Source: Planctomycetota bacterium | GTDB lineage: Bacteria > Planctomycetota > Phycisphaerae > Phycisphaerales > Phycisphaeraceae | Length of the DNA stretch: 64,000 bases | NCBI GenBank assembly: GCA_016350165.1 | Contig: CP066225.1 | Span: 2,604,001 to 2,668,000, forward strand | Reading direction: 5' to 3' | Part shown: piece after piece, positions 1 through 64,000 of the stretch | Layout of the letters: each line of letters starts with the position of its first letter | How positions within the stretch are numbered: position 1 is the stretch's first letter | Notes under the pieces: generated by a model | Databases searched by the model: none | What the model was told of the DNA's origin: nothing | What the model saw: the letters and a program-made list of their open reading frames with translations, nothing else | Made by a program: the position numbers and the translations under genes

Positions 1-261
1 CATGGTCATATATTGCGATTCTTTGAAGAAGTTCCTCCGGGGCTTGGGCTTTTGGGGACGATCATCGGTATTGTGCAGAGTTTTCACCTTGCTGATGGTC
101 AGATCGCTGGCGGCGGTGAAGTTGGAGCTGGGCTTGCGGTTGCATGTATGACAACCATTTTTGGTTTGTCGATAGCGATTGTCGCAACGGTGGTTCGGTA
201 CATGCTGGATGCAGCGGCAAATCGTGCGATTCATTTTGGTCAGGTGAAAGCAGTAAGCTAA
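1..261 (+). CDS. MotA/TolQ/ExbB proton channel family protein (5' truncated)
   Basis: The reading frame is open from the first base, so only the C-terminal part of the protein is present. The visible part has a Gly-rich segment (GLGLLGTIIGIV) followed by GAGLAVACMTTIFGLSIAI, the typical pore helices of MotA/TolQ/ExbB proteins. These proteins form inner-membrane proton channels that pair with ExbD/TolR and power TonB or Tol systems. The next genes encode an ExbD-like protein and a Pro-Glu-rich TonB-like protein in the same direction, which supports an ExbB role over a flagellar one. Which paralogue it is cannot be judged without the N-terminus. Confidence 0.85.
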   Translation, partial: HGHILRFFEEVPPGLGLLGTIIGIVQSFHLADGQIAGGGEVGAGLAVACMTTIFGLSIAIVATVVRYMLDAAANRAIHFGQVKAVS

Positions 262-311
262 CGGAGCTGTAGGCTTAGCGGCGTATGGCTCTCAATAAGT
301 GAGATGATTCA

Positions 312-737
312 ATGCTTCAAAAAGGCTTCATCGACATGTTGTTTATTCTGCTGTGTGCAACGATTGTACTCTTGAGTGAATCGATACGCATCGGAACAGT
401 GGAAGCAAAGCCAGCAGAAGTTGGTGGTGGTGCAGTTTCAGAGATCAGCATAAACCAGGTTCGACTTGTGATTGTGCAGCCAGAAGGTTTGATCTTTGAA
501 GAGAAACCATACACACAGTTTGCTGAGTTGGTGAGGGCTAATCGATGGTTAGGGGACGAATGTGCTGTGTTGGTACCTGAAGCAGAAGATGTGTCACATC
601 ATCGAATGATGAAGGTGTGGTCAGATTTTCAGGAAGCTGGGTATCAGGTGAAATTTGGTGCAAAAGCTGTTACGACAGATGAAGACTCGACTGAAAAGAT
701 GAAGGTCGCATCGTCGGACGGCCAAGGACAGTTGTGA
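312..737 (+). CDS. ExbD/TolR-like biopolymer transport protein
   Basis: A protein of 141 residues with one N-terminal membrane segment (about residues 8-23). An aspartate (D8, in [10 protein letters not shown]) sits at the start of this segment, where ExbD/TolR proteins carry their proton-relaying Asp. The remainder is a small soluble domain consistent with the periplasmic ExbD fold. It follows the ExbB-like gene by 50 bp and precedes the TonB-like gene by 13 bp, so the three form an operon. The N-terminal cytoplasmic tail is very short for an ExbD. The family call rests on the Asp-bearing helix plus context. Confidence 0.6.
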
Positions 738-750
738 TTGGGGGTGTGGC

Positions 751-1617
751 TTGTCTCGTAGTTTGTTGTTTATGGCATTAATCGCATCGTTTGTTGTGCA
801 TGTCATTGTCGTGGAATTACCTCTGTTCCGGAAACAGAACAAGGTTGACATGCAGCAGCTGGCGGCTGTGGTTGAACTTGCAAAGATCATGAAACAGATT
901 GAGCAAGTTGAGGAGCAGCCAATTGAAGAGCAGGTTCCAGAACCTGAGCCCAAGCCTGAACCGGAACCGGTTACGGAGCCTGAGCCAGAACCTGAACCCG
1001 AGCCAATGGAACCGGAGCCGTTACCTGAGCTGGAACCAGTCATTGAACCAGAGCCAGAACCGGAACCCGAGCCAGTTTCAGAGCCAGAGCCACCTGCTCA
1101 GATGGATAAGATGTTTGAGACTGAAAAGGTTGAAGCATCAGAGAAACAAGGTGATTTTGGTTCAAGTGGTGAAGGTAAGCGTAATCCTGAGTTGCGTATT
1201 GCTTGGGGTAATGAAGCGACTGCTTTGAATATTATCAAGAGTGGTGGCATGCGATTAGTCGTCTATTCGGGCGCTGCAAGGCCGATAGATTATGAGTATG
1301 TGAATCGTAATGGTCAATGGCGTAAACAGCGTTTGAGTGTAAATCGAAGAGTACGTTTTTCCAATCGTTTGAGAATCGTTCAGGACGTGCCAGCTTTTCG
1401 ACAAATCGTAACCTCAGATGATTGGCAGGACGGCGATCGATTAGCGGTGATGGTACCACGTGAAATAGAACAAATGCTCGAAAGCGAGCAAATGAATGCA
1501 GCTTCAAAGAGAGGGTTGACGATGAAGGAGATTCATAGTTTCGCAGGCAGATTTCTTTTGAATAACAGCAGTAGGCTGAATTTTGAAGTGACAGCAATTC
1601 GTGTACGCATGCAGTAA
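751..1617 (+). CDS. TonB-like energy transducer with Pro-Glu repeat spacer
   Basis: The product has an N-terminal membrane anchor ([17 protein letters not shown]), a short charged stretch, then about 60 residues of Pro-Glu and Pro-Lys repeats (roughly residues 65-115). This is the rigid periplasm-spanning spacer typical of TonB. The C-terminal part (about 150-288) is globular and unrecognised; it is not a clear TonB_C domain. The start is taken as TTG at 751; an ATG at 772 is an alternative that would cut into the membrane segment. The position after ExbB- and ExbD-like genes supports a TonB-type role. The Ser-Gly-rich ORF on the opposite strand is an artefact of the repeat. Confidence 0.6.
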
Positions 1618-1637
1618 GCGTGGGAAAGGCAAGGAAC

Positions 1638-2372
1638 ATGAGCGCCAAACAAGATGATAAGAAACTGAATCAAACTCTTTTTGGAGTCAATATCGTGCTA
1701 TTGACTCTGCTGGTCATCGGGATGGTTGTGTACTTTAATATAAGACACAAGCGTAAAGTTGAAATTGAACAGCAGATTACAGCTAATCAACAGTTAGACA
1801 ATGCAAGTAAAGCGACAGACAAAGAACTTGCTGCGGCTGATACTGCAGATTTGAAGCTGCCAAGTCGTGATGTCAATGCGACTGACACTGCTGAAGCAGA
1901 TACAAAGGCGGACGAAGCGGTCATGGCTGATGTTGATAGTTCTAAAGATGACGCTGGTAAAGTAAAAGTCACTATGGCGGAAGACATCAAAGATATTCTT
2001 GATGATGAACCAGGGACTTCAGAAGATGGCGTTGTTAGTGAAATGTCAATTGACTACAGCAAAGGTAAAGATTTACTCAGTGGTACTGATCGCGCGAGGC
2101 TGATTCTTCTTGAGACTAAGGATATGAAGCTGGTTGATCAGTTAGTTGCTGCTGACGAAAAGCATGACAAGAATGCAAAGAAAAAGATTTCAGCTTTAGA
2201 TAAAGCAGCAGCGAATTCTAATGGAAGACGCCCAAATTATGGGAAAGTTCGCAAAGGGTTGATCGGCGTAGCAGAAGCACTGGTCAGACTTAATACAAAG
2301 ATCGTTGAGGTTGAACCACTTAAGACTGATGAAGAACAAGAAGCTGTCACCTCATTAGATTATGATCAATAA
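1638..2372 (+). CDS. single-pass membrane protein of unknown function
   Basis: The ATG at 1638 is preferred because AAGG lies just upstream; a GTG at 1620 is in frame. The protein has a short cytoplasmic N-terminus, one membrane helix (NIVLLTLLVIGMVVYFNI) and then a long hydrophilic region rich in Ala, Asp, Lys and Thr that should lie outside the membrane. No catalytic motif is visible. It begins about 20 bp after the TonB-like gene and is probably the last gene of that operon, so it may be an accessory part of the energy-transduction complex. That role is inferred from position only. Confidence 0.6.
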   Translation: MSAKQDDKKLNQTLFGVNIVLLTLLVIGMVVYFNIRHKRKVEIEQQITANQQLDNASKATDKELAAADTADLKLPSRDVNATDTAEADTKADEAVMADVDSSKDDAGKVKVTMAEDIKDILDDEPGTSEDGVVSEMSIDYSKGKDLLSGTDRARLILLETKDMKLVDQLVAADEKHDKNAKKKISALDKAAANSNGRRPNYGKVRKGLIGVAEALVRLNTKIVEVEPLKTDEEQEAVTSLDYDQ

Positions 2373-2459
2373 AACGTGTATGTTCCTGCCTGAAACTATG
2401 CACGAACATGGTTTGGGATGAGTCGGGGCGTAGAAGTTGCTCCGGCTCATTTTAAGCGC

Positions 2460-3218
2460 CTAATCAAGTGTTATAAGACCTAGTTGCTGTAGCATTGCTT
2501 GCGATATTGGAATGATCTGTTCGATATTTCGATCTATATATTTCTGCAATTCATTTAAAGCTATCACGTGAAATTCAGTATATTCCTGATTTGTAAGCGT
2601 CGAAACAAAATTCTGCATTTGTCCATAGCTCATGATAGGTTTGAGTTGCAAACACACTTCATAACTTGGATCACAATGATCGCGGCCGATCGCATAAGGT
2701 ATCACTTGAATGATTTGGTCAGCTGAGATCGCAACTTCCTCTTCAAGCTCTTTTAAGATCAACTTGCGGTAATCAAGAAGCAATGTTTTTTTATCAAAAC
2801 ATGATGGATCAATTGCGCCTGACGGTGCAAGCTCAAGCTGATTGGGATAACACATGACCTTATCACTGCGTTTTGCGAATACGACATAATCATCATGATA
2901 AAGAACACCACTAACGCCAGCCGGAATTGGCAATGGATTATCGAGAAAAAGGTCAGGCTGCTTCCTTGCTGCCAAATAGTACCGATACTCAAACCACTGT
3001 CCGCTTATCTCGTTTTCATCAGCATGAATAACACCAAATAGCTCACCATTGAAAAGATGATCGCCGCGTATATCCTTTTCGTTTTCCCAGATACCATCAA
3101 TATACTTTTCAATATCATGTGATGGCTGCCAACGTTCATTCGACGTTGCACGCAATGTGAAATCAGATGAGATAGGCCTTATATCGTATTGCTTACTCAT
3201 GTCTAAATCATAGGCCAT
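2460..3218 (-). CDS. Nudix-like hydrolase domain protein (NUDT22-like box)
   Basis: A protein of 252 residues. Residues about 100-165 run GVSGVLYHDDYVVFAKRS, then APSGAID, an insertion of about nine residues, and LKELEEEVAI. This resembles a Nudix box (G-x5-E-x7-REUXEEXGU) with Lys in place of Arg and extra residues in the first half. Such a stretched box is known from UDP-sugar diphosphatases of the NUDT22 type. A nucleotide-sugar hydrolase would fit beside the sugar transferase gene that is divergently oriented at 3339, but the substrate is inference. The stop codon lies in CTAATC, a half-site of the palindrome described elsewhere in this window. Confidence 0.5.
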   Translation of the reverse strand: MAYDLDMSKQYDIRPISSDFTLRATSNERWQPSHDIEKYIDGIWENEKDIRGDHLFNGELFGVIHADENEISGQWFEYRYYLAARKQPDLFLDNPLPIPAGVSGVLYHDDYVVFAKRSDKVMCYPNQLELAPSGAIDPSCFDKKTLLLDYRKLILKELEEEVAISADQIIQVIPYAIGRDHCDPSYEVCLQLKPIMSYGQMQNFVSTLTNQEYTEFHVIALNELQKYIDRNIEQIIPISQAMLQQLGLITLD

Positions 3219-3338
3219 TCCTGTTCAGATTGCATGTATTTCAATTTTGTATATCGATTAAGCACGATCAGTGGTACACTGAGCAAAAGTTAAGTTGCGA
3301 GCTTACTTCACAAGAAAATTGAGACTTGGAGCGGGGAG

Positions 3339-3998
3339 ATGTCTGAGCAACAAGCAATTCAATCGAACACATTAGATATCAATAAAATAAATTTAGATAT
3401 TAATAGTGAAAAGCGAAAGGCGACATATCTGATAAATTTTTTCATGCTTCTTGTGATGAGCCCCGTGCTTTGCTTGTTGTTTGTTTCAATTATGATTGCG
3501 GTTAAAGTCGAGGGTAAAGGGCCGATTTTTTACAGACAGATCAAAACGGGTAGAGCAGGCAAGAAAATCACACTTTATCAATTTCGTTTTATGAAAAGTC
3601 ATGCAGATCATCTGATTGAAGAATTCAAGCAGCGATATCCGCAACTATCGACTGAACAAAATAAGTATCAGCCGACTTATTCACGCATTGGACGTTGGCT
3701 TGAGCGAACTGGTTTTTGTAATCTGCCACAGATTTACAATATTTTGAAGGGTGAGATGTCACTTGTCGGTTTACAACCAGCTTTCCAAGAACAGTTACAG
3801 CTTGGTAATGAGTTGTTTTATCTTTATCAAAAGCGTCGTCCAGGCATCATGGGTTTGTGGCAACTCATCGCTTACAACGATCATCACCCCTCGCAACGTC
3901 TTCATTGTGATCTGGTTTATATGCAAAAAAGATCTTTTATTTACGATATAAAAATCATTTTGCGTACATGCACGAATGTTCTAAGAATGAAGCCATAA
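3339..3998 (+). CDS. bacterial sugar transferase family protein, catalytic dyad missing
   Basis: A protein of 219 residues matching the monotopic phosphoglycosyl transferase family (WcaJ/PglC type), which moves a sugar phosphate onto undecaprenyl phosphate. Visible landmarks are a membrane segment (about 32-54), GKGPIFYRQIKTGRAGK (59-75), LPQIYNILKGEMSLVG (129-144) and RRPGIMGLWQL (167-177). The Asp-Glu dyad that normally precedes LPQ is Cys127-Asn128 here, in TGFCNLPQ. Other conserved positions also differ: GPRP reads GLQP, and QVSGR reads QLIAYN. The protein is therefore probably inactive as a transferase or has a changed role. A Shine-Dalgarno-like GGAG lies upstream of the ATG. Confidence 0.8.
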   Translation: MSEQQAIQSNTLDINKINLDINSEKRKATYLINFFMLLVMSPVLCLLFVSIMIAVKVEGKGPIFYRQIKTGRAGKKITLYQFRFMKSHADHLIEEFKQRYPQLSTEQNKYQPTYSRIGRWLERTGFCNLPQIYNILKGEMSLVGLQPAFQEQLQLGNELFYLYQKRRPGIMGLWQLIAYNDHHPSQRLHCDLVYMQKRSFIYDIKIILRTCTNVLRMKP

Positions 3999-4029
3999 AA
4001 AAAGAGTACTCGTAGTGAGTACTCTTTTT
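3999..4029. terminator. bidirectional intrinsic terminator
   Basis: A perfect 13-bp stem (AAAAAGAGTACTC) with a 5-nt loop lies between the convergent sugar transferase and lipoprotein genes. Runs of A and T flank it, so it can act on both strands. Confidence 0.8.
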
Positions 4030-4048
4030 ACTTTCAGATTTTTACTGA

Positions 4049-5143
4049 TTATCCTGCCACTGGTAAAGTGAGTAGCGGAGCCATCAAGCCATGTTCCTTC
4101 GATTGTAGATTGAACAGGTAAGTTAGCAGCGCAAATGTACGCTTCGATTCAGAATCATCATCAGCGATGTAGAAGAAACGGTTGCGGAACCAGATCTTCA
4201 CAAACGCTTCCTGAGGATCTTGTTGACTCGAGTAAACTGCAAGCAAGTGATCTTCAGTTTCCTCAGTCATGCTCATCAGCATTTCTTCAACAACATATCC
4301 CTTTTCAATATCTTCTTGAGAAGCCATGACGGTTCTGCTCAGACCAATCAAAATCGTAAAGATAGATTTTGTTTGTACAGCAATTTCCATGCCGCTCCTC
4401 TGAACAGGACTATTAACCAAAGTAAACTTTGTCGCAGTTGGGCTCAGATTTAAAAGCTTCTTAACACGCGTTACAAGATCCGCTTCTTCAGGCGTTAAGT
4501 TTGCGGTCTCAACATACAACACAATCTTGCCACCCTCTTGTTCAACACGAATATCAAGCAACCCTTTTTCTTGCATCGCTTTTAAAATCACAATCAACTC
4601 TTGGAAAGGATCAAGTGTCGTACCATTTTCTTCAGCAACATTTCGATTCACCAATCCAGTGATCGCACTATTGCGTATTCCGTTCACTTGATCAACGCAC
4701 ATTTCAAACAGATGATCCACCGGCCAACCTGCCTGTGATATATAGATTAGTGTCGTTGGGTCCAAAGGCTTGAGCAGTCTTTCCGTAAACTCCTCACCAA
4801 CCAATGGCTGATAAGTGATCGTTGGCGCTTCACGGAACAAGCCCTGCAATTGGAACGGCACTTCAGCAATGTTAGCGACACCATCCGGATTAAATCTAAA
4901 TCCACCAAATGATGAAACTTCTAATTGGTACTGTTGCAGAATGGAATTCACTTCAATGAAATGTGGCGTCCCCCCATATCGCATCCTTACGAGATTTTGC
5001 AGCAACTGTGCATTCCAAGATTCAGCAATCGCATCACAATAATCGAACCGGTCCGGCGTAATCGTGCTGGGACCAAACGCATGGCATCCCATATTTACTA
5101 CGACACAACACACCGCCAGTAGCCTGATCAGCAACCTTTTCAT
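4049..5143 (-). CDS. lipoprotein of unknown function
   Basis: A protein of 364 residues with a signal peptide ending in the lipobox VNMGC, so Cys20 is the predicted lipidation site. The mature part begins with a motif (DRFDYCDAIAESWNAQLLQN, then LVRMRYG) that I associate with a widespread family of uncharacterised bacterial lipoproteins. The rest is a mixed alpha/beta domain without obvious catalytic residues. It is convergent with the sugar transferase gene and shares a terminator with it. A role in the envelope is likely, but nothing more specific can be said. Confidence 0.7.
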   Translation of the reverse strand: MKRLLIRLLAVCCVVVNMGCHAFGPSTITPDRFDYCDAIAESWNAQLLQNLVRMRYGGTPHFIEVNSILQQYQLEVSSFGGFRFNPDGVANIAEVPFQLQGLFREAPTITYQPLVGEEFTERLLKPLDPTTLIYISQAGWPVDHLFEMCVDQVNGIRNSAITGLVNRNVAEENGTTLDPFQELIVILKAMQEKGLLDIRVEQEGGKIVLYVETANLTPEEADLVTRVKKLLNLSPTATKFTLVNSPVQRSGMEIAVQTKSIFTILIGLSRTVMASQEDIEKGYVVEEMLMSMTEETEDHLLAVYSSQQDPQEAFVKIWFRNRFFYIADDDSESKRTFALLTYLFNLQSKEHGLMAPLLTLPVAG

Positions 5144-5471
5144 GAGCCTTCCTTTGCTCGCCCTGGCATACTACTTATTTTGATTCAAATATGATCCGTG
5201 ATCCATTAACAAAACGCTCGACCGTGACGAGACCACAGATTGCCCCCCGCAAGAGTCCTTACTGACTGCTCTTAAAGACCTGTCTGGCACAGTACAATTC
5301 TCAGCATAAACCACCTAAATCTTTTGTATATAGCGAATTCCACCTATATCCCCACTTTCACCCCCAAATTTTCAGCATCTGGCCCCTCATCTGACCGGAA
5401 TTTTGTCTTCTCGCCTGCTTCTCCTAAAATATCCACCTCGATTATCGCATTTTGTTTTTTTGGAGCTGCAC
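5144..5471. other. intergenic gap upstream of yebC
   Basis: About 330 bp between the divergent lipoprotein and yebC genes. It must hold promoters for both. I see no convincing RNA gene, repeat or ORF in it. Confidence 0.6.
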
Positions 5472-6224
5472 ATGGCTGGTCATAGTAAATGGGCGAATAT
5501 CAAACACCGTAAGGGCCGTCAGGACGCAAAGCGTTCGAAAATCTGGTCCAAGTGCTCAAAAGCCATTATCGTCGCTGCCAAAAACGGCGGTGGTAGTCCT
5601 GAAATGAACCTTGCGCTTCGCTACGCAATCGACGAAGCAAAAGCACAAAATATGCCCAAGGACACCATTTCCAATGCCATCAAAAAAGGTACTGGTGAAC
5701 TCGCTGGCGTAACCTATGAATCAATCGTCTACGAAGGCTACGGCCCTGCAGGCGTCGCTGTCATGGTTGATATTCTCACTGATAACCGTAACCGCACCGC
5801 TGCAGAACTCCGCAAGACTTTTGAAAAAGGTGGCGGTAATCTTGGTGCGACCGGTTGTGTGGCCTACAACTTCGAGCAAAAAGGCCAAATCTTCGTCACC
5901 AAAGAAGGCACCGATGAAGAAGAACTCATGATGGCCGCTCTCGAAGCAGGTGCTGACGACGTTGAGGATGCAGACGAATTCTTCGAAGTACTTTGCGAAC
6001 CAACCAACTATACCGCCGTTCGCCAGGCAATCGAAGAAGCCAACTACACCATCGAGTCCGGCTCCGTCGCCATGATCCCTCAGCAAACCGTTGAAGTCAC
6101 CGGCGCAAAAGACGTTAATAAAGTCATAAACTTCATTGATGCACTCGAAGACAACGAAGACGTTCAAAACGTACACGCCAACTTCGATATCTCAGACGAA
6201 GACATGGCCGCCCTCGAGGACTAA
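5472..6224 (+). CDS. yebC: YebC/PmpR family protein (TACO1 family)
   Basis: A protein of 250 residues starting MAGHSKWANIKHRKGRQDAK, the family signature. The ATG at 5472 is chosen because that motif starts there and GGAG lies a few bases upstream; an in-frame start at 5403 adds residues foreign to the family. YebC proteins act as translation-associated factors that help ribosomes through difficult sequences, and some also bind promoters. The body contains the expected GYGPAGVAVMVD and TDNRNRTAAE segments. It is followed by a terminator and then the acylphosphatase gene. Confidence 0.97.
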   Translation: MAGHSKWANIKHRKGRQDAKRSKIWSKCSKAIIVAAKNGGGSPEMNLALRYAIDEAKAQNMPKDTISNAIKKGTGELAGVTYESIVYEGYGPAGVAVMVDILTDNRNRTAAELRKTFEKGGGNLGATGCVAYNFEQKGQIFVTKEGTDEEELMMAALEAGADDVEDADEFFEVLCEPTNYTAVRQAIEEANYTIESGSVAMIPQQTVEVTGAKDVNKVINFIDALEDNEDVQNVHANFDISDEDMAALED

Positions 6225-6264
6225 TCAAGAACCTCCTCGACTCGAATTGACAAAACAAACAAAG

Positions 6265-6291
6265 CCGGAGCAACACCCGCTCCGGTTTTTT
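6265..6291 (+). terminator. intrinsic terminator of yebC
   Basis: The stem CCGGAGC/GCTCCGG encloses a 7-nt loop and is followed by six T residues. Confidence 0.85.
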
Positions 6292-6324
6292 CTTTCAAAC
6301 CCTCAACTGATTAAAATAGTTCAT

Positions 6325-6612
6325 ATGCTTCGTTACACCGTAAATTACTCAGGTCGCGTTCAGGGAGTTGGCTTTCGTTACACCTGTGTCGAAATTTCAC
6401 GCCGTTTCAGCGTCGCAGGATACGTGCAAAATCTCCCCAACGGCTCCGTCAAACTCGTCGCTGAAGGCGAAAAATCCGAGCTCCTAACCTTCATCGAAAC
6501 CATCACCGAGCGCATGTCCCGCAACATCACCAACGAAGATCGCGTTACCTCCGAATCAACCAATGAATTCGGCGATCCCAATAACCCCGACACCTTCACC
6601 GTTCGTTACTAA
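6325..6612 (+). CDS. acyP: acylphosphatase
   Basis: A protein of 95 residues, the usual size of the family. The start at 6325 gives MLRYTVNYSGRVQGVGFRYT, with the signature VQGVGFR that holds the phosphate-binding arginine. The conserved catalytic asparagine follows in GYVQNLPNGSV. Acylphosphatases hydrolyse carboxyl-phosphate bonds such as those in acetyl phosphate or 1,3-bisphosphoglycerate. The longer reading frame reaching back into yebC is not needed. The gene lies between the yebC terminator and a macro-domain gene 27 bp downstream. Confidence 0.95.
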   Translation: MLRYTVNYSGRVQGVGFRYTCVEISRRFSVAGYVQNLPNGSVKLVAEGEKSELLTFIETITERMSRNITNEDRVTSESTNEFGDPNNPDTFTVRY

Positions 6613-6639
6613 AACATTCATCATTGACCGGAGGCAAAC

Positions 6640-7104
6640 GTGGCAATTCAATTCTTGCAGGGTGATATTTTCGCAACACCAGACGTCAAAGTTTTAGCTC
6701 ACGGCTGCAATTGCGCTGGCGCGATGGGTAAAGGAATTGCTGTCGAGTTCAAAAAGCATTGGCCAAAAATGTACACAGAATACAAAAAACAATGCACCGA
6801 AAAACAGTTCACCGTCGGCGATGTCATGCTCTGGCAAGAAGATGATTACACCATTTTCAATCTCGGCACCCAACGCACTTGGCGAACCAAAGCCACCACT
6901 AGCGCCATCAAAGAATCAGTCGTCAAGATGATCCAGTTGGCCGAAGAATTGAACCTCGACCACATCGCCCTCCCAAGAATCGGCGCAGGCCTCGGCGGCT
7001 TAACTTGGCCAACCGTAAAAGAAATCTTGACCGAAGCCTCGAAAACCACATCAATCAACCTACTCATTTGCGAAGACTACATACAAGGCCAACCTTTAAA
7101 ATAG
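6640..7104 (+). CDS. macro domain protein (ADP-ribose-binding type)
   Basis: A protein of 154 residues starting at GTG 6640, with GGAGG five bases upstream. The macro-domain fold is visible: MAIQFLQGDIFATPDVKVLA, HGCNCAGAMGKGIA for ligand binding, and RIGAGLGGLTWP for the phosphate loop. Proteins of this size and motif set bind ADP-ribose and often remove phosphate or ADP-ribosyl groups. The gene lies directly after acylphosphatase, so the two may be co-transcribed and share a small-metabolite repair theme; that link is inference. Confidence 0.9.
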   Translation: MAIQFLQGDIFATPDVKVLAHGCNCAGAMGKGIAVEFKKHWPKMYTEYKKQCTEKQFTVGDVMLWQEDDYTIFNLGTQRTWRTKATTSAIKESVVKMIQLAEELNLDHIALPRIGAGLGGLTWPTVKEILTEASKTTSINLLICEDYIQGQPLK

Positions 7105-7182
7105 CTCGATATATCATTTGTACTTGGTCAGCTTACGTTGATATAGTACTCCTACGATTCACAATAACGGGAGTAATAATCA

Positions 7183-7611
7183 ATGCGCATTTTATTCAAC
7201 ACAATTCTCTTATGCAGCCTTCTATTTCTATCAATCAGCTGTAGTAAAGAAGAACCAAAGCAAAAAACAGTACAAATAACCGCAGACTCATTATTACCAC
7301 AAAAAGGCATGCAATTTCTTGGCCATTGGGCCGGCAGTCCTGATGAAAATTTGTACAAGATTTACCAAGTTGACGGTACATGTCATGGCAGAGTTTATGT
7401 TTACGATGACCCTAAAAAGTTTGAATTGCTAGAAGACATCAAAATCATCAGCCCTTACAAAATACAATACAATTACAAGCCTAAAGGAATGCATAGAATT
7501 CAAGGTGTATTAGACGTCAATCAAGCAGATACAAATAAAGCCACAGCAACAGATATCGTTGGTTTCATAAACAGAGAGATGGTATTTAATCTCGAAAGAA
7601 AAACCAATTAA
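7183..7611 (+). CDS. small lipoprotein of unknown function
   Basis: A protein of 142 residues with a signal peptide and lipobox LSISC near residue 20. The mature part is a beta-rich domain starting around GMQFLGHWAGSPDENLYKIY. It resembles small lipocalin-like or copper-resistance-type lipoproteins in layout only; no family could be assigned. GGGAG precedes the ATG. It converges closely on the glycosyltransferase gene, with 7 bp between the stop codons. Confidence 0.65.
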   Translation: MRILFNTILLCSLLFLSISCSKEEPKQKTVQITADSLLPQKGMQFLGHWAGSPDENLYKIYQVDGTCHGRVYVYDDPKKFELLEDIKIISPYKIQYNYKPKGMHRIQGVLDVNQADTNKATATDIVGFINREMVFNLERKTN

Positions 7612-7618
7612 CAGTTTT

Positions 7619-8875
7619 TTACTTCTCTTCAATCAAATCACACGCACACTTAATCCCATTCCCCTGCCGCACCTTCTCAGCAAACACAATACACTTCCGC
7701 TCAACCGTTATATCATCAATCAACTTCGCAAGCATCGGCTTCACCGTCTCAATCTCAAACTTCTTCGGCGCAATCCAGTCACCAATACCCAACTCCTTTA
7801 CCCGTTGTGCATTGTCAGGCTGATCATGCGCTAACGGCATTATCAACTGCGGTACCCCCGACCCAATACACCGTGCCGTCGTACCAACTCCACCATGATG
7901 CAATACCGCACAACACTTCGGGATCACCTTCTCAAACGGTGCATAATTGGCCCATATCTCACCATCCCTCAACTCACAAACTTGCTCCTTGTACCCCGTC
8001 GCAACAAGCACTCGCAATCCCAGCGCACGGCATGTCTCAACACTCTTCTCTATAAACTGACCACCAAAAACATTCGCAGTCCCCGGCGTGATCAGCACCG
8101 GCTTCTTCTTCCGCCCATCCAAAAACTTCTTCAATTCAGCGCTCAAATCATCACTCTCATGCCACTCCCAATTCGGAAACCCCACCACCTCACTAACCTC
8201 CGGCCACTCCTCCATCTTCCGTGCAAACCAATTCGGAAACATCCCCAATACCAAATCAGGTGAATGTATCCAATCGCCAAAAACACCTCGTTTTACAGGC
8301 TTTATCTCATGTTCCTTCTGCCACTCCCTGATTTTCGACTTCACCAGAAAATCCAACATCACATCCATCATCCAATACATGCACCGATTTACCCACCGCG
8401 GAAACTTCCGCATATCAGGGCCACTCACACTAAACTTTGGAGGCTCCTTTGTGCTCCTGAAAACCATCGGCTGCAAATGAACTGTCACCAACTTAATGTC
8501 CCACTTCTCCCTCGCTAACCTCGCGCCTAACACAAGCATAGACGCAATCACAACCAAATCTTTTCCATGCTTCTCATACTCACGCTCAATCACTTCAAAC
8601 GATGGGTCAATTAGCTCGCGCACTTTACCAACCACTAAAAACGCAGCTTTTTGTGGATGCCATATATCAGGATTTCTCAAGTTCTCCTCATACATCGCAT
8701 CATCACCCGACGGAATAAACTCAATCCCCGCACTCTCCGCAATCTCCCTCGTCCCCGGCCTGGAACAAAACGCAACATCACAACCCCGCGCCTTTAGCTC
8801 CGCACACAAACCCATCATCGGGAACACATCCCCATGACTCCCAAACGTCATCACCAAATATCGTTTCTTATCCAT
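7619..8875 (-). CDS. UDP-glycosyltransferase-like protein (GT1/MGT type)
   Basis: A protein of 418 residues with a GT-B fold. The N-terminus YLVMTFGSHGDVFPMMGLC is the GT28-type acceptor-side loop. The C-terminal donor-binding signature is HHGGVGTTARCIGSGVPQLI followed by PLAHDQPDNAQRV. This pattern is that of YjiC/MGT-type enzymes, which glycosylate lipids, sterols or macrolide-like small molecules using UDP- or TDP-sugars. No signal peptide is seen, so it should be cytoplasmic. The acceptor cannot be guessed from context. Confidence 0.9.
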   Translation of the reverse strand: MDKKRYLVMTFGSHGDVFPMMGLCAELKARGCDVAFCSRPGTREIAESAGIEFIPSGDDAMYEENLRNPDIWHPQKAAFLVVGKVRELIDPSFEVIEREYEKHGKDLVVIASMLVLGARLAREKWDIKLVTVHLQPMVFRSTKEPPKFSVSGPDMRKFPRWVNRCMYWMMDVMLDFLVKSKIREWQKEHEIKPVKRGVFGDWIHSPDLVLGMFPNWFARKMEEWPEVSEVVGFPNWEWHESDDLSAELKKFLDGRKKKPVLITPGTANVFGGQFIEKSVETCRALGLRVLVATGYKEQVCELRDGEIWANYAPFEKVIPKCCAVLHHGGVGTTARCIGSGVPQLIMPLAHDQPDNAQRVKELGIGDWIAPKKFEIETVKPMLAKLIDDITVERKCIVFAEKVRQGNGIKCACDLIEEK

Positions 8876-8962
8876 AGGCGCATCACAATCAAAAGCTGAC
8901 TAAAAACGGTCAACCGATTATTTACGCATTCATGTCTTAACTCAATACTTATTCGAGAAATT

Positions 8963-9724
8963 TCACTTCGGATAATGTAGTTTTATGTTCGCTTTCTTTA
9001 ACTGCTTCATCTTTTCCGCTGGCAACTTCTTATCCATCACCCAATCATCAAACTCATCCCACGCCGCAAAACCAACGACCGCATTTGCCTCCAATTTTGA
9101 AGCATCCGCAACAAGTACCGACCGCTTCGCCCTTCGCATCGCTTCCTGCTTCACACTCGCTTCAAGTAATTCCGTCGTACTCGCACCATCCTCAACACTC
9201 AGCGACGACGCGCCAATAATCGCAACATCGAATTTCAACCTTTTAAACCAGTTCAGCGACAACCCACCCACCATCGCTTCCGTCGATCGCCTCACCTTCC
9301 CACCAATACACATAATCTCAGCAACCCCTTCGTGTGCATGTTGTAACAATCCAATTGAGTTCGTGAAAATCTGAACATTCTCACGCAGCAGTAACCGCCT
9401 GCCTACTTCAACACAACTCGTCCCTGCATCAACAAAAACACTCTGCCCATCTTCAACCAGTTCAGCAGCCTGCTCCCCAATCAGCCGCTTCGCCTTCACT
9501 GCCATTCGGCTCCGCTTGTCATACGTCGGTTCACCACGCAACATCCCAGCATTCAACGCGCCACCATGCACACGCAAAACCTCCCCACCATCCTCCAGCT
9601 TCAACAAATCCCTCCGCACCGTCGAACGAGATACCCCCAACTTTTCCTGAATTTCTTCCACACCACATCGCGGATTCTGCGCCAGAATCGCCTTGATCTT
9701 CTCTAATCGTTCGTGAATCAACAT
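8963..9724 (-). CDS. DeoR/GlpR family transcriptional regulator
   Basis: A protein of 253 residues. Residues about 5-58 form the DeoR-type winged helix (VSRSTVRRDLLKLEDGGEVL, then RVHGGA). The rest is the sugar-phosphate-binding domain, with VFVDAGTSCVEVGRRL, TNSIGLLQHA and DVAIIGASSLSVEDGAS. It is divergent from the aldolase-kinase-isomerase genes. Two inverted repeats lie between its start codon and the aldolase gene. It is most simply the local repressor, with a phosphorylated intermediate of the pathway as inducer; that is inferred from family and position. Confidence 0.95.
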   Translation of the reverse strand: MLIHERLEKIKAILAQNPRCGVEEIQEKLGVSRSTVRRDLLKLEDGGEVLRVHGGALNAGMLRGEPTYDKRSRMAVKAKRLIGEQAAELVEDGQSVFVDAGTSCVEVGRRLLLRENVQIFTNSIGLLQHAHEGVAEIMCIGGKVRRSTEAMVGGLSLNWFKRLKFDVAIIGASSLSVEDGASTTELLEASVKQEAMRRAKRSVLVADASKLEANAVVGFAAWDEFDDWVMDKKLPAEKMKQLKKANIKLHYPK

Positions 9725-9732
9725 GAATATAT

Positions 9733-9749
9733 TTGAACATATTGTTCAA
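9733..9749. promoter_or_regulatory. candidate DeoR operator 1
   Basis: A perfect inverted repeat TTGAACA-TAT-TGTTCAA lies 8 bp upstream of the deoR-family start codon, in the divergent intergenic region. It overlaps the second palindrome by two bases. Confidence 0.55.
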
Positions 9750-9771
9750 TTGTATGCAAGTTGATACAATT
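9748..9771. promoter_or_regulatory. candidate DeoR operator 2
   Basis: A perfect inverted repeat with arms AATTGTAT and ATACAATT and an 8-bp spacer lies between the divergent deoR and aldolase genes. It could be a second site for the same regulator or part of the promoter region. Confidence 0.45.
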
Positions 9772-9849
9772 AAATAGCTACAGCAAATTGCGTGAATGTA
9801 CCCTCAGATTTCCGCCATCACGCAAAGTGCTATAGAGAGGATTTTTGCT

Positions 9850-11028
9850 ATGTCTATCATGAAAACGCTCGACGCTAAGATCGCCGAAATCAAAAAGAAC
9901 CCTTCCACCAATCTGTTCATCATCGCTGACGCGAAAGATGCTGACATGGCCCACGGCCTCGCCGCCCCCGGCAAGAGCCCTGAAATGCACAGCCAGGAAG
10001 CTAAATACCGATCTCTCCAGGAATACCGCGAACTTATCAAGCAAAACGTCGAGCAGGGTCTTGTTGATATCATGCTCATGAGCGCTTCAACAAATAGTAT
10101 CCTCAATATCAATGATCGCATATTCGACAACTCCGCAATCACACCAGCCATCCGTGCCAACGACACCACAGATATTTGGCTCGCTGCTGGCGGCAATTAT
10201 CCCAAAGAGCCCTCCCACCCATTCCGCTCTGCGACCATTGACCACGCAATGTGTGGCAAAGTCTCTTGCGAACCAGATCAACGCCATCTCGGCGCCGATC
10301 TCGGGCTCTACTCCATCACCTTCAACAACGATCGTGATCTTGACCAGTACGCACTCGAAGAATACGCAAAATTCCGTGTCGAAGCTGAATCCAAAGGGTT
10401 CCGCCACTTCCTCGAAGTCTTCGCACCAAACGCGCCCATCAACCCCATTCCAGATGTCGGCCGTTATCTCAATGACATGATCGCTCGTACGCTCGCCGGT
10501 GTTGCTGGCAATGCTCGCCCGATCTTCCTCAAAATCCCTTACCTCGGCCCGCAAGCAATGGAGCAGCTCGTTCAATACGACACCTCCACCATCGTCGGCA
10601 TCCTCGGCGGCTCAGCCGGCACAACCTTCGATGCTTTCAACCAACTCGCTGAAGCCAAAAAGTACGGCGCCCGCGTCGCCCTCTACGGCCGCATGATCAA
10701 CGCATCTGAAAACCAACTCGCTTTCATCAAACACCTTCGCGCAGTCGCTGACTCCGAACTACAACCCGTCGAAGCAGTCAAGTCATACCACAACGAACTT
10801 AAACGCCTCGGCATCACACCATATCGCACACTCGAAGAAGACCTCGGCTCAGAACTCCGCGTCTCTTCATATGACAGTTCATTAACCCCTATAAAACAAG
10901 CATCAAATCCATCAGCACCATCTTCAGCAACCGCCAAGGCTGACAGTGCCAAAGTTGATTACGACAATCTCTCACAAGCCGAAAAAGTAAAACTCAACCT
11001 CAAACGTTGGAACGATATCCTCGGGTAA
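9850..11028 (+). CDS. TIM-barrel protein, class I aldolase-like
   Basis: About 392 residues from ATG 9850, chosen because GAGAGGA lies upstream and the in-frame start at 9796 adds unrelated residues. Repeated beta-alpha units suggest a TIM barrel: VDIMLMSAS, FRHFLEVF, RPIFLKIPYLGP, STIVGILGGSAGTTFDA and ARVALYGRMINASENQ. Lys228 in FLKIPY is the best Schiff-base candidate, and GG253-254 with GR280-281 resemble a phosphate-binding site of class I aldolases. It is followed by a PfkB kinase and a D-lyxose isomerase, so a ketose-1-phosphate aldolase role is plausible. Neither the residue nor the role is proven. Confidence 0.65.
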   Translation: MSIMKTLDAKIAEIKKNPSTNLFIIADAKDADMAHGLAAPGKSPEMHSQEAKYRSLQEYRELIKQNVEQGLVDIMLMSASTNSILNINDRIFDNSAITPAIRANDTTDIWLAAGGNYPKEPSHPFRSATIDHAMCGKVSCEPDQRHLGADLGLYSITFNNDRDLDQYALEEYAKFRVEAESKGFRHFLEVFAPNAPINPIPDVGRYLNDMIARTLAGVAGNARPIFLKIPYLGPQAMEQLVQYDTSTIVGILGGSAGTTFDAFNQLAEAKKYGARVALYGRMINASENQLAFIKHLRAVADSELQPVEAVKSYHNELKRLGITPYRTLEEDLGSELRVSSYDSSLTPIKQASNPSAPSSATAKADSAKVDYDNLSQAEKVKLNLKRWNDILG

Positions 11029-11058
11029 TACATCCTTATATATAGACACATAGAATTC

Positions 11059-12237
11059 ATGATGGATCACAAACCAAACACCATTGCCGTAGCTGGCCAC
11101 GTTTGCCTCGACGTCATCCCTCAGTTCGATCAGAACCGTGCACTCGGCGATGCGCCAATCTTCGAGCCCGGCTCACTCCTCAAAGTCGGACCCGCCCTCC
11201 AATCAACCGGCGGCGTCGTGTCTAACACTGGGTTAGCCCTTCACAAGCTCGGCATCCCCGTCACACTCATGGGCAAAATCGGCGATGACCTCTTCGGCCA
11301 CGAAATCATCAAACAGTTCAAAGACGTCGCACCGCATCTCGCAGACAACATGATCGTCTCCAAAGATCAACCCACCAGCTACTCCGTCGTCATCGACCCG
11401 CCCGGCGTCGATCGCATGTTCCTGCATTGCCCCGGTGCCAACGACACCTTCTCACCCGATGACCTCGACACGGATGCACTCAAAGATATCGCCCTCTTCC
11501 ACTTCGGCTATCCGCCAATCATGAAGACCATGTATGAGAACCACGGCAATAACCTCGCCTCACTCATGCAGCGCGTCAAACAAACCAACACAATCACCTC
11601 ACTCGATATGTGTTCCGTTGACCCCGAAAGTGAAGCAGGCAAAATCAGTTGGGAAGCGCTGCTCGCAAACGTACTCCCACATGTCGATCTCTTCTTGCCA
11701 AGCTATGACGAAATCGCATTCATGCTCGGCTACGAAGTGCCTAAAAACGATAAAGATATTTGCACGAAACAACTCAACGAAATCGCATCAAAACTCATCT
11801 CCCTCGGCTCCTCCGTCATCATCCTCAAACTCGGCAAGCAAGGCCTTTACCTCCGCACAACCGACAATGCGCAAGCAATCGAAAAACTGAACCTCGACCC
11901 ATCATGGGTTGGCCGCGAAGTCTACTCACCTTGCCACTACGTCAAACCCGTCGGCGCAACCGGCGCAGGTGACTGCACCATCGCAGGTTTCCTCGCAGCC
12001 GTCACCATCGGGCAAGACCCACAAAAAGCAGCAAGCACCGCAACCGCAGTCGGCGCATTCAGCGTTCTCTCAATGGACGCCACCGGCGGCATCCAGCATC
12101 TCGACATCGTCAATGAACGCCTCGGAACAGAATGGCCCCGACACGACCTCGAAATGAATTTCTCCAACTGGCATCACACCCCAGAAGGCGAACTCCTCGG
12201 TCCCAACGACATCACCGCTAAATCATTAAAGCAATAA
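11059..12237 (+). CDS. PfkB family carbohydrate kinase
   Basis: A protein of about 392 residues starting at ATG 11059 (the adjacent ATG at 11062 is equally possible). The N-terminal part has the sugar-binding motif GGVVSNTGLALHKLG. The C-terminal signature PVGATGAGDCTIAGF (about residues 297-311) holds the catalytic Asp and anion hole of the ribokinase/PfkB family. It follows the aldolase-like gene by 30 bp. A ketose made by the downstream isomerase is the natural substrate guess. Whether it phosphorylates C1 or C5 decides if the aldolase is needed. Confidence 0.92.
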   Translation: MMDHKPNTIAVAGHVCLDVIPQFDQNRALGDAPIFEPGSLLKVGPALQSTGGVVSNTGLALHKLGIPVTLMGKIGDDLFGHEIIKQFKDVAPHLADNMIVSKDQPTSYSVVIDPPGVDRMFLHCPGANDTFSPDDLDTDALKDIALFHFGYPPIMKTMYENHGNNLASLMQRVKQTNTITSLDMCSVDPESEAGKISWEALLANVLPHVDLFLPSYDEIAFMLGYEVPKNDKDICTKQLNEIASKLISLGSSVIILKLGKQGLYLRTTDNAQAIEKLNLDPSWVGREVYSPCHYVKPVGATGAGDCTIAGFLAAVTIGQDPQKAASTATAVGAFSVLSMDATGGIQHLDIVNERLGTEWPRHDLEMNFSNWHHTPEGELLGPNDITAKSLKQ

Positions 12238-12271
12238 CCACTGATTTTTCGGGAATCAATAACCTAAATAG

Positions 12272-12292
12272 CCGCTGACCTACGGGCAGCGG
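12272..12292. other. hairpin between kinase and isomerase genes
   Basis: CCGCTG and CAGCGG pair across a 9-nt loop in the 152-bp gap. There is no T tract, so it is not a standard terminator. It may modulate expression or RNA stability within the operon. Confidence 0.35.
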
Positions 12293-12389
12293 AAGCCCCA
12301 ACCCTCAAAACCTCATCACCTTAAAACATAAACCAAAAACGCTTGCGTTCTTATATAGATAACAACTACGTGACGAAGGAATCCATAGC

Positions 12390-12932
12390 ATGAACACCCT
12401 CGCAAATCAGGAAGTTCAAGGCATCGTTAAACAAAGCGGCGTCATCCTCACTGATCTGGAACTCACTGAAATCGAACTCGCGGGCTTCGGCCTTAACGAT
12501 TTCTCCAAAGAAGGTCTCGCACTCGTTGTTTACGAAAACAACGACCGTTACTGCGCCAAAGAACTCATCATGCTCCCCAGCCAGACTTGCCCCGAACACC
12601 GTCACCCAGACATCGTTCTCGAAAGCAAAGAAAAAGTCACCGGCAAAATGGAAACCTTCCGCTGCCGTTGGGGTGTTGTCTATCTCTACGTAGAAGGTCA
12701 AGGTTCCGCTGATTCAATTAAAGCAACCGTTCCAGCTGGCAGCGAAGACTACTACACCGTCTTCAACGAAGTTGTCCTCACCCCCGGCCAACAATACACC
12801 ATCCCACCAAACACACTCCACTGGTTCCAAGCTGGCCCCAAAGGTGCAATTGTCAGCGAATTCTCCAGCGCCTCCCGCGATGAATGTGACATTTTCACCG
12901 ACCCCCGCATTGTCCGCGTCGAAGAAGATTAA
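12390..12932 (+). CDS. D-lyxose isomerase (YdaE-type cupin)
   Basis: A protein of 180 residues closely resembling Bacillus YdaE, a D-lyxose ketol-isomerase. It carries NDRYCAKELIMLPSQTCPEH, then HRHPD, METFRCRWGVVYLYVEG, YTIPPNTLHWFQAGP and DIFTDPRI. Predicted metal ligands are His70, His72, Glu88 and His144, the usual cupin set. The enzyme interconverts D-lyxose and D-xylulose; relatives also accept D-mannose and D-fructose. It is the third forward gene of the sugar locus and has its own 152-bp leader. Confidence 0.88.
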   Translation: MNTLANQEVQGIVKQSGVILTDLELTEIELAGFGLNDFSKEGLALVVYENNDRYCAKELIMLPSQTCPEHRHPDIVLESKEKVTGKMETFRCRWGVVYLYVEGQGSADSIKATVPAGSEDYYTVFNEVVLTPGQQYTIPPNTLHWFQAGPKGAIVSEFSSASRDECDIFTDPRIVRVEED

Positions 12933-13448
12933 ACTGAATAATACGATGAAAATAGTATTGAAATAGATCTCCCTCTTTCTTTTCTGCATTCCCTCACAAT
13001 CAATTGAATCACGCATAAAGATTCTCTTGATCAAATGCAGAACACATAGCGCTCGGGTTGGGGGTTTGGCTACCAACAGACCCCCATTACCCGCTTAGTT
13101 CAACAAATAAAAACAACGCCCGCCAACATCGGCCTCCCGCAATCAATCACGCAACACCGCATATTATAAACAGCAGTTCATTTAGACATTCAACGATACG
13201 TTTAAGTGAAACAACACGCATCTCCACATTAACTCATCACAAACAACAATACGTTTGATTCAACAATCAATATCGCCATACCACAATCTCAGCTCAAACA
13301 CACGCATTCCACAACCATAAATCCATAAGATTCAGCACATTTAATAATGAAAAAACACGAACTAAAAAATATCTATCATCAAAGATGCCCTAATTGTTAA
13401 AGTTTCGATCATATAAAAATAATTAGTTTAGTAAGTTAAGAAAGTTTA
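12933..13448. other. intergenic gap with hairpin, two 19-bp repeat copies and AT-rich tract
   Basis: A region of 516 bp without a credible gene. It holds a GC-rich hairpin near 13054-13093 (GGGGGT/ACCCCC). It also holds one clear and one degenerate copy of the GATACG repeat, and a very AT-rich stretch of about 130 bp directly before the DUF4432 gene. Confidence 0.6.
13195..13213 (+). repeat. GATACG repeat, isolated copy A
   Basis: GATACGTTTAAGTGAAACA, preceded by CAAC as in the 62.5-kb array. A degenerate second copy (AATACGTTTGATTCAACA) starts at 13247, 52 bp later, matching the array period. Confidence 0.7.
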
Positions 13449-14777
13449 ATGATGTCTTCCAACTCCGCACGATTTATCAGTAACCCATTTCAACTCGGCG
13501 GCATTCGTACCGGCACACTCGACTTCCCACAACCGCAAGGTGCGCAGTCGACACGAGTTGCGTTTATTGATACAGGCAGTGGTTTGCGATTTACGGTTTC
13601 ACTTGATCGTGGATGCGATATTGTTGATGCGGTGTATAAAGATTGTGCGTTGGGGTATTTGACGCCGAATGGGTTGATGGGGAGGGCAGGACAGCAGACG
13701 GGGATGCAATGGTTGCGAAGTTGGGCCGGTGGATTGATGACGACATGTGGTGCGACGAATATTGGTGGGCCGCAGGAAGATCGCGCGTGGGCAGAGGGTT
13801 TGCACGGCAGACATAATTCATTGCCAGCGAGCATATTAGAAATAAAAAATCCAAATTTACGTGGCGACCTCGGGCATACAGATTGTGCGCGCGAAGACGG
13901 TGTGAAATCAAAACAAAATGGTGCACACGGTGAAGGTGGGAAAACAGAACAAAACATGCGCGCAGATGCAGGTAGAAATGATGCTCAAACTGTGCGCGAA
14001 GAGTCGGGTGATTTGGGGGGCGATGGGAATGGATTGGGTGGGGGTGGTCATAATCTTCGTGAGTCGGGTGAGATTCATGGTAGCGCAAGTGATTGCGCTG
14101 CAAATGGTTATGGAGTCGGGTTGGCGGGGGATCGGTTGATGATGTTGCGGGCAAAGGTGTGTGATACGCGGATGTTCGGTCCGAGTGTAGAGGTGGAACG
14201 CGCCATTATGTGTGAACTTGGAAGCTCACAAATCATTGTGAGAGATAGAGTTACGAATGTTGGTAACGAGGTTGTGCCGCACCATTGGTTGTATCATTGC
14301 AACATGGGATACCCGCTTTTGTCGCCTTTGGACAGTGAGTTGGTACTGTCAGGGCGGGTGGTAAAGCGATGGGGGACGGTTGAAAATTTGCCGGAAATTG
14401 ATGATATTAAAAGAGTTACGGATGTGCGTTCGGATCACGCGGGGAGTGGAGAAGGCGGGATGATTATTGAGCCAGCGGGAGAGACTGCGGTGGTGGGGGT
14501 TGTGAATTCGGCGAGGGGGATTGGGCTGCGGATGGAGTTTCCGACTGTGGCGTTGCGGCGGCTGGCGGTGTGGCAGCATTTTGGTGAGGGGTCGTATGTC
14601 TGTGGTATTGAACCATTTACGGGTTCGTTGTGGCATGATGATTATGAAACTGAGGAGGCGAAACGGTGGTGGTTGGAAGCTGGTGAGAGTCGGGATTATG
14701 AACTGAAGTTCAGTGTGGTTGAAGGGGATGATGAGCTTGCGAAGTTGCGCGGATGTGATGCGGCGCTGAGCGAGTAG
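13449..14777 (+). CDS. DUF4432 (aldose 1-epimerase-like) protein with low-complexity insertion
   Basis: A protein of 442 residues. The N-terminal and C-terminal parts match the DUF4432 mutarotase-like beta-sandwich family: GSGLRFTVSLDRGCDIVDA, GLMTTCGATNIGGPQEDRAW, GLHGRHNSLPA, VVPHHWLYHCNMGYPLLS and GIEPFT. The family is usually about 80 residues shorter. The excess is a Gly-, Asn- and Asp-rich stretch from about residue 138 to 220 that looks like an insertion between two core strands. It follows the sugar locus and may supply the right anomer. Base composition shifts from C-rich to G-rich near 13.55 kb, inside this gene. Confidence 0.8.
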   Translation: MMSSNSARFISNPFQLGGIRTGTLDFPQPQGAQSTRVAFIDTGSGLRFTVSLDRGCDIVDAVYKDCALGYLTPNGLMGRAGQQTGMQWLRSWAGGLMTTCGATNIGGPQEDRAWAEGLHGRHNSLPASILEIKNPNLRGDLGHTDCAREDGVKSKQNGAHGEGGKTEQNMRADAGRNDAQTVREESGDLGGDGNGLGGGGHNLRESGEIHGSASDCAANGYGVGLAGDRLMMLRAKVCDTRMFGPSVEVERAIMCELGSSQIIVRDRVTNVGNEVVPHHWLYHCNMGYPLLSPLDSELVLSGRVVKRWGTVENLPEIDDIKRVTDVRSDHAGSGEGGMIIEPAGETAVVGVVNSARGIGLRMEFPTVALRRLAVWQHFGEGSYVCGIEPFTGSLWHDDYETEEAKRWWLEAGESRDYELKFSVVEGDDELAKLRGCDAALSE

Positions 14778-14840
14778 GAAATGCGTGTTTGGTTGAGGGC
14801 GATTTGCTAAATGCTTTGTAGGGCAGGGGCTATTTTGAAT

Positions 14841-14859
14841 ATCTAATGCACGATTAGAT
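14841..14859. repeat. CTAATC palindrome copy 1
   Basis: ATCTAAT-GCACG-ATTAGAT, a perfect inverted repeat 64 bp after the DUF4432 stop codon. Confidence 0.7.
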
Positions 14860-15380
14860 ACAGAATGCGCGCACGTTTGTGATGTGGTTGCGCGCAAAAA
14901 TTTCGTGTGAAAATTGATGTTGGATTGTTTTAAGTGTTGCGGCTGTTTATGTTTGTGCTGATTTAGAGGCGCGATTTGGTGAAAAAAGTTTTTGGTTAGA
15001 AATCGATCAAAATGAACAGAAACGGTCAAGGAATCGTTAACTTTGGTCAGAAATGAGCTAAAAATGGCTAGAAAACCAAGTTTTGATTTTTTCGTGCGCG
15101 CCCACGGAAGTTGGGTTTAGGTTGTAAGCATTTTTAGTTGTACTGCTTTGGTGTAGTCGAATTGCTGGGTCCTCTATGAGGCCGGACTGGCCATTGAGGT
15201 GTGAGGTTGTTTAGGTTTGTTTGGGGTTGAGGTTTGTGGGGGTGTGCTGGTGGTTGTTTCACTAGAGCGTATCGTCGGTTGAATGACAGATATAGTTCTG
15301 TTGATCAATCTTGGCGAGTCGTTGGTTTGAGATGTGGATGCGGTTGGTTAATGAGGTGTTAGAGTGTCTGGTTAAATGTA

Positions 15381-15395
15381 CTAACCATGAGTTAG
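15381..15395. repeat. CTAATC palindrome copy 2 (CTAAC..GTTAG variant)
   Basis: CTAAC-CATGA-GTTAG, 18 bp beyond the stop codon of the small membrane protein gene on the minus strand. Confidence 0.6.
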
Positions 15396-15413
15396 ATTGT
15401 AGTTGAGGTTGTA

Positions 15414-15614
15414 TTATGGATTGTGGCTTTGGCATTTTTTGTTGCGGATGTAATGGATGAGGATGATGAGGGTGAATAGTAGGAGTGCGTGGAGGAAGAA
15501 GATTAGGCTGATGATGTAGGACCAGAAGTGGCCGTCGGTTGAGACGAAGCCGATTATGCCGATGAAGGCCAGCAGAAACATAACCATGGTGGCGATTTTG
15601 GTGTTGTGTGGCAT
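15414..15614 (-). CDS. small two-helix membrane protein
   Basis: From the ATG at 15614 the product is 66 residues with two membrane helices (MVMFLLAFIGIIGFV, then IISLIFFLHALLLFTLIILI) joined by a short loop, and a basic C-terminus. A longer in-frame start at 15716 adds 34 polar residues with no clear value. No family is recognised. The 3' end lies next to a CTAAC..GTTAG palindrome. Confidence 0.45.
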   Translation of the reverse strand: MPHNTKIATMVMFLLAFIGIIGFVSTDGHFWSYIISLIFFLHALLLFTLIILIHYIRNKKCQSHNP

Positions 15615-15770
15615 GATGAAGATTTGTCGAAAGTGAGTGTGTTTGTCTAGTAGCGAATATACATTATCTTGTGTAGGTTTGAATTGTGGTTGATGGTATT
15701 GGGGAATGTTATCCAAAAAATCAGTTGAATGGTTTTAAACTTTGTTGTTAGAAATTTTGGAGTGTTTGAA

Positions 15771-16471
15771 TATGGAGTGGCAAAAATTAGATGAAAGGAT
15801 GAGGGGGTTTGAGATTGATCGGCGAATTGGTGAGGGGTATTTGGTTGCGAGATGTGTTTGAAGAAGCTATTCGTTTGTTTGATAAGCATAGTGGATTTTA
15901 TGTTGGGGTTTATTATCATCAGAGTGATGAGATATCGCTTTTATTTTCGTATGCGAATCGGAAATTTTTGAAGCGTAAGGTAGAGAAATGGGTTTCGGTC
16001 ATTGCATCTGAATTCACGAAGTATTTTAATTTTGCTTTGCGAAAACAGGGTGAGTTTCAATGTGATGATGTGGATGGGTTGGCTACATTTGATAGTCGGT
16101 TGGTTTGTTTGCCGAAGTGTGATGATGCTGTTGATTATTTCGATTGGCGACAGGAAGATGCGAGAAGGAATTGCATTTCATCTTATGCCTATTGGGCGCT
16201 TAGAAAGATGGGGCATGGTGGGAATGAAGCGCATGAAGTGATGTTGGGGATGCGACGTGATCGGAAGATGGTGTTGGCGACTGAAGGATTGGGTGTTGAT
16301 TGGGAGGATGTGAAGGATGGAGGATTGTCATGGCAATATCACGGCTAGTATTTGGCAAATACAGTTGAGGAGCGAGAAGGATTTAATCCAGTAAAACAAG
16401 AAGCAACGCAGTATCAGAGGCGCATTTTGAAGGTAGTTGATGAACTACCATTGTATGAATGTTGTGATTGA
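15771..16471 (+). pseudogene. Thg1-like (tRNA-His guanylyltransferase-like) pseudogene
   Basis: Three pieces of one ancestral protein can be read. From ATG 15771: MEWQKLDERMRGFEIDRR up to GYLVAR. After a frame change: RDVFEEAIRLF, VYYHQSDEISLLF, FDSRLVCLPK and DWRQEDARRNCISSYAYWAL. After an in-frame TAG at 16346-16348: EGFNPVKQEATQYQRR up to ELPLYE. This order matches bacterial Thg1-like proteins, which add nucleotides 3'-5' to tRNA. The segment normally holding the metal-binding RxDGRxF motif is absent at the frame change, implying a small deletion of roughly 20-25 codons. The enzyme cannot be functional in this form. The middle fragment alone would be 179 residues from TTG 15809. Confidence 0.8.
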
Positions 16472-16481
16472 TTGTGATCAT

Positions 16482-16507
16482 AAAAAAACCATCCGTGAGA
16501 GGATGGC
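16482..16507 (-). terminator. intrinsic terminator of the phosphodiester glycosidase gene
   Basis: CCATCC/GGATGG with a 6-nt loop, followed on the minus strand by seven T residues. Confidence 0.75.
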
Positions 16508-16545
16508 TTTGTCTATTTTATGGTTAGGTTGTTTTGCGGAGTGGG

Positions 16546-17982
16546 TTATTTACGGTTGCGGCAGAGGAGGGCGAGTGATGAGAGTGAGAGAAATGCGATT
16601 GAGGCTGGTTCGGGAATGGCGAGTGATTCGTCTGAGTCATGAGTGAGGTTGTCGAGGTAGATGGTGCTGTTGTTTTCGCCGTAGAGTAGGATGGAGTCGA
16701 TGGAGAATGTTGTGTTGTTGACTTCACCGTTGCCGACGAAGTTGAGCCAATCGTTGTTGTTGTTGAGGTTCCATTCGTAGTAATGCCACTCGCCGTCGGC
16801 GATGACGTCTTTCTTAATTGATTTTTCGAGGTCTGAGCCTTCGTCGATAGCGATGGCTATCTGTTGATTAGCATCGGTGGTTTTAGCCCATACGCCGAGG
16901 AAACCTTCGGCAGTGTATTTTGTGTTGTTTGCTGATGAGCCTGCACCTGAGAGGAAGCGGCAGAGATAGCCTGAGTCGTCGTTGTTTTTGTTGAGTTCGA
17001 GTTTGACGGCAGCGTGGCCGACGGCGGAGTCATCGGTGATGATTTGGTAGTTGGATGAGCCTGAGAGATTGTGGTTTGAGCCTGAGAGAGTGAGTTTGGA
17101 GTAGAAGTTGCCGAGGTTGTTGTGTTCGAAGTTGGCGATTTCAGTGTATGTGTTGTCGATGTTTGCGTAGACGCCCATGTTAGCGCCGACGGCGCGGTAT
17201 TTTTGTGAAGGTGTGTTGACGTAGTGTGGGTTGCCGTTGTTCATGGTGAGTTGTGTTGATCCGCCGCCGTCGAGATTGATAGCCCATGTTGCGCCGAAGT
17301 TTTTCATAAGAGTGCCGAGGTGTGAGAGTTTGACGCCGTAAGATTGGTCGGATCGTCCGTCGACAGCCATGACGATGATTTTGTTATCGACTTCGTTGTA
17401 TCCGATGGATGTGCGCGGGTGGATACCGGATTCGGGGTCGCCAATGACGTTGCCGTTGTGGACGATTGTTGCGGATCCGGTGACGGCGTTGTAGTAGTCG
17501 AAGGTATTCTTGCCTTTTTCGGTGACGAGTTCGACTTTGTTATCTTCGGTGATGTTGATGGCGGGCCAAATGGTGAATGGGAAGGTTGTGCCCCATGGCG
17601 AGATGAGTTTGCCGTTGGAAGCGAGGACGCCGTGGTTGTTGTTGCCGCCGGAGCCTTCTTCTGTGTAGAAGTATGATGTGTTGAATGCGATTTGCGCGTT
17701 GGCTTGATTCATGAAGTTGAGTGTTGTTTGGCGATCGGTTTCGCCTGGTCCCCAGAGATTGTCGGGTGTTGAGGTGAATGAGATACCTTGTGCGTCGAGA
17801 TCAATTTCGAATACATCGACGGAGAGGTGGCTGGTGTGCCAACCGAGTATTGGGTGTACGTCTTTTTCGCGTAGTTTGCTGTAGGTGACGCCTTCGAATG
17901 GGTTGCTGGTTTCCCATGCTTGTGAGGATGTGGTGGGGTAGAGAAGTGCGGCTGTGAGGAGTAGGTAGGTAGATTTGTGCAT
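16546..17982 (-). CDS. phosphodiester glycosidase (NAGPA-like) with PEP-CTERM
   Basis: The start at 17982 (MHKSTYLLLTAALLYP) gives a signal peptide and has AAAGG upstream; the longer frame to 18066 is not needed. The central domain shows the NAGPA/DUF2233 signatures: NTSYF, HPRTSIG, VMAVDGRS and INLDGGGSTQL. These enzymes cleave sugar-phosphodiester bonds, as in the human uncovering enzyme. A second beta-rich domain (about 290-440) resembles a carbohydrate-binding or LamG-like module. The C-terminus is a PEP-CTERM signal (IPEPASIAFLSLSSLALL, then basic residues), so it should be exported and processed by an exosortase, which is not encoded here. Confidence 0.85.
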   Translation of the reverse strand: MHKSTYLLLTAALLYPTTSSQAWETSNPFEGVTYSKLREKDVHPILGWHTSHLSVDVFEIDLDAQGISFTSTPDNLWGPGETDRQTTLNFMNQANAQIAFNTSYFYTEEGSGGNNNHGVLASNGKLISPWGTTFPFTIWPAINITEDNKVELVTEKGKNTFDYYNAVTGSATIVHNGNVIGDPESGIHPRTSIGYNEVDNKIIVMAVDGRSDQSYGVKLSHLGTLMKNFGATWAINLDGGGSTQLTMNNGNPHYVNTPSQKYRAVGANMGVYANIDNTYTEIANFEHNNLGNFYSKLTLSGSNHNLSGSSNYQIITDDSAVGHAAVKLELNKNNDDSGYLCRFLSGAGSSANNTKYTAEGFLGVWAKTTDANQQIAIAIDEGSDLEKSIKKDVIADGEWHYYEWNLNNNNDWLNFVGNGEVNNTTFSIDSILLYGENNSTIYLDNLTHDSDESLAIPEPASIAFLSLSSLALLCRNRK

Positions 17983-18382
17983 TGGTCTGCCTTTTCTTTT
18001 CCTGTTGCTCGGTTGTGATGCGGTGAGGGCACGTATATAGACAACGTGGTAAAACGTTGGGTGCATTGTGTCTGGTTGTCGGATTGAGTTTGTAGGAGAG
18101 CAGTTGTGTGATTCACGTTGCTGAACTGCTAGTTATATAACTTTACAAGAATGTGAGCGATAGACAATAAAATATTGTGTCGATTGGGTGACAAATTTTG
18201 TGTTAGGATATGAGATGTGAAAATAGGGGAGAAATAGGTGGGTGATATTGTTAGACATTGAGATAATGTTGTGATTTGATATGACAAATCATGGGGAGAG
18301 TTTGTAGGATGTGGGGTTAATGTTGTATGCGGTTGGACGTGGGCAGAGTAAAAATATTTTATAGATGTATCGGGAGTGTCGA
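17983..18382. other. divergent intergenic region
   Basis: About 400 bp between the divergent phosphodiester glycosidase and large secreted protein genes. It must contain both promoters. I see an AT-rich stretch around 18160-18180 with a short inverted repeat (CAATAAAATATTG) but no clear RNA gene. Confidence 0.4.
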
Positions 18383-20566
18383 ATGAGTTTGCGAAGTCAC
18401 ATGAAGTTTTGGGTGATGGCGATGTTGTTGTGTGTGTGTAGCGGGGTTTGGGGTGAGGTGATGACGGTGAAGTTTGATGTGGTTGATATGAAGACGAAAG
18501 ATGCTGTGAACGATTTTGAAGTGCAGTATATGAAGTCGACTGACAAATCTCGAACATGGCGGAGAGTATATCGCAACAAGGTTCGATGGTTGGAAGACGA
18601 GGGGCATTTTGAGGTTGATTACGATTACAATAAGAAACGTAAAGAGAAGGTCATTATGCGCGTGGTTGCGGATGGTTTTCAGGTTGGGAAGAGGCAAACG
18701 ATTATGGCGGGGGTAGCTCTGAAACGTGTAAGGACGTTTCGGTTGCGTAGCTTGGGTAATGAGTTGATGCGCGAGTATGACGGGAAGAAGCCTGCGTTAT
18801 TGGGGCAGGTTGTTGATAATGTAACGGGTGAGCATATTAAGCAGTTTACGGTTCGTGTAGCTCTGCTTCGTGATTTTAATAAGAATGCGAAGGAGCTTAG
18901 TTATGTTGGCAGATCAGAACTTAGCTATAAGTATGATGTTGAGACGGGAGAGTTTTTTGCGGTGGCTTCAAAAGCGACTGATGAAAACTATGTGAGGTTT
19001 CAGGTTAGTGCGAAGGGGTATAAGCCACGTGAGTATCGTGTGAGCAAGAGGGGTGGTGGATTTTCACGATTTACGTTCCGATTGGATAAGCAAGATGATG
19101 AGTTTTTATCTGATGTGGATGTTGTGGACGGATATATGAGGGCACATATTACGGATGCTGAAAGTGGGGAGCCAATAAATGATGCGAAGATATTTAGGCT
19201 TTTTAATTATGCTTCTTCAATTATTGAGCGTGATATTAAACGTGGGTATATAGATTGTAATCAATGGCCATCAATGCTGAAAAAAGGGGGAGATGGTGAG
19301 TACTTGCATTTGGGTATTAATAATGATCAGACATTCATTGTTGTGGTGGAGGGGTATGAGCCGTTCACGATCCTGCTGTCAAATATATCTGATGAAAAGT
19401 ATATCAAATACAATTATGACAAGATTGTTAAGTTTGCGGGTTATGGTGTAACGCTTGATGTAAAGATGAAGAAGGTTGGTAAATATGAGGGGTTTGTGGT
19501 TGATGAGCATGATGTTGTTGCTGCTGGCGCGAAAGTTTATGTTCTTGATAACAGTAAAGACATTGAAATTACCTATGAAAAAGAGGCTTATACAATCAGC
19601 GACTACATTGAAATGGTAGAGACTGATAGCAATGGGCGATTTGTTGTTAATAAACGTAAAGGTAATGAGAGTTTTTACATTGTGCATGATAAGGGGGTGG
19701 CATTTGTTAATTTGAAGCGGCAGAAGGCAAAAGAGGCATGTAAGCTTTTGCCGTGGATGGGCGGTAAGATTGATGTTGTGGGTTATGACATAAAAGGGAA
19801 ATCAGGGTACATCCAGCGCGAAGATGTATTTCAAGTGAAGGATCTTTTGAATGATAAAGAAACGGATATTACGTTCAAAGAAAAGATCGCGATTCGTGAA
19901 GATGGGGCTTTAGAGCGATTGCCAATGCGGAGTATGTTTTTTGGTAATTGGTTTAATCTGACGATGAATGTTGATGATGTGACTGGCCAAAAGAGTAAGC
20001 AGTACGTTGGTCGGTATAAAATGAGTGAGAATGCGAGGAATATAGCACAGGCTGATCCTTGGGGTACTCATATAACCTATGGACAGATCAATGGGGTTGC
20101 TGATATGGAAGAAGGGCGAGCGTGGACAAAAGTAGAATGTCAGGTTATTAAGCAGTCTCTTGCTGAGAAAGTGATTGAATCGTATCTATCGCCTAAGGAT
20201 TTAGCGTCATTGCGTGAGTTGCATGACCAAGGTGAGTTTGAAGAGTTGTTGTTAGAACATAGTAAGTTGATCTGGGGTGAACGATTCGATCCGAAGGTAA
20301 CACGTTTGCTTAATGCAGAACAGAAATATGATGAAGATATTTTGCAATATGTGGTTAAGCCAGATGGTGGATTTGAGTTGTATCGTTTGAGTCCGGGGAA
20401 ATATCGTTTGTTGATTAATTTGGAGAATGAAGCTGGTGAGGATTGGTATGTTGATGAAATGATTGAAGTGCCTGAAGGTGCGAAGTATAGCAATAGGTTT
20501 GATGCTGGGGAGTTTGAGATTAAGCGTAGGGAAGAAGAAAGTGGTGTGATTGAAGATGCTGCTTAA
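18383..20566 (+). CDS. large secreted protein with carboxypeptidase-regulatory-like repeats
   Basis: The ATG at 18383 is chosen because GGGAG lies six bases upstream. A signal peptide follows (MKFWVMAMLLCVCSGVWG). The 700-residue mature part holds several units that begin like CarboxypepD_reg or Cna-B-type beta-sandwiches: FDVVDMKTKDAVNDFEVQY, LLGQVVDNVTGEHIKQFTVR, AHITDAESGEPINDAKIF and YEGFVVDEHDVVAAGAKVYV. The last third (about 560-720) lacks that pattern. I recognise no enzyme motif. It may be a surface or adhesion protein. It is divergent from a PEP-CTERM enzyme but carries no PEP-CTERM signal itself. Confidence 0.6.
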   Translation: MSLRSHMKFWVMAMLLCVCSGVWGEVMTVKFDVVDMKTKDAVNDFEVQYMKSTDKSRTWRRVYRNKVRWLEDEGHFEVDYDYNKKRKEKVIMRVVADGFQVGKRQTIMAGVALKRVRTFRLRSLGNELMREYDGKKPALLGQVVDNVTGEHIKQFTVRVALLRDFNKNAKELSYVGRSELSYKYDVETGEFFAVASKATDENYVRFQVSAKGYKPREYRVSKRGGGFSRFTFRLDKQDDEFLSDVDVVDGYMRAHITDAESGEPINDAKIFRLFNYASSIIERDIKRGYIDCNQWPSMLKKGGDGEYLHLGINNDQTFIVVVEGYEPFTILLSNISDEKYIKYNYDKIVKFAGYGVTLDVKMKKVGKYEGFVVDEHDVVAAGAKVYVLDNSKDIEITYEKEAYTISDYIEMVETDSNGRFVVNKRKGNESFYIVHDKGVAFVNLKRQKAKEACKLLPWMGGKIDVVGYDIKGKSGYIQREDVFQVKDLLNDKETDITFKEKIAIREDGALERLPMRSMFFGNWFNLTMNVDDVTGQKSKQYVGRYKMSENARNIAQADPWGTHITYGQINGVADMEEGRAWTKVECQVIKQSLAEKVIESYLSPKDLASLRELHDQGEFEELLLEHSKLIWGERFDPKVTRLLNAEQKYDEDILQYVVKPDGGFELYRLSPGKYRLLINLENEAGEDWYVDEMIEVPEGAKYSNRFDAGEFEIKRREEESGVIEDAA

Positions 20567-20588
20567 GTCAATAAAGATTGGTTTTCAG

Positions 20589-20618
20589 AAGCACGTACGA
20601 TGAGTGTGTGCTTTTTTT
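20589..20618 (+). terminator. intrinsic terminator
   Basis: AAGCAC/GTGCTT with a T tract of seven, 22 bp after the stop of the large secreted protein. Confidence 0.7.
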
Positions 20619-20990
20619 ATGTGTGTTAAATTGCGGTTTTTATGGTTTGAAGAGTGAGAAGATAGGTAGGATGTATTGGCTGTGGTTGAGAGTTGGCTGA
20701 AGAAATGCTGAATATACTTAGAAAAATAGGTTGAAATGATCAATGAGTGAGGTAACCTTGTAGATGTGGAGTGAGAAAGATACCACGTTGATCGGAATGG
20801 CTTGGATTTGCTTGTAGGAAGCGTTGGTTCAAGTGGCGACTGATACTTGCGGATGAATGTGGCCCCTCCATTAAGTATCGCCTTAAGACAATTTGAGAAG
20901 TTAAGACTGGACGTTGTTCTGGTTTTTATGTCTGTGTTTATACATGCTGTTGTGTAGACGATGTTTGTATTTATTGATTTAGGAGAAGAA
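20619..20990. other. leader region of PEP-CTERM gene with candidate hairpin
   Basis: About 370 bp without a gene. A long-range stem at 20835-20882 (GGC..GATACTT pairing with AAGTATC-GCC) encloses about 24 nt and lies about 110 bp before the start codon. It could be a structured 5' leader or a small RNA. Confidence 0.35.
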
Positions 20991-21734
20991 ATGATGAAGG
21001 CGAAGTTAATGTTAATGTGTGCTGCGGCACTTGTTGGTGGTTCAGTTGCTAGCGCTGCGGTTGTGCCGATTGATGTGGATTTGGAAGCAGAGTTGTATGG
21101 CGATCCCGGTGTGCAGGTGAATATGACAGATGGTGCTGGTTTTTCAGGCTCAAGCTGGCATGTGAATATTCCTGCTGGCGTTAATAAGCTGTTTAAATGG
21201 GTTGCTTGGACACCTGAAGGTGGACCTTTGGCGGGTTACAATGTTGGTGATATTGAAAACATCTCGTATTACACGAAAGATGGTAATGTGAGTGATGCAA
21301 AGGATTGGTACCTGCAGATTTATACATTGGAAACCGGTAGTGGTGATGCATCAAGTTGGTTTAAGAATCGTTTGACAACTGAGCCAGGGTATTTGAGCCA
21401 GGCGAATGCTGGTGATACAGATGATACTTGGGTGAAGTGGGATACTTCGAGTGCTGACGCTAATACGAAGTTGAAATTCTACTCACAGGCAAGTAATCCT
21501 GCGAGTGCTTTGGACTTTGATGCGTTGAAGGTGGCTCATGGTGGTGAAGCGATCAAGGGTTTGGCGATTAACTCAGGTGATACTGGTGGTGGCTGGGCTT
21601 ATGAAGGTTCTATCTCATCATTAGAAGTTGCGATGAATGATGGTACAGTTTATCAGTACAGCTTTGTTCCTGAGCCAGCATCAATCGCATTGCTTGGTTT
21701 GGGTGGCTTGGCGCTGCTGAGACGTCGTAAGTAA
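20991..21734 (+). CDS. PEP-CTERM protein of unknown function
   Basis: The start at 20991 has AGGAGA just upstream and gives a signal peptide (MMKAKLMLMCAAALVGGSVA). The mature protein of about 225 residues is beta-rich and looks like a jelly-roll or carbohydrate-binding-type domain, but no family is recognised. The C-terminus is a textbook PEP-CTERM signal (VPEPASIALLGLGGLALL followed by basic residues). Such proteins are exported and processed by exosortase, often near exopolysaccharide. Confidence 0.85.
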   Translation: MMKAKLMLMCAAALVGGSVASAAVVPIDVDLEAELYGDPGVQVNMTDGAGFSGSSWHVNIPAGVNKLFKWVAWTPEGGPLAGYNVGDIENISYYTKDGNVSDAKDWYLQIYTLETGSGDASSWFKNRLTTEPGYLSQANAGDTDDTWVKWDTSSADANTKLKFYSQASNPASALDFDALKVAHGGEAIKGLAINSGDTGGGWAYEGSISSLEVAMNDGTVYQYSFVPEPASIALLGLGGLALLRRRK

Positions 21735-21764
21735 TTTGTGAAGTTAATTGAATAAGAAATGATG

Positions 21765-21792
21765 CAAGCAGTCGATGTGAGTCGGCTGCTTG
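21765..21792 (+). terminator. hairpin after PEP-CTERM gene
   Basis: CAAGCAG/CTGCTTG with additional CGA/TCG pairs. It is followed only by TTCT, so terminator strength is uncertain. Confidence 0.5.
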
Positions 21793-21825
21793 TTCTATGC
21801 GCTGAATAGTTGTGAGTGGAAAAGA

Positions 21826-21854
21826 AAAAGCCGACGTTGGGAGACGTCGGCTTT
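21826..21854 (-). terminator. intrinsic terminator of SEC-C gene
   Basis: A perfect 8-bp stem GCCGACGT/ACGTCGGC extended by A-T pairs. On the minus strand it is followed by TTTTTCTTTT. Confidence 0.8.
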
Positions 21855-21884
21855 GTTGGTTTTATCGTGAATATGAATCGCGAT

Positions 21885-22067
21885 TTATGCCGTCAAAAGT
21901 TGCCTGTTTTGAGGCAACATTTTTTGAAAGCGTTTGTTTGAGCCGCAAGGGCAGGGGTCGTTTCGTCCGAGTTTCTCTTCGAGAAGTTTGTGGGAGTGGA
22001 CGATTCGGATACCGCGTTTAACGTTGGTTTCTGAAGGGAAACCTCGTTTGCGTTTGCTCATCGGCAA
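21885..22067 (-). CDS. small SEC-C motif protein, apparently frameshifted
   Basis: A product of 60 residues with a basic N-terminus and [17 protein letters not shown], the start of the SEC-C zinc motif (CxC-x8-CC or CH). The second metal pair is missing in this frame (KMLPQ). Removing one base of the six-T run at 21920-21925 restores KCCLKTGNF with a stop at 21893, the expected ending. A hairpin (GTTGCCT/AGGCAAC) lies directly downstream of the A run on the coding strand. This is either a genuine frameshift, a sequencing error in the homopolymer, or a slippage site. Confidence 0.7.
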
Positions 22068-22170
22068 GTTAAAAGTTGTCCTTGCGGTATTTGTTGTTTG
22101 CCATGGTACACCTCCGTGGTAGGGGGTTGAGTATTAAAGTACTTCAGCTAAGAAATATAAGCTTAGTTTA

Positions 22171-22440
22171 CTATAAATTTTGGTCGAAGTCAGATTGTGG
22201 TGTAGAGGGGGTTGCTGTTTGCTTGGCGATTTTGTTTTGCAATTCGTTTGTGAGTTTCCAGTATTTGATGAGGCATACGCACATAGCAAAGCCTGGGAAG
22301 AATGGAATGACGCCTAGAAGAGGAGGGAGTGTGAAGTGGGCGTTGCAGCCGAGGATGAGTCCGAGTGCGCCGAGAATCATGAGGATGGCGCCGAGAGGAA
22401 TTGCGATGACGATACATAATTTGTCGAATACATTGGCCAT
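22171..22440 (-). CDS. small membrane protein
   Basis: The ATG at 22440 (MANVFDKLCIVIAIPLGAIL) has GGAGG upstream; the longer frame to 22533 is not needed. The 89-residue product has two membrane helices (about 7-27 and 40-56) and a polar C-terminal tail. No family is recognised. It is downstream of another leftward gene of unknown function (22484-22906). Confidence 0.65.
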   Translation of the reverse strand: MANVFDKLCIVIAIPLGAILMILGALGLILGCNAHFTLPPLLGVIPFFPGFAMCVCLIKYWKLTNELQNKIAKQTATPSTPQSDFDQNL

Positions 22441-22483
22441 GGTTTTGCCTCCGTTTAATGTTTGAAACATGCTCTTTGTTTGA

Positions 22484-22906
22484 TTATGGTTCATCCCCGA
22501 CCCATGTATATCCAGCTGTAAATCCCGCATCATCTTTAGTAAAAGTACGCTTGTCTGTGATTAACACATCTTTTAATAAGCAACCAAGATCTTTGGCGGC
22601 ATCTTTCATTGCTGCTTCATGTTCCTTTTTGAACATATTTGCATGTTTTTCATATAGATGAATTAGCGGTGTACCATTCCATTCAAAATTTTCGCCACCA
22701 AAAAGATCTCTTACTGAAAACTGCTCATTTTTGCGATTTTTTACCCAGCAATAAACAGCGCCTTGTATAAAAGCTTTTATTTGCACAATTACTTCGGGAT
22801 TTAAGTGATTAACTTTTCTGTTAGAAGATTTTGGTTGCAGCACTGGATAAATCCTTGCGGGTACCATCTTGAATAAAATTAAACTACAGCTTTTTGTCAT
22901 CAGCAT
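22484..22906 (-). CDS. hypothetical protein
   Basis: A product of up to 140 residues; an internal ATG at 22867 (MVPARIYP) is an equally possible start because neither has a strong ribosome-binding site. The core (LNPEVIVQIKAFIQGAVYCW through KHANMFKKEHEAAMKDAAKD) looks like a compact, mostly helical domain with many charged residues. I do not recognise it. It ends 43 bp before the small membrane protein gene and may be in the same transcript. Confidence 0.5.
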   Translation of the reverse strand: MLMTKSCSLILFKMVPARIYPVLQPKSSNRKVNHLNPEVIVQIKAFIQGAVYCWVKNRKNEQFSVRDLFGGENFEWNGTPLIHLYEKHANMFKKEHEAAMKDAAKDLGCLLKDVLITDKRTFTKDDAGFTAGYTWVGDEP

Positions 22907-22979
22907 ATAGTTAGGTGTAAATAAGCAGAGTCATGATTTTGGCGAAGAATCTGAGATGAGTGGACATGGCTCGGAATAT

Positions 22980-23010
22980 AAAAAAAGGCAGTTACTTGCG
23001 TAACTGCCTT
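22980..23010 (-). terminator. intrinsic terminator of tRNA-Asn
   Basis: A perfect 9-bp stem GGCAGTTAC/GTAACTGCC with a 4-nt loop. On the minus strand it is followed by a T run. Confidence 0.85.
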
Positions 23011-23022
23011 TTAAACTTGAAG

Positions 23023-23095
23023 CTCTCCCGGCTGGACTCGAACCAGCAACCTAGCGGTTAACAGCCGCTCGCTCTACCAATTGAGCTACAGGAGA
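23023..23095 (-). tRNA. tRNA-Asn (GTT)
   Basis: Read on the minus strand, the sequence folds into a complete cloverleaf. Its parts are acceptor TCTCCTG with CGGGAGA, a D-arm with TAGCTCAATTGGTAGAGC, an anticodon loop TGTTAAC (anticodon GTT) and a T-arm with GGTTCGAGTCC. The discriminator base is G, as expected for tRNA-Asn. CCA is not encoded. It has its own downstream terminator. Confidence 0.95.
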
Positions 23096-23805
23096 TCCCA
23101 TTGGGGCTTGGAATTTTAGCAGATTCGTTGTGTGAAGCAAACGGTGAAAAAGGAGGGGAGGTGGTGCGTTTGGAATCGGTTGGTGGGATAGAAGTTGAGT
23201 GAATCGAGGTGGCTAATTGAGGTCATGGTGTAAGTGTATAACCTTATATTATTTAAATATTTACGGTTTGAGTGGGTTGAAGGGGTTATTGCTGTGATTT
23301 CGAGTGAAGGCCGTGCATGATGCTGTTATGGATTGGAGTATGTCTTGATAACGTGTGGAAATACGGGGATTTAGGTGTTTGGGTGGTTTTGTGGTGATGT
23401 AGAGATGATCGTGGGGAATGTGTGGGGAAGGATTCTGGGGAAGTATGAAGTGGTTGGTTTGAATAATATGTAAGTTCATTAATATTATATGTTTATGGTA
23501 ATTATTGGTTTGGATGGTGAGGGGGTGATTTCGAAGTGAGGGGGGAGGGGTGATATACTTGGTATAGGCGTGGGGAACGAGGGGATTTGGAGGTTGGAAT
23601 GGTCTATCCTTTGGCTGAAAATTTCAGTATTTCGACAAGCTGGCAGTATAGGCTGGCATATTGTTGTTGTGATGGGGAAGAGGATGGCTATTTTAGATGT
23701 TAAGTCTGTCGGGGAGGGTGGGATATTTGAAATTGAGGGTGTGGGATGGCGTGTGTTGGGGCGTGGTGAAAGCTGCCCGAATCAGTACAACATAAGGGTT
23801 TGAAG
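23096..23805. other. gap upstream of conserved planctomycete gene
   Basis: About 710 bp with no credible gene. Two short open frames (23261-23479 minus, 23570-23803 plus) have biased, unstructured translations and no ribosome-binding site. The plus strand is G- and T-rich like the surrounding 20 kb. No RNA or repeat stands out. Confidence 0.45.
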
Positions 23806-24591
23806 ATGGCTACAAGTTTTGGTGCTCTGTGCACTGATTTTTATATCAATCAGAAGTTGGCGATGAAATTGGATTTGCCACGGGATCGTGAGACGGTGCT
23901 TCATTTTTTTGATCGCATGAAGCGGTCATTGCCAGAGATGAAGAAGTTTCGTCGTTACGAAGGAGAGCTTGCGCTTGAGAGTGCGAGGCTTGATGCGCGG
24001 TACAAGTGGTTGGCATTATGCAAGAATCACATTCGCGCGGGGCAGGTGAATCCTGAGACGATGAAAGAAGCTCAGGAATATCATAAGTTGATTATGGAGC
24101 TTAGTCCGCACTTTTTGACGTTGAGTCCTTTAGATATAGATTATTTAGAGGTGCTGTTCGGTTTTGATATGGAGTGCGATCGTAATCATGATGATGTGAT
24201 TTATGAAGCGTTGTTTGGTGGTTCGCCATTAGCGGAGCTGTTGGATGGTGAACAAGGGAAGGTGATGGATGTGCAGCCAGCGATTGGTGGGACGTTGAAT
24301 GCACGTGGTGATTTGCAGGTTTATTATGAAGTGAAGAGTCGTCAGAAAAGTCGAAGGGGATCAAGCAAGGCGTTTCGTGATCAGCCTTTGAGTGTGTTTT
24401 TGACGATGCGTAAGTATGGACCTGTTGAGGATATTCGCGATTTGGGCAAAGTGTTTGGTGAGTTGTGTGGTTATGCTGAGCAGTTGGCGATGGATAAGTT
24501 GGTGCCACACATTTTGCAGCCGATTAGTCAGCACATTATGTCGGGTGGTGACTCGGGAGGAGATCTTGGTGGTGGTGGGATGTACTCCTGA
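23806..24591 (+). CDS. conserved planctomycete protein of unknown function
   Basis: The ATG at 23806 (MATSFGALCTDFYINQKLAM) is chosen because AAGGG lies upstream; an in-frame TTG at 23800 is weaker. The 261-residue product is hydrophilic. Residues about 30-65 (RETVLHFFDRMKRSLPEMKK, then FRRYEGELALES) and about 105-115 (LSPLDIDYLEVLFGFDME) match a pattern I associate with an uncharacterised family found in Planctomycetota. The C-terminus is Gly-rich (GGDSGGDLGGGG). No membrane segment or catalytic motif is visible. Confidence 0.75.
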   Translation: MATSFGALCTDFYINQKLAMKLDLPRDRETVLHFFDRMKRSLPEMKKFRRYEGELALESARLDARYKWLALCKNHIRAGQVNPETMKEAQEYHKLIMELSPHFLTLSPLDIDYLEVLFGFDMECDRNHDDVIYEALFGGSPLAELLDGEQGKVMDVQPAIGGTLNARGDLQVYYEVKSRQKSRRGSSKAFRDQPLSVFLTMRKYGPVEDIRDLGKVFGELCGYAEQLAMDKLVPHILQPISQHIMSGGDSGGDLGGGGMYS

Positions 24592-24592
24592 C

Positions 24593-24622
24593 GAAATGAA
24601 ATGAAATGAATGAGAATGAATG
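24593..24622 (+). repeat. ATGAA/GAATGAAT simple repeat
   Basis: A short run of imperfect ATGAA units lies between the stop codon and the terminator. Confidence 0.5.
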
Positions 24623-24652
24623 AAGGCCTACTCTTTGGAGTGGGCCTTTTTT
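24623..24652 (+). terminator. intrinsic terminator
   Basis: An 11-bp stem (AAGGCCTACTC/GAGTGGGCCTT, with one G-T pair) with loop TTTG and a trailing T run. Confidence 0.85.
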
Positions 24653-24734
24653 GTGCTGTGATTGGGCATATGAGCAGGTGTTTTGCGTGGTTTTGGGGGG
24701 ATGGGGTCATAAAATCCTTGCATGTGGTTAAAGT

Positions 24735-24753
24735 TTGTGCAACAATTGCTCAA
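24735..24753. promoter_or_regulatory. candidate LacI-type operator
   Basis: TTGTGCAA-CAA-TTGCTCAA is an inverted repeat (TTGxGCAA-N3-TTGCxCAA). It lies about 310 bp upstream of the first glycosidase gene. The form resembles sites of LacI-family sugar regulators, but no such regulator is in the window. Confidence 0.4.
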
Positions 24754-24772
24754 AGTGTTAAGGGGGGGTGAG

Positions 24773-24790
24773 CATTCATGAGAATGAATG
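24773..24790. promoter_or_regulatory. inverted repeat upstream of glycosidase pair
   Basis: CATTCAT-GAGA-ATGAATG, perfect 7-bp arms, about 270 bp before the first glycosidase start codon. Confidence 0.35.
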
Positions 24791-25061
24791 TGGTATCAAA
24801 GAGTCGGGTGAACAGTTGTGCTTGAGAGAATCTGTTCCTGCTTAAAAGGTTGATCGATGCGGCTCGGCTGGGTGGCTGAGCTGCTAGAAAGCAGTGCGTG
24901 AAAGGCAGACATTTTTGAGCATGCTGAGAGTTGGCGGAAGTTAAGGTGGCGGGTTTCGGGGATGTGATGTGTAGGTAGAGAGAGGGCTGTTGTTCTGTGT
25001 GAAGTGTTCATGCAGGGCTGTTCTGTTGTTGCAATGAATTTTCTGGTGTGAGGATTGGCTG

Positions 25062-26417
25062 ATGCAGATGATAAATCGTGTGTTGAGTGTGATGTGTGCT
25101 GGGGCATTGGTATGTGGTTTGGGGTGTGGGAATGTGATGGCTGAAGGGACGAAGCCGACGATGAAGGAGTTTATCGGGATCAATGGGCATACGTTTCAGA
25201 TGAATGCTTCTATCTATAGTCCGATTGCAAAGAAAGCACGTGATTATCATGGCATGAATTGGGATGTAGGTAAGAAAACGGATCGGAAGACGACGTTTCC
25301 GTATGCACACAACGGCTCAAATTGGGATGAGATTTATGGAAGTTGGGTTGGGTCGGGGATGGAAGTCGATGCATCGCTGATCATCTACAACTTTGAAGAG
25401 AAGGATTGGGTGGATGTCGATAAGGATGCACCGGCTTATGGAAAAGCTTTTGCAGAATACTTTGGGCCGACGCATGGGAATGGGTTGGTGAAGTCAATTG
25501 AGATTGGTAATGAAACGAAGACTTATGATGACGATTTTTATCAGAAGGTTTATCGTTTGATGGCGAAGGGTGTGCGTGAAGCTGATCCGAAAATCAAGAT
25601 TCTGACTGCGTCTATGCAGGATCATGAGAGTACGAAATATCATCGTAATGTGGAAGTGCTGCGTGATGATTTGGAATTGGTTGATGTGTTGAATGTGCAT
25701 ACTTATGCGTTTTTGAATAAGTGGCCGAAGTGGGAAATGACATATCCTGAGAATGAGAAGATTGAGTATTTGGAAGTTGTGAGGAAGATGGTCGACTGGC
25801 GGGATAAGTATGCGAAAGACAAGGAGATTTGGATTACAGAATTTGGTTGGGATAGTTCAACGAAGAAGCCGGACCCTAAAGGTAAATGGAAAGATTGGGT
25901 GTGTGTGACTGATCGTCAGCAGGCTCAATATATCGCGCGATCATATTTGATCTTTGCGAGTATGGATATTGAGCGCGCGTATGTGTTTTGGTTTGATGAT
26001 AAAGATAAGCCACAGTTATTTGCTTCATCGGGTGTGACGAGAAATGGCAAGCCTAAGGAAAGTTATTGGGCGATGGAGCAGTTGCAGAGATTGCTAGGTG
26101 ATTACCGATTTGATCATAAACTGCGTGAAGATAAAAATGCATACGTCTATTCGTTTGTTAGAGAAGGTAAAAGTGAAGATGAAGTTTTAGCGATGTGGTC
26201 GCCTACTGGGGAAGACCGAGAGATTGAGGTGGTTGTTGAGGTTGATGGTAAAGTGGAATGGGTGAAATCAATGGCTGTTGGGCGTGAGCCGTATGAGTTT
26301 CATGGTGAAGTTGTGCATGCAGATGAAAGAGAAAAGCTCTACGAAGATTTGGGTAATGGGAAGGTTAAAGTTTATATCAGTGAGTCGCCGGTGTATGTGA
26401 AGATTAAGAAAGATTAA
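25062..26417 (+). CDS. secreted clan GH-A glycoside hydrolase, lipoprotein-like
   Basis: A protein of 451 residues. The N-terminus is hydrophobic and ends with LGC near residue 22, compatible with a lipobox. The catalytic domain shows the two glutamates of a clan GH-A TIM barrel: the acid/base in VKSIEIGNET (Glu151) and the nucleophile in EIWITEFGWD (Glu260). A small beta domain follows (about 350-451). The exact GH family is unclear; layout resembles GH39 or GH5 relatives. It is 36 bp upstream of a close paralogue, and a serine hydrolase gene follows. AGGA precedes the ATG. Confidence 0.75.
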   Translation: MQMINRVLSVMCAGALVCGLGCGNVMAEGTKPTMKEFIGINGHTFQMNASIYSPIAKKARDYHGMNWDVGKKTDRKTTFPYAHNGSNWDEIYGSWVGSGMEVDASLIIYNFEEKDWVDVDKDAPAYGKAFAEYFGPTHGNGLVKSIEIGNETKTYDDDFYQKVYRLMAKGVREADPKIKILTASMQDHESTKYHRNVEVLRDDLELVDVLNVHTYAFLNKWPKWEMTYPENEKIEYLEVVRKMVDWRDKYAKDKEIWITEFGWDSSTKKPDPKGKWKDWVCVTDRQQAQYIARSYLIFASMDIERAYVFWFDDKDKPQLFASSGVTRNGKPKESYWAMEQLQRLLGDYRFDHKLREDKNAYVYSFVREGKSEDEVLAMWSPTGEDREIEVVVEVDGKVEWVKSMAVGREPYEFHGEVVHADEREKLYEDLGNGKVKVYISESPVYVKIKKD

Positions 26418-26453
26418 TTGCAGTACTAATCAACATCAATAGGGAGAGGTTGT

Positions 26454-27830
26454 ATGAATGCGTCTGTAAAAACAGGTTTGATGTGTGTGTTGGCTGGCGT
26501 TTTAGGATTGGCAGAGTTGAATGCTGAAGAAGCGAAGCCGATGTTGAAGGATTTTGTGGGGATTAATGGGCATACGATTCTGTTTGACTCGAGTGATTAT
26601 AGTTCTATCGCGAAGTTAGGTCGGGATTATCATGGGATAAATTGGGACCTTGGTGATGAGACAAATAATGCACTGAATTTTCCATGGGCGGATAATGGTG
26701 TTAATTGGGATAATGTTTATGGAAATTGGGAAGCAGGTGGCGTTTCGGTACATGCATCGTTGATGCTGCATAAATTTCCAGAGGCAAGTGACTGGGCGAA
26801 TGTTGAGGCAGATGCGAAAGCATATGGTCGTGCGTTTGCACAGCACTTTGGGCCTAGCGCTGGAAACGGTTTAGTAAAAACGGTAGAGATTGGTAATGAG
26901 CCACATGAAATGAGTAGTGCGCTTTATCGTCGTGTATTTCGTAGTATGGCAGAGGGTATAAAAGAAGTTGATCCACAGGTGAAGATTGCGACATGTGCGG
27001 TGGCTGTGAATCCAACAAGTGAATACATAAAGAATATTTCAATATATAACGATATGCTCGATTTGGTTGATATTTTTTCTGTGCATACATATTCACGATT
27101 GGAAGGTTGGCCGACATGGGAACAGAGTTATCCTGAAGATACACAGGCGACATACTTTGAGGTGGTCGAAGATGTTATCAATTGGCGAAATAGTTTTGCT
27201 GAAGGTAAAGAGGTTTGGGTGACAGAGTTTGGTTATGATGCTTCGACGAAAAATCCTAGTGATTCAGGCCAATTTAAAAATTGGGTAGATGTGACTGATC
27301 GGCAACAAGCTCAGTATTTAGTGCGCTCTTATGCAGCATTTGCAAAGTTGGATGTTGAGCGCGCTTATATGTACTGGTTTGATGATAAGGATCGACCTGA
27401 GCTGTATGGATCTTCGGGAATAACAAGAAATGGGGTTCCTAAAGAATCGTACTGGGCGCTCGAACAGATGCAAACATTATTAGGCGACTATCGCTTTGAT
27501 GAGGTAATTCGTGAAGATAATGTTTATGTTTATTCGTTTGTTAATGGTGAAAATGAAAATGATGAAATTTGGGTTGTATGGTCACCAACTGGTGATAATG
27601 TCGAATTTGATTTTGTGCTAGAAGGCCTTGAGGGCGAGGTTGAGTGGGTCAAAGAAATGGCAATAAATAGTTGGGATGATTGGACGGGTGATTTCGAACT
27701 CTTGGGTGATGACATGATGAGTTTGAGAATTGGTGAATCGCCGACATATATTAAAATTAACAATCTTCCCGAACCTAGTACATTGATGATTGTAAGTGGA
27801 CTTGTGCTCGTAATGTGCAGACGAAGATAG
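26454..27830 (+). CDS. secreted clan GH-A glycoside hydrolase with PEP-CTERM, paralogue
   Basis: A protein of 458 residues aligned almost end to end with the preceding gene product. Catalytic residues are Glu149 in VEIGNEPHEM and Glu258 in VWVTEFGYD. The shared strings (FVGINGHT, DRQQAQY, YWFDDKD, SSGITRNG, PKESYWALEQMQ) show a recent tandem duplication. Unlike its neighbour it has a simple signal peptide and a C-terminal PEP-CTERM-like tail (LPEPSTLMIVSGLVLVM then basic residues). The two copies may therefore be placed differently in the envelope. GGGAGAGG precedes the ATG. Confidence 0.8.
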   Translation: MNASVKTGLMCVLAGVLGLAELNAEEAKPMLKDFVGINGHTILFDSSDYSSIAKLGRDYHGINWDLGDETNNALNFPWADNGVNWDNVYGNWEAGGVSVHASLMLHKFPEASDWANVEADAKAYGRAFAQHFGPSAGNGLVKTVEIGNEPHEMSSALYRRVFRSMAEGIKEVDPQVKIATCAVAVNPTSEYIKNISIYNDMLDLVDIFSVHTYSRLEGWPTWEQSYPEDTQATYFEVVEDVINWRNSFAEGKEVWVTEFGYDASTKNPSDSGQFKNWVDVTDRQQAQYLVRSYAAFAKLDVERAYMYWFDDKDRPELYGSSGITRNGVPKESYWALEQMQTLLGDYRFDEVIREDNVYVYSFVNGENENDEIWVVWSPTGDNVEFDFVLEGLEGEVEWVKEMAINSWDDWTGDFELLGDDMMSLRIGESPTYIKINNLPEPSTLMIVSGLVLVMCRRR

Positions 27831-27896
27831 TTTGGAATATTCAGTTTGATGTAATGTGTGTTTGTTAAATGATTGCCTGTTATTCAGGAGAGATCA

Positions 27897-30170
27897 ATGT
27901 TGTCTCGATTGTTACGCGTTAAAAGTATTATTTTTCTAGTGGTTTTTGTATGTGGTTCTATTCATGGCGGGCTAAATCATTTTGAGCAAAATGGTGATAT
28001 TGAGTTTGAATGGGTACTTTTGGGCACTTTCCCGAATGAAAAGTTGCCTGAAGATCAATGGGTGAATGGTGTTCGGAGTGCTGGTTTTCATAAGGATTAT
28101 TTGATTGATCGAGGTGGTGAAGCGGTTGCGACGTTGAAGCATGGTGATATTGTCAAATATACCGATGACGAAGGGGTTGTTAGGGAAGCAACAACGAAAG
28201 TCGTGCATCGTGAGAATGGTGAGATTGTTGACTTTTCGAAAACGATTGTTGATCAAGCAGATGTCGCAGCTTATGCATACTGTGAGTTTGATGCTGATGA
28301 GGATCAACGTGTATACGCGCTTTTTGGTTCGGATGACCGGGCAAAGGTTTGGATTAATGGTGAAAAGGTTCATGAATTTGGTCGTCACGGTCGTTCATTA
28401 CGGCCAGGTGAGGATCGCTTTTATGTAGACATTAAGAAAGGATCTAATCGATTATTAGTTAAGGTTGAGAATAGCGGCGGTGGATGGGGCTATGCAATTC
28501 AATTGTTGGGTCAAGCAGAATTCGAAGCTTTTGAAACGAGACTTAAGGAAGAAAGAATTGCGGAGAAGTTTTGTAATTTGAAGATCGGGGCGATGTCGTA
28601 TCGAGGACTAGTGTATGCCTTCCAAGAAGGCGCGTTTCCAAAAATAGATTTTGAGATTCCTGAACGCGCGAAGGATTATTTGGGTGAATATACAGTACAT
28701 GTCAGTTGGTTTGATAGTAATTTGAATGAAGTTAAGGGTGATGCAAAGCCGGGACGATATGGTGCGATTGTTAAAGTAACAAGTGATAATGGGTTGGAAG
28801 TAAACCGTGGCTATTCATTTTTTTGCTATCCCGCAGGTTATAACTGGTGGCGAGAAGTATATGATGTCGATGTTGCGTTTTTTGACGGGATAGGTGTTGA
28901 AGAAGATGTTTGGAATGAGCAGAATGATAAGTTGGGTGAAGATGGTGTAAATGCACTGAAGTATTATTTTTTCAAGACAGATCATGGGGCTGGCATGATT
29001 GCTGGTATGCATGATCGTGCAAATGAATTGAAGAGGAATCCTCAAACAATAGATCCTTATTGGTTGACGCCGACGATACGTAATCATGATTATTTATTAG
29101 CGATGCGATTAAAAACTGAGGGTAAAAAAAATAAAGAGAAACTGGCGTTACCAAGGGCTATAAAGACAGGTGAATATGGACAAACTGTAAAAGAGGGGTC
29201 GTTGGAAGAGGCTGGTTTTAAAGTGGGTTTTAAGGATGCGATGAAGGAAACATGTCAGGAATGGGTATCTGAGTCAGGTGTTCCATTTAATGTGATGGTT
29301 GTACGGAATGGCGTGATTGCATATCACGGTGCGTATGAGAGGAGTGGGAGTAATAAGGTTACAGTAGAAACACCTTATCCAGTCGCATCAATTTCAAAGC
29401 TAATGTTCAGTACAGCTTTATCAATGTTCAGGGAGCAAGGACTTATCGAGCTTGATGAGCCTCTTGGAAAGTATGTGGATGGTTTTCCTGTAAGTGGCGA
29501 GAAGATGTTTACGGTAAGACAAAGCATGATGCACATGGCGGGGATGACTGGTCATATGAATTATGGCAGCTTCTATAATTTATGGTTTGATGATCAAGTA
29601 AAACAAAAATTCAAATTTATGAAGCCCGGAAAAGAGTATCGTTATAACGGGCTGAGCTTGAATATGGTTGGTCGCGCGTGTGAGCTTGTTAGTGGTGAAA
29701 GTTTTGCTCGTATTATGCAAGCACATTTATGGGCACCATTGGGTTGTAAAGACACGACATCAATTGATACAAGCACAGGCACTAGAACGACAGCAGCGGA
29801 TATGGCACGGCTTGGGCAGATGCTGCTAAATGGTGGTGTTTATGGTGATCACTATTTCTTTAGTGAGAAAACACGCGATGAGATGTTACCTATTGTGATT
29901 GGAACTTTATATCCAGATGTTTCGAATAATACGATTGAATATGGATTAGCATGCAGTTGGTATCGTGATGTTGGTGAGATGAATGAAAAGGGTGAAAGAG
30001 TGAGTTCGTTTGGTCGTATGTTTGGCCATGGTTCAGCGACCGCTTCGATATTCCGTGTAGATTTGGATAATCAATTGGTAATAACGATGGCAAGGCCGGC
30101 CGGTGGAAAAGGTTATGACAGACATTATCAAGCTATGTTTAAAGTGATTGCGGATCATATGATTAAGTAG
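27897..30170 (+). CDS. serine hydrolase (beta-lactamase/class C family) with N-terminal beta-sandwich
   Basis: The ATG at 27897 has GGAGAG upstream; the in-frame start at 27873 is less likely. A signal peptide is followed by a domain with VYALFGSDDRAKVWINGEKV and NRLLVKVENSGGGWGYAIQL, which looks like the sugar- or glycan-binding beta-sandwich often fused to planctomycete enzymes. The C-terminal half is a beta-lactamase-fold hydrolase with the SxxK motif at about S498-K501 (VASISKLM), a Tyr in YRYNGLS and HGSATAS near the end. Such enzymes are esterases or peptidases. It follows the GH pair and may deacylate the same polysaccharide; that is inference. Confidence 0.8.
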   Translation: MLSRLLRVKSIIFLVVFVCGSIHGGLNHFEQNGDIEFEWVLLGTFPNEKLPEDQWVNGVRSAGFHKDYLIDRGGEAVATLKHGDIVKYTDDEGVVREATTKVVHRENGEIVDFSKTIVDQADVAAYAYCEFDADEDQRVYALFGSDDRAKVWINGEKVHEFGRHGRSLRPGEDRFYVDIKKGSNRLLVKVENSGGGWGYAIQLLGQAEFEAFETRLKEERIAEKFCNLKIGAMSYRGLVYAFQEGAFPKIDFEIPERAKDYLGEYTVHVSWFDSNLNEVKGDAKPGRYGAIVKVTSDNGLEVNRGYSFFCYPAGYNWWREVYDVDVAFFDGIGVEEDVWNEQNDKLGEDGVNALKYYFFKTDHGAGMIAGMHDRANELKRNPQTIDPYWLTPTIRNHDYLLAMRLKTEGKKNKEKLALPRAIKTGEYGQTVKEGSLEEAGFKVGFKDAMKETCQEWVSESGVPFNVMVVRNGVIAYHGAYERSGSNKVTVETPYPVASISKLMFSTALSMFREQGLIELDEPLGKYVDGFPVSGEKMFTVRQSMMHMAGMTGHMNYGSFYNLWFDDQVKQKFKFMKPGKEYRYNGLSLNMVGRACELVSGESFARIMQAHLWAPLGCKDTTSIDTSTGTRTTAADMARLGQMLLNGGVYGDHYFFSEKTRDEMLPIVIGTLYPDVSNNTIEYGLACSWYRDVGEMNEKGERVSSFGRMFGHGSATASIFRVDLDNQLVITMARPAGGKGYDRHYQAMFKVIADHMIK

Positions 30171-30195
30171 ATTTGATGGTGTAATAAGAATGTAT

Positions 30196-30224
30196 AAAGC
30201 TCTGATTGATGTCAGAGCTTTTTA
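30196..30224 (+). terminator. intrinsic terminator
   Basis: A perfect 10-bp stem AAAGCTCTGA/TCAGAGCTTT with a T tract, between the serine hydrolase and the convergent exporter gene. Confidence 0.85.
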
Positions 30225-31007
30225 TTATTTCGCATGGTTTGTAAGGAAATCGATAATTGTTGAGATTGTTAAATCCAAACCTGTGAGTAGTGCAATTATA
30301 ATGATGATGTAAAAAATAAATGTAGCACCTTTACTGATTGAGAACTTCACGCCAAGGAATGAGCCGGGGATTGCGCCAATAAGTAGAAGTAATCCTTTTG
30401 CATAGTCAATTTGCTGGAAGTATGCGAAGATAAGTGTTGGAAAAAGTGTAATAAAGAATGTGAGCATGTTTTTGGCTGCGGTTGCTTTTACAAGATGTGG
30501 TGTGCGGAAGAATGAAAGGGCGATTAGCAGAAGAATTGCCCCGCCAGCTTGAATGAATCCGCAATATATCCCGATTGCAAAGTAGGCGAGATATTCCAGT
30601 TTAGGTTTATGTAGAACATTACGATTTGAGGCGGTGAGGCGTTTGGGGTTGGTGATAAGAAAAATCGCGATGCCAATCATAACTAAACCAAAAAGTAGTT
30701 CGAAGGCTTTGGGAGATAGAACAGCTGCAGTTAAAGCACCGATGATTGCACCAATGATTGTTGGGATGAAGGGGCGTTTGATGTATTGAAGTTCTAGTTG
30801 GTCATGTTTATGAAAGATGGTCATGCTGGTTGCATTGACGCAGCACACGGTTAGACGGCTGGTCGCGTTGGCAATTTGAGGTGGAAGGTTGAAAATGTAG
30901 ATTAATGCAGGGATTTGAATGAAACCTCCGCCACCAGCGATGACATTGAGAAAGCCAGCTGCTAAACCAATGATTGGGAGTAGGAGGTATTCATACCAAG
31001 GTATCAT
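30225..31007 (-). CDS. TauE/SafE family sulfite/sulfonate exporter-like protein (TSUP)
   Basis: A protein of 260 residues with about eight membrane helices. The start has the family hallmark LLPIIGLAAGFLNVIAGGGG, and the second half repeats it in weaker form (YCGFIQAGGAILLLIAL). TSUP proteins move sulfite, sulfonates or small organic anions across the inner membrane. It lies 126 bp downstream of a TcuA-like flavoprotein on the same strand. A shared substrate is possible, but nothing in the sequence identifies it. Confidence 0.88.
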   Translation of the reverse strand: MIPWYEYLLLPIIGLAAGFLNVIAGGGGFIQIPALIYIFNLPPQIANATSRLTVCCVNATSMTIFHKHDQLELQYIKRPFIPTIIGAIIGALTAAVLSPKAFELLFGLVMIGIAIFLITNPKRLTASNRNVLHKPKLEYLAYFAIGIYCGFIQAGGAILLLIALSFFRTPHLVKATAAKNMLTFFITLFPTLIFAYFQQIDYAKGLLLLIGAIPGSFLGVKFSISKGATFIFYIIIIIALLTGLDLTISTIIDFLTNHAK

Positions 31008-31073
31008 TGTGGGTATGCTTGGGCGTATTGGGTTTTATTGATTCGAATCAATGTGTTGCTGAGTTATGTAATG

Positions 31074-31100
31074 AACCCCATAAGTTCGGCTTATGGGGTT
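31074..31100 (-). terminator. hairpin downstream of flavoprotein gene
   Basis: A perfect 11-bp stem AACCCCATAAG/CTTATGGGGTT with a 5-nt loop. No T tract follows, so transcription may continue into the exporter gene. Confidence 0.5.
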
Positions 31101-31121
31101 ATGAAGTTCCAATTGAAATGG

Positions 31122-31136
31122 CTAATCATTGATTAG
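31122..31136. repeat. CTAATC palindrome copy 3
   Basis: CTAATCA-T-TGATTAG, perfect, containing the stop codon of the flavoprotein gene. Confidence 0.75.
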
Positions 31137-32641
31137 AGTTCTTGAGCATAGTGGGCGGCATTGTGGCCTGCTTCGCGACCTGTTACGGCGCCTTTGATGA
31201 GGCCAGATCCAGTGGGGTATGCGTAGTAGAAGTAGTCACCAGTTGCTTCGCCACATCCATAGAGACCGGGGATTGGTCTATTGTTTGCTGCAAGGATTTC
31301 GCATTTGGTATTAGAGGAGAGGCCGCCGAAGGTGAAGGTGACGCCGGGCACAACAGGGTAGATTGAGAATGGCGGTTCGGTAATTGGAAGAGCCCAGTTG
31401 GTTTTTGGTAAGTCTAATCCTTTGGTTGCCTGAGCATCGAGGATTGTCGGATCATATAGGTTTTTGTTGTGTTTGGCTGCTTTATTGAATTCTTTGATCG
31501 TATGCATGAATGCTTCGGGGGCGATGCCGGCCTGTTTGGCTAGTTCTTCGAGATCATTTCCCTCAAAGAATTGCTTTTGATCCTGGTAGAGAGGTTCGCG
31601 GAATTGCGCTCCACGTGAATCAAAGACTTGATAGCCAACTTGATCGGGCTGTTCAAGTAAAGAGCGACCAACATCGACATAAATTTGATTATTCCAGTGA
31701 GAACCTTCATCGATAAAACGGTGGCCGAGTTTATTGACTGAGATGCCCCAAGAGAATGCGAGGCGGTTTGTTTTTTCGCAAGTATCAAGGCCGCCGATGT
31801 AAGGTGAGTCTGGATCAATTGGGGTAATGTGTGCACCAGAGAAATGCCCTGCGGTTGCGGCACCTGCATTAATTGCAGCGAAAAGAACTTCACCTGTATT
31901 GAATTTAACACAACGTTGTCGGACATCGCACCATTGTGGGCCAAGGAATTGTGAGCGGCGTGCTGATGATGCTTCGAACCCACCCGAGCCGATGACAACT
32001 GCACCATAAAAGTTTTTTAGATTGCCATCAGATTGTCGTGCAACGACGCCGATGATGTGACCTTTTTCGTTACTGATTAAATCAACAGCTGGTGTGTCGT
32101 AGTGGATGACCGCACCTTGTGATTGAGCATATGCTAATTCAGGGGAGACGAGGCCTTGTCCGCCATTGACGGATTGAATGACGACCCCGCCACGGTAGGT
32201 GCGTTTTTCAGTTTGATGTTTGGTGAGATCGAATTGAGATAAATATTCAGCCAATTCGAATTTAACACCACGTTCTTTAAGCCAATGAATGATGTCGAGT
32301 GATTGTGATGTAAACCACGCAACTAACTCACGATTAGGCCTACCGTGACCTGTTTTGTGAATGACTTCATAAATGAAGTTATCTTGCGGATAGGGTTCTA
32401 TCTCAATATTAGACCATTCGACATCAGAGAATTGTTTGTCGAGAATTTCACGTATTTGTTTTGATTCTTCAAAAGCGACGCGAAGTGCTGCGGTGGTGAG
32501 GCGTGTGTTGCCACCCATTTCGGGTTCGGGTGCTTTTTCAAGGATTGTGACATTTGCGCCGTGATCTGCAGCAGCCATGGCGGCTGAAAGTGCGGCATTG
32601 CCTGAGCCGAGAACGATAACATGATTACGGACCTGATCCAT
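31133..32641 (-). CDS. FAD-dependent tricarballylate dehydrogenase-like protein (TcuA type)
   Basis: From ATG 32641 the product is 502 residues; AGGAA lies upstream, and the longer frame to 32686 is not needed. The N-terminus has a dinucleotide-binding loop HVIVLGSGNAALSAAMAAAD. The family signature of the fumarate reductase/TcuA group follows (EMGGNTRLTTAALR). The C-terminal FAD-binding stretch TFTFGGLSSNTKCEIL is close to the same family. TcuA oxidises tricarballylate to aconitate in other bacteria; here the substrate is not certain. A TauE/SafE exporter lies downstream. The stop codon sits inside a CTAATC palindrome. Confidence 0.85.
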   Translation of the reverse strand: MDQVRNHVIVLGSGNAALSAAMAAADHGANVTILEKAPEPEMGGNTRLTTAALRVAFEESKQIREILDKQFSDVEWSNIEIEPYPQDNFIYEVIHKTGHGRPNRELVAWFTSQSLDIIHWLKERGVKFELAEYLSQFDLTKHQTEKRTYRGGVVIQSVNGGQGLVSPELAYAQSQGAVIHYDTPAVDLISNEKGHIIGVVARQSDGNLKNFYGAVVIGSGGFEASSARRSQFLGPQWCDVRQRCVKFNTGEVLFAAINAGAATAGHFSGAHITPIDPDSPYIGGLDTCEKTNRLAFSWGISVNKLGHRFIDEGSHWNNQIYVDVGRSLLEQPDQVGYQVFDSRGAQFREPLYQDQKQFFEGNDLEELAKQAGIAPEAFMHTIKEFNKAAKHNKNLYDPTILDAQATKGLDLPKTNWALPITEPPFSIYPVVPGVTFTFGGLSSNTKCEILAANNRPIPGLYGCGEATGDYFYYAYPTGSGLIKGAVTGREAGHNAAHYAQEL

Positions 32642-32839
32642 GTGGGGGTTCCTAATGGTGCTGGATAAGATTTTTATGATCGCCAACCGTCTTGTGTGAC
32701 ATGCTCATTGGATTGTATCGACGTGATAGTACTAAGAGATTGTGAGGTGGGGTAAATGCTAAAAGTAAGATGAGAGTGGGGTGAAGTTGTTTGTTCGGGG
32801 GAAGTGGATGATCAAGCCGATGAATGGGATGAGGGATAA

Positions 32840-33784
32840 GTGGGAATCAAATCAGATTGTAAGTCGTTATATATAGATGTGGTTGTACGCTGTGAGTATG
32901 AATATCTGATGCATGAAGAAGAGGCACAATCTGAACAGCCTGAATCTGGGCAATCGTTTGATAAGGGTATGGATGAGGTGCGCAAAGCATTGGAGCCGGG
33001 GGAAGTGAGTGGGACCGAACAGCTATCTTCAGACGAAATTGCAAAACTCAGAGCGAAACGTAAGCATCGTCGTTTGGCTATACGTGTTGCGGAAATGCGT
33101 GATGCGAATATTCGCTTGCTGACACTGTTGTGGTGTTTGTGGTTATTGGGCGCATGGTTGGCGGTGGCGTTTGTGGGAGGTGGCAAAGAGGGGGTTAGAT
33201 GGATGGTATTTGGTGCTGCAGCCGGGCTGTTGGGGGTGTGGCCTGCTTATCGGCTGAGTAGTATTGGTAGCCGGTGGTTGGTGAGGAAAAAACAGCAAGT
33301 CATGGTGGGAGAGGTATTTATGGAGTGGCTTGCCTTGGTTGTCGTGTTGCAGGCAGTGGTGTGGCCGCTTCAGATAACTGGGCAGTGGTTTGTGCAGCAG
33401 ACATTATTGGTCGATGGAATATTGATTAGCTGGAGTATGCTGGCGGCGGTGATTGTGGCTTGGGGAAGTGCATCGCTGAGCAGTCGTAAGCGGACGATTG
33501 CGATGCTGGGTTGCATGTTGCTGATTTTTGGTGGGATACTCATCAAAGCTGTTGTTGGAAGTGAATTGTTGAGTGTTCAGGTTTGGGGTGTAAAGGGGTG
33601 GGTGAGTGTCATTGGTCCGCTGGAAGCATTGTGGGTGGTTAGTGGTGGTGATAGTGGGTTAGAGGTCTATGAGCAGCCGATTTGGTGGAAGATGATGGGA
33701 GGCATATTTTTAATTGGTGTGATCGGTTGGCTGTCATTGACGGTTTATGGGAAGGTGAAAATGAGGGGCGGAATAAAGGAGTAA
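32840..33784 (+). CDS. multi-pass membrane protein of unknown function
   Basis: A product of 314 residues from GTG 32840, or 291 from ATG 32909 (MHEEEAQSEQPESGQ); the choice is open. A hydrophilic N-terminus rich in Glu, Gln and Ser is followed by a basic stretch (AKLRAKRKHRRLA) and about six membrane helices. Tryptophans are frequent in the helices. No family is recognised. It is divergent from the flavoprotein and stands alone; greA is about 350 bp further on. Confidence 0.65.
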   Translation: MGIKSDCKSLYIDVVVRCEYEYLMHEEEAQSEQPESGQSFDKGMDEVRKALEPGEVSGTEQLSSDEIAKLRAKRKHRRLAIRVAEMRDANIRLLTLLWCLWLLGAWLAVAFVGGGKEGVRWMVFGAAAGLLGVWPAYRLSSIGSRWLVRKKQQVMVGEVFMEWLALVVVLQAVVWPLQITGQWFVQQTLLVDGILISWSMLAAVIVAWGSASLSSRKRTIAMLGCMLLIFGGILIKAVVGSELLSVQVWGVKGWVSVIGPLEALWVVSGGDSGLEVYEQPIWWKMMGGIFLIGVIGWLSLTVYGKVKMRGGIKE

Positions 33785-34136
33785 CATGTCTGTGTATCAA
33801 GGTTTTACATTAAACTGCTGTTAGGTTGATGGTATTGGTTAGATGTGCGAAAATATTCCGACGCGCAGGCGTGGCTTGTGTGTCAGGAAGGTTGAGGGGT
33901 GATGCGGGGAAAAGCTACATGCTTGTTCTTGCTTTCTGGATAGTGGGTGGGATAGTGTGTTGAGTAAGCATCTGGGGATTGCTGGTGGCTTGGTAGGGTC
34001 CGGTAAGGAAATGATGCAAAGATGTAGTCAACCGAGTGTTGAATCGGTTACGATATTGAATTGATAAATAAGGTCAAAAAACGCGGCTAAGTGACGTTTG
34101 GACGTCTTGGATGGCCGATGAAGGGAGTAGCACAAC
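33785..34136. other. gap upstream of greA
   Basis: About 350 bp without a gene; I see no clear RNA or repeat. It presumably holds the greA promoter. Confidence 0.4.
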
Positions 34137-34601
34137 GTGGAATTCGTCACTGCAGAAGAAAAAGAAGCGTTGGAAAAACGTTTGGAAGAACTGAAGGCAC
34201 GTCGGCCTGAGATTACTGCACGTATTGCCGAAGCACGCGCTGATGGTGATTTGAAGGAAAACGCTGACTATCACGCAGCTCGTGATGACCAAGGCATGAA
34301 CGAAGCGGAAATCCGCAGACTCGAAGATCGTGTTGCTTCAGTTTCAGTTGCTGCTGCAGATGAGATTCCTGATGACATGGTCTTCCTTGGTGCAGTAGTA
34401 AAACTGCGTGATCTTGATGATGACGACGAAGATCTGTACAAGCTGGTCGGCGAAGCATCAGGTAACTTTGATGCGGACGAGATTGAAGTCACAGCAAGCA
34501 GCCCAATGGGTGAAGCGTTAATGAAATCACGTGTCGGTGAAACTGTAAAAGTTGATTTGCCACGCGGCGAGAAACGCTTCGAAATTGTCGAGATTCTGTA
34601 A
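34137..34601 (+). CDS. greA: transcription elongation factor GreA
   Basis: A protein of 154 residues starting at GTG 34137, preceded by GAAGGGAG. The N-terminal coiled coil carries ARADGDLKENADYHAARD, where the acidic tip residues that reactivate backtracked RNA polymerase lie. The C-terminal FKBP-like domain ends SSPMGEALMKSRVGETVKV. Length and domain order are normal. The middle segment is rich in Asp. Confidence 0.95.
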   Translation: MEFVTAEEKEALEKRLEELKARRPEITARIAEARADGDLKENADYHAARDDQGMNEAEIRRLEDRVASVSVAAADEIPDDMVFLGAVVKLRDLDDDDEDLYKLVGEASGNFDADEIEVTASSPMGEALMKSRVGETVKVDLPRGEKRFEIVEIL

Positions 34602-34669
34602 ACCCAATCAAGGGGCAGATTCGGCAAAATTGGCGTTGATGATATTTCTGTGATGAACAAAACGACTAG

Positions 34670-34698
34670 CCTGTCACGTATGAGATGTATACGACAGG
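34670..34698. other. hairpin after greA
   Basis: CCTGTC and GACAGG pair, with an inner GTAT/ATAC stem. No T tract follows, so it may not be a terminator. Confidence 0.35.
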
Positions 34699-34859
34699 TA
34701 TTCCCTGAAACGACTAAGCGTCATCAGTGTGCAGTTTTATGAAAAACTGGGCTACGATACTAACGTTAAGCTTCGTTGTGTGGGGTTTTAGTTCAGGGTG
34801 GTACGTGGGGCACAGAGTTTAGGTCTTACAATATCGTCAACAGCCAAATGGGGCGTGAC

Positions 34860-36785
34860 ATGATGCAGAATCGGATACTTGGATGGCTTGGCATCGCTGG
34901 CGTGATACTCATGTCGAGCGACTTTGCCAATGCGCAGCAACAGGTCAATCAAAGCGGACAGGCATTAGATGCCAATCAGCAGGTCGGTACTTCAGGTCTC
35001 AATCGGCCTGCTTTTCAGGAAGATTTTCGTCTACGTAACGACATTGTGACTGATAATGTGCCTGGTCTGCGTGGTTTCCGAGGGGCTGTTGGTTACACCG
35101 CTCCCGGTGTATTCGGCTTCACAAATGAACAAACCGATCCACTCTTCCGATTCCGTGCACAAAGCTTGGCATCCAGTCCATCACGTCTTGATGCGGTACA
35201 AATTGGTAGCGCTGGCGGTGGTGGTGAAGACTATCAAAACGTCAGTATCTATGGCACGTTTACAAACATCCCCGCTTTCCGAACAGGCGGCAAAGTTTTG
35301 GCTGTCGAACAACTCAAACCGGGTGTTGGCTATCAGGTCATCGCACCAACGCGAACCGCACAAGGTGTGAGAATTGAAACCGATGAAGGAATCATCTCAT
35401 ATAGACCTCGCGCAAGCACAATCGGTGTGGCTGATCTTCCTCAAGAAGGTCAATCTATCGAACTGCAAGCCTCTCCGCTTCTTGGTTTACGTAAGTATTT
35501 GAGATTGACAGACCCTTCATTTGCACCGGCTAATCCTGAACTGAATCTTGGTGCGAGTGATGATGAAAACGTGCCAAATCTTGATTCAGAATATCAGGTG
35601 CAAGGTACGGTTAATTCAGGTGTGGGTACATCTGGTATCTTTGCTGAGCAGCCTGCTCAAATCGCTCCAGGTTTACGTATTGGTCAGCAGTTACAAACAC
35701 AAGTCACTTCATCGGATGATGAGTCACAAATCGAGCGTGTCGCACGTCTTGAAAATCAGCTACTCAATCCACTGAGTGATCGTCAGGTTAAGCCGGGGGA
35801 AGATGTTTATGCAGACCTCCTGAACGCAGTTCGACAGCAAGGTCAACAAGAGCAAGTTGGCGGAATTCCACAGGACAATCTAGCTGCTCCTCAAAAACCT
35901 GAAGAAGAAGCCACACAAGAAGGCAATGCCCCTCAAAGCCAAAATCCATATATCTTGCCTGGCACTCAAGGTACAAAAACAGCTTTTGGCACACCACAAA
36001 CCAACCAAACCAACCAACTGAATCCACTTGAGCAAGCAATGTATGATGCATTGAATCAGCCAAGTGATGAAGAAGTTGAACTTGAAGAAAAGAAAGCTGA
36101 AGAGCAGAAGCGTCGCTTGAATATTCCATCGAACATGGTTTATCAACCACGCGCTCCTCGTCCATCCGAAGAAGAGTATCTCAAGAAACTTGATGATCTC
36201 ATGAATCAATTGGACTACGAGTTGCCACGCATCGAAACATTTGTTGGTACGAAGAATGATGCATTCAATCGTGACCTGAAGAAAGCTGAAGACGAGTTAG
36301 CAAGTGGCCGTTATTTCGCTGCTGAAAATGCATACCGATTAGCAGTCCGTGCAAGACCTGAAAACCCACTCGCTCGCATTGGTTTAGTGCATGCCCAGTT
36401 GGGTGCTGGTCTCATTCGTAGTTCAGCTCATAACCTGCGTCTACTGTTCGAACGTGACCCGCAAATGATCGCTGCTCGCTACAATCCTAAACTGCTTCCA
36501 AGTCCACAACGATTGCAGTGGGTTCAGGGTGAGCTAACTAATATGATCAAACAAGGGCAGGGTGGTCCTGATCCAGGTCTGATGCTCGCTTATTTGGGTT
36601 ATCAGATCGACTCCAAGTCCCTTATTCGATACGGCCTCGCCGTGATCGAGCAATTCTCGCCAACTGATCCATTGCTCCCTGTCTTGCGAAGAATTTGGCT
36701 TGATGAAAAACCAGAAGCTGCTCCTGCGAACCCCGCTCCTGCTGAATCAGGTTCATCAAGTCAGGCAGATGTCCCCATGAAATGA
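34860..36785 (+). CDS. secreted TPR-containing protein of unknown function
   Basis: The start MMQNRILGWLGIAGVILMSS gives a signal peptide that is absent with the longer frame from 34776. The first 300 mature residues are low in hydrophobics and rich in Gln and Asn. The middle is disordered, and a C-terminal helical region (about 470-600) has TPR-like repeats (DLKKAEDELASGRYFAAENA, YRLAVRARPENPLARIGLVH). Such proteins in Planctomycetota are usually envelope scaffold proteins. No enzyme motif is visible. It is followed by a terminator and then a signalling phosphatase. Confidence 0.65.
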   Translation: MMQNRILGWLGIAGVILMSSDFANAQQQVNQSGQALDANQQVGTSGLNRPAFQEDFRLRNDIVTDNVPGLRGFRGAVGYTAPGVFGFTNEQTDPLFRFRAQSLASSPSRLDAVQIGSAGGGGEDYQNVSIYGTFTNIPAFRTGGKVLAVEQLKPGVGYQVIAPTRTAQGVRIETDEGIISYRPRASTIGVADLPQEGQSIELQASPLLGLRKYLRLTDPSFAPANPELNLGASDDENVPNLDSEYQVQGTVNSGVGTSGIFAEQPAQIAPGLRIGQQLQTQVTSSDDESQIERVARLENQLLNPLSDRQVKPGEDVYADLLNAVRQQGQQEQVGGIPQDNLAAPQKPEEEATQEGNAPQSQNPYILPGTQGTKTAFGTPQTNQTNQLNPLEQAMYDALNQPSDEEVELEEKKAEEQKRRLNIPSNMVYQPRAPRPSEEEYLKKLDDLMNQLDYELPRIETFVGTKNDAFNRDLKKAEDELASGRYFAAENAYRLAVRARPENPLARIGLVHAQLGAGLIRSSAHNLRLLFERDPQMIAARYNPKLLPSPQRLQWVQGELTNMIKQGQGGPDPGLMLAYLGYQIDSKSLIRYGLAVIEQFSPTDPLLPVLRRIWLDEKPEAAPANPAPAESGSSSQADVPMK

Positions 36786-36812
36786 TCTTATGAGTTAACC
36801 GATAAAATAATG

Positions 36813-36841
36813 AAGCACGTTCACATCGAGCGTGCTTTTTC
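36813..36841 (+). terminator. intrinsic terminator
   Basis: AAGCACG/CGTGCTT with an 11-nt loop and a T tract, 27 bp after the TPR protein gene. Confidence 0.75.
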
Positions 36842-36981
36842 TTTTACCTTATTGATCTGCTCGGTTTAGAAAGTTTCATAATCTACAACTGACAGCATTT
36901 CTTCACCCAAAGCGTAAATCTAATGCATTGTGGGAAGATTGTGGCATTGCATTTCCTCGATAACGCTGTAACTTGGCTGTC

Positions 36982-38796
36982 ATGAAGGACCATGAATCCG
37001 CACAATTCGATCTCGGTACTCAGGCGGAGGTTGGCGATCAGAGCATCGCTGTCGCCGAAGGTGCTGTCGAACGCGCTGGCGGGCTTCTATCCTTACGCGA
37101 CTTTCTTGATGTAAGTATATTGCAGGAAATTCAAGATAGTTTTGCAGCCGTAACACGTCTCGCAACTCGTGTGGTCGATGAAGACGGCGACCCTGTCACT
37201 GCTGAAACCAAACGTGCAGAACGTGATGCCTCAAATATCGCTTTGGCTCACCTGATTGGCCCCGAGGATATGGAAGAAGGTTTTCTTCGAGCTCCCATCA
37301 TCGTCGAAGGCAAAGCGCTTGGCTCAATCATGGTTGAACCCCAAACACTCGAATGCGAACACGATCCAGAATGTGTCGATAAATTCTGTTCACTCGCATG
37401 CCGATTGGGCATCCAGCGTGAAAGCATAGACGGATTGATGGAAGCTTTCGACGAATCTTTCGGCGCAAGTAAAGCAGCTTCCATTCAATTGCTCTACCTT
37501 CTCGCAAACGCGATCGCGCGTCTTTGCTACAAGGAATACCAAGCAAGACTTCGTACTGAAGAACTCACTGTTCTTTATGAAGTCTCACGTTCACTTGCAG
37601 GCAGCCGCGATGTTCAGCAAGTGCTCGATACCGCTGCTGAACTCATTGCTAATATGATGAAGGTTAAAGCCGTCGGCATTCGTCTGCTCGAACGAGGCAA
37701 AGACGTTGGCGAAGAGCTTGTACCTAAAGCAATCTACAATCTATCGCCTGATTACCTTCGACGTGGTTCGGTTCGTCTCGATACATGCAATATGTTCGAC
37801 GACGTTATCGAAGGTAACAACGTTTACGTGCGCGATATGCTTGATGATGATCGTGTTATGTACCCTGGCGACGCAGAATCTGAAGGATTGCGTTCAATGT
37901 TGTGTGTTGGCATGGTTTATCAAAACCGCGCCATCGGCACACTTCAGCTTTTCACGGGTAGCGAACGTGAGTTCTCAGAATTCGAAGTACGCCTGACAGC
38001 CGCGATTGCACAATTGCTCGCAACTTCTGTCGAAGCAGCTCGTCTCGATGAGCAGCGTAAAAAAGGTAAAGAAATGATGCGGCAAGTTCAACTTGCTGCA
38101 AGCGTTCAAAGAAGAATGCTTCCCAAACGTGAGCCAGAAGTTGGCCCGTTTGATGTGGCTGCGCGTTATGTTCCTTCAATGGAATTAGCCGGCGACTTCT
38201 ATGATTTTATTCATCTTGACGATAACCTCGGTCTTGCGATTGGCGACGTTGTTGGCAAAGGTGTTGCAGCTGCTCTACTCATGGCCAGCGTCAAAGCAAG
38301 TATCCGTGCTTACGCTCAGGATGTTTATGACATTGATGAGATCATGCAACGTGTTAATGAAGCAGTGATTCGTGACACACTGCCTAGTGAGTTTGCTACG
38401 ATCTGGTACGGCGTTCTTGATCCTGAAGAGATGCGTTTGACTTATAGTAACGGTGGCCATGAACCACCAATGCTTCTGCGTGACGGTACTATCTCGCAGT
38501 TAGACATCGGCGGCATGCTCGTTGGTGTGATGCCAGGTCACCCATACGAAAAAGGTCTTTTCGATCTCCAATCAGGTGACATACTCATGCTCTTCACCGA
38601 TGGCCTTCTTGATGCATTCAACGAAGATGGCGATAAATTCGGTCGTCAGCGTGCAATGGATGCACTGAAAAAAGCGACAAAAGAAAAAGAAACCGCATCA
38701 GAAATCCTGAATCATGTTCTTTGGGAAATGCGTCAGTTTACAGGCATGCACCGCGCAACCGATGATACAACGGTCGTTATTGTACGTGTGAAGTAA
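36982..38796 (+). CDS. PP2C-type serine phosphatase with PocR-like and GAF sensor domains (RsbU family)
   Basis: About 604 residues from ATG 36982; an in-frame TTG at 36973 is possible. Residues about 35-150 resemble a PocR-type ligand domain (SILQEIQDSFAAVTRLATRV). About 190-355 is a GAF domain (LTVLYEVSRSLAGSRDVQQV; SMLCVGMVYQNRAIGTLQLF). The rest is a SpoIIE/RsbU phosphatase with metal-binding residues in LAGDFYDF, AIGDVVGKG, FTDGLLDAF and ATDDTTVV. Such proteins dephosphorylate anti-anti-sigma factors in partner-switching cascades. No partner genes lie in the window. The ICMT-like gene 73 bp downstream may be independent. Confidence 0.92.
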   Translation: MKDHESAQFDLGTQAEVGDQSIAVAEGAVERAGGLLSLRDFLDVSILQEIQDSFAAVTRLATRVVDEDGDPVTAETKRAERDASNIALAHLIGPEDMEEGFLRAPIIVEGKALGSIMVEPQTLECEHDPECVDKFCSLACRLGIQRESIDGLMEAFDESFGASKAASIQLLYLLANAIARLCYKEYQARLRTEELTVLYEVSRSLAGSRDVQQVLDTAAELIANMMKVKAVGIRLLERGKDVGEELVPKAIYNLSPDYLRRGSVRLDTCNMFDDVIEGNNVYVRDMLDDDRVMYPGDAESEGLRSMLCVGMVYQNRAIGTLQLFTGSEREFSEFEVRLTAAIAQLLATSVEAARLDEQRKKGKEMMRQVQLAASVQRRMLPKREPEVGPFDVAARYVPSMELAGDFYDFIHLDDNLGLAIGDVVGKGVAAALLMASVKASIRAYAQDVYDIDEIMQRVNEAVIRDTLPSEFATIWYGVLDPEEMRLTYSNGGHEPPMLLRDGTISQLDIGGMLVGVMPGHPYEKGLFDLQSGDILMLFTDGLLDAFNEDGDKFGRQRAMDALKKATKEKETASEILNHVLWEMRQFTGMHRATDDTTVVIVRVK

Positions 38797-38869
38797 TCGA
38801 CGTTCCCTTTAGTACGACATAAAATCCTGTGATTAATGTTGTGAATCTCCGTCTGAAAGGAGAACCGCT

Positions 38870-39322
38870 ATGAGCCGTCCCAAACGCATGATGCCGCCCG
38901 CCTATCTTGCGATTTCAATTATCGTTATGATTTGTTTGCACTTCATTTGGCCTGAAAAACAACTCATCCATTGGCCGTGGCGTGCAATCGGTATCGTTCT
39001 AATCGTACTCGGTTTTGCATTACCTGTGTGGGCAAACTTACTTTTCAAGCAAGCAGGCACAACCGTGAAGCCATTTCAACAATCTTCAGTCATTGTCACA
39101 ACGGGTCCCTATCGCTTCACGCGTAATCCCATATATCTCGGCTTGACCATTATGCTCATCGGTATCGCAATCATTCTCGGTAGCTTACTGCCTTTTTTTA
39201 TGATTCCCATATTTGTGATACTAATTCGAGTTCGTGTGATTCCTATTGAGGAAAAGATGCTTCGCGATACCTTTGGGAATTCATACGAAGAATACTGCAA
39301 AAAAGTACGTCGGTGGATCTGA
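38870..39322 (+). CDS. isoprenylcysteine carboxyl methyltransferase-like membrane protein
   Basis: A protein of 150 residues with about four membrane helices. The signature GPYRFTRNPIYLGL and the C-terminal EEKMLRDTFGNSYEEYCKKV are typical of the ICMT/PEMT-like methyltransferase family, which use S-adenosylmethionine at the membrane. The substrate of bacterial members is usually unknown. AAAGGAG lies eight bases before the ATG. Confidence 0.88.
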   Translation: MSRPKRMMPPAYLAISIIVMICLHFIWPEKQLIHWPWRAIGIVLIVLGFALPVWANLLFKQAGTTVKPFQQSSVIVTTGPYRFTRNPIYLGLTIMLIGIAIILGSLLPFFMIPIFVILIRVRVIPIEEKMLRDTFGNSYEEYCKKVRRWI

Positions 39323-39344
39323 TTTATGATGTGTTTTATGACAT

Positions 39345-39375
39345 GAAAAAAGCCGTAACTAACAAGCTACGGCTT
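39345..39375 (-). terminator. intrinsic terminator of DUF4434 gene
   Basis: AAGCCGTA/TACGGCTT. The minus strand ends in a T tract. It separates two convergent genes. Confidence 0.75.
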
Positions 39376-39398
39376 CCTCTTCTTATACATCTTTTATT

Positions 39399-40457
39399 CT
39401 ATTTTGCAGCTTCACAACAAGCGACTGGCTCTGCTTTAGCAGGTTCTTCAATAGCCAAGTTCCATTCTTTGAACTCATTGTAAATATCAACACCTGCATA
39501 ACGTTTCGATAGGAAGTTGCCGAATTCCCAAGTAATGCTGCGGTTGACATACTGCTTACCAAGTTCGTACTGCTTGTTGTAACGAGACTGTGGTGCAGAG
39601 TAGAAACGAAGGTCATTTGAAACCAGCGTCGTAATATCTTCCTGTGTTACATATGCATGATCATCAAACGATGGGTTCTTGATGAATGTTTCGACATTGT
39701 TCCAGAAGGTGATGTCATGTTTCTTCATGACCTTTTCGAAGCCTGGATAGTATTCTGTCACATGTTCAGGGCGAAGGTCGCGTGTGCAACCAACACCATC
39801 TTGCATTGCAACGATATCGAACATACGTTCGGTCAGGAACTGATCCCACCAACTTGATAATTCATCTGGCCCAAACCGCAAGCTAAAGAACGGCGAAGTC
39901 AGTACCGGCAAATCCGGGGCGATCTCTTTGATGTTCTTATATGTATTTGCACAGAAGTGCTTCAACGAATCTTCACGTTTTTTATTTCGACAGTTGTCCT
40001 GATCTGGCTCATATGAAACATAAAAACCAGCGATTGTCGCTACGTCAGCATACATCTCGTACAACTCGGTCAACAACGTCTTCGTAATCGTCGTATCACG
40101 CTTGCACAGCCGGTCAAAACCTTCGTCATCAAGGTTCCAGAACAGATTATTTATTTGACCTGACAAAAAGATTGGCATTTTCGTATCGCGACATGCTTCC
40201 ATCAACGGAGTCAACGTATCGCGTTCATGCCACGTCTCATAGTACTTTGAGTAGTGGTATGTGCAGCCATAGATCATCGTGCGTGCAGGAATCACCGTCG
40301 TGATGCCCGCTTCTTTCATGTCTGTCAGCTCTTCACACCACTGATCGTAATTCAAGTCAAGCAGATACTTATCCAGATGAGTTCGTCGGGACAAGTCAAT
40401 GAAGGTAGCAGAGATTTTGCCTCGCTTGGCAGGCTCTGGAACACATTGGAAGTTCAT
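39399..40457 (-). CDS. DUF4434-type TIM-barrel protein (glycosidase-like)
   Basis: The ATG at 40457 (MNFQCVPEPAKRGKISATFI) has AGGA upstream and gives 352 residues; the frame extends to 40517 without benefit. The fold appears to be a TIM barrel: KISATFIDLSRRTHL, GITTVIPARTMI, MPIFLSGQINNLFW, IAGFYVSYEPDQDN, FDIVAMQDGVGCTRDL and ITFWNNVETF. This matches DUF4434, a glycoside hydrolase-like family. Glu in YVSYEPD and Glu in WNNVETF are candidate catalytic residues. No signal peptide is visible. It is downstream of an AGE epimerase and a GH31 gene on the same strand. Confidence 0.7.
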   Translation of the reverse strand: MNFQCVPEPAKRGKISATFIDLSRRTHLDKYLLDLNYDQWCEELTDMKEAGITTVIPARTMIYGCTYHYSKYYETWHERDTLTPLMEACRDTKMPIFLSGQINNLFWNLDDEGFDRLCKRDTTITKTLLTELYEMYADVATIAGFYVSYEPDQDNCRNKKREDSLKHFCANTYKNIKEIAPDLPVLTSPFFSLRFGPDELSSWWDQFLTERMFDIVAMQDGVGCTRDLRPEHVTEYYPGFEKVMKKHDITFWNNVETFIKNPSFDDHAYVTQEDITTLVSNDLRFYSAPQSRYNKQYELGKQYVNRSITWEFGNFLSKRYAGVDIYNEFKEWNLAIEEPAKAEPVACCEAAK

Positions 40458-40772
40458 GGATAACGATCCTGTTTGGGGTGGAAGCTTTATCAATACATAG
40501 CAAGCATCTAACCGCATGATAACGAATCAAACCCCCAGCGTCTAGAATGATAGTGTAAGAGTGGAAGAGATCATGAAAAACCGAGCAAAACAGACCTTAA
40601 ATCTTGACTATTTTACCGCATCAAAGATCTTATATAAGATAAAATGTATCTATAAATATATGTATTATATGGGATTAAGTATTTATACGGATTCTAGTAA
40701 CCTAACCACAACAATTCGGTCAGTGTTTCATCTTTTCATGAAACAGCTTCCCTTGATCGCGAATTAGATACG
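40458..40772. other. gap between DUF4434 and lipoprotein genes
   Basis: About 315 bp of AT-rich sequence. A 68-residue open frame (40561-40767 plus) has no family likeness and no clear ribosome-binding site, so it is not called. Confidence 0.4.
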
Positions 40773-40797
40773 AAAAAACGCTGGTAAACCCAGCGTT
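40773..40797 (-). terminator. intrinsic terminator of lipoprotein gene
   Basis: A perfect 8-bp stem AACGCTGG/CCAGCGTT. The minus strand then reads TTTTTT. Confidence 0.8.
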
Positions 40798-40833
40798 CCT
40801 CTACTCAGTGTAATGGTGTTTCCAAGTCTTTCG

Positions 40834-41286
40834 TTACTTCGCTTCGCTGAAAATCGGCATCGTATTCGGACGATCTATCGGCAAAAAATAACTCGACATC
40901 TGCAACCGCTTCATTCCCTTCGGCATCGGAATGTAATCACGATTCGTCACGTAATTAAACTCCTCATCCATCTTCTGCATGACCCCCTTGCCAAACTTCT
41001 TCTCCAGCGCCCGAATTACAACATCGTTGTAGCCATAAATCGACTTGTTCGGATCTTTCGGTAACTTACCTCTGTAAATATGCACCTTCACGCCCAACTT
41101 GTCATACAAGAAACGACTGTATATCCGTGGCGGGTACGCGATTCCCGATGAACGTAGTTCAAGATGCCCCTTCGCAACATCCTTATGTGCCTGCATCGGC
41201 CCACCAACATGCGAACCAACACAGCCCGTCATTAGCAAACACGACATTGCCAGCAACGATAATGCTACCCAACTCAACAGTCTCAT
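40834..41286 (-). CDS. lipoprotein of unknown function
   Basis: From ATG 41286 the product is 150 residues (MRLLSWVALSLLAMSCLLMT, then GC), with lipobox LMTGC. The mature part is small and basic with many Tyr and Lys residues. No family is recognised. It is between the DUF4434 gene and the AGE epimerase gene on the same strand, with its own terminator. Confidence 0.6.
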   Translation of the reverse strand: MRLLSWVALSLLAMSCLLMTGCVGSHVGGPMQAHKDVAKGHLELRSSGIAYPPRIYSRFLYDKLGVKVHIYRGKLPKDPNKSIYGYNDVVIRALEKKFGKGVMQKMDEEFNYVTNRDYIPMPKGMKRLQMSSYFLPIDRPNTMPIFSEAK

Positions 41287-41458
41287 GATGTCTCTCATTT
41301 CACTACTAGGAGGGATTTTTTGGGGGGGGATGCGGGGGGATTGGTCTGGGAACCATCCTCATAATCGTCCCAAACCAAACATCAATCTATCAGGATTTCA
41401 ACTCACTTATTCCGACCTGAATCCATCCCACTTCTCCTTTCAATTGCCTCGTCCAAAT

Positions 41459-41486
41459 AAAAAAGCCCGATCCTGTAATCGAGCTT
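41459..41486 (-). terminator. intrinsic terminator of AGE epimerase gene
   Basis: AAGC-CGAT/ATCG-GCTT with one mismatch. On the minus strand a run of six T follows. Confidence 0.65.
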
Positions 41487-41516
41487 CGTTCTTCACATTT
41501 TTTTTTCAACTCACAA

Positions 41517-42722
41517 TCATCCAGTGATCTGCACCTTCTCGAACTTTCCAGCCCTCATATCTTTCAGCAGCCGCCAACCCATCAACTGCATGCGCGGCAA
41601 GTGGAACGGCCCCTTAAAAATATTTCCCTTCGATGGCTGCACCAACGCGCCATCACGACGCAGATAACCATACCAGTCGCCATGCTCTTCATCCGGGAAG
41701 TATTTGTACGCCCAGTCATGCACCTGCTGATGCATCTTCAGATACTGCTCTTTACCCGTCATCGCATATGCATACAACGTTGCAATGATCGCCTCATTGT
41801 GAGGCCACCAGAACTTCATGTCTTGCCAGTATTCCTGAGTTGGCAGTCCATTCACATCCACAAAATACATCAACCCGCCATACTCTTTGTCATAACCCCT
41901 CGCCCACATCCAGTTCAAAATATTCTCAGCCAGCTCAATCAAATGCGCATCATTATTACGATACCGAGCTTCGTGCAAAATAAACCAGGATGCTTCAATC
42001 GCATGACCCGGATTCAGCGTACGACCATCAATATGATCAATAATCGAACCATCCGGTGCCACCTGCTCCATACACACTTCCATGTCAGGCTTCACAAAGT
42101 CGCGCTCAATTTCTTCAATGCAATCCATGATCAGATCGTCCCACTCATCCGAATCAAGAGCAGCTCTTAATTCCTGACAAGTCGCCATCATAATCATCGG
42201 CGTGCCAATCCCCTTTGCAGGTCTCACCCCTGTAAACTTAGGTTCAACCAGACCCGGCGTGTTGTTGTATTTCAGAACCAACTTAATTAGTTCACGCGCA
42301 CGATCCGCATACCTTTCTTCACCCGTCGCTCTCGCATAAGCAGCAGAAGCAATCGCACCAAACGTCTCAGTAAACGTATATCGACGTTTACGAATTGGCT
42401 TACCGTCACGTGTTAATTGGAAGAACATTCTGCCGTCCGTATCAAACATATGTTGATCCATGAACCGCATCGAAAGCTTCGCTGCTTCCAGATATTCTTC
42501 TTTCTTATCGTAGAAATTGTAGATGTTCGCATACGTCCAGATCGAACGACCTTGCTGCCACCCACCTTTATCTGTATCCAAAACCGAACCGTCACGATTC
42601 AGGCACGTCATGAACCCGCCATACTCGCGATCCAACCCATGCTTCAACCAGAACGGCAGCACATCACCCAATAGCCCATCACGATAAACCGCCAACAACG
42701 ATTCTAAACGATTACTATCCAT
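41517..42722 (-). CDS. N-acylglucosamine 2-epimerase (AGE) family protein
   Basis: A protein of 401 residues, the usual length. It has the (alpha/alpha)6-barrel pattern of AGE: DVLPFWLKHGLDREYGGFMT, GGWQQGRSIWTYA, TETFGAIASAAYARATG, NPGHAIEASWFIL, YFVDVNGLP and KFWWPHNEAIIATLYA. The two conserved His in NPGHAIE and WWPHNE are the expected catalytic pair. Family members epimerise or isomerise mannose, glucose, cellobiose or N-acetylmannosamine. It lies 211 bp downstream of the GH31 gene in the same direction. Confidence 0.92.
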   Translation of the reverse strand: MDSNRLESLLAVYRDGLLGDVLPFWLKHGLDREYGGFMTCLNRDGSVLDTDKGGWQQGRSIWTYANIYNFYDKKEEYLEAAKLSMRFMDQHMFDTDGRMFFQLTRDGKPIRKRRYTFTETFGAIASAAYARATGEERYADRARELIKLVLKYNNTPGLVEPKFTGVRPAKGIGTPMIMMATCQELRAALDSDEWDDLIMDCIEEIERDFVKPDMEVCMEQVAPDGSIIDHIDGRTLNPGHAIEASWFILHEARYRNNDAHLIELAENILNWMWARGYDKEYGGLMYFVDVNGLPTQEYWQDMKFWWPHNEAIIATLYAYAMTGKEQYLKMHQQVHDWAYKYFPDEEHGDWYGYLRRDGALVQPSKGNIFKGPFHLPRMQLMGWRLLKDMRAGKFEKVQITG

Positions 42723-42879
42723 CTATTAGATCCGATCTCATCATCTGTGTTTATGAAAAGCGCTGCCGCCTGCGCAGCCAACGGACCCACTGATTGTCAT
42801 CCCCCCAAGGCCCCTTTATTGCCCATTAGCATAGCACATCGCCACCCCATTACGCCAACCTCCACTCCCTCAGCCCATG

Positions 42880-42907
42880 AAAAAAAGCCGAGCATAACAC
42901 TCGGCTT
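42880..42907 (-). terminator. intrinsic terminator of GH31 gene
   Basis: A perfect 8-bp stem AAGCCGAG/CTCGGCTT, with a T tract on the minus strand. Confidence 0.8.
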
Positions 42908-42933
42908 CTCAATTAATTTCCTAAATTAACTTG

Positions 42934-45297
42934 TCAAATCTTCACAGCCTTCGCCTTGCGAATCTTCAGCTTCGTCCCGCAGAACGTCACATTCGTTTCC
43001 TTTATCGCAAGCTCTTCACCATTAAATTCAACCTTCTTCGCACCCGGAGCATGTAGTACAGGACGTACTTTCAAGCCGCCTGCCGACAAATCACTTTCAA
43101 CCACATCAATTTTCACCGTACCGCGAAGCTGACGCACCTTAAACGTGACACTCGTCCGCTCACCATTCTGATAAGCAAACGTCTTGCCATCATCAAACTT
43201 GTATATGTAGCTCGATGCTTTCGTCTGATCCTTGCTCATGAAGATGTGCAGTTCAACATCATCAAACGCAGTCTCATTCGTCTCACACTTATCGCCGCGC
43301 ATCGGAATCACCGCACCATCACGCACATACAGCGGCGTCGTCTCGTCTTCCTTCTTCGCATTAACAACCTTGCCACCTTCAACCCAACGCCCATTGATCG
43401 TGTTCAGCCAGCTACCCTTCGGTAACTTCACTTCACGCTTCTTCTGATCCTCATCCATACACGGGGCCTGCATGATCGAATCACCAACCATAAACTGATC
43501 ATCGATACGATCCAAAGGCAACTTCTTCGTATCTTTAAAGTGATACAACAGCGGCCGCATAATCGGGTCGCCCAGCTCTTCCTGATCAATATAAAGGTTG
43601 TAAATGTAAGGCATCAACTTGTAACGCATCTGAATAAAATGCTTCACAACCTTCTTCGCCTTACCCTTAAACGTCCAAGGCTCCTGGTCTAATGTGCCAA
43701 TAGACGAATGATTCCTGAAGAATGGGAACAGGAAACAAGTCTTATACCAGTCAATCGCTAATTCCGTATTCGTATCAAAACCAAAGCCCGGTACATCAGG
43801 CCCGTTAAACGGAATGCCCGACAATGATAAGTTCATCGAACAAGGGATCGCGCCACGCAAGTAACGTCTATTCGACGCATTGTCGCCTGTCCAAACAGCC
43901 GCATAACGTGATGTCGAAATAAAACCACTACGACTCAAAAGGAATGGTCTTAGTTCAGGATTCGCCTGCATAAAACCATCTTTCGACGCCTGTGCCATAC
44001 CTAAAGCATACTGCGAGTGATACGTTGCATGACTATCCTTGCCATCATTAAACAGCATGTAATGACACTCAGAAGAACCCGTCGAAGGATCGTTCATATC
44101 CAACCAAGCGCCAATCAAACCATGATCCCCAGCAAACTTGCATACCCACGCTGCCCACCACTCTCTCGTTTTTTTCATTGAGAAGTCAGGGAACACCGTC
44201 GCACCAGGCCACACAAATCCAACAAAGTTCTCACCTTCAGGATTCTTACAGAACACATCCTTCTCGCAGCCATCCTTATAAACATCGTAATTCGGATCGA
44301 CCTTAACGCCCGGGTCAATGATCGGCACAACCGGATGATTGCGTTCCTGTATTTTCCCAATCTCTTTCGCAGGATTCTTAAACAGCTTCTTCTCAAACGT
44401 GAACACACGAAACTCGTTCATGTAATCAATGTCGATCCACAAACCGTCATTCGGAATCTTGTACTTCGTAAAGTTCTTCTCAAGATTATCCAAACACTTG
44501 TATGACTTATAACCCCAACGACATTGCTGATGACCCAACGACCACACTGGCGGCAACGGCGTCACGCCAACCAGCTTCTGCAATTTCTGCGTCAGTTCCT
44601 GCAAGCTCGGTCCCTGAATGAAATACACCTCAGGCATACCATCCGCTGAACCAACACAAAAACGTGTACCCAAAATATCATCCGCATCATTCTGATTTGC
44701 AATGATCACATTCGGATTCATATGCATGAACACCGCATCCGGATTGTTCACCAAAATTCCGCAGTAGTCTTCGCCATTTTTCAGAATCAGATAAGGCACA
44801 GAAATGTAATACGGGTCAAGCGTTCCCTCACTAATCGCCTCGTACGGAAAATCCGCCCAAGCATCTGTATTCCAGAACTTCGTCGAACGCCCCGAATGCT
44901 CAAACCCAAACATCTTTTCGCCAAGCCCATAGAATCGGTAGCTCTTCTCATAATCGAACTGCATGATCCATGCATCACCCGACACACCAAAGAACCGATC
45001 CTCACGTGAACCAAGCAGTTGTTTCCCATTCCCCTTAACGATTTGCAAACCATCTTTAGCATTGATCGTCGCGCGACCCAATTGCTCTGCTTCTTCAGGC
45101 TCACTCAGCACAGCCTGCGAATACTGCTTCGGCCAAGCCTCACCCTTCACAACCAACTTGTAAACATCATCCCCCAAATCTTCAAACGAAAACCCAAACG
45201 TACGATCCTTGATCGCCATCGTTCCAGCTTTCGCATCCAATCCCGATGGCTTCACAAACGAAAAATTTTCAGGCTGCGGGTATTTATTGAAATACAT
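42934..45297 (-). CDS. alpha-glucosidase/alpha-xylosidase (GH31)
   Basis: The ATG at 45297 (MYFNKYPQPENFSF) has AGGTGG upstream and gives 787 residues. GH31 landmarks are PPVWSLGHQQCRWGYKSY, DGLWIDIDYMNEFRVFTF, GAWLDMNDPS with the nucleophile Asp in LDMN, and AAVWTGDNASN with the acid/base Asp. The residue after DMN is Asp instead of the usual Glu. Beta-sandwich domains follow. No signal peptide is seen, so it should be cytoplasmic and act on imported oligosaccharides. It starts a leftward series with AGE, lipoprotein and DUF4434 genes, each with its own terminator. Confidence 0.95.
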   Translation of the reverse strand: MYFNKYPQPENFSFVKPSGLDAKAGTMAIKDRTFGFSFEDLGDDVYKLVVKGEAWPKQYSQAVLSEPEEAEQLGRATINAKDGLQIVKGNGKQLLGSREDRFFGVSGDAWIMQFDYEKSYRFYGLGEKMFGFEHSGRSTKFWNTDAWADFPYEAISEGTLDPYYISVPYLILKNGEDYCGILVNNPDAVFMHMNPNVIIANQNDADDILGTRFCVGSADGMPEVYFIQGPSLQELTQKLQKLVGVTPLPPVWSLGHQQCRWGYKSYKCLDNLEKNFTKYKIPNDGLWIDIDYMNEFRVFTFEKKLFKNPAKEIGKIQERNHPVVPIIDPGVKVDPNYDVYKDGCEKDVFCKNPEGENFVGFVWPGATVFPDFSMKKTREWWAAWVCKFAGDHGLIGAWLDMNDPSTGSSECHYMLFNDGKDSHATYHSQYALGMAQASKDGFMQANPELRPFLLSRSGFISTSRYAAVWTGDNASNRRYLRGAIPCSMNLSLSGIPFNGPDVPGFGFDTNTELAIDWYKTCFLFPFFRNHSSIGTLDQEPWTFKGKAKKVVKHFIQMRYKLMPYIYNLYIDQEELGDPIMRPLLYHFKDTKKLPLDRIDDQFMVGDSIMQAPCMDEDQKKREVKLPKGSWLNTINGRWVEGGKVVNAKKEDETTPLYVRDGAVIPMRGDKCETNETAFDDVELHIFMSKDQTKASSYIYKFDDGKTFAYQNGERTSVTFKVRQLRGTVKIDVVESDLSAGGLKVRPVLHAPGAKKVEFNGEELAIKETNVTFCGTKLKIRKAKAVKI

Positions 45298-45811
45298 TGA
45301 GCCACCTCTCCATATCTGCAATCCACATCATCATCTCCTTCACAACAAGGACACAACTTCGCAGAGCGCACTAAAAATGGTTAACAATCTGTCAGCCCCA
45401 CACAGAGCCGATCAGCGCACGTAATGAGCAAACCTCATCCTGCCAAGTGTCGTGGGTGGTCGGCACGACACCGGTAAACAACGTGCTCAACTAACTTGGT
45501 AACTTGGGTCCACTATTTCTCAGCCGCCCATTCCGGCGACCATCTTTAAGAGCTAATTGCGATACAACACAAACGCTCAAAGGATACGAATTGTAATCAT
45601 ATAGACCCATCAATCCAAACCAACCCACTCATGCCTCCGCAAACCTCACGCTCCATAGCCATTCCTCATCACATCCCAACTTCTCGCCTATCGCGACTAA
45701 CTAACGATTAGCCGTGCCTCTAATCAAATCAATTTTCACTTTTTGCACACATATCCAGCACATCCTTCCACTCCCTCTAGGCAAAACTGCTTCATAACCG
45801 ATAATACCCCT
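45298..45811. other. gap between GH31 and ddl
   Basis: About 514 bp. It holds a hairpin with 8-bp arms GTGTCGTG/CACGACAC at 45447-45471 and an imperfect CTAA..TTAG palindrome at 45697-45711. No gene is supported; the in-frame TTG at 45743 upstream of ddl is not believed. Confidence 0.5.
45697..45711. repeat. CTAATC palindrome copy 4 (degenerate)
   Basis: CTAACTAACGATTAG, imperfect, about 100 bp before the ddl start. Confidence 0.5.
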
Positions 45812-46756
45812 GTGAATCCTTTAGCAGATCGTCAACTCAATATCATCGTCCTCGCAGGCGGCCCCGACGCCGAACGCGAAGTCTCTCTCATGTCAGGTGA
45901 GCAAGTCGCCGCCGCCCTCACAACCGCCGGCCACAACGTCCAGATCCACGATATCACCCCCGATGATCACTCCGCCATCGACGCATTCCATCAAACCAGC
46001 TGCGATCTCATTTTCCCCATCCTTCACGGCAAGTGGGGCGAGGGGGGCGAACTCCAACACCTCCTCGAATCACACAACATCCCCTTCGTAGGCTCAACCG
46101 CCCTCGCATCACGTATCTGCATGGACAAGCAGCAAACCAAACTCATCCTTCAGGATCAAAATATCCCGACTCCTACCTTTCAGGTTCTCCGCGAGTCCGA
46201 TCCCTCAACCTTAACCGTCCCCGTCGTCGTCAAACCAGTCGATGAAGGCTCATCCATAGACCTCTTCATCTGCCGCACACAACACGAACTCGACGAAGCT
46301 CGCCATCTGCTTCACAAAAAACACACACGCCTCATGGTCGAGCAATTCATTCAAGGCCGCGAACTAACGGTCGGCATTATCCCATCCCCACAAAACCCAA
46401 CCCAATACCAACCCCTCCCCATCCTCGAGATTAAACCCGCCACAGAATTCTACGACTACCAAGCCAAGTACATCCGTGACGACACCGTCTACACCTTCGA
46501 TACGGGCCTCACCCCACAACTTTCTTCAGAAATCCAAAACCTCGCCCAACGCGCCCACCTTGAACTCGGTGCTCGCCACTTCTCGCGCGTCGACTTTATC
46601 TTTGCCGGCGATGGCACCCCATACATCCTCGAAATCAACACCATCCCTGGCTGCACCACCCACTCCCTTCTCCCCATGGCCGCCAACCACTTCGGCCTCC
46701 CATTCCCCCAACTCACCAACCTCCTCGCCCAAACAGCCCTCCACCAACTGGTCTAA
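45812..46756 (+). CDS. ddl: D-alanine--D-alanine ligase
   Basis: From GTG 45812 (VNPLADRQLNIIVLAGGPDA) the product is 314 residues, a normal length; an in-frame TTG at 45743 adds a Pro/Thr-rich tail foreign to the family. ATP-grasp features are EREVSLMSGEQVAAAL, FPILHGKWGEGGELQHLLES, PVVVKPVDEGSSIDLF and YILEINTIPGCTTHSLLP. The enzyme joins two D-alanines for peptidoglycan. An FtsQ-like gene lies about 4 kb away on the other strand; in many bacteria ddl and ftsQ are adjacent. Confidence 0.95.
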   Translation: MNPLADRQLNIIVLAGGPDAEREVSLMSGEQVAAALTTAGHNVQIHDITPDDHSAIDAFHQTSCDLIFPILHGKWGEGGELQHLLESHNIPFVGSTALASRICMDKQQTKLILQDQNIPTPTFQVLRESDPSTLTVPVVVKPVDEGSSIDLFICRTQHELDEARHLLHKKHTRLMVEQFIQGRELTVGIIPSPQNPTQYQPLPILEIKPATEFYDYQAKYIRDDTVYTFDTGLTPQLSSEIQNLAQRAHLELGARHFSRVDFIFAGDGTPYILEINTIPGCTTHSLLPMAANHFGLPFPQLTNLLAQTALHQLV

Positions 46757-46823
46757 TATCTCAAAAACACATCCCTTTCCCTCAATCTTGAACCTATCCA
46801 ATTATCACTGCGCACAAGCCAAC

Positions 46824-46842
46824 GATACGTTCAAGTGAAACA
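46824..46842 (+). repeat. GATACG repeat, isolated copy B
   Basis: GATACGTTCAAGTGAAACA preceded by CAAC, in the gap between ddl and the DUF5063 gene. Confidence 0.7.
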
Positions 46843-46945
46843 ACCCCACACACCATCGACATATCCTAAAAACATGTCGATAAAACACTATTCATTAAGC
46901 ATATTCTTTCTGCCAATCCCAACCCCCATCCTTTATAATCCACCC

Positions 46946-47467
46946 ATGACCACTTCCGAGCAGCAACACATCGCATTAACCAACTTCGCTCAAATCGCTC
47001 AAGTCTACTGCACTTTCATCGATTCACTCGAACATACCAAGCCACCCAAACTCTATTCCCAACTCGAATCCCTCCTCATCAAACTTCATACAGCCATCCT
47101 CCCCATCCGCCCTTTGCTTGGCGACGTCGAGCACGACCATCTCGATATGACCCATGAGCAAAGAAAAAACATCGCTCAAATCATCGCCAATGCGGTTGCA
47201 GCAGAGACCCACCAGCTAATGGATGACTTTGAATCTCTCGGTGGCCATGAAGACTACATCCGTCGAATAAACATGTTCTGGGATGATCTTAACGACATCT
47301 ACAGCGATCTCGCCGATGGCCTCGCACGCTGGAACCTAGGCACACAAGATGCTCACGACGACGCGCAATGGGTATGGCGCCGCGGCTTCGAAATACATTG
47401 GGGCGAGCATCTCACCCGAGCCGCTCAAACCATCCACGAAATCCGCTATACCCTCCACCTCGACTAG
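46946..47467 (+). CDS. DUF5063 family protein
   Basis: The ATG at 46946 (MTTSEQQHIALTNFAQIAQV) gives 173 residues; the longer frame from 46835 begins inside a dispersed repeat and is not believed. The all-helical domain has YCTFIDSL, KLYSQLESLLIKLHTAILPI, FWDDLNDIYSDLADGLARW and a C-terminal WGEHLTRAAQTIHEIRYTLH. This is the DUF5063 pattern, whose function is unknown; homologues are cytoplasmic. Confidence 0.75.
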   Translation: MTTSEQQHIALTNFAQIAQVYCTFIDSLEHTKPPKLYSQLESLLIKLHTAILPIRPLLGDVEHDHLDMTHEQRKNIAQIIANAVAAETHQLMDDFESLGGHEDYIRRINMFWDDLNDIYSDLADGLARWNLGTQDAHDDAQWVWRRGFEIHWGEHLTRAAQTIHEIRYTLHLD

Positions 47468-47839
47468 CTTACCGCCAAACCAATTGCTGAATCACATCAG
47501 TCGTCCGTGCTTTATCTGTTCATAGACTTCTTTTACGAAGCCTGTCTATCACGCAATAAACCGCTAATAAAATCCACCGTTAACGTTTATCCGCTCTTCC
47601 CCTCACGATTCACTTCCCTATAACCGACCGCTTCTTGCAATTTCATCTATATCACTCACAGCACAATAAATTTCTCTTCCCCAAAAGATAGTCACGTGTT
47701 ATAATCAATGAAACAGTTTCATACACAGATTCATTAACCCGGATTTACAACATAATCTCACCATTCAAATTACATGTAAGTGTTTGTAATCAATATGTTT
47801 AATAAGTCATTGAATGGCAATGTAAGGGGATATAAACGA
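47468..47839. other. gap upstream of GH16 gene with two palindromes
   Basis: About 370 bp without a gene. A perfect inverted repeat ATGAAAC-A-GTTTCAT lies at 47708-47722, and the palindrome TTACATGTAA at 47770-47779. Either could be a regulatory site. Confidence 0.45.
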
Positions 47840-49183
47840 ATGCCAAATTTGAAAACCATTAAAAGAACCCTATCAACACTTGCTGCAATCAGCCTTCTGA
47901 CAACCGCCCACGCAGACTACTGGACACTCACTCAGTCCGACGAATTCAACGGCTCTGCCATCGACTCCAGCTTCTGGAATGTTCGTGACCAAGGCTATTG
48001 GCACAACAACGAACTCCAATACTACTCACCTTCACAAGCCTACATCGACAACGGCCACCTCCAGATCAAAGCCGAAAACAAAACCGTTCCCGGTTACGCT
48101 CACCCCTACATCTCCGCTCGTCTCGAATCCAAACCCACTCAGGCCTATGGTAAATTTGAAGTCCGCGCAAAAATCCCAACAACCAAAGGCATTTGGCCCG
48201 CTATCTGGCTCGTCCCCACTGACACATGGACCTACCCCTGGCCAACTGGCGGCGAAATCGACATCATGGAACACCGTGGCTCCACACCATGGAAAATCAC
48301 CTCCGCATACCACCACGGCAACGTTCCCAATCAACCAACCTCATTCGCAACCGAATACACATCACCCACAACACCTTGGCCTGATGCATTCCACACATAC
48401 ACCGCTGAATGGTCTCCACACGCAATCCGCTACTACGTTGACGGCATCAATCACTACACCATTACAAACCAACAAGCCAACATCGCCTCAGCTCCCATGT
48501 CACTCATCCTCAACGTCGCTATCGGCGGCGACTTCGACGGTAACCCCGATCACACCACCCAATTCCCTCAATACATGACCGTTGACTATGTTCGCTTCTA
48601 CGAATGGACCAAGTCAGGTTTGCATACCTTCAATAACGGTAACTTCGAATCCGGCATCAATGATTGGACTATCACCGGCAACGCATACCACCACCAACAC
48701 GATCTCTCTACCACACCCAAACAAACCGCCTATGAAGGCACCGGCCATCACGCCATGAAACTTTTTGGTTTCGCAGACACCGAAATCTCACAAAACCTCA
48801 TCACCGTAATGCCCAACACCACTTACACCCTCTCTGCATCCGCTCGTACCAACTACGATGACTCAATCGCAGGCACCGATAATATCGTAGGTATGTATGT
48901 CAACTTATTTGATCGTTTCGATCAACTCATCAAATCCGAATGGGTCAATGTTCTTGATGGTAACTCAACACAAGAAGTATGGTTCACAGAACAGCTCTTA
49001 ATCTCAACGCCTGCCAACGCCTCCTACGCGCAAGTAGGCGTTAAATTCCTCAATCCTTCATGGCAGGGCGGTGCAGTCTGGGTCGATAACATTGCATTCC
49101 ACACACCCGAACCATCATCACTCATCCTTCTCTCATCAGCTTCATTACTCATTCTTCGCCGCAAGCGTTTAACAATACACTAG
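47840..49183 (+). CDS. GH16 family beta-glucanase-like protein with CBM-like domain and PEP-CTERM
   Basis: The ATG at 47840 (MPNLKTIKRTLSTLAAISLL) has AAGGGG upstream and gives a signal peptide. The GH16 catalytic motif is GEIDIMEHRG, with two glutamates flanking an aspartate. Upstream are YWTLTQSDEFNGSAID and YGKFEVRAKIPTTKGIWPAI, also typical. The second domain (about 260-420) starts NNGNFESGINDWTITG, like a CBM4/9-type carbohydrate-binding module. The C-terminus is PEP-CTERM (TPEPSSLILLSSASLLIL then basic residues). Laminarin or another beta-glucan is the likely substrate. Confidence 0.93.
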   Translation: MPNLKTIKRTLSTLAAISLLTTAHADYWTLTQSDEFNGSAIDSSFWNVRDQGYWHNNELQYYSPSQAYIDNGHLQIKAENKTVPGYAHPYISARLESKPTQAYGKFEVRAKIPTTKGIWPAIWLVPTDTWTYPWPTGGEIDIMEHRGSTPWKITSAYHHGNVPNQPTSFATEYTSPTTPWPDAFHTYTAEWSPHAIRYYVDGINHYTITNQQANIASAPMSLILNVAIGGDFDGNPDHTTQFPQYMTVDYVRFYEWTKSGLHTFNNGNFESGINDWTITGNAYHHQHDLSTTPKQTAYEGTGHHAMKLFGFADTEISQNLITVMPNTTYTLSASARTNYDDSIAGTDNIVGMYVNLFDRFDQLIKSEWVNVLDGNSTQEVWFTEQLLISTPANASYAQVGVKFLNPSWQGGAVWVDNIAFHTPEPSSLILLSSASLLILRRKRLTIH

Positions 49184-49188
49184 TACGC

Positions 49189-49203
49189 CTAACCATAAGT
49201 TAG
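49189..49203. repeat. CTAATC palindrome copy 5 (CTAAC..GTTAG variant)
   Basis: CTAAC-CATAA-GTTAG, five bases after the GH16 stop codon. Confidence 0.65.
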
Positions 49204-49225
49204 ATGAAACGAGATTGAAAAACCT

Positions 49226-49270
49226 CCATTGGCGCTTCGCTCTATCGTGCGATGTGCCAATGGTTTTTCT
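49226..49270. terminator. bidirectional terminator between GH16 and DHDPS-family genes
   Basis: CCATTGGC/GCCAATGG stem with a 22-nt loop. T tracts lie on both outer sides, so it can serve both convergent genes. Confidence 0.75.
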
Positions 49271-49283
49271 TTTCATATAACGA

Positions 49284-50213
49284 CTACATCACCAACCCCT
49301 GTTCCATTAGTAACCGTCTTAGCCTCGCCCGACCATTCCACTCCAACAACTCCAACGGCATCGCTGCACGCACATCGCACATCCCCATCATCCCCAACGC
49401 ACATTTAAGCGATTTCACAGCCTCATTAATCCCAATCTCTCCCTCACCATATAACTGTGCCGTCATCTCGACCAACTGTTTATGCAGCAATTTCGCCTTG
49501 TCATGATTCTCTCGATTTACCGCAGCAAACAAATCCGCATACACACGTGGCAATATATTCGCACCGCCCGGCACACCACCATCAGCCCCCGCCACTAACG
49601 CTGGATACAGCAGCACATCCGGCCCAACCAATATCACCACATCCTCCCGCTCATCTTTCACACGAATTACCTTCTCTAAAAACGTCATATCACCCGACGA
49701 ATCCTTCATCCCAATCACATTCGGATGATCAAACAATTCACTTACCACTTCTTCATTTAACTTATTCCCCGTCAGCCCCGGATAGTGATACACCATCATC
49801 GGCAGCTCCGACTGATCCGCCAACCTTTCCAAACTCTTACCCAGTACCGACTCTCTAACCTTGTAATAGAACGGCCCCGCGCACAATACCGCATCCGCAC
49901 CACACTCACTCGCCCACTCAACCATCTCAAGCGAATCTTCTTCCGAACAATCCATCACTCCCACAATCACAGGCACACCACCTCGCAACCCACTACATAC
50001 CTCAACCCCTCGCCGAACGACTTCCTTCTTCACTTCCTTCGCAAGCGATACATTCTCACCAGTAGATCCCAACAATAACACGCTATCCACCCCACCACGT
50101 ATGACATGTCCCAACACCCGCTTCAGCCCACTCACATCAACACCGCACCCCGCATCCAACGGCGTGATCAACGGCACCATAATCCCACGAAATATCGCTC
50201 TTTCACTCGACAT
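49284..50213 (-). CDS. dihydrodipicolinate synthase/N-acetylneuraminate lyase family protein
   Basis: A protein of 309 residues forming a class I aldolase TIM barrel. The pyruvate-binding loop GSTGEN is at 49-54, the conserved Tyr is in MVYHYPG (about 142), and the Schiff-base lysine is Lys170 in VIGMKDSSGD. Members may be DapA, N-acetylneuraminate lyase or 2-keto-3-deoxy sugar-acid aldolases. Close company with two sodium symporters and an AGE epimerase nearby favours a sugar-acid or sialic acid role over lysine synthesis, but this is inference. Confidence 0.9.
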   Translation of the reverse strand: MSSERAIFRGIMVPLITPLDAGCGVDVSGLKRVLGHVIRGGVDSVLLLGSTGENVSLAKEVKKEVVRRGVEVCSGLRGGVPVIVGVMDCSEEDSLEMVEWASECGADAVLCAGPFYYKVRESVLGKSLERLADQSELPMMVYHYPGLTGNKLNEEVVSELFDHPNVIGMKDSSGDMTFLEKVIRVKDEREDVVILVGPDVLLYPALVAGADGGVPGGANILPRVYADLFAAVNRENHDKAKLLHKQLVEMTAQLYGEGEIGINEAVKSLKCALGMMGMCDVRAAMPLELLEWNGRARLRRLLMEQGLVM

Positions 50214-50534
50214 TGCTTATCCCCATGCAGCAAGTTGCATCAATGTTTGCCGTGTACCCAAACAAAATACACAGCAGCCAATCAATCTCATTCGCGATGG
50301 TGATAAAACGACCTACTTGTCACCGCGGTAGTAACTCACACAACACGCTTTTAAAAATCAACATTTGCTACTAATCTTATCGCCTTCAACCCCAAAACCT
50401 CGCCACCATTTCCCCTCATATCACTCACCATTACCTACCATCATCATCCATTCATCACCTCTCCCAAACAAAAAACGCAAGCCAAATTGACCTGCGTCTC
50501 CATCTTCTCTGTGTCACATCTTCATCACTATGAC
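50214..50534. other. gap with terminator
   Basis: About 320 bp. It holds a minus-strand terminator-like stem ACGCA/TGCGT at 50470-50497 followed by six T, serving the FtsQ-like gene. No other feature is clear. Confidence 0.5.
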
Positions 50535-51557
50535 TCAGAATCTATTCAACGTATTTTGTATATCCCCAGTCCCTCTCATCTCAATTCCATAACTGCTTTG
50601 ATCGAATTTCAGATTCACGCTCCAAATCTCAACAGTCTTTACGCCCTGCTGTGCCAACCCACGAAGCATCTGATCATTCAGCACTTTACGCATGTTTATC
50701 ACCTTCTCCGATGTCGAAACCTCAATCCCCTGTTTCTCCAAAGGCGATTTCCCCCAAACAATATCAAAGCCAGCCGTCGTTCTTAGCACCACCCTCGTGC
50801 GGCCCGAATTATCAGCCTCACTTACATCCACCATATCAATCATCTTCGAGCCATTTTCATGACGCAATACTTCAGCCACCGATAACCCCGCCATCAAACT
50901 CGAATCTTCCCAACGCTCACCAACTTCAACATACCCACTTCTCACACCACTAATCACAGGAAACTGCGGATACAAACGCACCTGATGTTCCTGCAACAAA
51001 ATCGGCAGCACAACGCCCTTGCTATCCACCGCACGATAACCATGCATCGTCGGCACAAGCGCCATCGGCTCACGATAACTCGCTTCAACTAAAATCCGCC
51101 CATTCTTCAATCTTCTCAACCCCGTTAGCTCATCCACCCAACTGATATCTGAAACCAAACCAGCAGCACGCTGCAATCGCATCCCATCAAGCGGGTTCGG
51201 CAACTCTTCATTTCTCGGACACACACTCTCCGCAACCGCCACACACATCTCATCAATGATCCACTGGTTCTCGCGTTCCAGCATCCATTCAGGCACCCCT
51301 GCCAGAAGCACATCTTCAGGATAAATCTCCCTCGCCCACTCACGCTTCGCGTAATCCGTCACACCTTTCTCAATGTATCGCCACCCAACAACCATACCCA
51401 TCACCAGCGCAACCCAACCCAATACCTGCAACCCAACCATCGTCCGTTGCGGGTCCCATTTCGCAGACGTACCACCACCCAGGCGGCCGCCCTTCTTTGA
51501 AGCAGCCTTCTTCTTACTCCCACCCTTTACAGATTCGCGTGTCAGAAACCAGCCCAT
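50535..51557 (-). CDS. FtsQ/DivIB-like cell division protein
   Basis: A protein of 340 residues with a basic, Gly/Ser/Lys-rich cytoplasmic N-terminus, one membrane helix (MVGLQVLGWVALVMGMVVGW) and a long extracytoplasmic part. A POTRA-like stretch is followed by WVDELTGLRRLKNGRILVEA and SYREPMALV, then YRAVDSKGVVLP, which resembles the FtsQ beta domain. GGAG lies five bases before the ATG. FtsQ links early and late divisome proteins. The likeness is moderate, so the call is tentative. Confidence 0.6.
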   Translation of the reverse strand: MGWFLTRESVKGGSKKKAASKKGGRLGGGTSAKWDPQRTMVGLQVLGWVALVMGMVVGWRYIEKGVTDYAKREWAREIYPEDVLLAGVPEWMLERENQWIIDEMCVAVAESVCPRNEELPNPLDGMRLQRAAGLVSDISWVDELTGLRRLKNGRILVEASYREPMALVPTMHGYRAVDSKGVVLPILLQEHQVRLYPQFPVISGVRSGYVEVGERWEDSSLMAGLSVAEVLRHENGSKMIDMVDVSEADNSGRTRVVLRTTAGFDIVWGKSPLEKQGIEVSTSEKVINMRKVLNDQMLRGLAQQGVKTVEIWSVNLKFDQSSYGIEMRGTGDIQNTLNRF

Positions 51558-51904
51558 GCCAACTCCATTTACCGTTCGTCTCTAAATTCCATATCAATAC
51601 GTGAAAGCAAAATCACTTCTCACGCTAATCCCCCCTCAATCCAAGCACACCCATATCCCACCACCTCATTTATCGGCAATCACATCCCATAACCAACACC
51701 TATCCCCCACCTCCCATTACTGCCGCCCCCACAATTATCAGCTCACACTTTTATCAGACCTCCCACTCACTTCCCACCCCATTCACCACCTTTCGCGCTA
51801 AATCCCCAACCATTCACCACCCTCTCCCCATTCCTTGCCCAATTAGCCGCAAGATCCCATTCCAAACTTCAATACTCCCACGACATCCCCATTCTTCAAT
51901 CAAC

Positions 51905-51923
51905 GATACGTTTTAGTGCAACA
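51905..51923 (+). repeat. GATACG repeat, isolated copy C
   Basis: GATACGTTTTAGTGCAACA preceded by CAAC. The downstream flank (AGCCAGCTAGCCACGCTCAC) resembles the flank after the first copy of the 62.5-kb array. Confidence 0.7.
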
Positions 51924-51968
51924 ATTCAACCAATAGCCAGCTAGCCACGCTCACTCTTCACAATTAAA

Positions 51969-51996
51969 AACGCCGCTCTCTAAAGAGAACGACGTT
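51969..51996 (-). terminator. intrinsic terminator of first symporter gene
   Basis: A stem with AACG/CGTT and TCTCT/AGAGA segments and a minus-strand T tract. A closely similar hairpin follows the paralogous symporter gene at 53749-53774. Confidence 0.7.
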
Positions 51997-52022
51997 CATT
52001 CTGATTCGTATTCAGCCGCAAC

Positions 52023-53537
52023 TTACACCGCGACTTCTTCCTCAACCTCCTCACCACTTTTCGCAAACGCCTTCATCACTCGCGTCTTCTCAACCGCAGG
52101 CGTCATCAACGAAACTATCGGCACCACAAACACCGGCACGATCATCGCCACACTCGCTCCCACTGGCAACGTTAGTGACGTAAACATAAACACATAACCT
52201 GCACACGCTAAACCGCTCAACATTCCCGCATAAGCGCCCAGCTTCGTGGTCTTCTTCCAGAATAAAGCATAGATAAGTACACCCATAAACGCCCCCGCCG
52301 TCGCGCCCCAGCTATACGAAACCAGCTTCACAATATACGAAAACTTATTAAGCGCAATTATGCAGCTCGCTGCCACAAATACCGCACTCATCAATCGCAT
52401 CAATCCCAAACCACCCTTTGCTTCAGCTTTCTTCATCACACCCACAACATCCACCACCACCGCACTCGCGCTCGTCATTACAAGCGCCGCCAGCGTCGAC
52501 ATACTTGCACTGAACATCAGCAGCAGAATCACAGCCAGCAACCACTCCGGCAACTCATTATGCAATAGCTGCGGAATCATCGAATCCCAAGCCGGTCCAT
52601 TCTCACCCATAATCGGCTTATCAAAAAACATGTGCAGCATACTCCCCGTGATAAATGCAGCACTACCTACCACCGCTGCAAACATCGCCGTTGCAATCCC
52701 ACCCTTCACAAACATCCCCTCATCCTTCACAGCAAAAAACTTCTGCGACATCTGAGGCAAACCCCACGTCCCAAAACTCGTCATGAATACCAAACCAATC
52801 AACGACAACCAACTCGGCTGAGCATTCTTCGGCACATGCGATACATACGCATCCTGCAACGCGCGATACACACCTCCCAGACCATTCACTTCACCTTCAC
52901 CACCACCAACGATCGGCATCCCACTCACCTTCATGACCAGCACCCCAATCAATAATGCTGAACCCACCAACATCACCAATCCCAAAACAAAATCGATCAG
53001 CGATACCGCAAAGTACCCGCCCAATACCAAGTAAAACGCAGTCACAATCGCCATCCCAATCACCGCATAACGATAATCCATCCCGAACACCAACCCAAAC
53101 ATCTCGCCCAATCCCTTATATACACTCGCGCTATAAGGCAGCAAAAAGATAAACACCACACATGCCGCCAAAACTCTCAACCCCTGACTTCCAAATCGCT
53201 CAGACAAAAACGCAGGTACCGTCAACGCGCCCAGATTATGGCTCATCCTTCTTGCCCTGGCCCCCAAAATCAGCCAAGCACCAAGCGAACCAATAAAAGC
53301 GTTACCCACCGTAATCCATAGACTGCTCAAGCCAAAGTTCCAACCAACCTTCCCAGCAAATCCAATAAACAACACAGCTGAAAAATACGCCGTCCCAAAC
53401 GACAACGCGCTCATCCAAGGCCCAATCCCTCTCCCACCCAACACATAATCATCCACACTCTGCGTTTTCTTTAAACCCCAAATTCCAATACCAAACATCA
53501 GACACAAAAAAACTAAAAACAAGGCGATTGCAAACAC
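52023..53537 (-). CDS. sodium:solute symporter (SSS family), copy 1
   Basis: A protein of 504 residues starting at GTG 53537, preceded by GAAGGGAA. About 13 membrane helices are expected. Family features include SVDDYVLGGRGIGPWMSALS, GTAYFSAVLFIGFAGK and ASMSTLAALVMTSASAVVVD, where the sodium-site Ser/Thr residues lie. Such symporters import sugars, sialic acids, proline or other organic solutes. It is strongly similar to the gene at 53832-55367, so the two arose by tandem duplication. Confidence 0.93.
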   Translation of the reverse strand: MFAIALFLVFLCLMFGIGIWGLKKTQSVDDYVLGGRGIGPWMSALSFGTAYFSAVLFIGFAGKVGWNFGLSSLWITVGNAFIGSLGAWLILGARARRMSHNLGALTVPAFLSERFGSQGLRVLAACVVFIFLLPYSASVYKGLGEMFGLVFGMDYRYAVIGMAIVTAFYLVLGGYFAVSLIDFVLGLVMLVGSALLIGVLVMKVSGMPIVGGGEGEVNGLGGVYRALQDAYVSHVPKNAQPSWLSLIGLVFMTSFGTWGLPQMSQKFFAVKDEGMFVKGGIATAMFAAVVGSAAFITGSMLHMFFDKPIMGENGPAWDSMIPQLLHNELPEWLLAVILLLMFSASMSTLAALVMTSASAVVVDVVGVMKKAEAKGGLGLMRLMSAVFVAASCIIALNKFSYIVKLVSYSWGATAGAFMGVLIYALFWKKTTKLGAYAGMLSGLACAGYVFMFTSLTLPVGASVAMIVPVFVVPIVSLMTPAVEKTRVMKAFAKSGEEVEEEVAV

Positions 53538-53748
53538 GGCTCAACTTCCCTTCAGAAATACATCTACGAATGACAAAACAAGCTTCAATACAAAAACATG
53601 ATCACCCCTTCACCCTACATTGCCCTCTCAACTCTCAATTCGGATCAAAAGTATATCATATCTTTTGATCGAGCACGCACGATATCCATACCACTTCGCG
53701 ATAAAATAAACCTTTATTTGCCCATTCAAACGTACGTACCATATAAAA

Positions 53749-53774
53749 AACGCCGCCCATAAAAGAACGACGTT
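53749..53774 (-). terminator. intrinsic terminator of second symporter gene
   Basis: AACG.CG/CG.CGTT stem with a minus-strand T tract, nearly the same as the hairpin after copy 1. Confidence 0.65.
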
Positions 53775-53831
53775 CATATCAATTTTCATTTACGCCAACT
53801 CAAGTAGCCGCGGGCTGACAGCCCGCCGGTC

Positions 53832-55367
53832 TTACACCGCTGCCTCTTCTACTACCTCATCCTTGACCTCTTCACTTACTTTCCCACTCGCAAACGCTCT
53901 CATCACACGCGCTTTCTCAACCCCCGGCGTCATCAACGACACCACCGGCACCACAAGCAATGGCACAATCATCGCCACGCTCGCCCCCACCGGCAATCTC
54001 AAACTCGTAAACTTAAACACATAACCAGCAACCAACAACCCGCTCAACATCCCCGCATAAGCGCCCAACTTCGTCGTCCCCTTCCAGAAGAACGCATAGA
54101 TCATCACACCCATAAACGCCCCCGCCGTCGCTCCCCAACTATATGAAATCAAGTTCACAATATACGTAAACTCGCTCAACGCGATCACGCAGCTCACCGC
54201 CACAAACACCGCACTCATAATTCGCATCAATCCCAAGCCGCCCTTCTTTTCACATTTCTTCATCGCGCCAATCACATCCACAGATACCGCACTCGCGCTC
54301 GTCATCACAAGCGCCGCCAGCGTTGACATACTCGCACTAAACATCAGCAGCAGAATCACCGCCAGCAACCACTCCGGCAACTCATTGTGCAATAACTGAG
54401 GCACCATCGCATCCCACTTCGGAACCATCTTCTCAACACCTTCAACAACCTTCATGACCATAATCGGCTTCGCAAAAAACATATGCAGCAAACTACCCAT
54501 GAAGTACGCCACCCCACCAATCACACCCGCAAACAAGCACGTCGCAATACCACCCTTTACAAACATCCCCTCATCCTTCACCGCAAAAAACTTCTGCGAC
54601 ATTTGTGGCAAACCCCACGTCCCAAAGCTCGTCATAAACACCAAACCACCCAACAACAACCACCCCGGCTGTTTACCCGCCGGCACATGCGATTCATAAG
54701 CGCCTTGAACAGCATTCAAAACACCACCCAATCCACCAACGCCTTCCATCCCTCCCACCTTCATCACCAGCAAACCAATCATCAGCGTCGATCCCACCAG
54801 CATCACGATCCCTAAAATAAAGTCGATCAGCGATACCGCAAAATACCCACCCATAACCAGATAGAACGCCGTCACCACAGCCATCCCAATCACCGCATAC
54901 TGATAGTCCAGCCCAAACACCAAACTAAACATCTCGCCCAATCCCTTATAAACACTCGCGCTATATGGAATCAGAAAGATAAACACCACACACGCCGCCA
55001 ATATCCGCAACCCCTGACTCCCAAACCGTTCCGCCAAAAAGCTTGGCACCGTCATCACATTCAAATTATGACTCATTCGCCTCGCACGCGCACCCAGCAC
55101 CAGCCACGCGCCCAGCGATCCAATCACCGCATTACCCACAGCAATCCATAGACCGCTGAGCCCAAATCCCCAACCAATCTTCCCTGCAAACCCAATGAAC
55201 AGCACCGCCGAAAAATACGCCGTACCAAACGAGAGCGCACTCATCCAAGGCCCAATCCCTCTTCCACCCAAAACATAATCATCAACGCTCCGCGTCTTCT
55301 TCATCCCCCAAAGCCCAATCCCAAACATCAAACACAGAAACACGCAGAAAAGTACGATTGCAAACAC
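53832..55367 (-). CDS. sodium:solute symporter (SSS family), copy 2
   Basis: About 511 residues from GTG 55367. This start matches that of copy 1 in sequence and in its GAAGGGAA ribosome-binding site; the frame open to 55439 is not needed. It shares the same landmarks as copy 1 (SVDDYVLGGRGIGPWMSALS; FVKGGIAT; LPEWLLAVILLLMFSASMST). A loop about 12 residues longer (IMVMKVVEGVEKMVPKWDAM) distinguishes it from copy 1. The two may import related substrates. No regulator is adjacent. Confidence 0.92.
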   Translation of the reverse strand: MFAIVLFCVFLCLMFGIGLWGMKKTRSVDDYVLGGRGIGPWMSALSFGTAYFSAVLFIGFAGKIGWGFGLSGLWIAVGNAVIGSLGAWLVLGARARRMSHNLNVMTVPSFLAERFGSQGLRILAACVVFIFLIPYSASVYKGLGEMFSLVFGLDYQYAVIGMAVVTAFYLVMGGYFAVSLIDFILGIVMLVGSTLMIGLLVMKVGGMEGVGGLGGVLNAVQGAYESHVPAGKQPGWLLLGGLVFMTSFGTWGLPQMSQKFFAVKDEGMFVKGGIATCLFAGVIGGVAYFMGSLLHMFFAKPIMVMKVVEGVEKMVPKWDAMVPQLLHNELPEWLLAVILLLMFSASMSTLAALVMTSASAVSVDVIGAMKKCEKKGGLGLMRIMSAVFVAVSCVIALSEFTYIVNLISYSWGATAGAFMGVMIYAFFWKGTTKLGAYAGMLSGLLVAGYVFKFTSLRLPVGASVAMIVPLLVVPVVSLMTPGVEKARVMRAFASGKVSEEVKDEVVEEAAV

Positions 55368-55661
55368 GATCCATTTCCCTTCATTACCAACAACAGACAC
55401 GCACAGAAACGCAGGCAATTTCGAAACATGATCCCCCAACCACCGCCGTCACCCGCCCATACAAATCCCAATCCCCCTCAATCTCTTTTCCCCCAAATCT
55501 AACTGCCGGGGGCCGAGCGAGTATACCACAACATAAGACCAATACATCCTTTGTATAGCCTTTTCTCATCCTATGACCCTGAAATTCATGCCCTTCTGCT
55601 ACGTCTATTACAATAGATCAACTGTCCAAGCACCCTCATCCCCTTTTCCGAGGAGCCCACC

Positions 55662-57329
55662 ATGTCAGATCAGTCAGCCAATAACCCATCCCCCCGCCGC
55701 CGGCCCGGATGTCTCGGCTGCCTCTTCCGACTCTTCATCCTTCTCATCTTCGCGCTCGTCGCCATCTACTTCGCTTGGCATTACTACCTCGACTCAAAAA
55801 TCGAAAAACGCATCGCCCAACTCCGCCAAACCCAACCCATCCTCACCTCGCAGGACATCACCGACCACTTCGCCTCCCTCCAAGGCCCAAACCTCACCCC
55901 ATACCTCCAACAACAAATCGACCTCATCCGCACACAACACACCAAATACAAAAAAGACCACAACCTCAAACGAAGTAAAAACTTATACCCCGAAATAACC
56001 CCACAGGTCCGCGCCACCACCATCTTCCCATTCCTCGATCGCCAGATCCCCACCAACTTCTACCTCCTCAATCAATCCCCACCCGAGCCCCTCATCACCG
56101 CTGCTCGCAACTACCTCAGCACCCAAAACCAGAACATCCACGCGCTCTTCACCCTCCCCGAGCACGCCACCTCATTTTGGCCAGCCGACTACACCCAAGG
56201 CATCGAAACCCTTCTCCCTCATATTGGCCAGATCCGCGAAACCGTGCAGCACCTCGCTCTCTATCATTGGCTCGCCGTTCACGAAAACCGCCCCGATGAC
56301 GCTGTCCTCGCGCTCACCGCCATCCGCAAACTTGCCGACTCGCTCACTTCCGAGCCAAGTCTGATCGCCCAACTCTTCCGTGTCCGCCTTCACGCCCAAC
56401 TAAACGACGCCATCACCCTCGGCCTCAATCATCGCGTCTACACCGACACCCAACTTCAAGCTCTCTACAAAATCGCCGCACCCATCAACATTCAGCAATC
56501 CCTCATCCTCGGCATCCAAGGCGAAAACGCCATGGCACTCACATTCTTCCAGACGCTTCACCAAAAACCTGAACTCCTCCCCATGCTCAGTGAGCGCTTC
56601 TCAGAAAAGCTCAGCCCCGCGCTCGTCTTCATCTACCATCATCTCGGCCTCCTCAAGCTCAACACCCTCAAACATCTCGAACTCTCCCAAATCTCCATCT
56701 ATCAACTCCAACAACCGCACCCCGACCTCTCACTTCAAGCCACCCAAACCAACCTCCTCCCCAAACCAATCTATTGGCCCCTCCAATTTCTCACCCCTTC
56801 ACTCTCCGCCGGACAACGCACCATCACCACCTCCCATCAGCAAAGCATCACCGTCCAACTCGCCATCGCCGTGCAGCGATACTCCCTCGCCAACACCGAC
56901 CCCACCCTCCCACTTCACCATTCACTCCCCGATGCACTCCCACAACTCGTTCCGACCTATATCCCTTCAGTCCCCAAGGACCCATACTCCTATCTCGACC
57001 CCACCATCCATCCTGAAAACCAGTACAAATACATTCACTCCGATCATGGCTACCTCATCTACACCCCTGGCAACGATCAGAACGACAACCAGGGCGACGC
57101 CTACACCCTCGACGGTGAACTCGGCCTCGGCAGTAACGACGGCACCGACATCGTCACCCCCATCTCATTCCCCAACAAAAACATCCTCCTCGAGCAGCAC
57201 CCCTACGCCACCAAAGCTCATCTCAAAAAACTCAACACCAAACTCACCAACTACAAACTCCGCATCGACCCCACTCTCCATGAAGACTTAGCTGAGCAGG
57301 ACCCCGACGACAATGACCCAGACCAGTAA
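55662..57329 (+). CDS. tandem membrane protein paralogue 1, unknown function
   Basis: A protein of 555 residues; GAGGAG lies six bases before the ATG. A Pro/Arg-rich cytoplasmic tail is followed by one membrane helix ending FAWHYYLDSKIEKRIAQLR. The rest should be outside the membrane. A conserved helical block reads HWLAVHENRPDDAVLALTAI then RKLADSL. The C-terminus (about 400-500) reads QLAIAVQRYSLAN, LVPTYIPSVPKDPY and GYLIYTPGNDQNDNQGD, which resembles the end of type II secretion pseudopilin GspG. It is the first of four tandem paralogues. No function is known to me. Confidence 0.7.
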   Translation: MSDQSANNPSPRRRPGCLGCLFRLFILLIFALVAIYFAWHYYLDSKIEKRIAQLRQTQPILTSQDITDHFASLQGPNLTPYLQQQIDLIRTQHTKYKKDHNLKRSKNLYPEITPQVRATTIFPFLDRQIPTNFYLLNQSPPEPLITAARNYLSTQNQNIHALFTLPEHATSFWPADYTQGIETLLPHIGQIRETVQHLALYHWLAVHENRPDDAVLALTAIRKLADSLTSEPSLIAQLFRVRLHAQLNDAITLGLNHRVYTDTQLQALYKIAAPINIQQSLILGIQGENAMALTFFQTLHQKPELLPMLSERFSEKLSPALVFIYHHLGLLKLNTLKHLELSQISIYQLQQPHPDLSLQATQTNLLPKPIYWPLQFLTPSLSAGQRTITTSHQQSITVQLAIAVQRYSLANTDPTLPLHHSLPDALPQLVPTYIPSVPKDPYSYLDPTIHPENQYKYIHSDHGYLIYTPGNDQNDNQGDAYTLDGELGLGSNDGTDIVTPISFPNKNILLEQHPYATKAHLKKLNTKLTNYKLRIDPTLHEDLAEQDPDDNDPDQ

Positions 57330-57492
57330 CCCCAACAAACAAACCCAAAACTAAATAGCCCAAACCCCTCACTCACTCACATCCCCACCTCATCACACAT
57401 TTCCCATTCACGCTTCCCACCTCACTCTCTACAATGCGCATCACCCAAAACACACCCCCACACTCCAAAAAACCAAACCATATACCAGCTAT

Positions 57493-57507
57493 CTAATCAA
57501 GAGTTAG
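57493..57507. repeat. CTAATC palindrome copy 6
   Basis: CTAATCAAGAGTTAG, 34 bp before paralogue 2. Confidence 0.55.
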
Positions 57508-57540
57508 ACCGCCCTTTACGCCTGATTAAGAGCCTTACCC

Positions 57541-59289
57541 ATGCCCACGCAAACTGATGAAAACTCAATTTCCAATACAGCCGCACCTTCGCAACCTGCA
57601 ACCATCACTCAATCAATCGCCCCTCATCAACTCACCTACATCCAGCTCTGGCGTCTCCGCCTCCGCTTCCTCACCGCTCCGCTTCGCTTTTGCTGGAAAT
57701 ACAAAGTCGCATCCTTCATCACCATCGCCGTCTTCCTCTTCACCATCGTCTTCACCTACTTCGCCTGGCATCTTTACCTCGACAACCAACTCGAATCCAA
57801 CTTCGACCGTCTCCGCGCTAGCAGCATACCCATCACCCTAAGCGAAACCCAACAGCAATACACCACCAACTCACCCGACGCCGCCAATTACTACATCTCC
57901 TACATCAACGCCCTCGGCGACGCCGAAGATCAGTTGCGCCAAACCACCGTCGCCCAATCTGACACAATCTTCGACGAGATCCCATACTCCTCCGACTACC
58001 TCGACTACTACAGCCCACTTCCTTTCATCTCCTTCACACCTGTCCCCGAAGATTGGTATGCCCTCAACCAACTCCCCCCAGAACAACTCACCTACGCTGC
58101 CAAAACTTTCCTCAACGACATCAAATCCGACCTTGATGCACTCCACAACGTCCCCGACTTCACCACCTGCCAATGGCCCGTCGATTTCTCAACTGGCATC
58201 GAATCCTACAACACACAAGCCCACAACATCCGCGCATCTTGCAGAATCCTATCTCTACAAGCTTGGCTCGCCACAACCGAAAAACGCTACGACGATGCTA
58301 TCAACTCACTCACCGCAATCCGCAAACTCGCCGACTCACTCAACAACGCACCCGACATCATCCAGCCCCTCACACGTTGCTCCGTCCTCTCACTTCTATT
58401 CGAACCAGCCGCCCGCCTCATTCGCACCAACCAACTCACCGACGCTCAACTTCAGCAACTCGCAGCCATCACAACACCACACAACCTCAACGACACCCTC
58501 ATCAAAATCGTTCATTACAACCGAGCAATCATCTATTGGGCGATCGACCTCTACGAAAATTCTTCCATCCCACAAAGCTTCCGTAGCTACGACCCCGATT
58601 TACTCCTCTTTCCACCCATCAACCGTCCGCTAGGCCTCTTCAAACTCGAACGCCTCTACAACATCCAAATCACCGATGCTGCCGAAAACGACATCAAAAA
58701 CAAAAAATACGATCTCCCCACCTTCAATAAACTCATCGACAACACCCCCAATTACTACGCCCTCACTTACAAGATGACCGCATACCACCATAACCACAAC
58801 GGTCAAATCTTCAGCCTCTCAAACGATCAACTCAACCTCTTGCAACTCGCCATTGCCTCACAACGCTACTACCTCGCAAACAACGCCTACCCACAATCTT
58901 TCGCACAACTCGCCCCAACCTTCATCCCTCAAATCCCCATCGACCAATACAATCAATCACCTTACCAATACATCAACAACGACCTCGGCATCATCATCTA
59001 CGCCATCGGCAAAGACCAGATCGACGACAAAGCACTTCCCTACACCCTCAACAGCACCATCTCAACGCAAGGCTCCGAAAACACCGACATCGTCATCGAC
59101 ATCACACTCCCAAATGCTCCCCAATCCATCCTCTCACACCGCTTCCCCACACAACATCAAGCATTCCTCGACGCAACTAAAGAATATCACGACCACTACA
59201 GCAAACGCATCGAAATCTTCGAACAATACCTGGCTGGCAAAGAACTCACCGAAGAAGAACGTGATCTTTTCGACTCATCCTTTCGTTAA
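57541..59289 (+). CDS. tandem membrane protein paralogue 2, unknown function
   Basis: A protein of 582 residues with the same plan as paralogue 1. After a cytoplasmic N-terminus of about 60 residues comes a membrane helix ending FAWHLYLDNQLESNFDRLR. The conserved block WLATTEKRYDDAINSLTAIR and the end segment QLAIASQRYYLANNAYPQSF, GIIIYAIGKDQIDDKALPY match the other copies. The C-terminal tail is charged. The next paralogue starts 23 bp after this stop. Confidence 0.7.
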   Translation: MPTQTDENSISNTAAPSQPATITQSIAPHQLTYIQLWRLRLRFLTAPLRFCWKYKVASFITIAVFLFTIVFTYFAWHLYLDNQLESNFDRLRASSIPITLSETQQQYTTNSPDAANYYISYINALGDAEDQLRQTTVAQSDTIFDEIPYSSDYLDYYSPLPFISFTPVPEDWYALNQLPPEQLTYAAKTFLNDIKSDLDALHNVPDFTTCQWPVDFSTGIESYNTQAHNIRASCRILSLQAWLATTEKRYDDAINSLTAIRKLADSLNNAPDIIQPLTRCSVLSLLFEPAARLIRTNQLTDAQLQQLAAITTPHNLNDTLIKIVHYNRAIIYWAIDLYENSSIPQSFRSYDPDLLLFPPINRPLGLFKLERLYNIQITDAAENDIKNKKYDLPTFNKLIDNTPNYYALTYKMTAYHHNHNGQIFSLSNDQLNLLQLAIASQRYYLANNAYPQSFAQLAPTFIPQIPIDQYNQSPYQYINNDLGIIIYAIGKDQIDDKALPYTLNSTISTQGSENTDIVIDITLPNAPQSILSHRFPTQHQAFLDATKEYHDHYSKRIEIFEQYLAGKELTEEERDLFDSSFR

Positions 59290-59296
59290 TTCAACT

Positions 59297-59311
59297 CTAT
59301 TACACGATTAG
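59297..59311. repeat. CTAATC palindrome copy 7 (degenerate)
   Basis: CTATTACACGATTAG, eight bases after the paralogue 2 stop and directly against the ATG of paralogue 3. Confidence 0.5.
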
Positions 59312-60622
59312 ATGGCCAATATTTCCGCGAGCAACATCATGACCACCAACACCGACAAACCATCTTTCAATACCGTCACCCCCTCGCAACCTCATTCCCA
59401 ATCTTACGCCGAGCTTTGGCGTTATCGCCTCAAACATCACCGTCGTCGTTACATCATCTTCATCCTCACGCCCTTCCTCCTCTTCACACTCTATCTCCTC
59501 ACTCACCTCACCTTCTACATTCGCGCCAACATCGCCCACAACAATTTCATGGCTGGCAAAACCCCTCAACAAATCATCAACGCGCACAACGCAACCCCAA
59601 AATCTGATCGCGCTAAACGCCTCATCACCCTCCTCGAAACACTCGACGAAACTTCCCTCACGATGGACCCAATCGATCCCAACGACCCCATGTCAATGGG
59701 GCAGCAGCGCATCCAAGTACTCAACACCGCAACCAACATCGTCAGCCTCATGCAAGCAGCAGAACCTGTACCACAAGAAAAAATCGATCTCGTCAACAAC
59801 TACATCAAAAAGCACCAAGCCGAAATCAACGCGCTTAAAGTATATCGCGACCTTGGCCCAGTCCCTCTTCCAATCAAGCAACACGCATTCAATACCTATG
59901 GCATCTTCATCCACCTCGAAACCATACGTCTTCGTATCACCCTAAACCTTCAGCAACGCAACGCTCAAGCAGTCTTCGACGATCTACTCCTACTAACCCA
60001 AATCAAAAGCTTCAGCTCGCAAACTCCCTCAATCGAAATCTTAGAAAACAGAGCCGATGTAATCGCGCATTTGGGTTACGCCCTCAAAATCACCCTCATT
60101 CAGGAACTCCTAAACAAGTCACAACTCAAAACCCTTCAGGATGCAATCAAAAAACATCCCCTCAACCTCAAGACCACCCTCATTGATGCGTACCGTATCA
60201 CAACCCAGCAATTCCTTCTTCAAACCAATCAGACGCTAACGCAACAACACAATAACGGGCTTCCCAAATTTACCACCTACTACGGCTTATACGCGCGTAA
60301 CTACACCTTCGTCAAAGAACTCGATCACCTCGCGTTCTATCAGCTTCAACAGGATTTTCTCACACAACTCAACCTCAACATTCCCTACAACAAACTTTGG
60401 AGTATCTACAACACAGCACTCAAAGCTGAACCAGAAATGTACTACCTCACAAGATACTCCAAAAGCAATATCGATAACCTCTACCACATCTTGCTCAATG
60501 AAAATCAACTCGACCTCATGCGCTTCCAAATCGCAAGGCAGCTCTACTACCTCGACCACAACAAATTCCCCAACAACCTCTCCGAACTCGTCCCCGACTA
60601 CATCGAAAAAATCCCACAATAA
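59312..60622 (+). CDS. tandem membrane protein paralogue 3, C-terminally short
   Basis: A protein of 436 residues from ATG 59312; an internal ATG at 59339 (MTTNTDKPSF) is an alternative, and neither has a strong ribosome-binding site. One membrane helix (YIIFILTPFLLFTLYLLTHL) follows the cytoplasmic tail. The end segment RFQIARQLYYLDHNKFPNNL, SELVPDYIEKIPQ is followed at once by the stop. About 80-100 residues present in the other three copies are therefore missing, including the Gly/Asp-rich pseudopilin-like end. It is the most diverged copy. Confidence 0.65.
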   Translation: MANISASNIMTTNTDKPSFNTVTPSQPHSQSYAELWRYRLKHHRRRYIIFILTPFLLFTLYLLTHLTFYIRANIAHNNFMAGKTPQQIINAHNATPKSDRAKRLITLLETLDETSLTMDPIDPNDPMSMGQQRIQVLNTATNIVSLMQAAEPVPQEKIDLVNNYIKKHQAEINALKVYRDLGPVPLPIKQHAFNTYGIFIHLETIRLRITLNLQQRNAQAVFDDLLLLTQIKSFSSQTPSIEILENRADVIAHLGYALKITLIQELLNKSQLKTLQDAIKKHPLNLKTTLIDAYRITTQQFLLQTNQTLTQQHNNGLPKFTTYYGLYARNYTFVKELDHLAFYQLQQDFLTQLNLNIPYNKLWSIYNTALKAEPEMYYLTRYSKSNIDNLYHILLNENQLDLMRFQIARQLYYLDHNKFPNNLSELVPDYIEKIPQ

Positions 60623-60637
60623 CTAATCACTGATTAG
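60623..60637. repeat. CTAATC palindrome copy 8
   Basis: CTAATCA-C-TGATTAG, perfect, starting on the base after the paralogue 3 stop codon. Confidence 0.75.
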
Positions 60638-60769
60638 ACGCTCCACATCTGACACCTCAAGCCTTGCAATTCTCATTCCTGCAAACACGCATCAATTTCA
60701 TACATCCATCCACCCATTCTCAGCTATACTGTCCTCAATCAATTCGACTTCTAACGACAGGGCAAGACC

Positions 60770-62482
60770 ATGCAATCGAAAACGACCTCACCGCAAGAAT
60801 CCACCGACGCCTCCTCACAATCCAAATCAGATAAAAAATCCAAATCGCGACTCTACCGCGTCCTCAGATTCTGCATCATCTTCATTGCCTGCAATATCCT
60901 CCTCGTCATCATCGCCATCTTCGCCTGGCACAACCATCTCAACAACAAAGTTGCTCAAGCATTCGCGCCCTACCAGTCCAAAAACATTCCGCTCAATCTG
61001 CAGCAAATCGACGACAACTACCAAACCCCATTCACAGGCTTCAACGCCCCCGACCACTACCTCCCCATCTTCCATCAACTGCAAAAAATACACACAGATA
61101 ACGACGTAGACCTCGAAGACCTCTCAGATCAGGAGCTCATCGACGCAACTCGCAAAGCTGCTCCATTCGTTGACTACATCGTCCCCACAGATTGGCACAC
61201 TCGAAACATCACGCCACCCGATTACCTCTACGCCGCCTCACACGCTTACCTCCAAAATATTCAACCACACCTCGACAAACTCACTAACACCCCTCAATTC
61301 GCAGGCTCACGTTACTCCGCCGACTTTACCCTTGGCATCCAAACAAAACTCCCGCACCTCGGCAGCATCCGTCACGCAACAAAAACCCTCTCCCTCATGC
61401 ACTGGCTTGCCGTCTACGAAAACCGCCCCAACGATTCCGTTAACGCGCTGGTCGCTATTCACAAGTTAGCCGAGTCACTAAAAGATGAACCCATGTTCAT
61501 CTCACAACTGATTCGCATCGCTGTACATTCAAAGATCATCGACAACATCGAGTTCGCACTCTCACGTCACATCTACAACGATGCCCAGCTACAACAACTA
61601 CAACAACTTACACAATCCATTGATATTAAAGCCGCCATCAATTTATGTTTCACCGCTGAACGCGCCACCGTTCTTCACTACATTAATCTTTTCGATCAAG
61701 CCAAACCACTCGAAGCCTTCGGCGGCTTCAACATCTTCCGCATCATCCTCAACAAATACTCAGGTATCTCAAAACTCGAACGCATTTACGTCATCGATCT
61801 ATTCGGTAAAGCTGAATCAAACATCAAAAATAATAATTGGCAACTCACCGATTACGAACAAAAATTGCGCGATCTCCCAAACTCATTCCTCATGACAGGC
61901 TCACTCCTCTCCTCATTTACCTCAGGCTCCAACACATTCACCCGTTACCATCAATACGCACAAACCGCTCAACTCGCTCTCGCCGTTGAACGATACTATC
62001 TCGCGCATAGACAACTCCCCACATCAACTGATAATCTCATCCCCACTTACCTCACTCAATTACCATCCGACCTCAGCACCGGCGCCCATTGCTTCTACCG
62101 CCCAGCATCCACTGGCTTCATCATCTACACTCCCGGCAACGACCGTGTCGATAATGAAGGTCAACCCTTCTACACCAAAAGCACATATGCAGGCGATATG
62201 TTCATCCCCGGCCAAGGTTCACCTTACACCAACACCGACCGAATTTTCGCCGTCACCCTCCCAGACGCACCCCAAAATATCCTCGCCGAACTCTTCCCCA
62301 AACAGTATGCCAAATACATGAAACACATCGAAAACGATAAAGAGTTAATCAAATACAACAACTACCTCAAAGGCATCATCGAACCCCAAACCAGTTCGTT
62401 CTCATATTTATTAAACGATGATGAAGATGATGAGGCCAAAGAAGAAAACCAAACCGAACCCAAACCTGAAAACGCTAATTAA
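60770..62482 (+). CDS. tandem membrane protein paralogue 4, unknown function
   Basis: A protein of 570 residues. A Ser/Lys-rich cytoplasmic tail is followed by one membrane helix ending IFAWHNHLNNKVAQAFAPYQ. The block WLAVYENRPNDSVNALVAIH and the end QLALAVERYYLAHRQLPTST, GFIIYTPGNDRVDNEGQPFY match paralogues 1 and 2. The C-terminal tail is acidic (DDEDDEAKEENQTEPKPE). AGGG lies before the ATG. Its stop codon sits inside a CTAAT..ATTAG palindrome. The gene-free repeat array follows. Confidence 0.7.
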   Translation: MQSKTTSPQESTDASSQSKSDKKSKSRLYRVLRFCIIFIACNILLVIIAIFAWHNHLNNKVAQAFAPYQSKNIPLNLQQIDDNYQTPFTGFNAPDHYLPIFHQLQKIHTDNDVDLEDLSDQELIDATRKAAPFVDYIVPTDWHTRNITPPDYLYAASHAYLQNIQPHLDKLTNTPQFAGSRYSADFTLGIQTKLPHLGSIRHATKTLSLMHWLAVYENRPNDSVNALVAIHKLAESLKDEPMFISQLIRIAVHSKIIDNIEFALSRHIYNDAQLQQLQQLTQSIDIKAAINLCFTAERATVLHYINLFDQAKPLEAFGGFNIFRIILNKYSGISKLERIYVIDLFGKAESNIKNNNWQLTDYEQKLRDLPNSFLMTGSLLSSFTSGSNTFTRYHQYAQTAQLALAVERYYLAHRQLPTSTDNLIPTYLTQLPSDLSTGAHCFYRPASTGFIIYTPGNDRVDNEGQPFYTKSTYAGDMFIPGQGSPYTNTDRIFAVTLPDAPQNILAELFPKQYAKYMKHIENDKELIKYNNYLKGIIEPQTSSFSYLLNDDEDDEAKEENQTEPKPENAN

Positions 62483-62489
62483 CGATTAG
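62475..62489. repeat. CTAATC palindrome copy 9
   Basis: CTAAT-TAACG-ATTAG, containing the paralogue 4 stop codon. Confidence 0.7.
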
Positions 62490-62565
62490 ATGATAAATAC
62501 TTAACCCTCATTACCCTGCCACTAATCAATCGTATATTTTAATAGTCGCAAATTGTCTAATCAAC

Positions 62566-63039
62566 GATACGTTTCAGTGAAACATCTCAACAACAGCCAG
62601 CGAGCGTCGCTCACCGTGCTCACACCCTCTCCTCCCAATCGCGCAATGCAATCTACCAGCCAACGACACGCTATAGTGAAACAAATCTCTTGACCCCCAC
62701 ACAAATTTCCATCGACAATACATTTCAATGAAACAACGCACCTATCCAACGTACGCATTTTCCATCCGCGATACGTTTTAGTGACAACAAACCTATCTCC
62801 CAATGACCCAATCAACGATATGCTACAACGAAACAATCAAATCACGCACGCATTCTCCAACTTGCGATACGTTCAAGTGAAACAGATTCATTTAAATCAT
62901 CTCACGTATTCGTTCGTAATACGTTCCAATGAAACAACAGATCCCTCTCACGCTCGTATTTTCAGTTCGCGATACGTTATAGTGAAAGCAAACCCACCAC
63001 CGCTCAATGACCCAGCCGACGATACGTTAAAGTGAAACA
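62566..63039 (+). repeat. nine-copy degenerate array of the 19-bp GATACG repeat
   Basis: Copies start at 62566, 62665, 62717, 62770, 62817, 62866, 62918, 62971 and 63021. The consensus is GATACGTTNNAGTGAAACA, often preceded by CAAC or TCGC. Steps are 47-53 bp except the first, which is 99 bp (two periods). Copies differ at several positions. The intervening segments fall into recurring types, for example CACGCACGCATT-like and CTCAATGACCCA-like. This is a decayed tandem array of about 50-bp units, all in the same orientation, and not a CRISPR. Confidence 0.85.
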
Positions 63040-63438
63040 TTATTGTTAACGTCTCACGATCTCACGCACATCCCCAATTCACTCACCCACGAACAACCAC
63101 CCGCACGCTACGTGCCACGCGCCACTACCACCACCCTTGTCACTCTCGCCACCACAACAACAAACACCTCCGCCTCTTCCTCGTCACTACCCAATAATAA
63201 ATGTGGCCACCCAAATCGCGAAATCACACAAAGAACATCACCCATTAGTAAAACTCGCGCGCACGATTTGATATTCACTGCTCATTTATCGCGCTAAACT
63301 GACTCGTTTTTATTGATTACAAACCATTCCTGCTTATTTCTAACCCAAAACCGCCTAAAACCAGTAAACCTCACCAAATCTTTCACCCCTACCTGCGCGC
63401 ACAATTCAATACCACCAACTAGAGAACTAACTAGTTGT

Positions 63439-63453
63439 CTAATCAAAGGTTAG
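63439..63453. repeat. CTAATC palindrome copy 10
   Basis: CTAATCAAAGGTTAG (with one G-T pair), in the gene-free region and not near a stop codon. Confidence 0.6.
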
Positions 63454-63534
63454 ATGTAACTGCTCACACGCCCAAATTAAACCCAATTCAAAACGCGCGC
63501 ACAAACGTGCATGCTGCGCCACTCGAAACCTATG

Positions 63535-63558
63535 AAAAAAGACCTCAATCGAGGCCTT
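63535..63558 (-). terminator. second terminator downstream of E1-beta gene
   Basis: AAGACCTC/GAGGCCTT stem with a minus-strand T run. It stands about 50 bp beyond the first terminator. Confidence 0.65.
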
Positions 63559-63609
63559 GTTTAACGTTTAACTAAATCACAATCGTTTTATTTTCAGCAA
63601 CCAATAAAA

Positions 63610-63634
63610 AACGAGACCCGAATCGAGTCTCGTT
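63610..63634 (-). terminator. first terminator downstream of E1-beta gene
   Basis: AACGAGAC/GTCTCGTT stem with a 9-nt loop. The minus strand continues with TTTT. Confidence 0.8.
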
Positions 63635-63654
63635 CATGAATCTTCATTTTTATG

Positions 63655-63669
63655 CTAATCAGCGATTAG
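63655..63669. repeat. CTAATC palindrome copy 11
   Basis: CTAATC-AGC-GATTAG, containing the stop codon of the E1-beta-like gene. Confidence 0.75.
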
Positions 63670-64000
63670 GCGTTGTACGTCACATTGCGAACAGCTTCAA
63701 TGATCTTACGAGCATTCGGCAGCATTTCCTGCTCCATCGTTCTGTTATACGGAGCAGGTACATCGTCATTGTTCACGCGGATGATTGAGTTATCCAAATC
63801 ATCGAAGCAGCGTTCGTAAACCTGTGATGCAATTTCACTTGCAACACTCGCAAACGGCCACGACTGGTCAACAACCACACAATAATTCGTTTTACGCACT
63901 GAGTTTACAATCGTCTCAATATCCAGTGGACGATACGTACGCACATCAATCACTTCGATATCAATGCCTTCTTTTTCAAGCTGTTCCGCAGCTTCAAGTG
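63666..64000 (-). CDS. pyruvate dehydrogenase E1 beta subunit-like protein (partial, C-terminal end)
   Basis: The frame is open to the right edge of the window, so only the last 110 residues are seen. They form the transketolase C-terminal domain: LEKEGIDIEVIDVRTYRPLD, NYCVVVDQSWPFASVASEIA and DVPAPYNRTMEQEMLPNARK. This ending is typical of the E1-beta subunit of pyruvate (or another 2-oxo acid) dehydrogenase. The rest of the operon lies outside the window. Two terminators follow. Confidence 0.9.
   Translation of the reverse strand, partial: LEAAEQLEKEGIDIEVIDVRTYRPLDIETIVNSVRKTNYCVVVDQSWPFASVASEIASQVYERCFDDLDNSIIRVNNDDVPAPYNRTMEQEMLPNARKIIEAVRNVTYNA

Follow-up and report, generated by a model that had tools for sequence, protein, structure and literature searches.

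A probable pseudogene of a bacterial-type Thg1-like protein in a planctomycete genome

Three in-order fragments of a Thg1-like gene

We found the remains of a gene for a Thg1-like protein (TLP) in a stretch of 64,000 nucleotides from contig CP066225.1 of a Planctomycetota bacterium (hereafter, the window). Whatever its origin, the remnant is very probably a pseudogene of a bacterial-type TLP. Three fragments, A, B, and C, lie in order on the same strand at 15772-16471 (Table 1). Fragment A translates as MEWQKLDERMRGFEIDRRIGEGYLVARC from the ATG at 15772, and a GGAG sequence is present at 15759-15762, 9 bases ahead of this ATG. Fragment B, with 164 residues, starts at a GTG that overlaps the end of fragment A, and fragment C has 40 residues.

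Table 1. Coordinates of the Thg1-like remnant and of the hairpin that follows it
Feature	Position	Strand	Description
Fragment A	15772-15855	+	N-terminus; starts at ATG 15772 and ends with the R of what was the RxDGRxF site
Fragment B	15854-16345	+	Palm core; QSDEISLLF, FDSRL, and DYFDWRQ motifs intact
Amber codon TAG	16346-16348	+	In frame, at the V of the family's WQKRGV
Fragment C	16349-16471	+	C-terminal EREGFNPV...RRILKVVDELP; coding to 16468, TGA 16469-16471
Terminator-like hairpin	16485-16510	both	Between the remnant and the convergent phosphodiester glycosidase gene

Our TLP profile was built on 33 Thg1-family proteins encoded in genomes and plasmids of Planctomycetota, L032 and L033 having been dropped from the 35 rows collected. 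With hmmsearch, it was run against every six-frame segment of 15 amino acids or more in the window, 2315 in total. Fragments B, C, and A took ranks 1, 2, and 3, with E values of 6.4e-37, 8e-4, and 1.1, respectively. Fragment A is thus not significant by itself, though it is the third-best of the 2315 segments; it aligns with the N-termini of TLP relatives, and we accepted it because of where it lies, how it starts, and how it aligns with the Bacteroidales sequence 'DRTMLNGIYMVARLDGHGF'. The Pfam Thg1 family (PF04446) matches fragment B with an E value of 6e-13 and 49.3 bits (cut-off 29.2), while the match of Thg1C (PF14413), a domain cut by the TAG, stays below its cut-off of 26.3 (E value 1.1e-4, 22.8 bits). 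Fragments A and C, each searched alone, matched no Pfam family. The SDE of the second metal site is present in fragment B, within QSDEISLLF. The best match among solved structures is the Thg1-like protein 4kgk (E value 2e-11), which we take to be the TLP of Bacillus thuringiensis, and the highest identity of the remnant to any TLP compared is 42-44%. Translation, profile ranks, and alignment hence bear out the sequence-only reading of this DNA, which had described a decaying Thg1-like gene in three in-order pieces.

A deletion and an amber codon interrupt the gene

The lesions were mapped in an alignment to 108 reference TLPs, from which viral rows and L009, L013, L026, L152, and L179 were left out; L032 and L033 stood outside the references and were kept for ranking only. 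Fragment A is readable as far as 'YLVAR', with the R codon at 15850-15852; the aligned sequence in Bacteroidales is 'YMVARLDGHGF'. The deletion junction lies at about 15850-15857 (+), where about 22-25 codons are missing and the frame changes; the shift between the frames implies a loss of 2 modulo 3 bases. The lost stretch runs from DGRxF to about PFDxRFRD and includes a metal-binding aspartate and a conserved Thr-Lys, so that the first metal site, RxDGRxF, is gone. In the B. thuringiensis TLP, D30 and D75 hold two Mg ions, according to PMC3701042, and the equivalent of D30 falls in the deletion. With one of the two metal-binding aspartates deleted, no activity would be expected from this sequence. 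The loss of RxDGRxF and the frame shift thus stand as first described, and the junction moves about 25 bases to the right of the earlier position, 15826-15832. The amber codon at 16346 had been said to split off the C-terminus, and it is indeed an in-frame TAG with fragment C and a TGA behind it. Owing to the frame change and the TAG, no single continuous frame runs through the C-terminal domain.

Fragment B also carries a loop insertion of about 11 amino acids and a short insertion before WQ, and fragment C stops short of the C-termini of its relatives. The remnant agrees with the references at 41 of the 52 columns conserved in at least 95% of them; of its 11 mismatches, 3 are at the junction and coincide with a sliding of fragment B by the aligner. 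This is lower than any intact reference, the lowest of which (L008) agrees at 44; the two motif-less TLPs, L032 and L033, agree at 32 and 36.

An open frame of 164 codons arose in 1 of 20,000 draws of a first-order Markov simulation with the composition of fragment B. The codon likelihood of fragment B is best in its own frame (-18.0 versus -60.6 or lower in the other frames) and is negative in all six, making it uninformative in absolute terms. We infer that fragment B was coding until fairly recently. That it is open over 164 codons means that the decay is recent or that fragment B is still under some constraint.

L032/L275 (5247-5996) and L033/L276 (4910-5680) are Planctomycetota Thg1-family genes with intact frames from which both metal motifs are gone, replaced by RLEVRRF and GPE in one and QLEGYRF and DEE in the other. 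Judged by these replacements, they are candidate TLP pseudoenzymes. No partner kinase was found beside either gene. The neighbours are phosphoglucomutase and penicillin amidase genes in one genome and, in the other, ClpP and nucleoside phosphorylase genes on one side.

Neighbourhood of the remnant

The region 14700-16700 contains 3 terminator-like sites, versus 1.2 expected in shuffles. The downstream glycosidase gene has a relative with 76% identity in G001, a genome of the same genus. A comparison of the window's first 45 kb with 38.9 kb of G001 around this relative showed similarity in the glycosidase gene and in roughly 110 bases ahead of it, and nowhere else; the upstream DUF4432 gene had no G001 match at an E value of 1e-10, and there was no Thg1 match anywhere in G001. 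In the middle of its domain, the DUF4432 gene (13449-14777) encodes about 80 residues rich in Gly, Asn, and Asp that are absent from the relatives listed, whose matches stop near residue 140 and resume near 226-240. The gene is followed by about 630 bases without a recognised gene (14778-15413) and a small membrane-protein-like frame on the minus strand (15414-15716) with sub-threshold Pfam matches only. Three window proteins were compared with defence systems and gave no match.

The usual neighbour of a TLP gene is an AAA_33 P-loop kinase, Pfam-typed on two loci. We counted kinases on the same strand and within 600 bases of the TLP gene, at loci chosen by similarity to the query. The genome-contig set had a kinase at 54 of its 76 loci (4 more with short flanks were excluded) and the Planctomycetota set at 25 of 31 (2 excluded). 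For plasmids the count was 1 of 3, and for viral loci 4 of 78, again with 2 excluded. Three TLPs (L031/L113, L034/L140, and L036/L143) belong to both the G-genome and the genome-contig sets, and these counts overlap slightly. The kinase is upstream of the TLP gene in 53 of the 54 genome-contig loci and in all 25 Planctomycetota loci. Among the nine nearest Bacteroidales loci, four have a kinase and five have none. Next to the remnant, a comparison of 14778-15771 with the open reading frames of 196 TLP loci yielded no kinase remnant at an E value of 0.1. One TLP-partner kinase used as a query against the whole genome found nothing at an E value of 1, in a search without a positive control. The genome has nine AAA_33 matches, the best with 34.0 bits, and the true partner in G503 scores 34.6, so the general model cannot separate a partner kinase from others. 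Nucleotidyltransferase-like genes of one family are found within 600 bases of the TLP gene and on its strand at 7 of the 196 loci; only the one at L139 (1132-1914) was typed as RlaP (PF10127, RNA repair pathway).

Pseudogene, assembly error, or amber readthrough

The host genome is a single contig of 5,234,020 bases and is 95% complete. A search for an intact copy elsewhere, as the sequence-only reading had proposed, found no second Thg1 match in the 5.23 Mb up to an E value of 10. The tRNA-His encodes G-1, opposite C73 and before the acceptor stem (read by eye), and a TLP gene is therefore unneeded for G-1 here.

Two independent lesions in one gene support a pseudogene, to be set against the open frame of fragment B and the weak score of fragment A. 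Were the deletion and the TAG consensus faults, the gene would be intact in the organism; survival of the second metal site and of the long open frame would fit this, but the two lesions are of different kinds, and in fragment B conserved sites are changed in excess and several insertions keep the frame. Nor do consensus faults typically take the form of a gap of some 70-75 bases, and we regard an assembly error as improbable. Still less probable, in our view, is that translation still starts at an internal GTG or TTG and yields, from fragment B, a truncated TLP that has no catalytic activity but binds RNA or nucleotide in a new role; the intact frames of L032 and L033, both without metal motifs, hint that such things can happen.

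The TAG could instead be read through, and for this there is a precedent: PMC6471195 describes an amber codon, encoding pyrrolysine, inside the Thg1 gene of Methanosarcina acetivorans. The remnant shares the amber codon and differs in having a second lesion and in that no pyrrolysine system was found. The best PylS match in the genome scores 22.9 bits, where the cut-off is 178. RF00005, which could miss an unusual tRNA-Pyl, gave 45 tRNA matches, 43 of them over the gathering score; ARAGORN typed each of the 43, assigned a CTA anticodon to none of them, and called no tRNA at the two matches below that score. TAG ends the neighbouring DUF4432 gene and 6 of the 28 stop-to-stop frames of at least 300 codons in the window, not all of which are genes. 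A TAG within the G001 glycosidase match precedes the likely start of that gene and hence is no sign of readthrough. Readthrough would, moreover, leave the first metal site missing. We therefore rejected amber decoding, which would be exceedingly unlikely, and a pseudogene remains our preferred reading.

Distribution among relatives and origin

None of 60 sampled relatives (1 of the same genus, 35 of the family, and 24 of the order) had a Thg1 match over the PF04446 cut-off; sub-threshold scores in five of them (E values 0.29-0.58) seem due to chance. The class sample contained 396 other genomes, 9 of them with a Thg1 match, and only one of the 9, G750, is of the same order. In the phylum sample, which overlaps with that of the class, 24 of 391 other genomes matched, two with the motif-less L032 and L033. 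The 60 relatives and the class sample thus gave no sign of an ancestral TLP gene in the family, and the proposed recent loss in this lineage, for which an intact copy in sister species was to be sought, finds no support. The description of bacterial TLPs as uncommon is fair but relative, as at least 549 relatives were confirmed, among 587 stretches listed, when 84,980 species genomes were scanned. Single-sequence pattern scans of genome and viral contigs found no close relatives. The 13 matching plasmid records include a best-scoring one with 38.7% identity. All 41 matching phage records have less than 60% identity (28.7-38.8% in the 20 listed), and in a quick tree that included 20 of the 80 viral rows, 16 of these form a separate clade; a recent phage origin was set aside on these grounds.

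We calculated a careful tree with 67 rows chosen from 194 and a quick tree with 136 of the 194. The careful tree placed the remnant with nine Bacteroidales TLPs (100/100, bootstrap unsettled) on an end branch of 4.81, compared with a median of 0.33, and the quick tree gave the same placement with an SH-aLRT of 93. AU tests did not reject grouping of the remnant with L011/L012/L030 (p 0.37) or with L008/L029/L041 (p 0.30), and both groups include Planctomycetota TLPs. As neither alternative is rejected, the donor is unproven. Lateral acquisition is nevertheless the likelier history, mainly given the sporadic distribution of the gene. Vertical inheritance, which concerns the history only and would fit a pseudogene equally, seems unlikely: a planctomycete ancestor would have had a TLP that most of the order lost, with the present copy as the last stage of loss. 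The TLPs elsewhere in the phylum and class agree with such a history, and the AU tests leave room for kinship with the two planctomycete-containing groups, but the gene was absent from all 60 relatives of the genus, family, and order, a single matching genome of the order appeared in the class sample, and the best tree favours the nine Bacteroidales TLPs, albeit with a very long branch.

Discussion

The Thg1 family catalyses 3'-5' nucleotide addition, and the tested bacterial and archaeal members prefer repairing truncated tRNA 5' ends, as stated in PMC6471195. Proposals that Thg1 reached bacteria by lateral transfer go back to 2010, when the PNK-TLP RNA-repair gene neighbourhood was described (PMC2904730). 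The remnant corresponds to the polymerase part of that neighbourhood, and no adjacent kinase was found here. With bacterial TLPs (PF04446 plus PF14413), such as that of B. thuringiensis (4KGK/4KGM), it shares the domain order, the SDE site, and the FDxR and DYFxWR motifs; it differs from them in lacking the first metal site and in having a broken frame and an amber codon ahead of the C-terminus.

Most likely, a single TLP gene entered the planctomycete lineage laterally, and its kinase partner never came along or was later lost. The gene would then have lost constraint and been killed by two lesions: the deletion, which took the first metal-binding aspartate and a conserved lysine and broke the frame, and the amber mutation, which cuts off the C-terminus. 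Acquisition would thus have preceded decay, and function would presumably have been lost in vivo.

The remnant leaves the view of the TLP family unchanged. It adds another case in which a bacterial TLP, a protein with a still unsettled role in bacteria, was gained and lost sporadically. This bacterium, whose genome encodes G-1 of tRNA-His, could dispense with the TLP gene.
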